A DNA stretch of 64,000 bases from positions 30,074,707 through 30,138,706 of the forward strand of contig CP137681.1 in the NCBI GenBank assembly GCA_037976565.1. Reading direction: 5' to 3'. The position numbers and the translations under genes are program-made. Below are positions 1 to 64,000 of this stretch, in pieces. The stretch comes from Mesocentrotus franciscanus (lineage: Eukaryota > Echinodermata > Echinoidea > Camarodonta > Strongylocentrotidae). Each line of letters opens with the position of its first letter. The stretch's first letter is position 1. Under the pieces are notes generated by a model. The model ran no database searches. It was not told the DNA's origin and was given only the letters and a program-made list of their open reading frames with translations.

Positions 1-352
1 GATTTGTCTTACCTTAGTAGAATTTGTACTCTGCTCTTTAATATCTTGAAACGCGTGGAAGGTTGCTTATTTGCACACAAATAATAGATGGAAAATGCTT
101 CAGTGCAATAGGTAGATGTACATGTAGTTCATTTAATGAACGACACTACAATTTGGCGGCTGGTTGAAATTGATTTCTGTTCGAGATGTTACAGAGCGGG
201 TGCGTTCCTGTTGAAGGAGCATTACGGACAATGGCTGGCTGCATTTGTGTGGATAGATGTTGTATACCATCGGACCAATCAGAGAGCAGCATAATGTGTA
301 CCTATCCTCATTTTCATGTGTACATCAATTTGGCGATATATATAAATATTAT
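1..352. other. unassigned sequence
   Basis: I see no coding signal, RNA gene or clear repeat here. The short open frames have no recognisable composition or splice context. Confidence 0.5.
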
Positions 353-760
353 AAAGGGTCTATTTACGAATTAATATGCAGCGGCGAACCTAGGGTTTAT
401 GAGGGGGCAAACCAACGTTTTTGGAAAGCGCGCTGCCAGCGCGTTAGCGCTAGCCTTTCTGGATGAGGTCCAAGGGTCCGCTTTGTGGCCCCTACTGTGG
501 TGCAGAGCCCCAGACGTTCTCGAATTTTAGCAATTCAGAACCTTCAAAATAGCCATTTTGGGCGAAAAAAAGACATACACTCTCTTTTGGACAATTTATA
601 TACAACAAAGGGTTGTCTTGGGAATCACCGTTATCTCTGCGGATGGGGTCCTGGGGCAAATCCCCTGCCGGAAGACCAAAGGACGGAGCCCCCGGAAGCT
701 CTCGAGTTTTAAGACTTCAGCATCTTCAAGATAGCCGTAACGAGCGATAGAAATATTAAT
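353..760 (+). repeat. dispersed repeat related to 35.36-35.51 kb
   Basis: This block alternates GC-rich pieces (GGGTCC..GGGGC, GGAGCCCCCGGAAGCT) with AT-rich pieces and contains AGGGTTGTCTTGGGAA. A diverged relative with the same order of motifs (GGTTGTCTTGGGAA, GGATGGG, GGGGCGGAGCC, GGAAG.TCT.GA.TTTTA) lies at 35355-35510. The GGGGC(G/A)GAGCCCC word also occurs in the arrays at 3.6-5.5 kb and 18.4-20.8 kb, so these families share sequence. It is non-coding. Confidence 0.55.
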
Positions 761-968
761 TTTTTCCTTGATATTCACACAGCCCCTGTCATTCATTTTA
801 GAATTTATCTCTAAAAACAATTTTTTATAGAACTGTTTTTTTCCGTACTGTTCTACCAAGGACAACATCCTCCCTGGTTTTTATTTCGTCCGAAGTTTTC
901 GTAGGAACATGTCGAGCCAACTCATCGGCAATGTAATCTGTACGTGTAACTTTTAGTTTCATCGTCTT

Positions 969-970
969 TA

Positions 971-1009
<39 letters not shown>
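969..1009. repeat. (TC)n/(TATC)n microsatellite
   Basis: A simple run of TC dinucleotides passes into TATC tetranucleotides. Confidence 0.9.
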
Positions 1010-1209
1010 GTCCTTTCCCTCTTCCACCTATCTCCTTCTCGTTTACCTTGGTTTCTCTTTTTTTTCTTCAATTTTCCCCTTCGTTAAGGCCGCCCAAAAG
1101 GTGAGGGTCGCAATTATACTAATCGAGGTGTTCATGCCATGGCTGGACTAATACGCGGGAATGCGCAGTCGCCTGCGTCCAGGGTTTGTTTTGGATGAGG
1201 GAATATTCC

Positions 1210-1795
1210 ACAGGCGCGGATCCAGGGGTGAGCGGGCCTTGCCCCGCAAAGAAAAATAAAGAGAGAGAGAAGGAAAAGAAGGGAAAGGGAAAGAGGAGAG
1301 AAAGGAAAAGAAAGAAGAGGAAGAAGAAAAGAACATGGGGGAAAAGAAGGAGATCGGGGGCGAAAGGGCCGTGCCTCCCAAGCTGTTGCCCCCTCCCCAT
1401 CAAAAAAATAAGAGAGAAGGAAGGAAAGGGAAAGAAAAAGGAAAAGAGGAGATAAAGGGAAGGAAAAAGAGGAAGAAGAAAAGAAAAGAAGGGGGATATC
1501 AGTTGAAATTTTCCCGCCAAACAGTTGTGGATCGGGGGCAAAGGCCCTTGCCTCTCACCCCTCCTGCCCCGCCAAAAAAAAGGAGAGAAAGGGAAAGAGG
1601 AGAGTTGAAATGGAACAAAAAAGCCATGGAGACCCTCTCCATGGCTTTCTCTTTCTCTCTCTGTCTTGTTGATCTCACTCTTTGTCTCCCCCTCTCTCTC
1701 CTCTCCTCTCCCTTTCCCTCTCTTGCTCTCCCCTCTCTCTCCCTTTTCTCACTTTCCTTCTTTCTCCCTCTCTATTTCTCTGATATATCTTCCTA
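1210..1795. repeat. purine tract followed by pyrimidine tract
   Basis: A fragment matching the CAGGNGCGGATCCAGG transposon end (about 1210-1228) leads into ~400 bases of G/A-rich sequence broken by GC-rich spacers. It then flips at about 1630 (ATGGAGACCCTCTCCATGG, a perfect small palindrome) into C/T-rich sequence. The long Lys/Arg/Glu and Ser/Leu/Phe open frames here are composition artefacts. Confidence 0.7.
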
Positions 1796-1814
1796 AATAT
1801 AAGGGTGACATGTG

Positions 1815-1985
1815 CAGGGGCGGATCCAGCTTTTTAAAGGGGGTTGGGGTGGTATGCGAGGAGCGTAGCGACCGAGTCCAAGCGAGCGGAGCGAGCGAGG
1901 GGGAGGGTGGGAGGGGTGTCCCCTCCCACAGTAGGGAAAATTTTTGAAAATCTGTGTGTGAAAATGGCGTTTTCTTGCAAAAAGA

Positions 1986-2031
<46 letters not shown>

Positions 2032-2165
2032 GAAATAAATACATAGAAATAGAATAAAATAAAATTACAAGTTTAAAAAAAAAGATAAGATTTAAAAAAA
2101 TGGTCCCCGGATTTTTTTTTGGGGGGGTTGCAACCCCCCCAACCCCCCCTCTAGATCCGCTTCTG
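1815..2165. mobile_element. non-autonomous TIR transposon, CAGGGGCGGATCCAG family
   Basis: The left end reads CAGGGGCGGATCCAG and the right end CTAGATCCGCTTCTG, imperfect inverted repeats of about 15 bp followed by complementary G-rich and C-rich stretches. The direct repeat ATGTG lies immediately outside both ends (1810-1814 and 2166-2170), which looks like a 5-bp target-site duplication. The inside has palindromic GCGAGCGGAGCGAGCGAG words and an (AAT)n run at about 1987-2030. It has no transposase. Confidence 0.75.
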
Positions 2166-2170
2166 ATGTG

Positions 2171-3060
2171 AATGCTTTTTTAAATAATGTTACTATTGAA
2201 TTTTACTTTGTTAACTAAATCAGATTTAATTGTACAAAATCCTGTTTGACTTTTTAACAATTCCCAAGATGATGCACATTATATCGATTATTACAATGGC
2301 AACATAGCTTTTACCCATGTTTTTATGCGATCCACGTTTTTATGCGAAAATCATTTTTATGCAATGCTTTACCTTTTACTAATTTGGTCCAAAAACAAAA
2401 TTTTCTGCAAATTACCTACAATGCATAATTTGTTAAATTCATTATAGCATCTATTTGATTTTATCATTCCTGGATTTGGTTTCTGTGTTGTCTCTGTTTC
2501 TGTTCTTTAAGAAAACACCCTACCCATCTGGCTATGCATTTTTCACCCAAAACATTTAATTCTTTCGAATTTCAAACAAATTTATTTATATTCATATATT
2601 GTATAAGTTCAATATACAATTTTATTGCAAATATGGCAATAATATTCAGACTTCTGTAAATGTACCAAGCAATCTGCCATAATGTACAACGATGGCGACC
2701 CGACACATGCTCCGGCGGCGGTTGCTCCAGGCTTTATTTCATCAGGCATATGGGGTTGGGGTTGTATTTGTTGTTGGGTTTTGAGCTGGGTTTGTGCTTG
2801 GTGTTGGGTTGGGTGCGGTGTAGGTTTCTTAACCGGGGTTGGGATTGGGAGTTTGATTAATGTACTGAATTGCCGCGGAGTAATTGTAGCCGGGGCAGGA
2901 GTCGTAGAAGCACAATTATATATTATATGTACAAAAAGAATTGCAATTTTACCACCATGTTACCATGCATATGTTTTACGTGTAATTTACTTTGTCACTG
3001 ATGTATACTTTGTATTAAAAAAAACTGCAATTCGGCTCTCGGGCCGCGAATGTTTTTAAA
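2171..3060. other. unassigned AT-rich sequence
   Basis: AT-rich DNA with a short GT/GGG-rich patch (about 2745-2860) that gives a low-complexity open frame. I see no gene. Confidence 0.5.
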
Positions 3061-3061
3061 T

Positions 3062-3225
3062 GAAATAAACCATTTTAAATAAAAATAAAAAAATTTAAAA
3101 AAAGAGGAAGAAGAAAAGAAAAAGGTGAAAAGGAACTTAAAAGAGAGAGAAGGAAGGGAAGGGAAAGGGAAGGGGGAGGGAAAGGTAAGGAAAGAAAGAG
3201 AGAAAGACGATAGGTAGGGGAGATC
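3062..3225. repeat. A-rich then GGAA-rich tract
   Basis: A-rich sequence runs into imperfect GGAAGG/GAAAG repeats. The Phe/Ser-rich frame on the other strand is compositional. Confidence 0.75.
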
Positions 3226-3265
3226 AGTTGCGATTTTTCCCGCCAACAAGGTGTAGATCAGGGGG

Positions 3266-3490
3266 CACTGGCGTACTGATGGGGAGGGTGGAGCCAATTA
3301 GTATCCTGCCAGTGTCACAATAAAATTCAAACGTGGTTCATTTCTAATTCGATACCGGTGATTTACAAATGTTGCTGAAATGACATAATTTTCAGAGATT
3401 TTTCCTCACTTTTTAGTAAAATATACTTTTTTATGCGTTTGTTGGAAAATTACAAGTTCCTAAATTTACAGTCAGGCAAGAAATATGCTT
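3266..3490 (+). repeat. terminal repeat of CACTGGCGTAC element, left copy
   Basis: It begins CACTGGCGTACTGATGGGG and continues through AAACGTGGTTCATTT, GATTTACAAATGTTGCTGA and TTATGCGTTTGTTGGAAAA. The same order of words is found at 17015-17215 (+) and, over its first ~110 bases, inverted at 20823-20929. Those two copies bound a full element. Here I find only one end, so this copy looks truncated or rearranged. Confidence 0.7.
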
Positions 3491-3639
3491 ATTTAGAGAC
3501 CTACATGGCGGGGCCCGCAGAACGACGGGGCTCCGGGGCCTCGAGCTCCGCCCCCCTCCCACTTTTTTGGAAAAATTATACTAAAGAGAAATAGAAAGAA
3601 AGAGAGAAAGAAAGAAAGAATAGTGACCTGCCAGTGTCA

Positions 3640-5455
3640 CAAAATAATGAGGTATCAAAATATGCTCATCTGACCGTGATTAAATGCCTAAAACCCCTGG
3701 GTTTCCGGGGCCTCTGTCCCCTGGATTCCACCTAGGGCCCTAAGGCGAGCCCATGGATACTCATCTGACCGTTATAAAATGCCTGAAACCCCTGAGCTTC
3801 TGGGGGTTCCGCTCCCTGGACCCCACGCCTATTATTGTCCTGCCAGTGTCACAAATAAGGTATCAAAATAAGCTCATCTGACCGTAATTAAACGCCTAAA
3901 ACCCCTGAGCTTCCAGGGGCTCTGCCCCCTGGGCCCTACCAAAAGCCCTAAGGCGGGCCCCTGGATACTCATTTGACCGTAATTTATTGCCTAAAACCCT
4001 TGAGCTTCTGGGGGCTCCGTCCCCTCGACCCAACGCCAATTAGTGACCTGCCAATGTCACAAATAGGTTATCAAAATATGCTCATCTGACCGTAATTAAA
4101 TGCCTAAATAAACCCCTGAGCTTCCAGGGGCTCTGCCCTCTGGACCCCACCTAGGGCCCTAAAACGGGCCCCTGGATGCTCATCTGACGGTAATTTAATG
4201 CCTTATACCCCTGAACTTCTGGTGTCTCTGCCCTCTCGACCCTACCAGTGGCCCTGAGGCGGGCCAATTAATGCTTATTTGACCGTTATGAAATGCCTAA
4301 AACCCCTGGGCTTCTGGGGCCCTGCCCCTAGACCCCGCCCCTGGACCCCACGCCAATTAGTGTCCTGCCAGTGTCATAAATAAGGTATCAAAATATGCTC
4401 ATCTGACCGTAATTAAACGCCTAAACCCCTTAGCTTCCAGGGGTTCTGCCCCCTGAACCCAACCAATGGCCCTAAGTCAGGCCCCTGGATACTCATTTGA
4501 CAGTAATTTATTGCCTAAAACCCCTGAGCTTCCGGGGGTTTCGCCCCCTGGACCCCATGCCAATTAGTGACCTGCCAGTGTCACAAATAGGGTATCAAAA
4601 TATGCTCATCTGACCGTATTTAAATGCCTAAAACCCCTGAGCTTCCGGGGCTCCGCCTCGACCCCACCAGGGCCCTAAGGCGGGCCCATGGATACTCATC
4701 TGACCGTTATAAAATGCCTGAAACCCTGAGCTTCTGGGGTTCCGCCCCTGGACCCCACGCGTATTATTGTCCTGCCAGTGTCACAAATAAGGTATCAAAA
4801 TAAGCTCATCTGACCGTAATTAAACGCCTAAAACCCCTGAGCTTCCAGGGGCTCTGCCCTCTGGACCCCACCTAGGGCCCTAAAACGGGCCCCTGGATGC
4901 TCATCTGACGGTAATTTAATGCCTAAAACCCCTGAACTTCTGGTGGCTCTGCCCCCTCGACCCCACCAGTGGCCCTAAGGCGGGCCCATTAATGCTTATC
5001 TGACCGTTATGAAATGCCTAAATCCCCTGGGCTTCTGGGGGCTCCGCCCCCTAGACCCCGCCCCTGGACCCCGCCCCCTGGACCCCACGCCAATTAGTGT
5101 CCTGCCAGTGTCACAAAATAGGTACCAAAATATGCTCATCTGACCGTAATTAAATGCCTAAAACCCCTAAGCTTCCAGGGGCTCTGCCCCCTGGACCCTA
5201 CCAATAGCCCTAAGGCGGGAACCTGGATACTCATTTGACCGTAATTCATTGCCTAAAACCCCTGAGCTTCCGGGGGTTCCGCCCCCTGGACCCCACCTAG
5301 GGCCCTAAACGGGCCCCTGGATGCTCATCTGACGGTAATTTAATGCCTAAAACTCCTGAACTTCCGGTGGCTCTGCCCCCTCGACCCCACCAGTGGCCCT
5401 AAGGCGGGCCCCTTAATGCTTATCTGACCGTTATGAAATGCCTAAAACCCCTGAT
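3640..5455 (+). repeat. tandem array of ~100-bp GC-rich/AT-rich units
   Basis: About 18 imperfect copies of a unit built as CTCATCTGACCGTAATTAAA, TGCCTAAAACCCCTGAGCTT, a GGGGGCTCCGCCCCCTGGAC hairpin-like segment, then CCTAGGGCCCTAAGGCGGGC. Spacing between CATCTGACCG words is mostly 85-115 bases. Every third or fourth unit carries an extra CCTGCCAGTGTCACAAATA segment, giving a higher-order period of roughly 330 bases. The same units occur in reverse orientation at about 18.4-20.8 kb. Confidence 0.85.
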
Positions 5456-5774
5456 GACTAAATAACATTTTCGCCTTATTAAAGAGCGATTTTTCGCTCG
5501 CTCGCAATAGTTGAGATCCGGATAGTATATGTGCCCGTTTATATAAATGTATTCAAAGGATACAAAACATATTCTTTTTCATAATTTGTTATTAGGGTGA
5601 CGCGAAACCTTTTAACTTCTAAAAGGGTGCCGTGACTTACAAAAAAGTTGGACAAACGCTTATCTAGTAGACTAAAGGCTGGTGCCCCCTGCCTCTCCCC
5701 TTCCAAATGACTGAGCCCACGCTACGCCACTAAATAACTTCAAAAACTTGACTTTCCTCGTATTCTCCACTGAT
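5456..5774. other. unassigned sequence after the array
   Basis: A short segment with CGCTCGCTCGC words and a CGCTACGCCACT word near 5703. No coding signal is visible. Confidence 0.4.
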
Positions 5775-5939
5775 CCTATCTTCCTCGATTGCAATCTGGC
5801 ATAATTTTTTTCTTCTATTTACCTTTCCACATGGTTCCTTTATTAACTATCAACATAATCATTTTCACAAAAGATCGACACATGCACTATTCCATGACTT
5901 GTCATAAAAATATTAAAACAATAAAATATTACAAAATAA

Positions 5940-6205
5940 CCTCGGCATCACAGCGACATATAAGATATCAAAAAGAATAAATATAAATTGTACACCAATT
6001 CTATAACATAAAAAAAAGAAGCAAAATGAACATAGACACTCTGAAACATTTGGTAAAATGAACCCATTTGTTCACGAAATTGTTTTCTTTAAGATTTGTT
6101 TTGCTTCATATCTTTCCAAATCATAATAAGTTTTAACAGCTGACACAACTTTTTAAAACAGTGGTATCTGATTTTTGCATTTGGCTGAATATATTTCTTT
6201 TCTTA
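5940..6205. repeat. direct-repeat unit, copy 1 (uninterrupted)
   Basis: The words ACCAATTCTATAA, GAAACATTTGGTAAAATGAA, TTGTTTTCTTTAAGATTTG, TATCTTTCCA, TGACACAAC, and GGTATCTGATT/TTGCATTTGGCTGAATA occur in the same order here and in 6545-8740. In the second copy they are separated by three insertions, so this copy supplies the empty site for each. Confidence 0.8.
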
Positions 6206-6683
6206 CAATTAAAAGCGTTGTTATGGCCTCCTTTCAAGTCACACAATTTATTTTGGTTGGTGAGTTTGGCCTTTATATTGGTCTTACTGAAAAACCATTG
6301 CTCAAGTTTTGACCATATTTTATTTGAATATAGGGAGTGACAAAAAAAATATGCATAATTGTCTTTTCACTGCTGTACAATGTTTATCAGCAACTATTTG
6401 GAATTTCAGCAATGAATCTTTCATGTTAAGTATTCTGTTTAAAATCTTAAAGGTAATACAAAGTTTTGGTATGGGGTCATTAATTTGGTTCAAATGAACA
6501 TATTAGAAGCATATTCGATTTTACAATATTCAATGATCGTTGTCGACATATACGATATTAAACTTGATAAAATATAGTTTGTAAACCAATTCTATAAAAT
6601 AAAAACATACATACAAACTAAGCATAGGCACTCAGAAACATTTGGTAAAATGAAACCATTTTGTTACAAATTGTTTTCTTTAA

Positions 6684-6876
6684 AGCGGGACTGCACTACT
6701 TGTAGCTATACTTGCGCCCTCTATATAGCCAACAATGCCTAATCGGTGACCGTTGATCCCCCATGGTCCCCTTTTTCTTTTGTTAATTGATAGCCGATTT
6801 GATGAGATAACCACCTGCCAGTGACCACGCAGGGTAGTCTAATCCCCCTGGCCAAACTAGTGCAGATAGGCTTTAA
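6684..6876. mobile_element. TTAA-targeting MITE, copy 1
   Basis: The ends AGCGGGACTGCACTA and TAGTGCAGATAGGCT are inverted repeats. TTAA lies on both sides (6680-6683 and 6877-6880), while the empty site in copy 1 of the unit has a single TTAA (6089-6092). A second copy is at 61013-61204. TTAA duplication is typical of piggyBac-type insertion; no transposase is present. Confidence 0.8.
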
Positions 6877-6890
6877 TTAAGATTTGTTTT

Positions 6891-6977
6891 TAATAATAAT
6901 AATAATAGTGGGTTCTCGTATAGCGCTCATGTCTGTCAGACGTGGCATCCTTGGCGCTCCGTAATTATTACCCCGGC
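6891..6977. mobile_element. short (TAA)n-GCGC dispersed element
   Basis: A (TAA)n head, a GTATAGCGC core and a TTATTACCCCGGC tail interrupt the unit between TTTT repeats (6887-6890 and 6978-6981). Related (AAT)n + TATAGCGC or GCGCTTTATAA sequences recur at about 21.4-21.7, 35.03-35.1, 38.93-39.0, 54.24-54.33, 54.97-55.2 and 62.75-62.83 kb. The class is unknown to me. Confidence 0.6.
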
Positions 6978-7323
6978 TTTTGCTATATATCTTTCCATAT
7001 CATAATAATTGACACAACAGTTGACATAACTTTTACAACAGCGCAAGGCCGGCTGAGAGACTTCCAAAGTGGGGGCACCAACAAAAAAGGGCACGTACAA
7101 AGAGAAATCTCAAAGCGAAAATATACAATGTTGTTTAGACATTGGTATATAGTCCTACTTAGATTTTTTGTTTGTTTCTCTTTATACATCATACAATATA
7201 TTGTTTAAGCATCACACTTTGAAGTTGGGTGGGATGGTCTGAATATATTTGCGAGCGAGCGAAGCGAGCGAGGAAAAAAATTAAGATTTGTGAGGTCTCA
7301 GTGCGAAAAATTATATCTTATAA

Positions 7324-7612
7324 AGAGGAAAAACTTAATCCTGATGCACGTTCTCATAACGGAAGACTGAAAAGGCCTTTGCTATGTAACATACTTATAT
7401 CATCTATAAATGCGAGCGAGCGTAGCGAGCGAACTTTTGGAAAATTGCTCTTAGTTCCTTTAAATTAGAGAGGAAAAACCTAATCCTGATGCACGTTCTC
7501 ATAACGGAAGACTGAAAAGGCCTTTGCTTTGTAACATACTTATATTATCTATAAATTCGAGCGAGCGTAGCGAGCGAACTTTGGGGAAAATTGCTCTTAG
7601 TCCCTTTAAATT
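7324..7612. repeat. 145-bp tandem duplication
   Basis: AGAGGAAAAAC.TAATCCTGAT starts at 7324 and again at 7469 and continues through GCGAGCGAGCGTAGCGAGCG in both copies, with very few differences. Confidence 0.85.
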
Positions 7613-7614
7613 AG

Positions 7615-8640
7615 GGGCAAGTTTAATGATGAGAGCAAATGGGACCCTTACGAAAGGGATAAGACACTTATTAGAAAGAAAAGGAGCACATTTCAAAGTA
7701 CAAAGGGTAGTTATCAGAGGTGAAAATTGGGCACTCCTTAAACCTGAAAAGAGGCACTCACCAGGGATGAAAAAAGGCACTTATGAGAATGGGAAATGGG
7801 CATTTGTCGACGGAAAAGGGGCATACATCAGATTTTGATAGGGCCATTTTATAAGAGGTAAAAAGGGGCATTTATGAAAAGGGGAGAGGTCCCTTTTTAG
7901 AGATGAAAAAGGGCACGTATCCTTGTTAAAAGGGAAATTATCAGAGGTGAAAAGGGGCACTTATCGCTTCTGAAAAGGGGCTCTGATGAGATATGAGAAT
8001 GAAAAGAGGGCACTTATAATAAAGGAAAATGTGCATTTGTTGAAAGAAAAGGGGCACCGATCAGATTTTAATAGGGGCATTTATCGGAGGTGAAAGGGGG
8101 CTTTTATGAGAACGGGGAAGTGGCTCTTATTAAAAAGAAAAAGAGGCACATGTTGAAATAAACGGAACACTTATCAGAGATAAAAAGGGGCATTTATGAG
8201 AAGGGAAAGGAGCTCTTTTTAAATGGGGGCACTTATCATAAAGAAAAGGGGCACATGCGAAAATAGAAGGTGCGCTTATCCGAGTTAGAAAGGGGTAGTT
8301 ATTAAAAAGGGAAGGGGCACTATTTACAATGAAAAGGGAAGTTGTCAAAGTAAAAGGGGCACCTCTCAGATTTGAATAGGGCAATTATCAGAGGTGAAGG
8401 GGGCACTTATCAAAAGTGAAAAGGGGCACTTACTTCAGATTAAAAAGTGCACTTATGAGAATGGAAAATGGACACTTATTGCAAAGGAAAATGGGAACTT
8501 GTCGAAGGAAAAGGGGCACGTGTCAAAATAAAAAGGCACTCATCAGAGGTGAAAAGGGGAAGAGGCACTTTTACAAAGTATTAGGGGCACTTGTCAAATT
8601 AATAGGGGTACTTTTCCTATGTAAAAATGGGCACTTTTGG
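7615..8640 (+). repeat. GGGGCACTTATCAGAGGTGAAAA minisatellite
   Basis: About 35-40 degenerate copies of a 22-32-bp unit with core GGGCACTTATCAGAGGTGAA. Units alternate CAGAGGTGAAAA and GAGAATGGAAAA variants. The reverse complement forms a second array at 17225-18125. Confidence 0.85.
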
Positions 8641-8861
8641 GTTACTTGAGCAAGTGGGGGGCGGCACTGTGCCCCCCTGCCCCCGGGAGGGCCGCCTCTG
8701 CAACAGCGGTATCTGATTCTTGCATTTGGCTGAATAGATTTGTTTTGGTTACATTCTTTCACATTATGTTTTAAGAACGACTGGTAAATTAGTCCAGGTT
8801 CTGTCCGTTTTTTATTTGTATTCTTCTATCCACCACATCGCGCGATCCCACTGACCTCTTT

Positions 8862-9740
8862 TTTAATTTTTTAATTTTAATTTTTTATTTTTTATTGGGT
8901 ACTCAAAAATAACATAAAAGCCAACTGGCTATTTGCAATCATATGCAGGAATGTGAAATGACAAAAACATCATATAGTCCAATACAAGTCAAATATATAT
9001 ATTTTTTAAATGGAGGCCTAACTTGTCATGCTTGGCTACAATTACATATTCAGATTAAGACTTCATTTTTATCAAAGACATGAGACCATGAAAATTTGGT
9101 TTCTCTTTCTTAAATCTGCAGCAGTGTATGTAGAATCTGGTACACAATAGGAAAACATTTATACATATTGAATTTTGATAGTCCTTGGGACAACCAAACA
9201 TTCTTTCAAAATCCGAGAAAATAACTTCTTTTTTATGTTTTATAGATAGATAATTTTCTAGGACAGACCAAAGTGGCTTTAAAACTTCACAATATATCAA
9301 AAAATGTTCAATTGAGTCTGGTAATCGTTCACACAGACTGCATTTTTCAGTGTCAGACCTTTTTAAAATCTTATATAAAAAATCATTTGTGGCAATAGCT
9401 CTGTGAAATGATTTAAAGTAAAAGGAACGCAACTGCGTTTCAATGGTGCATTTAAAATTTACTTTATGAACCAAAGACCACTCCTCACTATCCTTTTCTA
9501 CATTGAAAATCTTATTCCATTTATCCGATCTCTTTAAAAATTGAATATGAGAATTTAGAGAAATGTTTAGTAACCAATAGTTTCTCTTTTAAGAATTCGA
9601 ATGGATCTCTATTATCTTTCGACCATAATCGAGTAGGAATGGCCTGAGTAATGGACAAACATTTTCTTTTATCACCAATTGGTATGTCAAACTCTAATAC
9701 TAACTCAAAAATTCTTTGAAACGTGTTCCATCATAAATAA
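8862..9740 (-). pseudogene. LINE 3' end with reverse-transcriptase zinc-binding domain
   Basis: The open stretch 9474-9055 (139 aa, - strand) ends a non-LTR reverse transcriptase. It contains RSFYFKSFHRAIATNDFLYK followed by CSLCERLPDSIEHFLIYC, the CxxC...HxxxxC layout of the zf-RVT domain in L1/Tx1-like LINEs. Diverged coding sequence continues upstream to about 9740 in interrupted frames. The element ends at an A-rich tail (T-rich on this strand, 8862-8900). It is 5'-truncated. Confidence 0.75.
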
Positions 9741-9878
9741 AATCCTGTTTTGTTTCAATTCCCCTTTCATACCAAGCACGGAAACGCAGAACGGTACAGA
9801 GACTGGACGACTAGTACTGGTAAATATGAGAAAATCCTTTTCAATATTAGAAGTAACTCTTTAGGTATAATACATGTA

Positions 9879-10940
9879 TGTTCCAAGTTCAAGTTCAAGT
9901 TCAAGTTTTATTTATCTTTCTTTCATAACACACATTACAAATATGACATCAATATAACAAGTTAACAGAATATGGTGTTACAATAGAAAGATGAGGTGAC
10001 CTTGGTTGAAAGCAAGGCTTGTGGATTTAAGGTCCCTCATGATGAGTAGCTTATGAGTATGTCCTAAGAGAACAAACTCGTCAGATAAGAATAATGCATA
10101 CATTTAAATGCTGACAAACTAAAGTAACTAAACAACTGAGAAAATATAAACATAAATAAGTATAATAAAATCTACTAACTACTAAATAATGGCTATAAAC
10201 AAGAGAAACAGGAAAATACTACGAGCAACAGGACTGAAACACAGACAAAAACGAAACAAGACAGACAGATGAATAGATGTGAGAAACGGGAGTAGAATTA
10301 TGCTGACCTATATAGTAAATAATTTTCTTAAATATTGATCACAACTATAAATCTAGACGATATCGACTCAAATAAAGTAACTTCAGTTTGCGCTAAAATA
10401 CATAAATACTGACCGATTGCGCTATTCTTGGTTCAAGGGAATTCCAAAACCTAGGTCCAGTGGACCCCAAAGTAGTAAGGGCAAATTGCGTTCCAACAAG
10501 AGGTAAGTGATATGCTTGCGCCTGACGTGTGGAATAACTATGAACTTGGTATTTTTCTTAAATATTCTAGCCAAGGCTACTGGCAGTAGACCTGCATTCA
10601 ATTCATACATTAGAGCTCCTAGTTGCAAATGATAAATATCTTCAACTCTCAAAACACTACTATTATAGAAAAGAACATCTGTATGCGCAAGGTAGTGAGT
10701 ATTACAAACAATTCGTATTACTCTTTTCTGTACCAGTAGTAATTTATCCATTTGAGATTTGAACGAGTTACCCCAAGCTAGTACACCATAGTGCAAATAT
10801 GGCAAAATTAAAGTTGCGTACAACATACGTAAAATATTCAGTGGGAACACAGATTTCAATTTATAGATTACACCAGTATTTCTTGACAATAATTTACAAA
10901 GTTTACTAATATGGTACTTCCAATTTAAATGTTCCATCAC
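9879..10940 (-). pseudogene. CR1/Jockey-like LINE 3' fragment
   Basis: The open stretch 10940-10422 (172 aa, - strand) resembles the C-terminal thumb/connection of CR1/L2/Jockey-type reverse transcriptases: LYATLILPYLHYGVLAWGN, then LLLVQKRVIRIVCNTHYLAH. The catalytic palm is missing. A ~0.5-kb 3' UTR follows and ends in short tandem repeats of the hexamer AAGTTC (9883-9906; GAACTT on the - strand), the kind of 3' tail CR1-like elements carry. The element is 5'-truncated and dead. Confidence 0.75.
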
Positions 10941-12578
10941 CTTTGGTATAACACATTAACACTCTTTTAAAAACCGGCCCAAATAGAATTGCATAACCAA
11001 TAATATTGAAGGAAATTTACTTTTATTATATATTATAATATGGTGTCACGATGTCATCTATTCGCAGCCCGCGATCTATCTATATACTGATCTCCTCGCC
11101 TGTACCAGACGTGCAATTCATTGATATTTACGTGCGTATGGGTTTTCCCCGCCGTCTGTGGGAATCCCAACTTTTCGTTTTCTAGTCTGTAATTCTAAGA
11201 GCAATCATTACTTTGGTTTGTTTATTTTGCACATAGTGTTGTGAAGTTATGAACTATCGATGAATTTCAATAAGAATCGGTTACATCTGTTTTTGTAGAA
11301 GCACTGTAAAGCATTAATGTATCAATTCTGACCAAATCAGTTACCCCGATTCTCCTTTTTTACGCTTTCAGAACTATTATTTCCAAAGGAGTCTGCAAAG
11401 ATAGACTAAGCTGCTGCGCCTTTGCATATTCGGCGTTGCACACAATCACCTTATTGCGAAATTCATGCTGATATCTTTCCAGCCGCTGTTATCTTGCTGT
11501 AATAATCTGTCAAACTAGACTTGTGACTGGATCTCTGAGGTTATTATATAAGTCTGTAAATTGGTATAGGCTACATTCAGTGTAGAATACATGGACTAAC
11601 CTGGACTAACAAATCAGATCGAGATAATTATATACAGTGGAGTGGGTAACAGACCAACAACAGTAGTAAAACAAACCCAGAGAGTGCCACTGAATACTGT
11701 ACTGTACTGCACCTTGCAAGTGTCTTTTGTTAATGCAGCTCCCTGGTTATTGGAAGCTCAATATTGTGGTTTTAAAAAAATCAGGTAAGCGATAATTTTT
11801 TTTTCTTTTCTTTTCTTTTTTCTCTCTTCTCTATAACATTACAAAAACTTAGTATTAAGATATCTAGAACTCCACGGAAATTATGCTATAGGCCTACAGA
11901 TCGATCGAGGCACAGAAAAACGATATTCACGTATATATATATATATACTTAGTCTTAGCTTAGTAATACATGTGTAGTACGGTATTGGACAGATGGGTGT
12001 ATTTGTTATGTTTGATACCTTTCAAACCTGGATAAAAGCTTAGATATCTAGTTCTTTGATTAACATGGGCATGAATGAGAACTATAGGTTTGAATATCTG
12101 TCTATTACTGCATGTTATTTGTCTGCATTTATCAGTAAATAGCACGTAAATGAAACTAATGCAAAACCGATGACCTTTTGCTTAAGTAAAGTAGTACTGC
12201 AGTAGGATATAACCCCAAAATCAATTATAATTGCTAATGTGGGGGCAGCTCTCAGCCCCTGTCCCTCCCCGCGTTGTAGGCGTATTGTAAATTATACACT
12301 GTTAAAAGTGCTTCTTGGAGGAAGAAGGGGGTAATAACTCATACTATATATATATATATATATACCTTAAATTGTACTACCGGTAATACCACACACAAAA
12401 AAGTTGGTCTGCATGTAAGGGGTTCCAAGTCGCTACACTATGTACATTCAGATATGAGCTTCAAAAATTACTTCCATAAAGAAATATTGCAAGTTTGAAT
12501 ACACTCTCAATTAACAAAACAGCTTTTTTCTTATTTTGTATTCACGTAATGAACACAATAAGGCCAAAAAAAAAAAAA
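10941..12578. other. 5' flank of the IFI6/27-like gene
   Basis: This stretch has no protein-coding signal. ATCAG followed by GTAAGCG at about 11780-11790 could be the donor of a non-coding first exon that splices to the acceptor at 13137. Simple TA runs lie at 11936-11948 and 12350-12364. Confidence 0.35.
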
Positions 12579-12896
12579 CATGTTTAGCGTCCTGCCTTTT
12601 TGAAAAATAGGAAGGAGGAGGCCCTTTTTTTTTTTCCTTTCAAAATGGCCGCTCTGTACATTTTCCCCGACTGGCTGGCTGGGCAGCCTTTCGGGCTATT
12701 TTTCAAGATGGCCGCCAGCATTTATGTGTCGTTTTTTTTTAATTCAGTAAAAGACCATTTTAGCAGTATGTTTTTCATGTTTTTTCATTAAGATTTAAAA
12801 AAAAAAAAAAATTGAAGAAAAAAATTTGAAAAAAAAAATTTGAAAAAAAAGGGCAGGCGGCCCCCAAAAAGGAAGCGGGCGGGGACGCTAAACATG
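12579..12896. mobile_element. small TIR element with TTTAGCGTCC ends
   Basis: TTTAGCGTCCTGCC at the left pairs with GGACGCTAAA at the right. CATG flanks both ends and may be a 4-bp target duplication. The inside is A/T homopolymer-rich with AAATGGCCGC words. No transposase. Confidence 0.6.
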
Positions 12897-13137
12897 AATA
12901 TTTTTTTATATGGCCTAATGGTTAAAAACAAAAACATAATTATGAACAGTGTATTCTTGGGTAAATATAATTTGTCATTTGATTTGAATTGCAATTTTGA
13001 ATGTCGCAGTACAATGTAATGTGAAATGATATTGAGTAGTGAATTAACATGCTCAATTCAGGCTTTCAAAGTATTGTCAAATAAGATAATAATGTCTCAT
13101 TGAATTCCTGTCTTTTGTTTTCTTTTGTTTTGGGCAG

Positions 13138-13216
13138 ATTTATAACGTGGAGAGATGAAAAGCATCATGAACAATTATTTCTTGACGATAATTTGTATCT
13201 TCCTTCTGATCACAGT
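13138..13216 (+). CDS. IFI6/27-like exon with start codon and signal peptide
   Basis: TTTTGGGCAG precedes the exon at 13137. The ATG at 13155 starts 20 codons plus two bases before the donor GTAAGT at 13217. A second in-frame Met is codon 5. Bases 13138-13154 are 5' UTR. Confidence 0.75.
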
Positions 13217-14225
13217 GTAAGTAATTTGTCTATATCAAGGCGCTGGGGGGGTTGAAGAAAAATCCCCCGTTGAGCAAAAAAAAACAATTTTCATTTTTCG
13301 GAGGCAAAAAAAATAAAAATTGTGCTCACTACCCCCCACTGAGCGGAAAATGGGCCCCTTTTTAGGCCCCTCCCTTGCCGCCGGCTGGATCCGCCCCTGG
13401 TAGTAGTAGTAGTAGTAGTAGCAGTAGTAGAAGTAGTATATACATGCAGTCAAACCTGTCTACAGCGACCGCCCAAGGGAAACAAAAAATGTGCTTGTTG
13501 TAGACAGGTGGTCTTTGTAGACAGGTTCCTTTAGTACTTGTTTCAATGAGAAACCATTTTCAAGGGAAACAAGAACAAGTGTGCTTGTTGAAGACAGGTG
13601 GTCTTTGTAGACAGGTATTCACTAATGTAGGTTTGACTGTTGTAGTATATACTGTAGGTTCTTTTATTAATATTTTTATATTTGATACTATTTATTAGTT
13701 ATTACCTTTACAATTATTATTAATATGATATTATTACTATCATCATCATCATCATCTTCATTATATCATCATCGCCATCGTCATCACTACAATTATTATT
13801 TGGTCTACTATTGTCATTGTCATTATCATCGTCACAAGTCTCATTCTTCTTATTATATTTTTAATTAATGACATGTATTATTAATATTATTATTATTATT
13901 GTCTCTCAGACAAGGTGCTGAAGCGATTGGTTGGCTGAAGACTATAGTTGTCGGTGTTGTAGGTGCCGGTGCCGGTGCCGTAGGCATACCTGTAGTTCTA
14001 GGCGTCGTGGGCTTCACTGGGGCAGGTATCGTCGCTGGTTCCTACGCCGCAGGCATGATGTCATCAGCCGCAGTAGCAGGAGGCGGAGGAGTGGCTGCGG
14101 GGAGCGCGGTGGCGGTGTGTCAGTCCATTGGTGCCGCTGGACTCGCCTCGTCCACTACAGCTATCTTGAGCACTGGAGGTGCTGCCGTTGCCGCTGCGGT
14201 GGCAAAGGGGGCAAAGCTCTTCTAA
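13155..14225 (+). CDS. IFI6/IFI27 (ISG12) family protein, two coding exons
   Basis: Joining 13155-13216 to 13910-14225 gives 125 codons, the usual size for the ISG12 family. Residues 1-21 form a signal-peptide-like start (short basic end, then a long Ile/Leu/Phe core). The rest is the glycine/alanine-rich membrane domain, with GVVGFTGAGIVAGSYAAGMM, GGGVAAGSAV and QSIGAAGLASS, the pattern of IFI6/IFI27. Vertebrate members are interferon-induced and act in mitochondrial or reticulum membranes in apoptosis and antiviral defence; the role here is inferred only. Both splice sites fit (AGT|GTAAGT and CTCTCAG|AC), and phase 2 is kept. No interferon-type promoter element was identified. Confidence 0.85.
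13239..13399. mobile_element. CAGGGGCGGATCC-family element in the IFI6/27-like intron
   Basis: The right end CCGGCTGGATCCGCCCCTG abuts a (GTA)n triplet run (13400-13438). Internal inverted segments (TTGAGCAAAAAAAAACAATT and AAAATTGTGCTCA) and complementary G/C runs match the architecture of the element at 1815-2165. Confidence 0.55.
13447..13639. mobile_element. CAGTCAAACCTGTC dispersed element
   Basis: The ends CAGTCAAACCTGTCTAC and GTAGGTTTGACTG are inverted repeats, with repeated ACAGGTGGTCTTTGTAGACA inside. Relatives lie at 44299-44469, 49803-50003 and from 63919 to the window edge. Confidence 0.7.
13910..14225 (+). CDS. IFI6/27-like exon with the ISG12 domain
   Basis: The acceptor GTCTCTCAG ends at 13909 and the stop TAA is at 14223-14225. 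The base composition is much more GC-rich than the flanks, as expected from the Gly/Ala content. The intron before it holds two small repeat insertions. Confidence 0.85.
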
Positions 14226-15000
14226 AACTGCCTCGTTAAGTCGCCAGTGCATAGAGGAAATGTTAATTACATACAGGGTTCCGAGATTCGACACCGGGAT
14301 TCAACACTATTGAAAGGCATGCACATCACAGGACACCCTAATCATTCATAGTGACCGCCAAACATTAATTGTCTGACTCTTAAACAACCTAAAATTGGCG
14401 TGTGTGTGGGATAAAATATAGAATCCTCTCTTTTGACACCTTATAGTATTGCTTGTGATCATTATTGAAGAAACAAATATGACCTTGGACACTTTCAACT
14501 GCATGTTACAGCCTTACAGGTTGATACAAAGCGTATTTAAGGAGTTCTTTTGAGCTGCTTGTTCAATCTGTTGTATGAAAACAAACCAGTACAGTGCAAT
14601 CACATATTAATGTTTTTATTTATTGGGTTTAAAGGAAACCTCGCCCCAAGAAATAACTTTAATTATTATATTTATTATATTCTTGCCCATTAATCTACAA
14701 GATTCCTCACCAAAGAGTATGAGAGAGTCATAAAGCAAGAATAATGTACAGTTTCTCAGCACGACATGGGCATCGCCATTGATAGCGTGACGTACTATTT
14801 GAAGTCGTTATCAAGTAGGCCTATTATGTATTCAAATTTATGGATGCTTCCTTCCCAGATGTGTGTGGTGATGAAGCATTTCATTCACCTGCTATTATCG
14901 TTTGTACTAAAATTGCCAGAACGCAAATGATTGCATAAATAAGTTGGTGCTCTTCTGTGGTGAAGGTTCTCATAAATAAAATAGATTTGTCAATAAATTG
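14226..15000 (+). other. IFI6/27-like 3' UTR and downstream flank
   Basis: No coding signal is seen. Two AATAAA hexamers at 14975-14980 and 14992-14997 are the first good polyadenylation candidates after the stop. Confidence 0.45.
14975..14997 (+). terminator. candidate polyadenylation signals
   Basis: Two AATAAA hexamers 11 bases apart lie 750 bases after the IFI6/27-like stop codon. No closer canonical hexamer was noticed. Confidence 0.45.
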
Positions 15001-15734
15001 CTATATTTTAGTATTTTTAAATGAATTAGTTACAATTGTTGTTCCCTGTTATATATTTTTCTCCAGATATATTCTTCTATCTTCTCGGGTTTGATTTTTC
15101 CTCATTGAAAAGTAAAGGTTTTGTTATTGATTTAAGTCTTTCTAACTAAATCTTGGTGCATTGTATACAATCATACATGTACAACTTCAACTGGTACGTC
15201 ACATTTTCAAGAAAATGGCTGCGCCCATGTCATGCTAAAAGGCATCACATCATGCCAAGAATATCTTCATTTATATATCTCTTGTACAACAAAAGGCATG
15301 AATACATCTCATTTATCAGAACACCTATACACTTATTCTTTTGGGGTGAGGTTTCCTTTAAGAGTTAAGTGGATAGGAAGCAAACATGTTGCATATTGGG
15401 GGAGAGGCCAAGGGGGAAGGGGAGGAGCTCTTTTGCTCAGTCGGCTTACCAGAATTTACTCGCATCGTCTACTTAAATTAAATGTTCTTGTTGTTGTTGT
15501 CGTTGACTTTGTTTAATGAAAATAAAACAGTACAGTGCAATCACAAATTACTATTTATTTTTATTGGGTTTATTTTAGCTTTGATGTGTTTATCCCCTGA
15601 ATGTTTATTTTTACATCTTAATCCATTTAAGTAGATAAAAGTAGCCTTGGAAAAGGCCTTATAAGGAATTGTTATAATACAGAGTTAATATTTTCTATTT
15701 TCTTCACTCATAAGTACACTTCCGACATACGAAT
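15001..15734. other. unassigned sequence
   Basis: AT-rich DNA with a short GGGGGA-rich patch near 15400. No gene was recognised. Confidence 0.4.
15514..15572 (+). repeat. duplicate of sequence at about 14574-14632
   Basis: CAGTACAGTGCAATCACA and TTTATTGGGTTTA recur in the same order about 940 bases apart. One copy is inside the IFI6/27-like 3' flank. Confidence 0.6.
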
Positions 15735-15747
15735 TTACGTTAGTGTG

Positions 15748-15942
15748 AGAGTCAGAGAGAGAGAGAGGGGAGGGAGGGAGAGAGAGGGGGAGAGAGAGAG
15801 GTGGGGATAGAAAATGAGAGAGAGAGAGTGGGAGTGAGAGAGAGAGAGAGGAGGAGGGAGGGAGAGAGAGGGGAGAGATAGAGAGAGAGAGAGAGGTGGG
15901 GATAGAAAATGAGAGAGAGAGGAGGAGGGAGGGAGAGAGAGG

Positions 15943-15974
<32 letters not shown>

Positions 15975-16018
15975 ACAGAAAATGAGAGAGAGAGAGAGAG
16001 AGGTGGGGGACAGAAAAT

Positions 16019-16049
<31 letters not shown>

Positions 16050-16125
16050 ATAGAAAATGAGTGGGAGAGGGAGAGAGAGGTACATGAAGAAAGGGAGAGA
16101 GACATGAGAGAGGGGAGAGGGGGGA
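15748..16125. repeat. (GA)n-rich minisatellite
   Basis: GAGAGA runs are punctuated by GGTGGGGATAGAAAATGAG or GGTGGGGGACAGAAAATGAG every 50-110 bases, so this is a compound minisatellite. The Ser/Leu/Pro frames over it are artefacts. Confidence 0.9.
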
Positions 16126-17014
16126 CATTTGAAATTGCAACATACTGTTAAAGTCCCTTACACCTTTTGATCAGTAAACTTACATTTTGTTAAGCCACTG
16201 ACAACAAAAATTTAAGTGTTCATAGGATAAAAGCGAGTAGCAGTGAGACATTCACTTTGCAGTGTGGCATTTTTGTGTATTGAATGTGCATTTAGATCCG
16301 GGGCGGGAGGGGGGGGGGTACATATTAAGACTTACGGGTATGTGCCGCTCTAATGGGTCACTTTTTCACACAAAACATCTCTAAGCATGGGTCCATTTTT
16401 TAACAAAAATATCACTAAACATGGTCCGTTTTCCAACATTTTCGGGTGTTTGCATGGCGAACACGCGAAAAATGTATTTAAAAAATGGGCCTATATTTCG
16501 AGAAAAATCTGCCAAAATGACCCTTAAAAGTGGGTAGGGGTTTGGAGGCTTGAGCGGCACCCGTTCTATAACCAAATCTGACCCATCCCCCTGATTTAAA
16601 TGATGCATTTCAATCATTATGTCGTTGATGTGTTTGGATCCAATCATGGTCTAGATCCATGGTATAATAATATATAGCCACTGGGAATGAAATTAATGTC
16701 GGAGGATTAAATCCTAATAGAAGCCTGAACTTAATAGAAATGTGACAAGAAAAACATAATCTCTGCCTCACTGTTGCTCTCTATTCCGTTTCTTTAAAAA
16801 AAACTTTAATACGAACATTTTATTTCACAAATGCAGAAGATTATAACCTGTGATCATTTTATATAGCAGATGAAATAAAATGGTCTTAACTGAATAATGT
16901 ATTCTTTGTTGGCAGTATCTGAAAATTTTGCCAGTGTGTTTGACAACAGATAAATTGGTTTATAGTGATGCAGATTCATACTTATATATACTATATATAA
17001 TATATACTACTACT
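16126..17014. other. unassigned sequence with a degraded repeat
   Basis: GATCCGGGGCGGGAGGGGGG near 16295 resembles the CAGGGGCGGATCC end and is followed by GGTCCGTTTT/GGTCCATTTT words to about 16560, probably an old repeat. The remainder is AT-rich without coding signal. Confidence 0.4.
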
Positions 17015-20000
17015 CACTGGCGTACGGATGGAAGGGGAGCTTGGGGCATCACCCGAAATAAAATTGAAACGTGGTTTATTTATAATTCGATAGCAGTGAT
17101 TTACAAATGTTGCTGAAATGACATGATTTTCCGGGTTTTTTTCTCACTTTTTTTCAAATTATACTTTTGTATGCGTTTGTTGGAAAATGACAAATCCCCA
17201 AATTTATAGTCACTGAGGCAAAAAAAAACTAAAGTGCCCCTTTTTGACGTAGGAATGGTGCCCCCTTTTACTTCAGATAAGCGCCCTTTTTAAAATTCAA
17301 ATAGGTGCCCGTTCCACATTCTTATAAGTGCCTCTTACAAACTCTGATAAGTGCCCCTTTACCTCTGAAAATATCTGAGATGTGCCCAATTTTATTTTAA
17401 CAAATGCCCTTTCCTTTTTTAATAAGTGCCCCTTCCTCTTCAGATAAGTGCCCCTGTTTTATCTTTGATGGTTACCCCATTCTCACCTCTGATAAGTGCC
17501 CCCTTTTTCTAATAAGTGCCCAATTTCCTTCTCATAAATGCCCCTACTCACACCTCTGATAAATACCTCTATCAAAATCTCAAAGGTGTCCCTTTTCCTA
17601 CGACAAGTGCCATTTTTTGGGTAGTAAGTGCCCCTTTCTATTCTCACAAGTGCCCCTATTCATCTCATGTGAGTGCTCCTTTTCAGGTACAAGAAGTGCC
17701 CCTCACCACCTCTTATAATTGCCTTTTTTAATCTGAGGGGTGTCCCTTTTATTTTGACAAGAACTTCTTCTTATTCTTATTAGTGCCCCTTTTCATCGCC
17801 GGTGAGTGCCCTTATTCAAATGTGAGAGAAGCCCCATTTAACTTTAACTCTCTGATAAGTACCCTTGTTATTTTGACACGTGCCTTTTATCCTTCCTAAT
17901 TAGTGCCATTTTCCTTCTGATAATTGCCACTAATTCTCCTTTGAAATAAGTGCCCCTTTTCCGTTCTCATAAGTGCCTTTTTCATCTCTGGTAAGTGCCC
18001 TAATTAGGTGCGAGAAGTGCCCCATTTTCACATCTGATAATTCCCCTTTTAACTTTAACACGTGCTCTTTTTCATTTCTAATAAGTGTCCTTTTCCCTTT
18101 GAATATGTGCCCCTTTTCCTTTCACCATAATATGTGCTCATGACCGGGGGACGAAATGCGAGGGACGAGGAGCAGTGGCGTAATGAGCAAAAACGTTTTA
18201 GGGGAGGGGTGGGGCCGAAAAAAAAAATCCGCACCACCACCACTCTTACATGTTACATACAGGCCCGCGGAACGTTTCTCAAAGTGGGGGCTAAAGTATT
18301 TACGATCAGGTATAGAGCAAAACGAGCGAAGCAAGTGGAGCGTAAATTGACTTGGGGGGAACAGGGGCAAAGCCCCGGCGGGGGTCAAGGGGCGGAGCCC
18401 CATGAAGCTCAGGGGTTTTAGGCATTTATTTGAGGTCAGGATGAGCATAATTATTTTGATACCTTATTTGTGACACTGGCATGCAGATCACTAATTGGAG
18501 TGGGGTCGAGGGTGCGGAGCCACGGCCCCCAGAAGCTCTGGGGTTTTAGGCATAAAATTTCGATCAGATGAGCATCCAGGGGCCGCCTTCGGGCCCTTGT
18601 TGGGGTCCAGGGGGGCAGAGCCCCAGGAAGCTCAGGGGCTTTAAGCATTTAATAACGGTCAAATGATCATACAGAAGCTCCGGGGTTTTCGGCATTAAAT
18701 TACGATCAGATGAGCTTCCAGGGGCCGCCTTCGGGCCCCTGGTGGGGATCCAGGGGGCAGAGCCCCCAAAAGCTCAGGGGTTTTAAGCATTTAATAACGG
18801 TCAAATGAGCATACAGAAGCTCAGGGGTTTTAGGCATTTAATAACGGTCAGATGAGCATACAGGAGCCCGCCTTAGGGCCCTAGTGGGTTGTTTTGGGGT
18901 TAAACACCCCTTTGCTCTGTCAAAAACAAAAACACGAAGTATGGAGGGTAATTAGTATTTTTTAAAAAGAAATAAAAAGAAGTAATTTGATGACTGCACG
19001 CAAAGCTGTTATTTGGACTTTCTGACCCTTCCCAGAACTCAACCCTCAATTTTTGCTCTAGAAGGGCACTCCCCCTTGGTAAGGGATATTTCGCCCCTGA
19101 CGGGACTACTACTACTACTACTACTACTCAGGGGCGGCGATTTCTTTTCATGACCGGGGACGAAATGCGAGGGACGAGGAGCAGTGGCGTAATGACCAAA
19201 AACGTTTTTGTTGTTGTTTGGGGGCAGAAAAAATCTGCATCACCACCATTCTTACATGTTATATGAAGGCCCCGCGGACTTTTTCAAAGTGGGGAGGGGA
19301 GGCTAAAGTATTTACGATCAGGTAGAGGAAAGCAAGTGGAGCGTAAATTGGCGTGGGGTCCAGGGGCAAATTAGCCCGGGGGGGGTCCAGGGGCGGAGCC
19401 CCCGGAAGCTCAGGGGTATTAGGTATTTAATTACTTTCGGATGGGCATATTTTGATACCTTATTTGTGTCACTGGCATGCAGGTCACTAATTGGAGTGGG
19501 GTCCGGGGGCGGAGCCCCCAGAAGCTCAGGGGTTTTAAGCATTAAATTACGATCAGATGAGCATCCAGGGGCCGCCTTAGGGCCCTTGGTGGCGTCCAGG
19601 GGGGCAGAGCCCCAGGAAGCTCAGGGGCTTTAAGCATTTAATAACGGTCAAATGATCATACAGAAGCTCCGGGGTTTTCGGCATTAAATTACGATCAGAT
19701 GAGCTTCCAGGGGCCGCCTTCGGGCCCCTGGTGGGGTCCAGGGGGCAGAGCCCCCAAAAGCTCAGGGGTTTTAAGCATTTAATAACGGTCAAATGAGCAT
19801 ACAGAAGCTCAGGGGTTTTAGGCATTTAATAACGGTCAGATGAGCATACAGGAGCCCGCCTTAGGGCCCTAGTGGGGTTGTTTTGGGGGTTAAACACCCC
19901 CTTTGCTCTGTCAAAAAAACAAAAACACGAAGTATGGAGGGTAATTAGTATTTTAAAAAAGAAATAAAAAGAAGTAATTTCATGACTGCACGCAAAGCTG

Positions 20001-20929
20001 TTATTTGGACTTTCTGACCCTTCCCAGAACTCAACCCTCAATTTTTGCTCTAGAAGGGCACCCCCCCCCCTTGGTAAGGGATATTTCGCCCCTGACGGGA
20101 CTACTACTACTACTACTACTACTACTCAGGGGCGGCGATTTCTTTTCATGACCGGGGGGGGGGACGAAATGCGAGGGACGAGGAGCAGTGGCGTAATGAC
20201 CAAAAACGTTTTTGTTGTTGTTTGGGGGCAGAAATCTGCATCACCCCATTCTTACATGTTATATGAAGGCCCCGCGGACTTTTTCAAAGTGGGGAGGGAG
20301 GGGCTAAAGTATTTACGATCAGGTAGAGGAAAGCAAGTGGAGCGTAAATTGGCGTGGGGTCCAGGGGCAAATTAGCCCGGGGGGGGTCCAGGGGCGGAGC
20401 CCCCGGAAGCTCAGGGGTATTAGGTATTTAATTACTTTCGGATGGGCATATTTTGATACCTTATTTGTGTCACTGGCATGCAGGTCATTAATTGAGTGGT
20501 CCAGCGGAGCCCCAGAAGCTCAGGGGTTTTAAGCATTAAATTACGATCAGATGAGCATCCAGGGGCCGCCTTAGGGCCCTTGGTGGCGTCCAGGGGGCAG
20601 AGCCCCCGGAAGCTCAGGGTTTTTAGGCATTAAATTACGGTCAGAGGAGCAACCAGGGGCATGCACGCTTTAGGGCCCTTTGCGGGGTCCAGAGGGCAGA
20701 GCCCCCGGAAGCTCTGGGGTTTTAGGCATTAAAGGACAGTCAGATGAGCAACCAGGGGCATGCACGCTTTAGGGCCCTTGGTGCGGTCCAGGGGGCAGAG
20801 CCCCCGGAAGCTCAGGGAAAAATTATGCTATTTCAGCAACATTTGTAAATCACTGGTATCGAATTAGAAATATACCCTTCTTTAATTTTATTTGGGGGCA
20901 CTGCCCCAAGCCCCATCAGTACGCCAGTG
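17015..20929. mobile_element. ~3.9-kb element with CACTGGCGTAC inverted ends
   Basis: The left end CACTGGCGTACGGATGG and the right end CCATCAGTACGCCAGTG are inverted repeats. Similarity extends about 110 bases inward (TTGGGGCA..., AAATAAAATT, AATTCGATA, GTGATTTACAAATGTTGCTGA). Between them lie a minisatellite (17225-18125) and ~1-kb tandem units. No transposase frame is visible. It may be a foldback-type element that has collected tandem repeats, or two independent ends. Confidence 0.6.
17225..18125 (-). repeat. inverted copy of the GGGGCACTTATC minisatellite
   Basis: Repeated AAGTGCCCCTTTTC and CCTCTGATAAGTGCCCC, about 30-35 units of 22-32 bp. This is the reverse complement of the array at 7615-8640. 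Confidence 0.85.
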
Positions 20930-21298
20930 CGAGGGAGCATAAAGTGAACGAGAGGGATGAAGGTGACAGAAGTGACTACCCCTCACAGATTTTGAAGTTT
21001 TGTTGTATTATAAAAATTATAGTATAAAAACAAGCAATATACTTTTTCTACAATATCTACATGTACATTAAAGGATGTTAAGCGAGGGAGCGTAGCTTCC
21101 GAGTGAGAAGATTTTTGCATTTTTATTTGTCTAAACGCTGCACTCTTGGGCCCTCCAGAGCCTAAAAGTGTGTTGCAGTCTTTAGCAAGTATTTGCTATA
21201 CATTTCTTTTTGCACTTTTTCAAATTTTCAGGGGACAATCCCCTAAAAATCGAGGGGGGACATGTCCCCCCCCGTCCCCCCCGGGATCGCCGCCCCTG
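18136..21298 (-). repeat. tandem ~1.0-kb composite units (three starts)
   Basis: GACGAAATGCGAGGGACGAG followed by GAGCAGTGGCGTAATGA starts near 18150, 19158 and 20162, spacing about 1.0 kb. Each unit then has a GGGGCAAA/GGGGCGGAGCC block, GATACCTTATTTGTG.CACTGGCATGCAG, and several CTCAGGGGTTTTA.GCATTTAATAACGGTCA.ATGAGCAT repeats (reverse complement of the 3.6-5.5 kb array). The second and third units are almost identical, including the GGGTTAAACACCCC segment and the (CTA)n run that ends each, so they are a recent tandem duplication. Confidence 0.75.
20127..21298. mobile_element. CAGGGGCGGCGAT...ATCGCCGCCCCTG element
   Basis: Perfect 13-bp inverted ends lie inside (CTA)n triplet runs on both sides (20099-20126 and 21299 onward). 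Only the left end recurs at 19129, also after a (CTA)n run. The CAGGG start and a possible 8-bp CTACTACT duplication are hAT-like. It overlaps the right end of the 17015-20929 element. Confidence 0.6.
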
Positions 21299-21344
21299 CT
21301 ACTACTAATACTACTTACTACTACTACTACTGCTGCTGCTACTT

Positions 21345-21378
<34 letters not shown>

Positions 21379-21416
21379 TACTATACTACTTCTACTACTT
21401 CTGATAATGAAATTAA

Positions 21417-21482
<66 letters not shown>

Positions 21483-21586
21483 AGTACTACTACTAATAAT
21501 GATAATAATAATAATAATAATGATAATAATAATAATACTAATACTAGTACTACTACTAATAATGATAATAATAATAATAATGATAG

Positions 21587-21623
<37 letters not shown>

Positions 21624-21625
21624 AG
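21299..21625. repeat. compound triplet repeats (CTA)n, (AAT)n, (GAT)n
   Basis: CTA triplets, then about 20 AAT triplets, two ACTAGTACTACTACTAATAA blocks and about 12 GAT triplets. The Ile- and Tyr-rich frames are artefacts. Confidence 0.95.
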
Positions 21626-21639
21626 TTACAGTGGGTTCT

Positions 21640-22828
21640 TTGATAGCGCATATTTCCTGGCACATTTGCCGCTCTGACGGCCATTAATTTTAATTATTAT
21701 CCTGGCTTTATGAATGCAGGGGTATAAACAAGAGAACAGAAAGTGTATTTTCTTCACAACCGTCGTTCTTAGTACATGCTGCGAACATGTGTGAAACGCG
21801 TGTGATCGTTTTCCATATTTGGTACAATATTTATTTTAATGGCACCCTTCATTGGTCGAGCATGCGTTTGACCCCCAAATGAATAATTCATCTGTATCCC
21901 GATTGGCCAGTACCGGTACCTAATTATCATAAGAAAAATAAAATTCAGAATGAATCGCTCGCCGAGCGAGATCGCCCGCGCGCTCCGCAAGCTATATACG
22001 CATGCATGTCTATAGTAACTGGGATTTCAGTCTGGATCAATTCATTTTCGCTTTATTTATGTAATTTCGGTAAACTAGGTAAGTGAATTGATTTTATTTT
22101 TTCCCAGGAGTAAATATAAGCGTTTGGTCTTAACCTTAATCAATTTTGAAACCCATGTTTTAAAGATGTTGAAGATTTTGAACAGAAATTGTATCATGCA
22201 TGCGATGAAAAAAAAACACGTCATGTTGTGTTGGCACCGTGCCCTAGCTTACTAATACTATACTAGGCCTGGCCGCACCGGTCGTGTGATCAGCCGGCTG
22301 GTCTGGCGATGGCGTGTATTTACTAACCGTTAAACTTCTACGCCACGGGTTCATGTTATCAAACAATCAAACATAATGTTAAAGATTGATATATTATAAC
22401 GTTAGGTTTTGGCAATGACAGGGCGCAAATAGATTTATGACAGCATAAAGTATGAAATGAATAATCATATATTGTGATTGCATCATCGATTCGTACTTTT
22501 AGTTTTAGTCGTGAGGTCATGCAGAGTGCAGAGAGAGAGAGAAGCCACACACTCGTAATAGTGAGTCGTGGGTTGAGAATGAATGAGTGGGGCGCGGCGC
22601 CGCGCAATTTTTTTTACACGCTAGCATAGCCATAGCCTGGCCATTTCTGTGATAAATACCATGGAAGCGACTGATATATTGTAAGAGTCTAGCAGCCTAC
22701 ATCTAGTCTGAAAGGAAAAAAAATCCTAATAGAAGAGGCGTAAATATTCACTCCTGAATGATAAACGCCTATAAACCAAAACAACAACAACAAGGTGCAT
22801 TATACAATAGTACATCATGCCTGGCAAT
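21640..22828. other. unassigned flank of the LTR element
   Basis: It begins with a GATAGCGC dispersed-repeat tail (to about 21720). The rest shows no coding signal. A GCTCGCCGAGCGAGATCGCC palindrome-like block near 21957 and a GCGGCGCCGCGC block near 22595 stand out from AT-rich surroundings. Confidence 0.4.
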
Positions 22829-23048
22829 TAATGTAGATTTGGCCTACAAACCGTTATCTACATGGATGTGAATCTATATGACTCACTAGAAAGCCGAAAA
22901 CAGCACTTACCTGAAATACTGAGGATCTTGTCCAATTGTCCAGCTTCAGGCTTGTGCAGTGTATTCAACTCTGGTCTGTCGGGCTCAGTGAGAGGACTAG
23001 CGCCCCCTTGTGGTGAAGGCTTGTGGGGGTGGGGTAACTCCTACTACA
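22829..23048 (-). repeat. 3' LTR
   Basis: This is the partner of 33687-33909 with no base substitutions noticed over 220 bp. It is preceded by the polypurine tract and followed by the CAAT target repeat. Confidence 0.95.
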
Positions 23049-23062
23049 TTCCCCCCCGTTTT
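23049..23062 (-). other. polypurine tract
   Basis: The - strand reads AAAACGGGGGGGAA immediately before TGTAG of the 3' LTR, the expected plus-strand primer position. Confidence 0.85.
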
Positions 23063-23922
23063 GAAAAACCCGGGCCTAACTGAACCAAGCCCGGGGAAAA
23101 GGCCGTCCCAAACCCCAAAAGGAGAAAAACAAAATATCCCTCCATTGTGACATCACAAAATATTATCTTAAGGGCACGTACTAAAAATGCCAAACAAGAC
23201 CCCAAACAAGCAAAACACGGGGCAAATGCATTAAAAAATTTATAGAAAATTTTTTTTTTTTTTAAATCTTTTAAAACCAACATAACTACTGCCTAAAAAC
23301 TAAAATTGCCAGGGGAGGTCCCCCACCCAAAACTATCCACGCCCCAATAGCGGTGAGCTATCCGCTTGTCCTCCCAGGCTACGGCGCCATCTTACCTACC
23401 CAAGAGGTACATTTCTCAGGTTTTTCGGAGAGTGACTGGAGAACCAGAAACTCGCCTAGGTCCCTCCGGCGCAGGAAGGAGGCGTTAGTTCCACTATAAC
23501 ACAGAGCGGGCCATTTGGAAGAAAGTCCCCTGGAACAACCAAAACATATGCCAACGGGCATTTATGGAAAAATCCAACCCAAAATACAAAAACATATTTA
23601 CATATGTGTATTTGCTAATGTAGCAAAAACAAGGTGATAGGGACTCAAAAGTCCCCACCGAAAATTACACTATAAAAACCTAACCGCTCCCTAGGGCTAC
23701 TGTGCCTTTGCTAATGTAGCAAAAACAAGATGATAGGGACTCAAAAGTCCCCACCGAAAATTACACTATAAAAACCTAACCGTTCCCTAGGGCTACTGTG
23801 CCTTTGCTAATGTAGCAAAAACAAGGTGATAGGGACTCGAAAGTCCCCACCGAAAATTACACCATGAAAACCTAACTGTTCCCGAGGGCTGCAGGAACAG
23901 AAAGTTCCCGCGGGTTGCCGAC
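23063..23922 (-). other. 3' untranslated region of the retrotransposon
   Basis: It shows no supported coding sequence. It contains three 96-bp direct repeats and a GC-rich stretch next to the polypurine tract. Confidence 0.6.
23611..23898. repeat. three tandem 96-bp repeats
   Basis: TTTGCTAATGTAGCAAAAAC starts at 23611, 23707 and 23803. Each unit continues AGGGACTC.AAAGTCCCC.ACC (hairpin-like GGGACT/AGTCCC) and ends CCC.AGGGCT. The first two are nearly identical; the third diverges at its end. Confidence 0.95.
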
Positions 23923-24724
23923 CTACGGGCCATAGAGCACTAGGGCGTTAACCCTAGTCTGCTCTAGGAGGGCCAGGAGACGGTCACCCCGTATCCCGGC
24001 GACTAAATCTCCTACCTCCCCGATATAGGCAGGGGTGGCGTAAATAACGCCCCCGCCGACGGGTAGGTGAGGAGAGTCGGTCTCCAACAACAACCGGCCC
24101 TGCGGAACCCTACATAGGGCAGTCCGCTGGTCCCTGGTGAAAGACTTCACCAGGGCGTTGAAGCTGAAGTAGACGTTGGGGAAAGTCCTTCCCCACGCCT
24201 CAACCTCCAGAGGGCCCAACGTGCAACAGTGGATATGGATCCTCTGATGCCTGTTGACCCTCCTTTGGGTCTCCAGCCTGCACACGCGGGAAGGTACATC
24301 GGAGGTTGGAGCCCCCTTCTCCCCGCGGATGTGCAGGATTAAAACCCTGCCGGTGGCACCGACCTTTCCCAGGATGGCCTGGAAAAGGTTCAGCTGAGCC
24401 GACCATGTGCCTGGGGGCATGGAATAATCTAATCCCATTTCCCCCAAGGCACTGACCCTGGTGTCGCAGATGAGCCTACCCAGGACATCCAGGGCTGGGT
24501 CATCAAAGCTCAGGGCGTGCTTCGGGTGCACCCCCACAGCCACCTTCCACCGGCGGTCGCCAGGGAATTTAATGTCCCGGTGCCTCTTGGGGTCGCAATA
24601 ATTAACCACGCCCCCACAAAGACGCACCGGTACCCGGGGATCCCTACCGAGATAGCCTCGATGCACTCCAGTCCCCTCTACCAGTCCTGGCCTCTAGCCG
24701 ATCTAAATGAAAATGGCTATCGAA
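23923..24724 (-). pseudogene. TatD-family metallo-dependent nuclease
   Basis: The open stretch 24666-23923 holds most of a TatD domain: GGVVNYCDP, WKVAVGVHPKHA, SALGEMGLDY (Glu ligand near residue 76), VLILHIRGEKG (His near 112), RIHIHCCTLG (His near 144-146) and RLLLETDSPHL (Asp near 197). The N-terminal metal motif H-F-H lies just upstream at 24715-24707 in another frame, so one frameshift near 24680 splits the domain. TatD proteins are Mg/Mn-dependent DNases/exonucleases. The wording of the motifs is closest to TATDN2-like animal proteins. In the retroelement context its role is unknown. Confidence 0.85.
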
Positions 24725-24742
24725 GGCCAGGGAATAGGAGGC

Positions 24743-25399
24743 TTAGAGGCAACCCGGCATATGAACTGCCCGGTCCCCTAGAGTGTACCGAGGAAGGCCC
24801 CGCCGACGCAGGAGGCGGAACTGCACCCGCAGCAGGAGTGGCCTTGGCGGGAACTGTGTTCCCGCCACCCTCATGAGATGGCGGTGCAACGCCCGTCGCC
24901 CTGAAACGGCAGCGGATTCAAGATCCCCGCCTTTGGGCTGCTCACCCCTCACCGGCGCGGCTGCAGTATCCTCAGGAATAGGAACCCTCCCGAGGAAATG
25001 GAGATGAGCGAGCTGGCCCGCATCCAACTTGGACACGAGCCACGCAAGGACACGCCAGTGCAAAAGCGCCGCCGGCGTGTTGAGGGGGCGAACAGTCACC
25101 CGAGAGGGAATGGCACCCCCCGACCGCCTAAGGAAAAGGAGCATGTCCTCCTCCATGGCAGCGGGGATGTTCCACTCCCAGTTATCGGGTGCCTCCGCGT
25201 CGACCATCCCCATCAGTCCCTCCAGCCGGGGAGAACCGATAAGGGATTGTGCAAGGAACCGAAGGCAAGCGACCTGCTGGAGAAACCGGGGCTCCCCAGC
25301 AAGGTGCTTGCCCTGGCAGAGGCGCAGCGCGATCGGCATGTGCGAGTAGACATGCTGCCTGAGTTTGATCCTCGGGCGTATCCCGCACATAGGACACAT
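24743..25399 (-). pseudogene. CCHH-like zinc finger and spacer of the third coding region
   Basis: 218 codons. It opens with CPMCG...LRQHVYSH, a CxxC-x10-HxxxH zinc-finger layout, followed by a mostly helical region (RFLQQVACLRFLAQSLIG, PAALLHWRVLAWLVSKLDAG). A TAA stop at 24745-24743 ends it, but the same frame continues after that stop into the HFH motif of the TatD domain, so the stop looks like a lesion within one longer frame. Confidence 0.55.
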
Positions 25400-25805
25400 C
25401 CCACGCCCCTTCTGCCTCTTGGCAGGTCCGCCAGCAGACCCGCCAAATGGCCGCTTTCCCTGGCCAGATCGGCCCCCAGGAAGCAGGCTCGGCAGGCGAG
25501 CCGCTGCACTCGCTTTCCTGACGGGAGGCCCTGCCTCCCGAGAGGTTAACCCTCCCTGGAAGACCGCTCCCGCCTAGGTGACCTCGTGCCATTGGGCTCT
25601 CCCGAGGTGCCCTGCGGACAGCCGAGGAGAGAGGGCCAGCAACAGGAGAAAATTCCCCCGTGTCCATGCCTTCCTCCGCGGGTGTCCCCGGGTCCGCTTG
25701 ACGTCGGGGACGGGGACCACGGCAGGTTCCGGGCACATAGTGCCCTGATCCGCCGTCCGGTCTCCGCCCCTGAGCCTGGAAGTTGTACTCCCTGGCCCAA
25801 TACAC
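25182..25805 (-). pseudogene. third coding region, central linker
   Basis: 207 codons, Gly/Pro/Arg-rich and low-complexity (PARRAPRES-like composition), without recognisable domains. It overlaps frames on both sides and may only partly be the real reading frame. The 25509-25213 frame, with CRACFLGADLARESGHLAGL, may be the real one for part of this stretch. Confidence 0.35.
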
Positions 25806-26458
25806 TAGGCATGGCGGAAAACTCCATGGAAGCCTTCCCCCAGAAGGGTGCTAGGTGAGCCAGGCCCGGATGAAAGCGTTGGCTTTCCGCCATACCCGGC
25901 TCCCACCAAGGAGTGTTGGGATCGTAGTACTGGAGTACCTCGTCCCCCTCGGCTACCTTCTCGGCCCCCAATAGGGGGTACCTACTGGCGTATTCCTCCA
26001 GAGGCAAACGCCCCCGGAGGTACTCATGCAGGCAGCTAACCCAGCCCGCATCATTGGCCGTCACTGCCCGCCCATACGCCCCGTCGAGGAACCCCAGGAC
26101 AACGTCCCAGGGAAGCTGCGACGGGCCAGACGGACCAGAACCCCGGATACGGAAGGTGTCTACCCTCCCGAGCCACTCCAGGACGCTCCTGGCCACCACT
26201 TCCGCCCTTGGAGGTGCCATGGCGGCCCTCCCACTGGTGAACCCCGGATTCCCAAATCCCCAGGATCCCCGGACCCCAGGATCCCCGGACCCCCAGGACC
26301 CCAGGATCCCCGAACCCCAGGATCCCGAACCCCAGGACCCTCGGGCCCCTCTTGCTCCCAGAGGACGCTAGACTCACATCCCCCTCTGAGAAGCTACCCA
26401 GGTCCTCATAGTCCCCCGGACTATCCGGCGGCAGAGGCAAATCCTCCGGTCTTTCCAT
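25546..26458 (-). pseudogene. third coding region, N-terminal part
   Basis: The ATG at 26458 starts an acidic, Pro/Ser-rich frame (ERPEDLPLPPDSPGDYEDLG). It runs into GGATCC/GGACCC-rich short repeats (26228-26345), where the frame changes. From 26220 a 224-codon frame carries an unrecognised domain with PWDVVLGFLDGAYGRAVTAN, YLRGRLPLEEYASRYPLLGA and HPGLAHLAPFWGKA. That frame also fails near 25750. Position after pol is the env position, but I see no signal peptide, transmembrane helix or envelope motif. Confidence 0.55.
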
Positions 26459-26500
26459 CTGTAGGGAAGGGAAGAGAAGGAGAGAAACCCACAATTAGTA
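26456..26500 (-). promoter_or_regulatory. 3' splice site before the third coding region
   Basis: On the - strand a TACTAAT branch-site consensus (26500-26494) is followed by TTTCTCTCCTTCTCTTCCCT and TACAG, with the AG at 26460-26459 directly abutting the ATG at 26458-26456. It lies about 70 bases after the pol stop. Confidence 0.65.
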
Positions 26501-26529
26501 TCCCGCCCAAGAAAAGAAAAACACTAACC

Positions 26530-27339
26530 TTACCTCTTCCCCCGCTCCACACATGGAGGACAATAATACTTATCGATATGGGTGCTCTCGCTGGGGGTTA
26601 CCCCTACGCAATCCCCATGAAACCAATCTTCGCAGCCGTCGCAGCCTATCATAAAACGGGTCTCATCATACGGCCGGCGACATAGACAGTACAGAGTCTC
26701 CGGGTCGACTCGCTTGCCCAGCTGGCACCACTCGGGTAAATCCCGGTCCCGGCATGGCTTTAAACGATCCTGGTGTACGGTGGAAATGGACTTCCGGAGT
26801 TCCACCCTATACAGGTCAGGGGTCAGCCTCTTGACCACCCTCCCTGGGCCTTTCCAAGGGCTGCTCAGCTTCTTACATTTGCCCTTGACCGTTGCAGTGT
26901 CGAGTACGTAGACTGGGTCACCCTCCTGGAACTGCCGCCGGAACGAATGTACGTCGTAATCGCGCTTCATGCGCATCTGGGCGCTCCGTAGACTAGCCCG
27001 GGCTGCCTCATGCGCAGCCTGGGTTGCTGTTACCAGCCTGCCCAAGTATTCCTCTCGATCCAAGGTCACATTGCCCCTGGGTAGAGGATACATCAAATGG
27101 GCTGGCTGGTTCACCTCCCGCCCGAGCATCAGCCGGTTGGCAGTATACCCGGTACTTCGGTTGACCGTAGCCCGAAGTGCTCCCGAGATCTGGGGCAGAT
27201 GCTCGTCCCATTTATTTTGGGCCCGCCCCACATAGCATCGGACTGCATCCATCAGGGTACGGTTATACCTTTCTACCTGGCCATTTCCGAAGGTCGGTAC
27301 GGCGTCGTCTTGGCCTTGTGGATCAGGAGAACCTTGCAA
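26530..27339 (-). pseudogene. pol: integrase C-terminal half fused to a PHD finger
   Basis: 269 codons in one open frame. [12 protein letters not shown] carries the catalytic Glu of the DDE core. [11 protein letters not shown] and [23 protein letters not shown] are the SH3/GPY-like C-terminal domain. After a short linker, residues 216-269 form a complete PHD finger: CLC, GCDGC, DWFH, DC, YCPPC (Cys4-His-Cys3). Its [13 protein letters not shown] and [10 protein letters not shown] blocks resemble KDM7/PHF2/PHF8 PHD fingers, which bind H3K4me3. No frame break separates integrase and PHD; the stop is at 26530. By inference the PHD could steer integration to marked chromatin. Confidence 0.9.
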
Positions 27340-27905
27340 ACCCCCTTAAAGAGCTTGCTTTCAAAATTTCGTCCCTGATCCGTAAAAATCGCGAACGGAT
27401 AACCGAAACGGCAGAAAAACTCCCCCACCGCAGCACGGGCAGTATCCTCCGCCGTCTGAGACGGTAGTGGGATACACTCTACCCACTTGGTGAACTGATC
27501 CACCATCATGAGAACATGCTCGTTTCCCTTGGACGACTTAGGCAATGGCCCAAGGAAATCCAGGTGAACCCGTTCCATTGGTGCCCCCGCGTGATAATTT
27601 CGCATGGGACTCTTACCGTACCTAGTTGCCTTCTTGTTCTGGTTGCAGGTCGAGCAAGTTCGGACATACTCCGCCACATCCTTGCCCATTCTGTACCAAA
27701 AGTACTTGGCCCGAATATATAGCTTGGTCCGATCCCTGCCAGGATGACCACGCCGGAAGATCATGACTCGCATACATGATCTCCTCCTCAATGACCTGGG
27801 CACTAGCAACAATAGACCCTGGTCCTCTCCCTTTTTACAAATGACCCCTTCGACCCGCACGAACTGAGCCCTGTTAATCCAGAGGAACTTCTCCTCCGAC
27901 CCCAC
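27273..27905 (-). pseudogene. pol: integrase, zinc-binding and catalytic core
   Basis: 210 codons. GHPGRDRTKLYIRAKYFWYR and CSTCNQNKK are the second half of the HHCC domain; the first His lies in another frame just upstream. VHLDFLGPLP (Asp 1), MMVDQFTKWVECIPLP and FTDQGRNFES (Asp 2) form the catalytic core. The frame is lost before the catalytic Glu. Confidence 0.9.
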
Positions 27906-28070
27906 AGCATTATGGTGGCCTCATCAGGTTCCTGCAGGTCCTCTAACCACTTACTCAACGCCGTCAGAGTAGGATCTCCTCTTGTTCGGCCCGCACCCTG
28001 TCTGCGGGCAATGGTCCCTCCTCCGCGACTTCCACAGGCCGTAGCCTTACGGCCCTTATAACGGGTTCTT

Positions 28071-28712
28071 CTACCACGGCTCCGCCCCATCCGAAGAAGT
28101 GCAGATCACCGCATGGGTCATTCCGACACCCGCCTCTGGTTCCAGTTCCGGCGAGGCCTTTCCCATCGCGGCACGGCCAGCAAGGGGGACCACGTTGTCC
28201 ACTGCCTCCCCGAAGGCGGCCCAATTCTGATGAGCCTTGGAGCAGTATCTACACCCTCCACACGGCAGGTGTTCTAGGCTAAAGCCCAGTCGGTATTCCT
28301 CGCAGAGGGGCTCGGCCGGTGGAACCCTAGAGAGGGCATCAGCATTAGCATGCTTCTTGCCCGGACGATGTTCCAGACGCATGTCATACTGACTGAGCTC
28401 CTCCATCCAGCGAGCCAATTGCCCCTGAGGGTACTTGAAATGGAGGAGCCACGTTAGACTGCTGTGATCCGTACGGACCACAAACGGTTTCCCTAGCAGA
28501 TAGTGGCGGTATTGCCGGGTGAATTTGACCACCGCTAGCAGTTCCCGCCTGGTGACGCAGTACCGCCGCTGTTCCGCGGTTAGCGCACAACTGCCATAGG
28601 ACACCACCCTTTCTTCCCCCCCTTGCACCTGAAGGAGTTCCGCCCCAATGGCGTCATTGGATGCATCCGTATCCAGAATAAATGAATCCCGGCTGTTAGG
28701 CATAGTGAGCAC
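28071..28712 (-). pseudogene. pol: RNase H and connection
   Basis: 213 codons. FILDTDASNDAIGAEL has the first catalytic Asp, RRELLAVVKF the Glu, VRTDHSSL the third acidic residue, and HANADALSR the last. The typical Gypsy tail (SQYDMRLEHRPGKKHANADA) is intact. Downstream of about residue 140 the match fades into a linker without clear homology, which continues in shifting frames to 27905. Confidence 0.9.
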
Positions 28713-28762
28713 GGGTGCCTCCGTGAGACGGTCTTTGATCTCATCAAAGGCATGCTGCTGGT

Positions 28763-29206
28763 CTACTCCCCAGTGAAACGGCTGTTTCCCGGTAATCCGG
28801 TAGAGGGGAACCGCAACGGCAGCATAACCCTGATGAAAGCCCGGTGATAATTAGCCAGGCCCAAAACTGCTCGACGTGCCTTGTTGTCCTTGGAGGGCCA
28901 TTGCCGGACTGCCCGGATATGTTCCTCCCGGAGATGGACCCGGTTAGCACTCACTTCCTCCCCAAGAACTCTACCTTCTCTTGGAAAGGACGCATTTTTA
29001 GGCTTCAATTTAAGCCCAAATTTAGCGAACCTTCCCAGGACTTCTTTTAAATTGGCGAGATGGTCCTCCACTGACCTCCCCAGGACAACCACATCATCCA
29101 GGAAAGCCAGGACAGTCTGCCAATTGATACCCCTCAGGATTAGGTCCATCGCCCGCGAAAGTCGCAGGCGCATTACATAGACCGAACCCCATACGCACAA
29201 ACTCAT
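28763..29206 (-). pseudogene. pol: reverse transcriptase, catalytic FLDD and thumb
   Basis: 147 codons. AMDLILRGINWQTVLAFLDD carries the two catalytic aspartates, then VEDHLANLKEVLGRFAKFGL and LKLKPKNASF, the Gypsy thumb. The RT-RNase H connection (RQWPSKDNKA, LGLANYHRAFI) follows and the frame fails at about 28790. Confidence 0.9.
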
Positions 29207-29327
29207 AGAGCCCGTACTTAGTGGTAAAGGCGGTTTTCTTCCTATCCTCCGCCTGAATTTTTACTTGGTAGTAAGCCGAATTAGCGTCCAACTTAGAAAA
29301 CCAAGCATTATCCGCCAAGGTATCCAA
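29094..29327 (-). pseudogene. pol: reverse transcriptase, palm part 1
   Basis: 77 codons with block A (WFSKLDANSAYYQVKI, catalytic Asp), KTAFTTKYGLYEFVRM and GLCNAPATF. The frame shifts after this; the catalytic FLDD block is in the overlapping next frame. Confidence 0.9.
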
Positions 29328-29361
29328 ACATTCTTCGATGTTCGGTAGCGGATATACATCT

Positions 29362-29613
29362 TTACGGGTTACCGCTCAATGCCCGATAATCTATACACCA
29401 TCGGACGCCCGTCTCGCTTCCGACTAAGACTGGGGCCGAGGCCCATTCAGACTGGGAAGGTTGGATTATCCCTGCCTTAGTCATTTTTTCCAAATGAGCC
29501 TTCTCCTCCCGGCGAAATTGAGTGGAGTTCGCCTCATCTTCTGCTTCACCGAGCGGCATTTTCTGTATCGATGGAATGTTCAATCCCATCGAAATTCCCC
29601 AAGTCGAACTCAT
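29362..29613 (-). pseudogene. pol: reverse transcriptase, fingers
   Basis: 83 codons with RT blocks 1-2: HLEKMTKAGIIQPSQSEWAS followed by APVLVG and VRWCIDYRAL. The frame is lost just after ALSGN at about 29370; the next RT block continues in another frame. Confidence 0.85.
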
Positions 29614-29872
29614 CTTGGGCGAAAACTCCAGAAAAACGAATCAATAGATCCTGGAGCTTGCCCCGCTCCCCCTCCGACAAAAGGGTTGAGGACCGCTCGT
29701 AGAGTTCGGTTAGGTGCGGCGGGACTTCCTCGGCCTCTCCGATGTTGATTTGGGAGACCGCCTCACTTGGGCCTGTAAAGGGGTCTACCAAAACTCTCCT
29801 TCCTGAAACTCGTGCCTCCCCAAGGACGTCTGCGCAGGTGATTGCCTGATGCCGGTCCGTGGGGTTAAGCAC
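29546..29872 (-). pseudogene. pol: protease-RT linker of pol
   Basis: 108 codons with the typical pre-RT segment of Gypsy pol: LTELYERSSTLLSEGERGKL, LLIRFSGVFAQDEFDLG, then GIEHSIDT. It overlaps the protease frame end and then passes out of frame at about 29560-29600. Confidence 0.75.
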
Positions 29873-30764
29873 ATATACGCGTTCTTCCCGCCCCGTGTAA
29901 GGAACAGGGAATCAGAAGGACAGGTAGGTTTAGCAGTGGTTCAAACACAAAATCCCCTAACCGTTGATCTAAAACCCCGGTCACCCTCTTAACGGCATTG
30001 GGGGGGATGATAACCCGCTTGCGGACATACACCCTAGCTACCCCCATCCGCCTGGGGTTGTCCCCATGCTGCATGGGAATTTCCACTCCCCCTAGCAGTA
30101 ACTTGGGGCGATACAAGTGAATAACCGCCCTATGTTTACCGAGAAAATCCATCCCCAGTAACATGTCATCCGAAATGGGTGCAACATACAACTGCTCGGA
30201 GAACTCTTGCCCTCCCAACAGAATACTCACCGGCCCCACTACTGACCCACCCATGCTCATATCCCTACCTGCAGCATGTAGTACGGCCTCCCGCAGTTTC
30301 TTGGGTTGCGGTTTCAGGTGTTGAAGCACCCGATCCGAGATGATAGTCACCTCGGCGGCCGTGTCCACTATTGCTCTAAGGGGGAAACCCCCTATCACTA
30401 TAGGGATATTAAGGGAGGAACTGGACTGCAACCGGCAAACCACTACCTCCGCCTTTTCCTCCGAATCCGGGTCCGGATCCGAGGTGGTATCCGGCATCGG
30501 GTCTAACGACCCGACCGCCCGTGAAGCAGTTGGAAGTCCACAAAACGTAACCTCCCCTATATACCGGGAAAGTGCCTCACCCAGCTCCGTGGAGGCTTCA
30601 TTTAACCCAATCTCACCAGGAACAGGCTCCCCCACCTGCTTGACAGCGGGTTGGGGGATGACTGCCCGATCTCCCGGCGACCCGGTCAACCACTGGCCTC
30701 GTTCGGGTCGGGTCGGGGGTTGGCCTCCTCCTCCGACCCGCTGGAGTTTACCTCCTCGGGGCAA
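29865..30764 (-). pseudogene. pol: aspartic protease region of pol
   Basis: 299 codons. The retropepsin-like domain starts near residue 110: IPIVIGGFPLRAIVDTAAEV contains the DT(A) catalytic triplet (DTA instead of the usual DSG/DTG), with ISDRVLQHL after it and DDMLLGMDFLGKHRAVI as the second conserved block. The start overlaps the end of the gag frame in another frame, so a frameshift or processing boundary is expected there. It would cut the Gag-Pol polyprotein. Confidence 0.85.
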
Positions 30765-32169
30765 TTAACAGAGGAAACTCGCGCGTTTCCCCTGTCTCCC
30801 CGAGGTGTGGGACATTGATTCCGGAAATGCCCGAGCCCCCGCAGCCGTAGCACCGGTCACCCCCAGGGGACTTAGCCCGCCCCCGGGAAGCCTCCGGCCT
30901 GGACTGGAGGGTATCTAGGAGCGTCCGGATGTCCCGCTCCAAGTTAGCTACCCGGGCCTCTAAGCGGCCCTGGCGCTCCGCCATTCGGCGCTCTAGTGCA
31001 GCGAGTTGTCCGTCTTCAGGCCGACTAGGAGTTTGGAGGGGTAGGTCTACTTTGCGGACTTCGAACTCCCCCCCGTCCTCCAAGGCGACAGACTTAACCG
31101 GACGCCCCCGCCCGTACATGGCCCGGTACACGTGCTGGTGCCACTGGATATGCCCCACTGCTTCCCCAATGGTGGCGGGATGTTGGGTCAGCGCGTGACA
31201 TCCCGCCTCCCGGTTCAGGCACCCCTGACACAGGCGGAGGACCGCCTGCTGTTGGGAATAAGGCCCCTGGACCCCGGGGAATGCTCGGAGAGCTAACCCG
31301 AGCACCCGATCGGACCACTCGGGCAGGGATTCCTCTGGCCCCTGCTTGGCAGATGCAAACTCTAGTTGAGCAGACTCCGGCAACCCGCCGTGGTCGAAGC
31401 GCTGCGCCAACTTCTGGACCAGCGGGAAATACCCCAGGCCCGGCTCTTGTTCCAGAGTCAGGCTCAAATAATCCCCCGCTTTCCCTTCCAGGCACCAGCT
31501 TAGCTGATTCACCCTCTGGGGCCAATCCCATTCCTGCTGATCTGCAAAAGCAGTGAATTTATGGAAGAACGCCCTCCAATTCCCGCGCCCATCAAAGGAG
31601 ACAGTCCTGGGGAGTGGCTGATACTGTGCTCTGCCAGTGCCTCCCCACCTATCCCTCCTGAGAGCAGAGACCCGACGGACCGGTTCTTCGGGAATCGGAA
31701 GGGGCCCTAGCCGACCCCTCTGATACCCTGGGATGGGACTGCCCCTCCCTGGGATTTCACTACCCTCCCGGCCCACTGGGGGTTGGGATTCCTCCCGGAT
31801 ATCCCTGGAGCTGAATCCCAGGCATGACGGGACCTGCTGGTCCCGCCCGGCCGCTGCCCCCCATCTATTAGGTCGCCCACAGGGGCCCCCCTCTTGGGAA
31901 ACTTCCCGGGCGAGGGGGCTTGCACACCCCTGCTCCATGGCCGGGGCACCCATCCAAGAACGCCCCCCTGGCTCTCCCATCACAAGGGGTCCGCCCTCCC
32001 CCGGGGTTCCCCTAGATCTATACTGGGGCCTATGGGGGTCAAGCGACTGGTGCATTCCCCCGGGAGTGGAGGATCCGATTGGGGCTACACCCCGGGGCCA
32101 ACCCGATACATCCCCTTGGTTAACTAACGGAGGCGGATACACATCATAGGGGTACTGGTGTCCCCCCAC
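30748..32169 (-). pseudogene. gag: gag, capsid and nucleocapsid
   Basis: 473 codons. A Pro/Gly/Arg-rich first third is followed, from about residue 190, by a Retrotrans_gag-type capsid domain: RTVSFDGRGNWRAFFHKFTA, WCLEGKAGDYL, LPEWSDRVLGLALRAFP. Then a coiled-coil-like stretch (LERRMAERQGRLEARVANLE) and a zinc knuckle that begins CYGCGGSG. The knuckle's His and last Cys lie in another frame, so a frameshift falls inside it at about 30825. It packages element RNA in family terms. Confidence 0.85.
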
Positions 32170-32462
32170 CTGGGCTTGGGCCCCGCCGGGGGTGCTCGTG
32201 CTCCGGGCACGCTGCCCTGACGGAGTGGCAAAGACACTTTGATTGCCCCTACCTTGCTCGGGAGCCGCCCTGCCACACAGGCACTCTCTACGTCCCGAGG
32301 TGCAAAATCGAACCTATCCCGCAGCCCCTGAGACTCTATTAGTCCTGGGGACGCCCCAAATAATTCTGGGGTAACGTTCCCGTGTTCAGTCCGGAGACCT
32401 AAAATGATCCCCGCCTGCACAGGAGCTAGCCCGGCACCTCGGTGAGTTCCTCGAAGGAACAC
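32124..32462 (-). pseudogene. gag: gag, N-terminal part (frameshifted)
   Basis: This 112-residue open stretch holds the start of Gag up to a Pro/Gly-rich linker. An earlier ATG at 32497-32495 begins a short frame that probably contributes the true N-terminus but is separated by a frameshift near 32425-32440. The 3' end runs out of frame into the main Gag frame at about 32150. No domain was recognised. Confidence 0.6.
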
Positions 32463-32900
32463 ATATTTATAGGAACCTTAGCTTCCCTATTCGTCATATT
32501 AACACAGTAATACTAAAGGCCTTACTAAAATCACTTAAAATTACCTTTAACTACAGTTTACTCAAATCACCCCAACACAAATAATCACACCTCACAAACT
32601 TTCTTTTCTTTCTTCTTTTTTTTTTTTTTTTTTTTCAAAGGACTCCCGCACTACAACGAGTGGGTGGGTCCACACGCAACACGCACAATAACCGTACACT
32701 CACACAACCAAAAACTACAACCTAACTACTACTGTTAACTACTAAGGCCTGGTCTAAATCTAGGTCTAATATAAACTCCAAACGTAATATACTAATGGCA
32801 CAATCAACCTGTCCCCCAAATCCGGGCAACATAGGCCACAAAACACCAAACTAGAAAATTATCAATAAAAGAAAACAGAGCAACGGGAAATAAGGCAAAA

Positions 32901-32906
32901 ACTTAC
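32901..32906 (-). promoter_or_regulatory. splice donor in leader
   Basis: The - strand reads GTGAG|GTAAGT, a consensus 5' splice site 400 bases upstream of gag. It could join the acceptor at 26459-26460. Confidence 0.5.
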
Positions 32907-33548
32907 CTCACTCCAACCGCCCAAGACAGCAAAACCAGCTTAACAATTGAAAATAACCTCGAGATCTCAGCAGCACTCGCTTCCAGCACACTGCCAGAAA
33001 ACAAAATGGCGTCGATGGAGGGAAGATGGATCGAGAAGGTCTAAAAAATATCCCTCCGCCGAACCGTGCCGCTGTAGTAATGGGCAGTGCCGCAACGAGC
33101 ACTCTCAAAAACCTACACGCCCAAACAAAATAGTACGCACACAAAAAAATTCCCAAACAAGTCAATAAATGACTCTTAGGCTAAAAATCACGCACAAACA
33201 ACAACTAACCACAAACAATACTTAATCAAACACCTCACACCACTAGCAAAAATCAAACACTCGCTACAAAAATCAAACGTACACACACGTGGATCGCACT
33301 GCCTTCTCACCCCCAATGCAAAAGTTCTGGCACAGCCGTGCCGGAACTACACCCGGAGCTGATTAGGGCAGACGACCAAAAACACAGCAAAAATGCCCCA
33401 AACCAGGCGAAAATCACCGCCCGACTCGAGACACCCACACCAAACACACAAAAACTATAAACAAAAATTTTCAAAGTAGGCAAGGCAGACTAGCCCACCC
33501 TGCCCGAGACAATAATACGAAATTTACCCTATTAATTGGTAGCAAATT

Positions 33549-33624
33549 CACAGCGAGCAGCTTAGCCCTACGCACAGGACCGCACTAAATGCCAATGCGT
33601 AGCAGGGCAGCTGTGCTCGCTGTG
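33549..33624 (-). repeat. 11-bp inverted repeat in leader
   Basis: CACAGCGAGCA (33549-33559) and TGCTCGCTGTG (33614-33624) are perfect complements with a 54-base loop that itself contains complementary AGCCCT/AGGGC. This could fold as a stem near the primer site. Confidence 0.6.
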
Positions 33625-33666
33625 CCAAAATCACAGATGAAAAATATCCCGCAAAAAGCAGGAAAA

Positions 33667-33686
33667 GGTTATGCTCGCAGCGCCAA
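33667..33686 (-). other. candidate primer-binding site
   Basis: Directly inside the 5' LTR the - strand reads TTGGCGCTGCGAGC. On the + strand this is ...GCAGCGCCAA, consistent with pairing to a tRNA 3' end finishing in CCA. I could not assign the tRNA. Confidence 0.55.
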
Positions 33687-33909
33687 TAATGTAGATTTGG
33701 CCTACAAACCGTTATCTACATGGATGTGAATCTATATGACTCACTAGAAAGCCGAAAACAGCACTTACCTGAAATACTGAGGATCTTGTCCAATTGTCCA
33801 GCTTCAGGCTTGTGCAGTGTATTCAACTCTGGTCTGTCGGGCTCAGTGAGAGGACTAGCGCCCCCTTGTGGTGAAGGCTTGTGGGGGGGTGGGGGTAACT
33901 CCTACTACA
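33687..33909 (-). repeat. 5' LTR
   Basis: Read on the - strand it begins TGTAGTAGGAG and ends CTACATTA. Compared with the other LTR the only differences I see are lengths of two G runs. There is no TATA box or AATAAA, so initiation would be TATA-less. A perfect splice donor, CAG|GTAAGT (- strand, 33763-33768), lies inside. Confidence 0.95.
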
Positions 33910-33913
33910 CAAT

Positions 33914-34323
33914 CATCAGATGAAGACCTTATAAATAAGACGACCATCGCAGCCATCGGGCGATGGAATTCAAGAGCTTAATTTAATTTTATTTTATTTA
34001 GGAACTTTACATTGATCTTGATCTAAGGAGACACAAACGAACGAACAAGCAACCAAGTCCACCCCGTCCACCCACACACTAATTGCGTGCATGCCTACAG
34101 TGTATGTGTAGGCTTTCCCACCAGCGCACTTTTATGAGTATTACGGTGAAAATGGCCAGGCTAGCGTGTAAAAAAAATATCCGCGTGCCGGTGGGAGCCG
34201 GTGCAGGAGAGCGAGGTGCAGGGTGCATGGCTTCCCGAAATTCAAGATTTTGGCTGATTTCGATCTATTAAGGCTGTATGATATACAGGTACGTGACATT
34301 AAGTTTTGATTTCTTTGAAAGCA
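33914..34323. other. unassigned flank
   Basis: No coding signal or repeat was recognised. Confidence 0.4.
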
Positions 34324-34651
34324 GGGGGGTGTTTCATAAACTAAGCTGTTCGTAAAGTTACGCATGACTTTATGAATGACTTAAATATGAAGAGCCAAAT
34401 GGGATGCTGAATCATTTTTAAATGCATCAACTAAAGTTGAACTGTGCAGATGTAGATTAACATTCTTATTATAACAAACATTTTTAATGCAAAGTACATT
34501 TTTTGCCATAATTTAATTGAGGTTATTGGAAATATAGTCACACTTTGTTAAAACATCAGGAAAAACTTTAGGCATCCTATCTGGCACTTCATATTCAAGT
34601 CGTTCGTAAAATCATGCGTAACTTTACGAACAGCTTTATGAAACACCCCCC
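34324..34651. mobile_element. MITE with ~40-bp inverted ends
   Basis: GGGGGGTGTTTCATAAA and GCTGTTCGTAAAGTTACGCA at the left are matched in reverse complement by TGCGTAACTTTACGAACAGC and TTTATGAAACACCCCCC at the right. The interior is AT-rich with no coding. A related GGGACCTGTTTCATAAA word occurs at 56399. Confidence 0.85.
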
Positions 34652-34804
34652 TTATGTAGTCTGACGGAACCAAGTCGAGAAGTATTTTGTTCAGTCTAGG
34701 CCTGGACAGAATCTTTAAATAATTCTTACAGAAATACTAAAAATAGTAATCGGTGGTAACTAATAAACAAAAATTAAAGACTACTAGTAGTATAGTAGTA
34801 GTAG

Positions 34805-34988
34805 CAGGCCTTAAATTTCAATATTTTTAGGGCAAGGCCTCTTTTCTGTAGGGCACATTCCTATATTACAGCACAAATAGGAAGAATTGGAAAGGGCACA
34901 AAAAATCTCCAAGACCAATGAGAGGGGCATTGAGGCCAATCAAAAGGGCATCCATGGCCTTGGTGGCCTTGGATTAAGTTAAGCCCTG
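34805..34988. mobile_element. hAT-like short element in a (TAG)n run
   Basis: The ends CAGGCCTTAA and TTAAGCCCTG are near-perfect inverted repeats. (TAG)n triplets lie on both sides, compatible with an 8-bp duplication such as TAGTAGTA. The interior has GGGCAAGGCC and AGAGGGGCATT words. Confidence 0.65.
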
Positions 34989-34989
34989 T

Positions 34990-36278
34990 AGTAGTAGTAA
35001 TGGAAAATTCTTTTAAAAAATGGACATTTAATAATAATAATAATTATATTACATTTATAAAGTGCCTTGTCAATAAATACAAAGCGCATAAACAAGAACA
35101 AATTACAAATATTAAGACAGAGAACAAGAATATTATCATACAAAGTTTACATTATTTACAAGCAGAGGAATATTCCGATAATCTTGAGGCAGCAGGCCGA
35201 AAGAAATTGTGTAAATAATCATAAGTCCACAGGAGTGGACAAAAGTTTGCCTACAGTACTAAATTTTAAGGTTGTTCTTCTTCTTCGCTATAAGTACAGG
35301 CCACCGTCGGGTGTATTCTCGTACTGTTATGGTTTTAAAAGTTAAAACTCACACTCCTAAGGACAACTTTATCCAACAAAAGGTTGTCTTGGGAACTACA
35401 TGTTCATGTACTTATATCTTTACGGATGGGTCCAGGGGTAGAGCCTTTGCCTGTGGGTCTAGGGGGCGGAGCCTCCTGGAAGTTCTTGAATTTTAACAAT
35501 TTAGAAAATTATAAAGAATTAGAGTAACCTATAATAACTTATAATACACCTGTATAATTTACACATTCAAGGGGTCTGTTTTTCTTAGATTTCTAGTATG
35601 TTGTTCCTCATGTAAAACACTGCAGGAAACCATTGAATAACCTTTTTTGTTGTTGGGGGTCACACTCTATTTTGACTGGACTTTCTAGCTTGTTTTCTTC
35701 AGAAAAAACAGTGCCTGTTTGGTGTTAAGCTTGAAGTGGAATTACATGCCATGAGTCCTAGTTTTGTAATACTGCCATCTGTGTCCAGAACATTACATTT
35801 TTAACAGAAAAAAGGGTAGCATGATAGTTTACTATTCTGAAGCTTGGAATTCATGGAAATATTTATTGATAAAATATACATTGTATAATACATGTAGACT
35901 GTTGAAATTAGTTGAAACATGAAAATTATTCAAGTTTACATACATGTACATGTAAACTGTATTTTCTTTGTTTATTTTGTAGCTTGGAATATGGACTTCT
36001 CATAAACTTGCATGTATGTGACTACAATTAAAAAAAGATTTTGGTCTCTTTTTTGGTCTAATTATATGAAGAATATTTAGTTTGGTCTTCAACAGAAAAT
36101 GTCTTGACTTTATAATTAAATATATGTTTTTTAAAAAAGGAATTCAAGGTTGAGTAATGGAAAATGTTAACTGTTGTTTGAAGTTTGAACTTACATGTAC
36201 ATGTAAATGGAAAATTTGATGGGATTCTAAATGACAGAGCTACACTAGTTGTAGAGAGAGAACGAGAGAGAAAAAGAG

Positions 36279-36310
<32 letters not shown>

Positions 36311-37622
36311 CTGCGTGTGAAAGTACATTGAACTTGTAGTTTACCTGGACTGAAATCTGAGTGTGCTGTGGAGAATGGAATACTTTTATATTTTCAAGAG
36401 TTTATTAGAACATTGCAATAAAAAAAAAAAACATAACACAAATAAACAACAGTGACAAAAAACAAACACGTATCATTTACAGGTGTTCATCAACAAGTAC
36501 AGAGATATTATGTCTACAGATAGTGCAGAATTGATTATGATTCATGACCAGTTAAGTTTCATATGACAACCAGAAAGCCAGGTTTCAATATACATTTGTA
36601 CAATTATTCTTTACAATTGCCTACAATGTAGTTTCAAAGGTGAGGGGAATTTTCTTCCTCTCAATGATACTGAGTCTAGTTTCTGGAATATGTAAGACTA
36701 ACTAATCCTAACATTCATGTACAGTTTGTACATTATGTAGAAAGCTAGTTAGTACTACATTTAGTCTTTAGACTCCAGACTAGACCAATCACAATCATTG
36801 CGGCTCTCTCACAGGGTCTGTTCATGAAGACTAATTACACTGAGTGTGAAGTTATTCAGAATGACTAGATGTACAAACAAGTCTGTGGTATTCATATTGA
36901 GTCCATTTGCAAATTTCAGGCTGTATTAAAAAGAAAAAGGAGAAACAACGAACAAATGACAAGCATTGAAATAACCTGTGTTTGAAAAGGTAAATGGCAT
37001 AGGCCTACATGTAGCTATGGTCGCTCTGTATAAGTTTTGGCTGCTGCACAGCAGAAATAAATTCTCTTTTTAGTTGAAGAATTAAGATAGAGTCTGTATG
37101 GAGAGACTACTAAGCTATGCATGCAGCGTGCAGCACAACACAAGTCGTAAAGGCCGGCCGGTGTATGGTGTGATTTACTGAAAGGCTGGGTTGTTCGGTC
37201 CATTGATCTGCCTAGAAACAGACATTCATTGATCAGTTTAATACAAATCGACAGTGTATACAGAGATCTGTCTGCATCTTGCATTCATTCAAATTTCACC
37301 TCGCATCATTCTATTGTCTCTGCTTTCTCTCTTGCAACAGCTCTCCAACTCTGGTCTGCTACAGTCAAGAAGAAACATCCTTCGTCTCCGTCCTGGACTG
37401 TGCTAATCTTCTTTTCTCACCCTGGGTTCTGGATACACGGCTGCATTTCTCGAGGAGAAGAATTTCAGTCATCATCGTCGCCGCCGTCGCGGTGAGGGAG
37501 AGAGAGAGTATCAGTTGAGGGAGATTGAAACGTGAACCCAGGTGTTTTGTCAGACTGGCCATAGAGTTTACTATCCTTGCTGTGTTCAAGCTTTGAATAT
37601 TTTTCACGGAGAGAACGTTGGA
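34990..37622 (+). other. 5' flank and 5' UTR of the glutamate carrier gene
   Basis: An (AAT)n GCGC-type repeat (about 35030-35090), the repeat at 35355-35510 and a (GA)n run (36248-36310) lie here. No TATA box or start site could be fixed. A C/T-rich stretch (37275-37480) directly before the exon-1 ATG is probably 5' UTR or core promoter. Confidence 0.45.
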
Positions 37623-37636
37623 ATGGGTGACATTAA
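37623..37636 (+). CDS. SLC25A22: glutamate carrier exon 1 (coding part)
   Basis: The ATG at 37623 gives four codons plus two bases before GTAAGT at 37637. The short M-G-D-I start then joins LPAK of exon 2, as in the family. Phase 2. Confidence 0.75.
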
Positions 37637-40600
37637 GTAAGTAATACTTTCAATTATTTAATCCTTTGCCTGCTTTCTCCTAAATCTCTATATCCTTTAT
37701 TTTTTTTGTGATAAATTTTCTTTTCACCAAAAATAATATCTGCTCTGTATGTTTGGCCAAGTGTGTTACAAAATGTCGGCTTCCGATATTATATCTTAGT
37801 TTTGAGTTCTGTAAAAGATGTCAGTTTATACGGTAATTGCAATGGTAAATTTGACTTGTCAGTAGACTGCCCAATGCACACACTAAGGTGCATGCACAGG
37901 TATTGAAATTGACTTTGAGTTGACTCTTGTGCCTGATATGATGAAATAATATTTCTCTCTCTTGCTCTTCGTTTTGAAATTTTGGATGTCTCCTTTTCAT
38001 GTTTCTGCCTACCAAAGATGTTGGGTAAGGCATCATGATAATATATGCATTTTAATGTTTAAAACTATTGTACTATCTGTATATATATATATATATATAT
38101 TGACCCATTTCCTTATCTGCTGTCTAAAAAGTACCTTTTAAAGAAATGCCAGTATGAGGAAAATGTGTATTACATGTACATATTTTGTGTAGAAGTTTGC
38201 CTCTCTTTTCTTTTTTATTAAGAGACTTAAAGAGATTACACATGAAATGTATTTTGTTAATTCATGAAGGTGAATGTGTTTCTTTGCTGTGTTAATGTCC
38301 CATAGACCATCAAAACCACTTTTGGGAGGATTTTTTTTCATCTCCGCCCCAAAATGTGAAATGCACTCTAATATCAATATTCTATTTGTATGATCTTGAG
38401 TCTGTAACATGTATGATTAACAACTAAATTATTCATACTCTTACAAAGTTTTTTTTTTAATGTACTGTACATGTGTACATGTATGTTAAAAATGGATTTG
38501 TCCCCATTTATGTTTCTTGAGAATATATGTCATATTAAAGCTTACATCTAAAAGTATTCAACAAAGGCCCAAATTCAGCCAGTCCACCTTTCATTCTTGA
38601 GTTACGAACAACTAAAAAAACATCAAATTTACAAGGGGTATGAATAATTTAGTTGTTAACTATATTGTACATCTGTATTTGTTACTAAAGAAATATCCTC
38701 CTACATATTATCAATTTATGTGACTGAAGATACTCATTTCTTTTATCTCACTTGTACTCATTATAAAGTCATGCGGAATCCAAAGAAAAGATAGAACTTC
38801 CATATGTGGACAGGTAGCACAATTTGTTTCAACAAGTTTGTTGTTGTTTTGTTTCCCCATGGTACATGTAGTTGATCGCCACAATTTTGCTCAGCAAAAA
38901 AAAAATTGTGCTTGCATGCAGTCGTCATTTGTTTTCATTATCGCTTAGAGACTTCGGTGAAAAGCGCTTTATAAGCACTGTTTTATTATTATTATTATTA
39001 TTACGTTGAAACCAAATTTAGACAGTAAATCAGTGCTTCCAGGCTCTTAGTTAATGTTATGTTTGAATTACTGTACATAGTAACATTGAAAATGTATTGA
39101 TCATGTTATTTAATGTCATCTCCTCTAGTTAGCTATTTGCATTTATATAATGCGACTGTATTTTGTAATCATAATTTGTTACCAGGATAATATATGTGTT
39201 TGTGAATATGAAACTTTTACTTGGTTTTTGGTTCAATTGATTTGTGCTGAATTGTGACAGTGTGCTTACCGATTAATGTTATCCTCGCTTTTCTTTTCTT
39301 TATTTTTCTATACTTAAAGTTCTTTTAATTTGAGATTGTTAAAGTCATTCTTGACAGTTAGTTTGCCTTTGTTAGCATACATCAAATTCATTTTAAATAA
39401 TTATGAGTGTTGAAAATACTGACAACGTTCTTCATTGGACAGTAACCAAAAATTAATTTTAATGAGGAAATTTATGAATTTGTGTGGTCCTACAGCCAAA
39501 GTGAAATGGACAATTTCATCAACATTCAGTTACTACTTCATAGCAGTACATGTACAGGCCTACAGTATCTGGCTTACATACATGTACACATACATCCTAT
39601 AAATGTGATTTGCTGGTGGTTCATACATGTACATACAGTTAATGACTAAATTATTCATACCCTTACCAATTTTTGTAATTTTTAAAGTATTTCAACAAAA
39701 TTTTAATTTGTCCCACTTTATATTTCTCGAGAATGTGACATACATAAAGCTTACAGTGTACATGTACATCTAAAAGTATTCAGCAAAGACCCTAATTCAA
39801 CCAGTCCATCTTGATTTCTTGGGTTATGAAAAACGCCCAAAACATCAAATTTACAAGGGGTACAGTATGAATAATTGAGTTGCTAACTGTACATGTATTG
39901 TATGAAGCTCATGATACATGTACATGTACATACACCCTGTACATTTTTAAAGGGAAATCCAACCTTGAACAGACAACAACTCTAAAAGAAAGCAGAAAAA
40001 TCAGAGTAGCAGACTGGTGAAAGTTCAAATGAAATCTGACCCCAAAAATAAGAAAATAATGAATTTTTGAAAGTTAATCACTATACTTCAAATTGGCTGA
40101 ATCGGTTAATGTCACTGTGACGAAGTGCCGTACTACTTTTCTGTTTGTTTCACAATATGATTGAAATGTCAATTTCTCAAAATGTATGATTCAGGAGGCT
40201 ATTTTCTTTTGGAGGACGTACTGTATGTGTATTTAATTATATGCTATCCATAGTATATTTTGAGTTCATTGTAGTACCCCAAGGGAGAAGGCACTTGTTT
40301 TAAGAGAAAGTAAATATATTTGTGTACACGACAAATGGGAGAGTTGTCCCATGACTACATGTCACAATCCAATGGCCAACTTGCCAATTTGCGATTCACG
40401 ATTCGCATGGATTCAGTGATCTCATTATTTCAAACATTCATAACTCCCTTATTATTGACCTGATTGATATCAAACTGTTGCCTTTCTGTTTCTCTTATTT
40501 TTCTGCCTTTATAGTTTATACCAATGAAGTTATTACAAGGGTTGGATTGCCCTTTAATAAAGCCCATCTGACAGATTTATACAGGTACATGTACAAGTAC

Positions 40601-41461
40601 TTGTCAATATTTTCAAGCAGTTATGAAATCATCGCTCGTGTACCAGTATGTTTGTCAAGTACACGGGGGTTAAGTAAACAGTGACAAAGTCTGCTGAATT
40701 GTCTTCATGAAATTAAAACAAATAATAGAACTGAAATTTGAAATATAATATTTGAGGAGCAAGTATATTTGTACATTGTAAGTGTTGATAAATGATAATG
40801 TACAGTACATCAAGAACAAAGGAAGATGACAGAGCCGGCTTGGTCCACTGCCCTTCTAAGTACCATTAAAAAAAAAAAAATGGAGTATCAGCATTCATTC
40901 GATCATGATGAATAAATAAAATGAATTGAAATTGTGTGCATCAATCCTAGGGTAGAAATACTAATATAAAAGTACTTTTCCAATTTTGTTCCTATTCAAT
41001 CTGATAACCCTGTTCATCTAATGCACTACATGTACATCTTTGAAATTGGCCATGTCAACTACCTAGCATAATTATCATGACAATCTGTCTTCTCCCAAAT
41101 AGGAATTAAGGACAGAAAGACAGAATTTTCCATACCCTTTGGCTTTACATTTTAAATGTTACACATGCATTTAAGTTACGGTTATAGATGTGTCTGCTGT
41201 AGGCCTACAGTCTGTTTTATAAAATTTGGATGGAATTGTGCTAGCCCACTCATTTAATTGTGCATGCTGCATGCTTCTTTGTGTGCTCTATCGAGTATAA
41301 ACAAGCATTAATGATACAGGAGGAGACTGATATCCTACATGTATGAATAATGAATTACAAAGGGTGGAATGAATATCAAGAGGCTACATGTATGTGTGGC
41401 CATGCTGCAATTTGGAGAATGACGTACATGTAGGCTGTCCTATTTTCAGAGAGAGAGGGGG

Positions 41462-41497
<36 letters not shown>

Positions 41498-44400
41498 CAG
41501 ACAGGAAGGGGGAAACAGAGGGAGAGAGAGAGAGAGAGAGAGGGAGCTAGAGAGAAAAAAAATTGGGGCCAGCTAATTAACAGCAATTTGTTTGTGCGTT
41601 ACCTGTCCTTGGATGTCAAAAGAGGTACATGTACTTGAAAAGATGAAGAATGGGGGAGGGGACAGGGGGCAGGGGTGGAGGCGGTGGAAGAAGTTAAGGT
41701 TGAGAGATGTACTGATTGTAATGGACCAGTTTACATTTTATGCATACTTTATAAATGAAGGTTGTTCTTGACAACCTGAAGGCTTGCCCAAGGCTTGCCC
41801 GGCATAGTAACAACTAACAAATAATGTACAGTACATCTGTATGCAGACTGGATTCCAAGTATTGTAGTTCAACAGGTTAATAGAATACTTTGTCACTAGG
41901 TCCCCAGGAAAGAAACATCCATAAATTTGAATATACAATGTATGTTAATAGTAAACCGGTCTATTGGATAGATGAAGTTGTACATTTGAAACAATATAAT
42001 TTCATAAGGCAGCAATGTCAGTGTTTTGTGTAACGTTCAATACACTCTATGTTGTATAACATGTTTGTTTACCACTGCGTACTTGCTGTAAGTAACTTAA
42101 TTTGCAAACAGACAGTTTGATTATGTTTTTTTGTTGTTGCTAATGAATGTTCATAATTTAAACCAATGTAGCGTGAGTTGCAAAAAAAAAAAGTTGCAAT
42201 TACAATACATGTACTGTACAGGTGTACTCTGTATTATCATATGACCTAATAAGCTCTCCCTTCCCTAAACTGCATGTTTACACACCTACACGTACAAACA
42301 TACATGTATTAAAATGTACATGACACATGTTACTTTTGTTCTCAGTGTACTGGTCAAATTGTGTGTACAATAATATTTGCATAGTCTGATGTTAGGTAAT
42401 TAGAGGTAGAGAGAGATAGAGAAGGAAAGGAAAAGAAAAAAGGGGGGGGGGTATTTTTGCTATGATGTTGCCATTTGGATTTTTCTTTACCATTTTAAAT
42501 AAGGAGGGGGACTGGAGCAAGTACAGTACATCCATGTACATGTAAGACCAAATCTGCTCATACATGTACCTTGCATAAAATGAAGAAGAAAGAAAAACGA
42601 AAATCACTATTGAAAATGTATTATTGTCTGACAAAGATGCATTCTTTCTAGTAATAGTTAAAGATAAAGACCAGTTCTGGTCATGCGATTGCATTGTGAA
42701 AGAAATCGATCAGAAAAGGTTGATCATCCAGCATATACATGTAAGTGTTGGTGTGTACTGCAAGGTTCTGGAATCATCAAAATGATAAGAAATTTGGCCC
42801 AGTCTTGGTAAAGTTACAAGCACTGTACACAGAAAGATGTATACATGTATGGGACTACGGGATATCTATGTGGTCCCAATAGATATAATAATTTACCAAA
42901 TATATCAATTAGTAGGCGGTTTCCCGGCAAAATTTGTATCATCACGTATTAGTCAAAACATATTCTTTCACATGATTGGTAATGAGAGCTTCCATTTCAT
43001 TTTTTGAGAGGGGGCGTTTCCAAAACTGGTCTACATGTATATACCTTTAAGAATTTGCCCGCATAATTTTGAAATTTCAGGGAAAGTTGGATGGTGTCTA
43101 AATACCTGCAATTTTGACTGTTAACATTTGTGCAATCTAGTCTTTATCACAGGCTTTTTAATTTTCCTCCACCCACAGTCTTCCTGCTAAGGTAATCAAT
43201 GGTTGTGTTGCTGGTGTAGTCGGTGTGACTTGTACCTTCCCTATTGACTTGGTCAAGACTAGGCTTCAAAACCAACAAGTTATTGATGGAAAGCGCATCT
43301 ACAACAACTTGTAAGTATTATCAATGTAAAATATTGAAAGTTTTGTGAAGTAGAAACTTGCCTTGAAACTCATCCATGGAAAGTGACAGTTTTTTTTCCC
43401 CTGCTAGTTTCCAATATGGGAACCGGTTTATACATGTATGTACATCATGTACATATATATTTAGTTTATTTGTATACAAAAAAAAATATATTGAATTTAT
43501 AACGTAATTATCAACCCTGCATTTTAAAATAAAGCTGAGATCAGACAAATGACAAAGGATAATTAATATTCATAAGGCCTAATAACAAAAAAGAAGTGTT
43601 TTTTTTTACTATTCAGAAGAAAAAAGTATACTCAAATAGCGCACTATCTGTGAATAAATAGACTTGGCCAGCTATAATTAGCATGGCAGTCATCTTGGAA
43701 AACATTGCAAAAAATTGCAAAATACATGTAGTAAATAGTAATGCCCTGCCTCCTCCTTTAAAAGTCCGGACGAGACATACGTTACTTTTGTTATTTGTCC
43801 TAATCCCGTGATACTTTGTAATGTACAAAATGTATGGGACACAGAAAGACCAAATTTCTTGGGCTTGCCCATGTACATGTACAATGTACCTTATAGTAGG
43901 ATGTTAATATCTACTCTGGATCATTCCGATTCTGTTAGCTAGCCTTGTTGGGTTGTTAAACCATGCCCACTTTGGCAACCCTGTATTAAAGATAAACAAG
44001 TTGTCTTCATTTCATTTCTTTCTTGAATCTTTCAGGTTAGATTGTTTCATAAAGACAACCAGAGCTGAAGGCTTAAGGGGTTTATACCATGGTGAGTCAT
44101 CTAACATTAATGTGTACATTGTATCTCATGTGTTCTACCCTATTGAGCTTCATGTACATTAACCTGTACCCGTACTTGTAACTGGGTGCTTCTGTGCAAT
44201 ATGTCCTGTACGACATATGACTTTTCCCATTCAATTCGTCCGAAACTGAAAACTCTCTAGATACATGTACATGTATATTTGATAATATTAGTGATACGTT
44301 CAAACCTGCTTTAGTGACCACCTGTCTACAAAGACCACACTTTTTTTCCCCTTGAAAATGGTTTCTCATTGAAACTTGACTAAAGGAACCTGTACATAAA

Positions 44401-47400
44401 GACCACCTGTCTACAAAGACCACTTTTTGTGTCTCCCTTGGGTGGTCTTTCTAGACAGGTTTCACTGTATATCCATTTGATAATATTAGTGATATCAGAA
44501 GCAACCAGTAGTTTAATAATGCAATGGTCATACTGAGAAATTTTCATTACTGGATGAAATAAATGGATAAAAGTCTATAATGTCATACCGTACACATTGA
44601 TAGAGAAATACATGTGTCTGTGTAATGTGAATGTACAGTGTTTGTCAAGAGGTAGAATGGTATTGCCCTGTGAATAATGGTATGAGCTAATGTCCTTCTG
44701 GCACTCAGGGGATGAAAATGGTATCCCAAAGTTATCAATCATTGTATAGTAAAGTGGGTTATCATTCAATATGAAGGGATAAAAGAAATACATTGTATGA
44801 TATAATTGTGTCTGTGTAATGTGAATATATTGTCTGTTAAGAGGCAGAGAGGCATTACCCATTTGTTAAAGTAATGGTATGAGCTAATATCCTTCTGGCA
44901 CTCAGCAGATGAAAATGGTATCCCAAAGTTATCAATCATTGTATAGTAAGTGGGTTATCATTCAATATGAAGGGATGAGACCCATAATGCAGCGGGTGGT
45001 TTGTTGAGTATATCAATCAGGCTTCTTGAGAGTTGAGACAGCTAAAATCCTGCGTAGATCGTATTGATCTGAATTAGGGTCTCTTGACGTCAGTCAGTCA
45101 GCCTGCCTGCCGGAGTAGAGGGGTTGCGGTTGTTTGTTCTTTATCATCTGAACAAATAGCCAAAGTTTCAGTTTGCATCCCAAAATAGGTGTGCGGATAA
45201 ATGGAAAAGTACAATGTTCTGTGGAGATAAGTTCTTTTGAATTATGAACCATGAAGTATACGATTAGATTCAAAAGAACATCCGAAAGGAATTATACGAG
45301 GTTTAGTTGAAATGGAAAGAATATTTAGCCCAATTTACTATAAAAGGAATCTTCCGTAAGTGATCCTTTTCCAGCACTAGAAGAGCATGATATAATAATT
45401 CTTTGCTATGGCATGTTCTGAATTCTGATAAACCACTGCAATGGATGAAATCATTTTCATGATTCAGTTTATTAGGAATGCAAAAAAGGAAAATTGAAAG
45501 TACGTTTGATATACATGTAACATACTTCTCTCTCTTTTCATTTCGCTTTTATGATCACTTTTAGAAAGGATAAAAATATGAAAAAATTGCAATTTCAGCT
45601 GCAAGGCTTCATCGAAGGAGGCAAATGTTGAGCAGTTACTTATTTCAGTTGTACATTGTGCTTTTACATTTTGCCAGCACTCTAGTTTTCCTTTAATCTT
45701 TGATGTGTCTTCGTGTACATGTATATCAACGCTGGTATATGTATGCCTCCCTTCCCATCTGTTTCTCTCACTCCCCTCTTCTTCAGGCCTTCTCTTACTT
45801 TGCCTGTTTCCCCCATTCCTCTCTTTTACTCTTTCTCTCTTTGTCATCCTTGTGTTTTATTTTATACCCCATATCCACTTCATGGATCTACATCTCTTTC
45901 TCTCCTCTTTCTTTCTCTATCTCTCTCTCTCTCCCCCCTCTCTGTCTGTCTGTCTCTCCCCTGTCTCTCCCCCCTCTGTCCTTCTGTCCATCTGTCCCTC
46001 TCTTTCACTGTCTTCCTTTCTCCATCTCTCTTTCTACATCTCTCTGATATACATATTGCAAGATACTACACCACATTTACATTAACTCTGGTAATCAGGC
46101 TTCTCTGCATTAGTATCTACATGTAGGGAGATTGCAATATTGACATGTGCATTGTTGTAAATGTTGATGTATTTTGTGTTCAATCCTGCCAATGCTCATC
46201 TTCTGCTGTTGTATCTCATGCTGTTATTATAAATCCTATGCATCTCTCTTTCTCTATCTCTCTTTCTCTATCCCTCTTTCTCTATCTCTCTTTCTCTATC
46301 TCTCTTTCTCTATCTCTCTTTCTCTATCCCTCTTTCTCTATCTCTCTCTTTCTCTATCTCTCTTTCTTCATCTCTCTTTCTCTATCTCTCTTTTTCTATC
46401 TCTCTTTTTCTATCTCTCTCTCTCTTTATCTCTCTTTCTCTATCTCTCTTTCTCTATCTCTCTTTCACTATCTCTCTCCTTCCTCCTTCACAGCATCGTT
46501 GAGTCTCATTCCTCTGTGTTATCACCCCTCTTCACAATCTCATTTCAGGTTATGCAGTAAATGCCACGTTGATCTCCCCGGAAAAAGCCATCAAACTTGT
46601 CGGCAATGATTTCTTCCGCCATCTCCTCCGCACCCCAAGGTTCGTATCTAAACTCTGTTACTCTAACAAATGATTGTGGTGGTCTGTTTGTTCCCCCAAG
46701 TACAAGCGAATCCATCAATTATTGAGCCATTTTCACTGCGGGCCCCAAGTCCTTAATTTTAATGAATTGTGCTGTGCCTGCTTCTAGTGCAAAGGAATCT
46801 ATCTTGTATTGAGCCAAAGTTTGACTCTTCTTCATTTTAATGAATTGTTATGCCATGCGTGCTTCTAGTATGTACACAAAGTATCTTCCTTTATTTTTTA
46901 GCATCTACTACATGTACAAATCTCCAGTTACGATTGATGGAAAATGTCTTCATTTGATGGTGGATGCTTTTTGGTACTTGATTTCAGGTTTTAGTTGGAT
47001 TAATCACGGTTAAGATCAGCTATGTAGATATTAAGGAGAGATAGAACGTAAGCAGTGTAATTGAAGTGTTATCTTTAATAGTAATGTAGAACTGCTTTCA
47101 AACATGCTTCAGCTTTGTTTACATCTACTGTTCTACTTAAGTTATTGTGCATTCCATCCCAGAGTGTACATATAGGCATGCTCTGTTATTCAAGAGCAAG
47201 CTCTCTAAAGAACAAACGATTGTGCTTGATTGAACAGTATACCTTCATGTATGTAAGTATTAGGGGCATTTACACTGTCATCCAAACACGCCAAAAAATG
47301 CCAAACCGGAGCCTGACCGCGATGTTTACCAAGGCAACTACGCTTTACCGGCAAAAATGCCAAGCCCGAAACATTCCAAAACGAAGTGTGATCTTTTGGC

Positions 47401-50400
47401 ATATTTTGGCGTATTTCGCAAGTATAAACGCTTGCACTTGTAAAATCGCGATTTTAGGTCACGTGACTTTAGGAGCGTGGCTACATGTAGCTTTCGTCCT
47501 TGAAGCCTTATTTGCAAAAAGTAAACAACTTGTTTACGCTGAACCGCTCTGAGTCTCAGCTAAACTGTAAAATCTCGCTTTAGAAACCACCAAATGAAAT
47601 GATTAAAATGTCAAATTGAAGAAGAAGAGTTGTTCTAACTCATAAATATTGCAAATAGTTGTCAAACCCTGTTTTAATATCGAAAACTGAGCGAAACAAA
47701 GCGCAATCTTTTGTATTATTTTATCTGAAAATATTTCAGTATTTTTCATATTTTCCGTCATTACACCTGATCGATACTTTCGTGCGTGATAAATCAAAGT
47801 ATATCAAATCTCTCTTCCAAATATCTTCTCATAATTCTATGTCCCACGGTTGTTTCGGGAATAAATCGAAGGCAATGTCATCAACAAACCCATGGCGAAA
47901 CATTCACGGAAGCGTAAATGTAGTCCCATCTATAGGAGTACGTGCGGTAACATGTAGTCCATGTAGTCACACGTACCGTTATACGTGAATGACTGTTCGT
48001 GCTGGACTCGCTGTGTATTTGCATTGGGAAGACCGCGCATTACCAACAAAACACGCCAAAACATCGCTGAGCAGCTCAGTCGGTGATGTTTCGGCACAAG
48101 TGTAAACGGGTGCACGAAACATCGCGGTTTTTCAAAATGAGGTATTTGACAGTATAAATGCGCCTAGTGTCATGGATTTAATCATTCTCAATGATTTTGT
48201 TTCTTCATCCATGATATTTTTGAATGACATTTGCTTCATGAACCCAAGTCAGTCAATTACATGTCATTTGAAATTGAATTAAAAGATGGAATGGGCAATG
48301 CAAATGTGAACCCTTCCTTCTTTTCATCCGGTATTGCATCACAAACTGGTTAATGGTCATTTATTAAGTTACCCACTGACGGAAATAGATTGACACCTGG
48401 TTGGAAGTAATTAAATTACGTAGGTAGTATCAGATACCGGAGAAAATTTGGACAATAGCTGGTACCTGCTCATTAGCTCTGCCTCTGTGTCTCCTAATGC
48501 ACATATAATGCAATTTTATATCACTTCTGATGCTAGGCAAGTGAGGGTTTCACTAAATAGTACCTGTACATGTACATCGTACAAATCCCCTCAGTAAAAA
48601 TGTGTACTATTCCAAAGAAAAAGGAAAGAGTTTTTGTGTGGGAGATAGATTGATTACGAGCTTGAGAAGGGCAATCAATTTAGATGGCACTGTATAAATA
48701 TACGTTGCTCTGTCAGAAATTTGGCTTGGTGGAATTCTCCAATATATTGTGTATATTTCGTGCATTAAGCTCAATTGTGTATAGTGTAAATCAAGCGTGT
48801 TGAGTGATGCTTTGAACAGGTCATTGATTTCATTTCGTAAGAATAAACTAATTGAGATGAAAATGACCTGTAGCATAATGATGGAGAAAATAGTGATAAT
48901 GTGTAATAAAACAAAGAATAGTTTAGGTTTAAGATTGTTACACTCCATCTTGAAAGTTTGTCAGGATATGGCTTTGCGAGAATTGCAGGTAGCTGGTCTG
49001 CCCTCTGAATTTCACCCTTGATAAAAAGAAAAATATGCTTGTAATGATGAGGGTATGATTGCTATGTTATGTAATAAGAAATTTTATAAAATTGTTGAAA
49101 TGGAGAAGAAGTAACTGAAAGAGGAATAAAAAAGGGTTAATGATAATTATACATGTATATATTTTTGTATTTTAAGGTTCTTGTGGTTCAAAACAACTCA
49201 TTTTAATTTCAATTTCTATAACGGTACTGCCTTTTTGAAGGACATCCAAGAAAAGGTTTTGTCTTATTTTCCATCAGATTTTTCACCAGCAGAGGAGGAT
49301 AATTGCTTTTTCAATATAATATGTAGGGCTTTGCTATTTGACACCGGCACGACACAATGGCGGAAATAATCTGCTATTTTCGGATGCGTGATGCGTGTAT
49401 AAGAAAATTTGCTTGGGGGGGAGAGAGAATTCTCTTACGTAGTTTCTTTGTAGATTAATGCATAAAGAGGAGGCCCTTTTACATTAGGGTCGTGTGCATG
49501 TTTGATATTCATCTTTTATTCATCAGATTAGGAATGGACCCAATTCTAGTATCATGTTAAGTATAACTACGGTATTCTAGCTTTTACAGACTTACACTTT
49601 AAGTGTATAGGAGAAAATTCCTTTTTATTCTATGTCTAGTATCATAGTATTACTGACGTATTATAGCTTTTTTACAGACTTACACATTAAGGGTACCGGT
49701 ATTGAAGAAATTTCCTTTTTTATTGAAAATAATGAATTGAATAGAATTGAATAGAGTAATTTGCAAAATGAAGACTTGTCTGAGGATTGGAAATAACTAC
49801 ATTGGAACCTGTCTATTGAGGCCACCCAAGGGAAACATGAAAACTAGCTATCATACTGTAGACAGGTGGCCTTTCTAGACAGGTTCTACACGGCACTTTT
49901 CTTCTTTTGGGAAACAATAAACATGTACCTGTACATGTAGGTGACCACTATAGGCAGGTGGGCTTTGCCGAGAGGTGGCCACTATTAAAGACAGGTTTGA
50001 CTGTATTTACAAAATGATGACTCGTCTGAGAAGGATTAGAATGATGTGTTTTCCTTTTTATATCCATCTTTATTCTGGAAGGATCGACCACAGACTCCAT
50101 CGCAATAACTTGCCCGTACCACAAGCTTTAGTAGCAGACCTTTATTTTGTGGTTCACACATGTGCATGGAGGACTTCTAATAGTCTGACTGTTTTGAAGC
50201 ACCAAATGTCAATAAAAGTGTCACTACCACACACCAATTAATATTCCTAATGGCACCCATATGATGGCCTGTATGTGTATGTGTAATTTAGTGATTGCTA
50301 GCCTGTTCACACTTCCACTCCTCCTGGAGGATTACAGGCGCATTCACTTACATGTACATGTAGGCCACTTTCAACTGCTGCAATTTATTTTGTGTACTTA

Positions 50401-51370
50401 ATGAATGACAAGTAGGAATGAAAAAGGTAGTTGCACACAACAAAGCTGCCATGGGTACTTGCTTATCTTTGTGTTATAAGAAACACAAGTGTGAAGTGCA
50501 GTACTCCTATAAAGTACGCTTCAAAATAAACTACGCTTCAAAATAAACTACGCTTCAAAATAAACTACGCTTCAAAATAAACTACGCTTCAAAATAAACT
50601 TCTGCATTTTATCGCGAGATCTGAACAAGGCTTTACTTGTAGCTTTAGAGATCTGTAAAGTACTTTTTGTCCCTTTATATTAGAAGGGTGTGGAGATTTA
50701 AAAATTTTATGTTGCTTTTATGTTTTATGTCATGGTGGCTACCCAAAAATTGAAAATTTCTACTGTTGACAGGTATGTAATGATTGCAATCAGAAACCTG
50801 CAGATATAGAGTGATAATGAGAACAGAATGTTACAACTCATCAATATCAGAGAGATATTGAAGCATAAATAGAGAGAAATAATGAAGATTATTTTTGATC
50901 GTAATTCATCAAATCAGGGAACACGATTTCAGCTTTGAACATTTCTAAGTTTTATTCAGTACCGATAGTGATGGGTGACTTAACATCTTACTATTCCAAA
51001 ACTCTGATTCATCCCTCATCTTAAAAGCATGAACTGAGGGAAGGAAGTATGGCAGGGTATCAGTTTTAAGAGACGGCGTAGGACAGGACCGTGCTGAGTA
51101 AACCCCACTGAGCTCTTAAGTGTATTGATCGAGCATCTGACTACGGCTCGGTGCGGAAAGAATTCCTCATCCTCCTCCTCCTCGTTACGTTCTTTGCTTG
51201 TGTCGTTTGGCGCGTGATTGGTAATGGGTCAAATCTGCACTATATCGATCAGCGCATGTGCTTGCCTTCACCGGAAGTGGACGATTCTGTTTTCTTGTTA
51301 TTTCCATCTCATAATATTCAGGGTTGCCTCTCTTACTTCTAATCCAAGACGTGTGTATTGATCTCTCTCC

Positions 51371-51420
<50 letters not shown>

Positions 51421-51475
51421 GTCCCTCACTCACACTCATTCACTTTTCTCTCAATCTCCCTTTGCCTAACACTCA

Positions 51476-51513
<38 letters not shown>

Positions 51514-54500
51514 GTCGCTATTTTTGTCATTGTTAATAAATTCTCACTCACACTGTTATGCTAACTCTCATATCTTTCTCTCTATCTCTTTTTCTTTCTT
51601 TCTCTCTCTCTCTGTTTTTCTTTCTTTCTCTCTCTCACTCTCTCTTTCTTTCTCTTCTATTTTCGTTCTTTGTATTATCTTCTATGGTGTCCCTATGTCT
51701 TTTTATTCTCTTATTATTCTCTTTTTCCCCCTCGTAATTTCTTGCTTTTATCTTTAATACTTCTCTCTCTACAAGTCTTCTACCCTCTCTGTGTCTCTTT
51801 CCTCCTCTTCCTCTCCTGTTTTCCCGCATCAAAATATTGCTTCCAGCTAGATCATTCCCTCCCACCTGGAACCATTCTGTATGAAGAGGTAGTTGAAACT
51901 AATTAGACGTATGCATCTAGAGGATTTCCCTTGCTTTAATTCTCTCTTACCTATCTCTTCATTCTCCTCCCAGTCACTCTTTTCCCCTTTCCCCCTTTCC
52001 CCTCTCTCTTTCCCTCTCTCTTTCCCTCTCTTCCTCTTCCTGTTTTCCCGCATCAAAATATTGCTTCCAGCATGATCATTCCCTCCCACGTGTTACCATT
52101 CTGTATGAAGAGGTAGTTGAAACTAATTACACGTATGCATCTATAAAGGATTTACGTAGCCCGGGTAATTGAGACGTCACAACCCTCATGAGATTATGTC
52201 AGAATATTCAATAAGACGCAATGCCAGTAATTACCCTGAGAGAGATGCTGTCCATACAGCCCTGCAATAATTACTTTCTCATTATATTTTGTAACCATTT
52301 CAGGACAGGAATTAAACCGATCACATTTTGTTCTTCAAATTGGCAACAATAATATTTGCTCTTATTGCTACCTCTTTGAAATAGAATGTAATGTCTCTGA
52401 AAACAATATACATTTGCAAGAATGTGAAAAAGTAAAAAAAATTGTCAAGTTTGATTGAAAAACAATGATTTTGAATCTCTCAAAGTGTTGCCAATTTGCT
52501 TTTTTTTCCTGGCATCACACGCAATATAGTCATGAAACAAAAATGGATATATATATATATATATATTTATATGTACATAGAATTTTGCCTTTTTACTCGT
52601 GTATCTGGTATATTTTGTAGGCTCTGAATCAAAAGTTATAGAGCCAAACCCCAAAATGTGGAATGAATGTCTTGAAAGGGTTAAAAGGCCATTCAGCATA
52701 ACGGGTGAAGAAATGAGATTAGATTTTTGATGGCTAATTGTAAATAACCCAAGTGTGTCGCAAGTGGCATTCATAGTCAGTGATGTAGTGCCTCGCAATT
52801 CTTTGACAGAAATTGTTTTTGAGGCTTTGATGATATTTTTAGTTTTGAGCGCAAGTCATTTGTAGTTCCTGTCTTATTATCATTGCTTTATCAATTGACA
52901 AAAGTTTGTTTTGTCTCCTAAAGTGAATCCTTGTAGAAATCGATCTATATGCCCCCCTTCAACTTTGGAAATTTAGATGTACATGTATGTTATGCCTATA
53001 AACTGCACTCCCCCTTGCTGTTTTCGTTTACTTGTAGATGAAAAGAAATGGAAATTAGGCAAATATTTGATTTTGTTTATATCAGATAATAATTAGTATA
53101 GGACTTAAAATTACATAAAAGGCAGAAGTGCACATTCATCGTGAAAAATTAATGTCCCAAGACAAATTGTATTCTGCACGATTCCACAATGAAAGCAAGC
53201 ATTTATTGTTGATTGCTAGGCATTGAAGCTAGCGCAAATTTCTGGTGGTTTCACAAAGAGTGCGTTTATCGGGTCTTGCCATCAGATATGTACATATCGA
53301 ACCCCACTATCGAACCCCACTATCGAACCCCACTATACGAACGTGATTCTCGGGATGTCGCGTTTATCGTCTCTTCACGATTCAAAATAAAGGCCTTGTC
53401 TCTGCGCAGCTGCTTTGCGCCGTTTGACCCTGGAAGCGGATTAGCCTGGGAAGGTCCATAGAGCTATATGGGAAGGTCCGATTTGTATGTGGGGTTCAAA
53501 ACAGCTTTGCGTTTATCGTGTCTCATAAACGTGATTCTGGCTGTATGTCACATTCAAAACGCACCTTTTCGGCGTTACAATATGCCCATATCTAAAGACG
53601 TTTGAAATAGGGCTTTGCGTTTATCGCCTTAAAAATTTGCCTGAAAGACGTTTGAAAACGCTGATTCTAGGCAAAAATTTGGTCGATAAACGCGACCAAA
53701 GAAGGATAGTTACATTTAGGAGGTCACTTTCATACTATCATTGTACATTATGTACAAGCAGGCCTACATGTAAGTGTGAATGTGTCCCTTAAAACTCCTG
53801 TTAAGGAGATTATTTTGATATGGATTGTTACGAACTGTGTTTGTTGCATTAGAAATGTTGCACGACACAAGATTTCTCTTATCGACATACTAGAGATACA
53901 TGTAGGCCCTGCATGTACATGTACATTGTACAGTGTACATCTTTTGTCAAACCTCAAATAACATCTTCATTTCAGAACATTATTTTTCCATTGGCTACCT
54001 ACAAGGTAGATATCCCAAACAGTTTTGGTGGACAATTTTTCAAAGCCCAAAGCAATAATACCAGTACTGAAGGTAAAGATTTGATAACTATAGTCATAGT
54101 TTTATAACCATTATCAGATGTGGAACACAATTATTTTCAACAGTACGTGTACATCTGTATAGTGCATCTGGGTTGTAAACCTTACCAGTAAAATGGAATG
54201 TTTGTGTACAAATCAAAAGTAATTTCTCGCTAATTTTTGATAATAAGGATAGTAGTCACATTTGTATAGCGCTTAATACTACGTTTCTACATGCAAGTAC
54301 TTTACATTTCTAATTATTATTACCCCAGTCATTGGATTCATTTGCTAATCCGCACATGATAGTGCACTCGCTCCACTCCCTGGGGAGTAGATTTCTTTAG
54401 CGCTCTTTACAGTGTACAGTATTTACCCTTGTATTATGAGTCAAGATTCCTTTAGATGTTTGTATACAAGTGATTGCTCTGTATTTACATTTGTGCACTC

Positions 54501-57500
54501 GCTCCACTCCCTGGGGAGTAGATTTCTTTAGTGCTCTGTTCAGTGTACAGTATTGACCTTTGTCTGTAACTCTTATGAGTAGAGATTCCTTTGGATGTTT
54601 GTATACAAGGAATTGCTCTGTATTTACCTTTGTGTCATTGGAGATCCCTTCGCATCCCCTAGCCCATTCATTCCATTGCATGGTGTACTATCAATTAACA
54701 TCCAAGAGATAGACTGAGTTGCTACTGTAACTTTCACATTTGACTGAACCCATTACTGTTGCATCAAGTGACACAGCAATCACCCCCTGCCCATTGATCA
54801 AAATACTCATCCCGTCGCTGCTATGTCTACATGTGTAGTTTTACTTCCAGGCAAAATTGATTTAAACATCCCTATATACATGTACATGTACATGTACAAG
54901 GCTTCATGGGCCAGTCCTAAGCTATTTTGTCCAAAGTTGACCACATCTGAGATTGAAGTACATCTGATTGCTGTAATAATAATAATAATATAAATATGTC
55001 TAGTTTACCCAGGGTAGCCTCATCAGTATTAATACTGTTCTTCCTGAGGGCCCTGCAATCATATCATTACCCTGGCTTTAGCCGAGCTACTATAAAAGGT
55101 GCTCAAGCATTCAAGGAATTTCTTCCTACTGGGTACCCATTTACTGCACCTGGGTGGAGTGTGGCAAATATAGCTTGATATTTTGTCAAAAGACATTAGT
55201 GCTGCGGCAGGACACAAAACGCGAACCATGCTATCCACGGTCTACTAGCCCTACTCAGGGAGATGAAAGGAAGGAGATGAATCTTTATTTTATGACATTC
55301 CAGGGGTATTAAGTAAGCTTAGTTTGCTGCAATTGATCCTCCAAACTCCTGATAAGCAGCGCTCAGACAGCCGCTCGGTACCCGGAGGCTATGAAAATTA
55401 CGCAACAATGAGTGCTCGGTCGTAAATCAGAGCGATAACGCTGGGGTTGGCAGTGCTTTGAAGTCCCATGCTCAACACCGCCGATTTGGCATTCTCGCCA
55501 TCCCTGATCCCTCCACTGTTTTGGGCAATACACTAACATCGATATCTACACATTCTGGCTGCGCAGTCACTCAAGCCTGTGCATATCATATGCGCAGTGG
55601 TTGTATCCGAACGAGGTGATAAACAATGAAGTCCTACGCTTTTGAAACGTCCAAATCCGACCAGATATAGCCAAGTTACACGTTAGGTTATGATTATTTT
55701 GGAAAATATGAAGATGAATATTGATGGACATTTATTCAACCTTGCGCTATGATGTGCATATTTTGATATATTTAGAAGGAAAGAGGAGATTGTAAACGTT
55801 ATACTGATACCATATGCGTGTTTTTGCGTGTTTTAATGTGACACGACTCTGAAGTCTGTCAAAATTCTTGAAACTTTGCAGTAAATATATATATATATTT
55901 ATAATCAGACAACTTTTACCCCATATTGTATTAAGTTTTCCGTAGCAGGAACTCCACAGATACAGACGGTTGTTTCCCAACTCTCAATTTCCCAATCTTT
56001 CAGGTAAAAAAACAAATTTCCTGCCGGGCTTTGGGACTGAATCTCAGGAGCACAAACAGTCGCCATTTTTCATCCCTACGCTGAGCGAAGACGCATGCGC
56101 AGTCACTCCTCGCCTGTCACTTGCTTCAATGAAATTTACGAGAGCTCGCGCTCGAGCGGCAGTAACTCGGATTAGTTGGGATTAGTTAGGAAAACATTCT
56201 GCAGTGTCGGCGTTAAGGATGGGTTCAAAGGGAATACATCAACATTCACCTCCTTCCTTTCATCTCCCTGCCCTACTAGAGCTTGTATCAACTTCAGTCT
56301 GCACAAGCAGAATGTCAAAATCATATCTGCAGCTGAAGTAAAAGTACTGAATCTTTTGAATCACTTTTTATCCCTTGTGGGGATGTCGACCCTGATCCAG
56401 GGACCTGTTTCATAAAACTTGTTATCAATAACAAATGCCAAATTTCTATGACAAATTTTGGTCTCAGCCAATCAAATGCCTTGATTTTCAGTAGCTCATA
56501 ACAGTTATGGATTTTAAAACCTATACAATAAAAAATAAAAGCTGTCACTGTTCCATGTTTGAACCTGTTGTCGACCACTCTGGATCCTTGAGGACAACAT
56601 CCTGTGAAAAAGGAACTTCTTTGCGTAACCTTGTGTACCGAATAGCCGAATTAAATGACAATGTACTACCAGCAAACAGTACAAGACATCAAGAACTCAA
56701 GAACTCCTGGCCAAGCTAAGTGGCACAGACTCATAAAGAAATTCTAAAATTGGATACGAGAAGTTCCTCTCCCAGGTGCAGATATCGATTCAGTTGCATC
56801 AGCTGTATGCACTTTGCTACAATATGCTGTCAAACTACTACTTCTTGACCTAAACTCACTCCAAAAAGTCCTATCCAATGTACTACCAGCAAACAGTACA
56901 AACTCTGAAGGACCCCTGGCCAACTAGTTGCACAAACACATAAAGAACTATTGTAGATTAAATACGAGGAGTCCCTCTCCCAGGTGAGGATGTCGATCCA
57001 GTTGCATCAGCTGTACCCACTTTGCTAAATATGCTGTCAAACTACCACTTCTTAACCTAAACTTACTCCATCCAATAAGCCCTAACCTTTGCCAAATGCA
57101 TTGGCTACCAGTACATGAGGTTTTTCTGACTACTGTTAACCTCCGTATACATGGACAGGCCCTTGGGTACCTTGCTTTAAGATGGTATCAGTGACTCAGC
57201 CCGTGAGATCATTTTAGGTTATCAGAGGCCATGAGATTGGTTGTGCTGAGGACAAGAATGGTCTCACACAGAGATACACGTGTACATGTTTGTCCTTTGC
57301 TATATCTGCACCCGTTCCCCAGAAGCCACTTCCTTCTTATTTATTTGAAACTTTTATTCTACAGAACAGTTTAATACAAAGCTTGAAACGTATCTGTTCA
57401 TCTGAATTTTACTTGTACCTACTGTATATTGATAAATGTCCACTTTTTGGCTTACATGTACATGTAGTGTCAATAATATAGATGAAGATGGTAATCTATT

Positions 57501-60500
57501 TATTATTGGCATATTAATGATCAAAAGTTTTATGTACACATTATTAATTCATATTCTGACCTTTTCCCAATATACCTACAGTGTACCTACATGTATGCAC
57601 TCAGCATTAAGTGTTACAATACAGTGATCTTTCAACTCTCCCTTCCTGGAAGTATCAAGTGGCATCCCACAGGGAACCAAGTTAGGGCCCATGCTTTTTC
57701 TGATTCTTGGTGACTTAGAGTTAATGAGTCTTAATGCACCTTCACATACATGTACATGTATAAACCAGATTCCTTTCTTATTGTAGCTAAGGAAAGATTA
57801 AATTAAAATTGTCATCTACACAGTAGAAATTTGTTTATTGCAGAGAAACCATGAAGAGACGTCAAAAGAATTTTCATAAGCATGTGGGAGTCTACATTGT
57901 CGTCAATTCTTAGAATCCTACATTCTCACATGTCTTGCTGTCTGAGCTTGCATCCCATGGTCGTAAATTCACCATAGGGCAATGTTCTCGCATATTTTAC
58001 ACTTGAACAGAATCACTGGGAGTGTGTTATCACGTCTTTGGCCCCGAACTCAAAGAGCTTGTGCATGATTTAAAAAAAGGGAACTCTAGCTCAGTCTTGC
58101 AGTACAAGTACTTGTGCACGATTTTGAAAGCAGAATTATTCTGCCAATCTCCTATCTAACTCAGAAGATTCCTGTGTAATGTAGAAATTATAATAATGAC
58201 ATAAATTCAGTAATATTATCTTCTCTGTTTATCTCTCTCTCTCTCTCTGTGTCTCTCTTTGTCTCACTATCTCCCTTGCTGTCTCTCTTTCTCTCTTTCT
58301 CTCTCTTTCACTCTGTCTCTCTCTGTCTCTCTCTCCCTTTCTCTCTCTCTCTGTGTCTCTGTCTCTCCCTCTTTTTTTGTGTACAGTGGGCACTTGCCAA
58401 TCTATCGAGAGACCATTGCTGGAGGAGGTGCAGGGTTTTGCCAGGTGATAATCACCACCCCTATGGAAATGCTCAAGATACAGCTACAAGATGCAGGTCG
58501 TAAAAGTAAGTACCAGAGGGAGGGATATTAACAAATATACTCACTATAATCATAAGGGTGTTGCCAGGTTATTATCACTACCCCTATGGAAATGCTCAAA
58601 ATACATCTTCAAGATGCAGGTCGTAAAAGTAAGTACCAGAGGGAGGGAGGGTAACCAGTAAAACACCCTATGGTGGATATATTAATTATCTATGGGATCC
58701 ATGTGTGCAGGGGGTTTTGACTTGTTTAATACATTTCTTCAAAGCTGTTTTGGTTTGTATAATGCGATGATTATAACTGCATTAGTAAAACAGTTTCCAA
58801 TGCTGTGAAATGTTTATACTGTCTGGCATGTGGATCACATACATGTACATTGTAGATCCATATTTTACAAATTCAGCCGAACCTGACCAGGGTCTAAGAT
58901 CACGTCCAACAGAAGGAAAACATTAGACCTTTAGACTAACTTCTTTTTTGTTAAACCTGATTTTGGATGAAAGCGGAAACCTGGTGTTGGGTTGAAATAT
59001 TAATGCTTTAATGCCCTTCTGGCTGTCAGCAGACCATTTGCTATCTTGATCATCATATCCATGTTTGTTGTTAAGTTTAAATGGCTATAGAACCTAGTAG
59101 GTAAACTTCCAGTTTCCTTCATGCATTGTCCATGCATTGTCGAAGCATGAGAAAGACATATGTACAAGGATATCATTGCTCTGGATTTGACTAACAGTGA
59201 TCCTCCTCCCTCTGGAAATATTGCAGTACAGGTGGTTGTTAAAATACAGAAGGGTATTATTTCCAGAGGGGGAGAGGGCAGTGGTAGTAACAGCTGCTAC
59301 CTTATCCCCCTGTATAAGAGGTCAGTGTGTTGTAGAGATGGGCTTCTGATTGGAATGGTTGAAGAGAAATATGAAACTAGGCGAGCTGATTGCAACAAGA
59401 TATGACTGAAGGGATGTCTTTCACTGCTGCTTTATATTCTAGGAAAAGTAACTCCTTTAATAAAGTTCTATGCATTAGTATGTCGTCATCTTCCGAGTCA
59501 TGACTGACTGTTTGTGACCCTGTTGATGATGACGTTCCAACCACTTCTATCCTGGGCATAGCGATTAGCTGACGTTCCAACCACTTCTTCCTGGGCATAG
59601 CGATTAGCTGTGCAGATGTTTTTGCCAGTAATCTCTTTTATTCCGTCAGCCCATCAAACTTTTGGCCTACCACGTTTTCGTTGACCCTCAACATGACCTT
59701 GGGTAATGATCTTCTCCAGGTTGTCAATGTTAGTGTGTGTGCACAATGAAAATTATAGAAAACTATGAATATAGACTTCACACTAAAAGATCTGAGCAAT
59801 TTTGCTGTGGAAAGCTCTAAAAATGAGCTCTAGAAACTAAAACAGGGCTCTTAAGAATATAAGAGAATATAAACAAAGAGTATGTAATTTTAAAAAATAA
59901 ATATCCCCTTCTGTTGCTACAAAATGTACACATTCTTATTTCATAGGAAAATATGGATATACAGTGTAAACCATGAATCTTATTGATTTCTTTACCATAG
60001 TCTCAAAGTTGCAGTAGTAGAATGATGTTAATGTAGACCGAAGAATATAGTTATGGAATGCATTTGGTTAGTGATAAAATCCGGATCTATCCAGTTCTGG
60101 CCCGTTGTCAAATATACAATTACATGTAAACTTGACATCTGTTTCATGCCAATAATAAGCAAAGTTCATTTTACCTATCCCCATCACCATCTGCTGTGTT
60201 TGCAGATTACATCACTGACGTATAGAAATATGTTACAACAGGACTAGCAAAAGTAACAAATCTATTGATTCCCATCTAAATGCAAATTTTATTGATGCCC
60301 ATTCTATTTGAAACGGAAATGGGTAAATCTTTACGTTGCATATGACCACCAGGAAAAGATTCCAAAGACTACAAAGACTCCCAAAGACTAAAAACTCAAT
60401 TTGTGCACTTTCAACACTGGATGAAGCTTAAAAAAACCCCCAAAACACATACATTCTTCAAAGGGGCCATTATACCTTCAAAGTTGTACTTGTACTCAGT

Positions 60501-63500
60501 GTTACATGTACAGTAGGCCTACTTGGTTGATTCCAAACTTGACAAAGAAAAGTTTGGTTGACAGTGGTACAGGTTATGTTTAAGGTCATTTCCCAATAGA
60601 TCATGTGAACTCCATGTACCATGCACATGATTCATGCACGATTCATGTTGGGTATTAAGGTTCGTCCACATGGCAAAGAAAACTGCTGCAGTTTACCGCA
60701 ATGAGTTATGTATTATGATGGTACATTTGTAAGTGAGGATGTAAAAATTATCTGCGGGCAACAGAGGTCCTGCACATACTCACTTTATATGTACAGTGTG
60801 GTATAAGATACATAAATGTGAACTGCAGTACATGTACAGTTTACGTCTTTCGGATGGTGACGTTAAAGGTCGGTCCCCAGACGTAAATAATCATATCTGA
60901 TTGATACACGTCTGTAAAAACCCAATACACACACACACACACGTATGCTCCCCCCGCTCAAGTAAACCACTGTAGTTTCCTGTGACATGTATGTGAACAA
61001 GCCTTTTCTTAAAGCCCCACTGCACTACTTATAGCTACTTGCGCCCTCTATATAGCAAACAATGCCTATTAAAGCGGTGACCGTTGGTCCCCCATGGGTC
61101 CCTTTTTCTTATGTTAATTGAGAGCTGATTTGATGAGATAACCACCTGTCAGTGACCATGCAGGGAGGTCTAATCCCTCCTGGCCAAACTAGTGCAGACG
61201 GGCTTTAAAGCTCAACACTAACAGGTGCCCGGGACACATGGGCATCCAAACTCCCGAGTCTGGAGCTCCAAATCATAGAATTTTCAGGAAACTCAGAATA
61301 TTTTATTTTGATTCAGAAAGTGGAATACGAAAAAGACAAGTTTACATATATGTGAGGGATTTTTAATTAGATAGATAAATAAGAACAAAGCAAAATAGAA
61401 ATAAAGAACAAAAGAAACAAGAAAGAACAAAAGAAAATACAAAAGAAAGAAAGAAAGAGAGAAAGATAGAAAGAAAGATAGAAAGAAAGATAGAAAGAAA
61501 GAGAGACTGAAATAATGAAAGAAAGAATGAATGATTTTTGGTGAGAGCAAGCAGTGTGTTAGCTGTAATGTAGATGAGTCGAGGTAGAGGTGTGAGAGTA
61601 ACACATCCCTGAGGTAGCCATAGGGGGATACCTCAGGTGGTATGGGTAGGCCCATCTCATTTAAGTCAATTATTCATATCTTTATAAGGTGTCGGTAGAA
61701 AGAGGGTGGAACTTCATGAGGTGTCAATTGGAAAGTAACAGGGCAGTCATCTCATGCGAAAACTACACTGAAAACATTGAATTTGAATTTTAACCCAAAA
61801 TTAAGTGCTTTCTGTTCTCTGTATGTACATCTTCATTGTGCATGTAGGTATCTCTATACTTTGAAGGCAATTTTTTTAAATAAAACATGAATAAATTAAA
61901 AAATAAGAAAGTTTGTCAGAATGACTGGCAGGCTTAACTCCATAAAGCAAGCAGGTTTTTAAATATATTTTCTTTACTTACAAATAACAACAAATAGCAA
62001 CAACAAAGGAACAACTTTCAGTTGTCTGCCTCCTAATATATTATATATATAATGCTACATATTAATAGTTTGGACCAGTAAATGTTGAATCTTGCAGGAA
62101 TAAATTTTTTTATTTGCACCAATAGAAGTGTCATGGTACACGCATAGGGGATTTGACCCCGTTCTCACTCACTTTGAAAGTGGTCTTAGTTAGACCGCTC
62201 CAGAGGAACGGGTCTTGAGGAACGGTTTGCGAGCGTTCACACTCCGAGCAGTTTTTTATGGCTCAAACCGCTCCACGAGTCAAAGTGGTCTTGTTGCTAT
62301 GGCAGCTCAGGTCAGCGGGTAAATTTTTTTGCTCGCGGAATACTAAGCGTATGTACCGTAGTACATGTTTCGCGCGCAACGTCACTAGACCACTTCCGTT
62401 CAAAGTACGCTTCCGCTCACACTGCACGTTAGAGCGCTCCAAACCGCTCTTAATAAAACCCGTTCTCAAGACCACCTCCGAGGTGGTCTTCTGGAGCGGT
62501 CCAGAAGTCCACTTCCTGGACCACTTTGACCGTTCTCACTCACCTAAGAACCGCTCCTGAGGAACGGGTCTTAGTTAGACCGCTCCAACGAAGTGAATGA
62601 GAACGGGGTCTAAGTCACCAGCACCAGTGTTATTTGACAAGACATTCATCTACGTTTACCACACTCGACCTAGGTGAGGTAAAAGGGTACCTAGCAGGAA
62701 TTGATTCCTTGAAATCCTAGAGTGCCATTATGGCAGCCATGCTAAAGCTGAGGTAATAATTGTGGAGCACCAGGAGTGTCAAGTCCGACAGATAGGACGC
62801 TATACAAGAACCCAATATTATTATCATATCACATAATGATGAACAGGATGCGATTTGTCACGTTATTCTTCATTGTTCCGGCATTTTGCAATCAAAGTCT
62901 AGCAAGTTTCCATCCTCTCATTCTTCACAGAAGCCCTGCTCCTCAAGCCAAACGGCGTCGGCTCTGTCTCCGTCAACGATCTTACAGCCACAGGCAAACT
63001 CAACCCAGTCCTTGCCCGCTCCTACTCAGCCAACACCCGCACCGTCCCATCATCCGGCCTAGCTATCGCTCGAGCTGATCCAGACCAAGGGGTTCTTTGG
63101 TTTGTATCAAGGTCTTGGGGCGACACTGATGAGGGATATACCATTCTCAATGATCTACTTTCCATTCTTTGCACATCTCAATGCTTTGGTAAGATATAGT
63201 GGGACTTGTTTTGTCATTTATTAGCAGTGAACCACTTAGAACCTCTAACTTCCACCCCCCCACCCCCACATTCGTGTGAGAGATTGCTGTGTGATTAATA
63301 TATTTTTTTTACTGACTTGTATCAGGGGTTAGGGCAACGTGGATGAGGGATGATATATTTTCCATTGCATGCACATCTCAATCCTTCTGTAAGATGTTTT
63401 CCTTGAAAACATCCTCTTTCTCATAAGGGGTGGTAGGGTTTGCTCCCAAAGAAAGTGGCAGTAAACTACAAACATGCCCCCCCTCCCCCTCTTAACCTCG

Positions 63501-63892
63501 AAATAAGAGTTGGACAGCACTGTTCTTGTAGACTGTTTTTGCATTAAATTGAGATTTCGTCGCTGTGATTTTTGTTATGTTTTACATGTTTTTTCACCAG
63601 GACCATCTTGAATATAAAGTTGTTTGAATGCAAATTCTAAAAAAAATCAAATGTAAAACCAAAATACGTGATTTTTTTTTGAGCTTTTCAAAACCGATTC
63701 TATGTCAGCTCCTGTGTATTTTACCATTCCATTCGTCGATAAACTTCATACGTGTAAATTGTGAACATCTGATCTGTGTTGTTTTGTAGGGCTTCCAATC
63801 GGAGGAGACACGGAGAGCTAGTTTCTTACACACATTCGTATCAGGCAGTATAGCTGCAACAACAGCTGCAGTGTCTGTCAACCCTGTGGACG
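37623..63892 (+). CDS. SLC25A22: mitochondrial glutamate carrier, 3' end outside window
   Basis: Seven coding exons give about 257 codons of an SLC25 carrier that exchanges glutamate/H+ across the inner mitochondrial membrane. The match to GC1/GC2 (SLC25A22/A18) is strong: [77 protein letters not shown]. Carrier signatures PIDLVK (repeat 1), PMEMLK (repeat 2) and PVD (start of repeat 3) are present. Every junction has GT-AG sites and matching phase except exon 6, which is two bases short and throws the frame off. The last transmembrane segments lie beyond 64000. SLC25A18 versus SLC25A22 cannot be separated here. Confidence 0.9.
38417..38659. mobile_element. Tc1/mariner-like MITE, copy 1
   Basis: TTAACAACTAAATTATTCAT at the left and ATGAATAATTTAGTTGTTAA at the right are inverted repeats. 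The centre has CTTACATCTAAAAGTATTCA and CCAGTCCA, shared with copy 2 at 39639-39897. TA-type ends are Tc1-like. Confidence 0.75.
38925..39003. repeat. GCGCTTTATAA-(TTA)n dispersed repeat
   Basis: A TCGGTGAAAAGCGCTTTATA core is followed by (TTA)n. It belongs to the same family as 6891-6977. Confidence 0.6.
39639..39897. mobile_element. Tc1/mariner-like MITE, copy 2
   Basis: Same ends and interior word order as 38417-38659, in the same orientation, with about 20 percent differences and an inserted GTACATGTACATC stretch. Confidence 0.75.
41448..41555. repeat. (GA)n tract
   Basis: GAGA runs interrupted by GGCAGACAGGAAGGGGG. Low complexity. Confidence 0.9.
43179..43310 (+). CDS. SLC25A22: glutamate carrier exon 2
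   Basis: The acceptor CCCACAG ends at 43178 and the donor GTAAGT starts at 43311. It encodes the first transmembrane helix and the first carrier signature, [10 protein letters not shown]. It ends in phase 2. Confidence 0.95.
44036..44091 (+). CDS. SLC25A22: glutamate carrier exon 3
   Basis: The acceptor TTTCAG ends at 44035 and the donor GTGAGT starts at 44092. It encodes [18 protein letters not shown], the matrix helix after the first signature. Ends in phase 1. Confidence 0.95.
44299..44469. mobile_element. CAGTCAAACCTGTC-type element, copy 2
   Basis: TTCAAACCTG at the left and CAGGTTTCACTG at the right bracket repeated ACCACCTGTCTACAAAGACC. A TTTGATAATATTAGTGATA direct repeat lies just outside each end (44279-44297 and 44477-44495). 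Confidence 0.7.
44606..44998. repeat. ~197-bp tandem duplication
   Basis: GTCTGTGTAATGTGAAT, TATGAGCTAAT.TCCTTCTGGC and ATCAATCATTGTATAGTAA recur in order about 197 bases apart. Confidence 0.85.
45750..46053. repeat. C/T-rich tract
   Basis: CTCTCTGTCTGTCTCTCC-type low-complexity sequence. The Ser/Leu frames are artefacts. Confidence 0.85.
46230..46488. repeat. TCTCTTTCTCTA minisatellite
   Basis: About 20 copies of the 12-mer TCTCTTTCTCTA and variants end 60 bases before exon 4 of the carrier gene. Confidence 0.9.
46549..46639 (+). CDS. SLC25A22: glutamate carrier exon 4
   Basis: The acceptor CATTTCAG ends at 46548 and the donor GTTCGT starts at 46640, a weaker donor than the others. It encodes [16 protein letters not shown] and NDFFRHLLR, the second transmembrane helix region. 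Ends in phase 2. Confidence 0.95.
47261..48166. mobile_element. ~0.9-kb TIR element
   Basis: TAGGGGCATTTACACTGTCA at the left and TGACAGTATAAATGCGCCTA at the right match at 18 of 20 positions in inverted orientation. Inside, near each end, CCAAACACGCCAAAA/ACACGCCAAAA and GATGTTT/ACATCGCGG words suggest an extended foldback. The open frames in it do not resemble a transposase. Confidence 0.75.
49803..50003. mobile_element. CAGTCAAACCTGTC-type element, copy 3
   Basis: GGAACCTGTCTATTGAGGCC at the left and AGACAGGTTTGACTG at the right, with ACAGGTGGCCTTTCTAGACA inside. Confidence 0.65.
50516..50600. repeat. 17-bp tandem repeat x5
   Basis: TACGCTTCAAAATAAAC is repeated five times without visible error. 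Confidence 0.95.
51354..51800. repeat. C/T-rich tracts
   Basis: CTCTCTATCTCTC and TTTCTTTCTCTC low-complexity runs. Confidence 0.9.
51817..52151. repeat. ~110-bp direct repeats about 224 bp apart
   Basis: TGTTTTCCCGCATCAAAATA through TATGAAGAGGTAGTTGAAAC and ACGTATGCATCTA occurs at about 51817-51928 and 52041-52151. A C/T-rich stretch precedes each copy, so the whole CT tract plus tail was duplicated. Confidence 0.85.
53210..53705. mobile_element. probable foldback element with repeated GCGTTTATCG
   Basis: GCGTTTATCG occurs four times direct (53262, 53362, 53512, 53619) and once inverted (53684-53693). The right end is a hairpin, TTTGGTCGATAAACGCGACC. Three CGAACCCCACTAT repeats lie at about 53298-53340. 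The block is GC-richer than the surrounding intron. Confidence 0.5.
54363..54645. repeat. 131-bp tandem duplication
   Basis: TGCACTCGCTCCACTCCCTG starts at 54363 and 54494 and continues through GTTTGTATACAAG and TTGCTCTGTATTTAC. Confidence 0.85.
54974..55215. repeat. (AAT)n-headed dispersed repeat
   Basis: An (AAT)n run, a TTACCCAGGGTAGCC palindrome, ATTACCCTGGCTTTAGC, then CTACTGGGTACCCATTTACT and CACCTGGGTGGAG. This looks like a dispersed element, probably related to other (AAT)n repeats in the window. Confidence 0.5.
55256..56270. mobile_element. ~1.0-kb hAT-like non-autonomous element
   Basis: CAGGGAGATGAAAGGAAGGA begins it and TCCTTCCTTTCATCTCCCTG ends it, a perfect inverted repeat of at least 21 bp. 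CCCTACT lies immediately outside both ends (55249-55255 and 56271-56277). No transposase is seen. Confidence 0.85.
56655..57085. repeat. ~218-bp tandem duplication
   Basis: CAATGTACTACCAGCAAACA, CTCTCCCAGGTG and CAGTTGCATCAGCTGTA recur in order about 218 bases apart, with roughly 15 percent divergence. Confidence 0.8.
57652..57720 (+). pseudogene. non-LTR reverse transcriptase scrap
   Basis: One short open segment reads [20 protein letters not shown], the conserved RT block (S/G-x-PQG-x-x-LGP) of non-LTR elements. Flanking sequence (57100-57800) has no continuous frame, so this is a fossil. The 56655-57085 duplication may belong to the same old element. Confidence 0.65.
58228..58378 (+). repeat. 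(TC)n tract forming the exon 5 pyrimidine tract
   Basis: 150 bases of TCTCTC with few purines end 8 bases before the exon 5 acceptor AG. Confidence 0.85.
58387..58505 (+). CDS. SLC25A22: glutamate carrier exon 5
   Basis: The acceptor GTGTACAG ends at 58386 after a 150-base TC tract; the donor GTAAGT starts at 58506. It encodes the third helix and the second signature, [17 protein letters not shown]. Ends in phase 1. A truncated duplicate of its 3' part follows at 58558-58651. Confidence 0.95.
58558..58651 (+). pseudogene. truncated duplicate of glutamate carrier exon 5
   Basis: From TTGCCAGG on, the sequence repeats the last 68 bases of exon 5, its GTAAGT donor and the first ~20 bases of intron 5, at a spacing of 123 bases. 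Seven base changes are seen in the coding part; all but one (Gln to His) are silent. The first half of the exon and its acceptor are missing. Confidence 0.85.
59395..59745 (-). pseudogene. 3' end of a LINE endonuclease-reverse transcriptase
   Basis: On the - strand the stretch translates in pieces to a GRPK-like run, then [11 protein letters not shown] and AQDRSGW/VTNSQ-like words, the usual C-terminus of the 'RGRP..W.D.I....LAQDR..W' class of LINE ORF2. Frames are broken. A 47-base tandem repeat (GACGTTCCAACCACTTCT...GATTAGCT, 59531 and 59571) lies within it. Confidence 0.55.
61013..61204. mobile_element. TTAA-targeting MITE, copy 2
   Basis: AGCCCCACTGCACTA and TAGTGCAGACGGGCT ends match copy 1 at 6684-6876. 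TTAA flanks both ends (61009-61012 and 61205-61208). Confidence 0.8.
61375..61525. repeat. GAAA-rich microsatellite
   Basis: AAAGAAAGAAAGATAGAAAG-type repeats. Confidence 0.9.
62155..62610. mobile_element. 0.46-kb foldback element
   Basis: GACCCCGTTCTCACTCACTT at the left and AAGTGAATGAGAACGGGGTC at the right are inverted repeats. GAACGGGTCTTAGTTAGACC and GACCGCTCC words are repeated inside in both orientations, so the whole unit can fold back. No transposase. Confidence 0.8.
62748..62835. repeat. GCTATACAAGAA-(TTA)n dispersed repeat
   Basis: A short dispersed repeat with a GACGCTATACAAGAACCCAA core ending in TATTATTATCAT, just upstream of exon 6. Same broad family as 6891-6977. Confidence 0.45.
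62931..63188 (+). CDS. SLC25A22: glutamate carrier exon 6, with a 2-bp deficit
   Basis: The acceptor TTCTTCACAG ends at 62930 and the donor GTAAGA starts at 63189. The first half ([20 protein letters not shown] to SSGLAIAR) reads in the frame set by exon 5. From GAGCTGATC (63072) onward the family match ([30 protein letters not shown]) is in a different frame. Two bases are missing at about 63068-63075. Without them the reading frame hits TGA at 63116-63118. Exon 7 phase fits only if two bases are added. Confidence 0.9.
63317..63395 (+). pseudogene. decayed partial duplicate of glutamate carrier exon 6
   Basis: TTGTATCAGGGGTTAGGGCA, ATGAGGGAT, TTTTCCATT and GCACATCTCAAT align in order to the 3' part of exon 6 (63102-63188), followed by TGTAAGAT like the exon 6 donor. 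Spacing is 215 bases. Deletions and substitutions have destroyed the reading frame. Confidence 0.75.
63790..63892 (+). CDS. SLC25A22: glutamate carrier exon 7
   Basis: The acceptor TTTTGTAG ends at 63789 and the donor GTAGGC starts at 63893. It encodes [20 protein letters not shown] and AVSVNPVD, the start of the third carrier signature, which is completed in the next exon. Starts in phase 0 and ends in phase 1. Confidence 0.9.
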
Positions 63893-63918
63893 GTAGGCTT
63901 ACACTTTCTTTATCATAT

Positions 63919-64000
63919 ACAGTCAAACCTGTCTATTAAAGATACTATGTCCCTTTTGCAGCCAACATAAAATTCTGTAGAACTTTGCAGGAATTATGAA
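63919..64000. mobile_element. CAGTCAAACCTGTC-type element, cut by window edge
   Basis: ACAGTCAAACCTGTCTATTAA begins the left end; the remainder lies beyond the window. Confidence 0.5.

What the first reader, a model, noticed from the sequence alone, without database searches (positions are those of the whole stretch)
23923..26458. A TatD-type nuclease with a zinc-finger region sits in the env position of an LTR retrotransposon
Seen: downstream of the integrase stop and before the polypurine tract, the same strand encodes a CCHH-like finger followed by TatD motifs (HFH, GVHP, GEMGLDY, LHIRG, HIHCCT, ETDSPHL). All recognised metal-ligand motifs are present although split by a frameshift and one stop. 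Known: TatD proteins are metal-dependent DNases. Inference: the element carries an accessory nuclease, perhaps acting on cDNA ends, host DNA or RNA-DNA hybrids. It is inside the LTRs, so it moves with the element.
Basis: partly seen in the sequence, partly recalled or inferred. Interest (0 to 1): 0.9.

Follow-up and report, generated by a model that had tools for sequence, protein, structure and literature searches.

The report
Retrotransposon carrying its own TatD nuclease
A family of jumping genetic elements in sea urchins, starfish, molluscs and their kin carries an extra gene for a zinc-finger protein with a DNA/RNA-cutting TatD domain, and natural selection has kept that domain in shape, so it probably helps these elements copy themselves.

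Summary
Minus-strand window 26220-23923 encodes the remains of one accessory protein: N-terminal region, CCHH-like finger domain, TatD nuclease (Pfam E 3.6e-24). It lies between a PHD-ended integrase and the 3' LTR of an 11,081-bp Ty3/Gypsy-like element with a 4-bp target-site duplication; the LTRs differ by no substitution in 220 columns.

It is no one-off. In this genome 10 of 18 integrases of this lineage have TatD 2.3-5.8 kb downstream on the same strand, against 0 of 132 other integrases scored. Seventeen LTR pairs enclose TatD sequence. Relatives occur in echinoderms, molluscs and a brachiopod; one Acanthaster protein joins integrase, PHD, finger and TatD.

It is selected. Unsaturated between-lineage dN/dS is 0.12-0.45, and metal ligands are kept in 54-57 of 57 relatives; among shortened derivatives dN/dS is about 0.6-1.1. 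Against it: the window and a broken 82% copy give 0.67.

So this is a nuclease 'ORF3' under purifying selection. The precedent is the DEDDy exonuclease ORF3 of bdelloid elements (PMC5408684, passages); I found no report of a TatD one. Substrate and step are inferred.

The parts
33687..33909 (-). 5' LTR (223 bp), TGTAG...CTACATTA
   Evidence: self-comparison; boundaries; no substitution against the 3' LTR in 220 aligned columns, 3 gap columns
33910..33913 (.). target-site duplication ATTG, 5' side of the element
33668..33686 (-). putative tRNA primer-binding site, TTGGCGCTGCGAGCATAAC, next to the 5' LTR
   Evidence: sequence; the tRNA was not identified
30748..32169 (-). gag-like ORF (473 aa)
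   Evidence: no significant Pfam match; called gag from position and from copies across the genome
29865..30764 (-). aspartyl protease
   Evidence: Pfam PF13975 E 1e-9
28763..29327 (-). reverse transcriptase pieces in two frames
   Evidence: Pfam RVT_1, E 4.5e-9 and 6.2e-6
28071..28712 (-). RNase H
   Evidence: Pfam RT_RNaseH E 4e-32
27273..27905 (-). integrase: H2C2 zinc domain and rve core
   Evidence: Pfam E 5.1e-14 and 1.1e-11
26530..27339 (-). integrase C-terminal part ending in a PHD finger
   Evidence: Pfam PHD E 1.4e-10
25546..26220 (-). accessory protein, N-terminal ORF (putative helical domain)
   Evidence: best of 1304 window ORFs against a profile of 12 relatives' N-termini, but E 0.36 only: suggestive
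24989..25399 (-). accessory protein, CCHH-like finger plus helical domain (LNTPAALLHWR)
   Evidence: tblastn to P0070 39%, E 1.5e-20; alignment A2; model pLDDT 92
24743..24745 (-). TAA stop between finger ORF and TatD start
24677..24739 (-). TatD N-terminus with the HFH metal-ligand motif, in the finger ORF's frame
23923..24666 (-). TatD nuclease domain, main ORF
   Evidence: Pfam PF01026 E 3.6e-24
23605..23892 (-). three 96-bp tandem repeats between the TatD stop and the polypurine tract
23049..23060 (-). polypurine tract AACGGGGGGGAA
   Evidence: sequence
22829..23048 (-). 3' LTR (220 bp)
22825..22828 (.). target-site duplication ATTG, 3' side of the element

Best explanation
A lineage of Ty3/Gypsy-like LTR retrotransposons with a PHD-ended integrase carries, in the env position, a third gene for a protein with an N-terminal helical domain, a CCHH finger domain, a disordered linker and a TatD nuclease domain. 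SHOWN: it is bounded by LTRs and a target-site duplication, occurs in many copies, is tied to this integrase lineage, and its TatD domain has been under purifying selection. INFERRED: the protein is an active metal-dependent nuclease that the finger domain brings to the element's own nucleic acid. There it trims or removes 3' ends or RNA that RNase H leaves behind (RNA in RNA:DNA hybrids, primer remnants, flaps of the cDNA) and so helps make integration-competent DNA. Acting on host R-loops or damaged DNA at the target is the next most likely role. The element proliferates with the gene and leaves derivatives without pol and, in those read, mostly without the TatD core, which must be moved in trans.
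Against: No activity, expression or protein is shown. The window copy is broken by several frame changes. The window against its closest copies gives 0.67 (L003, 66 changes, 205 codons; that copy has stops), 0.69 (L005, 30 changes, 114 codons) and 0.5-1.1 on pieces with 3-6 changes. 8 of 18 integrases of the lineage, some of them fragments, have no TatD match nearby. Three of 57 aligned relatives (P0105, P0027, P0057) lack the Asp at the last ligand column. A finger pattern was found in 36 of 107 relatives only; many of the rest are short or partial, but some long ones lack it. The finger domain has no confident fold match, so nucleic-acid binding is a guess. Pairwise counting on short pieces mixes live and dead branches, and pairs are not independent.
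Confidence: 0.8

Rival explanations
1. The TatD gene is an unselected passenger: a host TATDN-like gene caught by the element that merely hitch-hikes.
For: The window copy is broken. Several copies lost the TatD core (L006, L007, L010, L013, L016). 8 of 18 integrases of the lineage lack a TatD match. Window-L003 dN/dS is 0.67. In bdelloid elements the authors report no significant departure from neutrality in intragenomic ORF3 evolution (PMC5408684, passages).
Against: dN/dS 0.12-0.45 in ten unsaturated between-lineage pairs against about 0.6-1.1 among derivatives. Metal ligands conserved across phyla. Long open frames in relatives, about 700-1126 aa.
Confidence: 0.08
2. The TatD domain is a catalytically dead or non-nuclease binding module, kept for substrate or partner binding.
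For: The finger and N-terminal domains suggest a binding protein. Inactive nuclease derivatives are known in piRNA proteins (discussed in PMC5408684, passages). P0027 and P0105 lost the conserved Asp.
Against: All six ligand positions are kept in nearly all of 57 relatives.
Confidence: 0.15
3. It serves the host or the element in defence: it degrades competing retroelement cDNA, viral nucleic acid or host silencing RNAs rather than taking part in the element's own replication.
For: A TatD protein (QatD) belongs to a bacterial anti-phage system and its profile matches here (E 6.9e-11, far below its cut-off). The selection data fit any useful nuclease.
Against: No separate host locus was shown. 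The gene stays within LTRs and tracks one integrase lineage. QatD's curated cut-off is not reached.
Confidence: 0.12
4. On the state of this copy: the frame changes are assembly or sequencing indels, and the copy is intact and young.
For: The LTRs differ only by three gap columns in C-rich runs and by no substitution. A codon-bias path shows 14 segments but no in-frame stop in gag-pol.
Against: The path model penalises stops, and meets stops at 26497, 25576 and 24745 in and before the accessory gene. Pre-insertion damage of a copy moved in trans would look alike. The second 11-kb copy (C1) is also interrupted in TatD.
Confidence: 0.4

Closest known systems
DEDDy exonuclease ORF3 of bdelloid rotifer Vesta/Juno LTR retrotransposons (PMC5408684, passages read)
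   Same: A 3'-5' nuclease gene as third ORF of an LTR retrotransposon, with catalytic residues kept.
   Different: Different enzyme fold and metal-ligand set; rotifers, not echinoderms and molluscs; no significant departure from neutrality was reported there, whereas TatD here shows dN/dS well below 1 between lineages. The ORF here has its own finger domain.
TatD family nucleases (E. coli TatD/YcfH/YjjV; human TATDN1, TATDN2, TATDN3)
   Different: Element-borne, preceded by a finger domain and linker; below the NCBIfam curated cut-offs for the named bacterial subfamilies.
Ty3/Gypsy LTR retrotransposons (Metaviridae)
   Same: LTR, gag-like ORF, protease-RT-RNase H-integrase order, PPT, 4-bp TSD.
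   Different: PHD finger at the integrase end and the finger-TatD gene in place of env. The clade was not determined.
Errantivirus-type env-bearing Gypsy elements (recalled)
   Same: A third gene between integrase and 3' LTR.
   Different: The gene here is of nuclease type; no env domain was found by Pfam, and transmembrane prediction was not run.

Membership tests
TatD family nuclease (PF01026) | Profile match above the gathering score | tested here: met
   window ORF 86 bits against a cut-off of 27; relatives scanned 93-143 bits, except the chimeric P0006 at 21.7
TatD family nuclease (PF01026) | Metal ligands HxH, E, H, H, D | tested here: met
   all present in the window, split over two frames; 54-57 of 57 relatives
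TatD family nuclease (PF01026) | TatD barrel fold | tested here: met
TatD family nuclease (PF01026) | Metal-dependent nuclease activity | not testable with these tools
   needs protein
Ty3/Gypsy LTR retrotransposon | Paired LTRs with TSD, PPT and PBS | tested here: met
   (PBS putative)
Ty3/Gypsy LTR retrotransposon | Domain order PR-RT-RNase H-INT | tested here: met
Ty3/Gypsy LTR retrotransposon | RT or integrase phylogenetic placement | not tested
   no reference RT set was fetched
Nuclease-ORF3 LTR retrotransposon (bdelloid DEDDy kind) | Nuclease ORF downstream of integrase inside the LTRs | tested here: met
Nuclease-ORF3 LTR retrotransposon (bdelloid DEDDy kind) | Nuclease of the DEDDy fold | tested here: not met
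   TatD instead; hence a new variant, not a member
env-bearing element | env glycoprotein between INT and 3' LTR | tested here: inconclusive
   no env family among Pfam matches of the accessory ORFs; transmembrane or fusion features were not tested
Qat anti-phage QatD | NCBIfam QatD curated cut-off (230 bits) | tested here: not met
   41.7 bits for the window ORF; 40-80 bits for four relatives

The most novel reading that the evidence does not exclude
An ancient animal retrotransposon lineage, spread over echinoderms, molluscs and brachiopods, depends on its own R-loop or hybrid-resolving TatD nuclease: a second, element-encoded enzyme beside RNase H that finishes cDNA ends or clears RNA:DNA hybrids during reverse transcription and integration, with the finger domain as its targeting module. 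Non-autonomous derivatives need it in trans.
Probability: 0.35. Interest if true: 0.8.

Novelty: new variant of a known kind. Interest (0 to 1): 0.65.

Why it matters
Accessory genes in the env position of LTR elements are usually env or unknown (recalled). A second nuclease type, this one with signs of purifying selection and a built-in near-neutral contrast, turns 'do captured nucleases help retroelements?' into a testable question. It may also explain why invertebrate genome annotations hold many 'putative deoxyribonuclease TATDN2' genes: at least some such gene models carry integrase or protease parts of retroelements (P0067, P0077), which warns against counting them as host repair-gene expansions.

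Tried and rejected
Chance or frame artefact: rejected by Pfam E 3.6e-24 and ligand conservation. One-copy capture: rejected. env gene: no env domain found by Pfam; not excluded.

In print: searches for TatD or TATDN2 with retrotransposon, Gypsy, LTR retrotransposon, transposable element, integrase, Metaviridae, sea urchin and transposon listed no paper whose title or shown abstract reports TatD as a retroelement gene. Passages with TatD/TATDN2 in PMC5840709, PMC6962438, PMC5408686 and PMC11574390 concern a gene neighbour, an annotated gene near the giant squid Hox genes, a human retrocopy and host nucleases. PMC7545183 (wheat) and the remaining listed papers were not opened. PMC6338049 on accessory domains has no 'TatD'. 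The library holds open-licence papers only; Repbase was not searched.

Full report
WHAT IS THERE. On the minus strand the window holds an LTR element from 33909 down to 22829 (11,081 bp). The LTRs (33687-33909, 22829-23048) start TGTAGTAGG and end CTACATTA, are flanked by ATTG on both sides, and align with no substitution and three gap columns. Inside, in order: a gag-like ORF, aspartyl protease, reverse transcriptase, RNase H, H2C2-rve integrase ending in a PHD finger, then the accessory gene, three 96-bp tandem repeats, a polypurine tract and the 3' LTR. The accessory gene shows an N-terminal ORF (26220-25546), a finger ORF (25399-24743) and TatD (HFH at about 24727-24677, the rest 24666-23923). 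Pfam gives TatD_DNase at 3.6e-24 for the main ORF.

STATE OF THIS COPY. A codon-bias path through gag, pol and the accessory gene changes frame often (14 segments, one change possibly the normal gag-pol one) but meets no in-frame stop in gag-pol; in and before the accessory gene it meets 26497, 25576 and 24745, besides the terminal stop. With LTRs free of substitutions this suggests either sequencing or assembly indels or a copy damaged before insertion and moved in trans. I cannot separate these without reads. The path model disfavours stops, so it is a weak test.

RELATIVES ELSEWHERE. Three protein searches returned 107 different proteins, five of them used as bacterial outgroup. Names typed from the tables give 20 echinoderm proteins (6 species), 9 mollusc proteins (9 species) and one from the brachiopod Lingula; five more are in MAGs named Sedimenticola or Thiodiazotropha (clam symbionts as recalled), probably host DNA (inference), and most of the rest are unnamed. 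A finger pattern occurs in 36 of 107; the long ones mostly share a layout of variable N-terminus, CCHH finger with an NSPAxLxHWR-type helical domain, linker and TatD. Two join it to retroelement parts. P0067 of Acanthaster planci has H2C2, rve, PHD and TatD by Pfam with the finger between; its integrase is 60% and 47% identical to the window's two integrase pieces. P0077 of Mytilus edulis has aspartyl protease, an integrase piece (41% over 56 residues to P0067), finger and TatD. Both are gene models, so introns may have been imposed. Clusters P0103, P0105, P0095, P0091 and P0078 hold 29, 28, 26, 19 and 17 member sequences. In a 101-row tree the window falls in a starred 15-row set (98/86) that includes Diadema and Lytechinus proteins, so the host is probably an echinoderm (inference).

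THE WINDOW'S OWN GENOME (773 Mb, 21 contigs, unnamed). TatD gives 88 match places. The LTR gives 40 matches; by coordinates I pair 34 into 17 pairs (one LTR of the 6,119-bp pair is partial), and each pair encloses a TatD match; six stay unpaired. Sizes: two near 11 kb (window 11,081; C1 11,020), 14 between 4,977 and 6,119, and one of 22,825 (probably nested). None of the 15 other than the two 11-kb copies has an integrase match (which scored 150 of 911 candidates), and all 15 have a gag match (90 of 162 candidates scored; both checked by eye), often with several stops: pol-deleted derivatives. In the held loci L006, L007, L010, L013 and L016, TatD residues up to about 96-100 run straight into about 220-247, so the catalytic core is gone; L003, in a 5,462-bp sister element, keeps the core region but has stops.

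ASSOCIATION. Of 18 integrase matches at 60% identity or more, 10 have TatD 2.3-5.8 kb downstream on the same strand (C16, C1, C4, C2, C18, two on C8, C11, C7, C21) and none has it upstream. Of the 132 other scored matches, none has it downstream and one has it upstream. Fisher P is 3.7e-11, descriptive only, as I drew the 60% line after seeing the list and copies of one family are not independent.

SELECTION (Nei-Gojobori counts on in-frame pieces kept apart). Ten between-lineage pairs with dS between 0.1 and 0.6: L028-L018 0.21 (194 codons, dS 0.35), L028-L027 0.21 (155), L018-L027 0.26 (176), L011-L025 0.12 (117), L022-L011 0.32 (97), L011-L029 0.31 (116), L025-L029 0.34 (101), L015-L030 0.45 (222), L015-L024 0.39 (169), L030-L024 0.45 (133); L012 repeats L011. 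Pairs with dS above 1 give 0.14-0.61 or no estimate and are unreliable. Window against short copies: L006 0.13, L007 0.15, L010 0.20, L013 0.21, L016 0.22, L017 0.14, L019 0.35, L021 0.47 (64-90 codons); L009 0.38 and L023 0.35. Window against its closest copies: L003 0.67 (66 changes, 205 codons) and 0.84 (3 changes), L004 1.09 (4 changes) and no change in 78 codons, L005 0.67, 0.52 and 0.69 (6, 5 and 30 changes). Among L006, L007, L010, L013, L016 and L019 the 12 pairs printed (at least 50 codons, dS above 0.03) give 0.62-1.14; pairs of these six with L021 give 0.58-1.30 (L005-L021 0.57, L003-L021 0.53, L004-L021 0.43, L017-L021 0.73), and pairs of L017, not shown to be a derivative, with these six give 0.17-0.30. 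For window-L006, 7 non-synonymous of 22 changes against a neutral share of 0.74 (my assumption) gives P 4e-5; for L006-L010, 6 of 8 gives 0.66. So constraint is seen between lineages and is weak or absent among derivatives; the higher values for the closest pairs fit broken copies but also weaken the case. Pairs share branches and are not independent.

HOW IT PROBABLY WORKS. E. [quoted passage not shown] I therefore favour an element-encoded enzyme that trims 3' ends or RNA in hybrids during cDNA synthesis or integration. That step is inference. Defence, and host-DNA or R-loop targets, remain open.

NOVELTY. The nearest precedent read here is the DEDDy exonuclease ORF3 of bdelloid LTR elements (PMC5408684, passages), whose authors found no significant departure from neutrality. 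I found no report of a TatD gene in a retroelement in the searches listed under Tried and rejected; that library covers only openly licensed papers. I call it a new variant of a known kind.

Noticed in passing
G000:C13:25380233-25385537 and 13 similar 5-6 kb elements: LTR-bounded derivatives keep gag (often with stops) but lack integrase matches; in five of those read, TatD has lost its core. LTRs close to the window's on decayed interiors suggest movement in trans.
   Followed up: partly
G000:C20:24947359-24976225: Twelve TatD match places in about 29 kb (29-57% identity): a local cluster of a diverged TatD lineage, maybe nested or tandem elements or host genes.
   Followed up: no
window 23605-23892: Three 96-bp tandem repeats inside the element between the TatD stop and the polypurine tract.
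   Followed up: no
window 26530-26700: The integrase ends in a PHD finger, as in the Acanthaster relative; possibly a chromatin-targeting module (inference).
   Followed up: partly
window 18138-20643: About 1-kb unit repeated in tandem (91% identity over 1541 columns), with shorter GC-rich subrepeats.
   Followed up: no
window 3621-5454: Tandem array of related repeats, pieces about 78-94% alike.
   Followed up: no
window 10422-10940 (-): 172-aa ORF that reads like the C-terminal part of a LINE reverse transcriptase (recalled resemblance; no Pfam match).
   Followed up: no
proteins P0072, P0074, P0075, P0076, P0086: Finger-TatD type proteins in records named as bacterial MAGs (Sedimenticola, Thiodiazotropha); probably clam-host DNA binned with gill symbionts (inference).
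   Followed up: partly
G000:C8:8638014, C16:13548714, C15:6941117, C8:9832863, C14:19774114: Integrases of the same lineage (66-87%) without a TatD match downstream: losses, truncations or a TatD-less branch.
   Followed up: no
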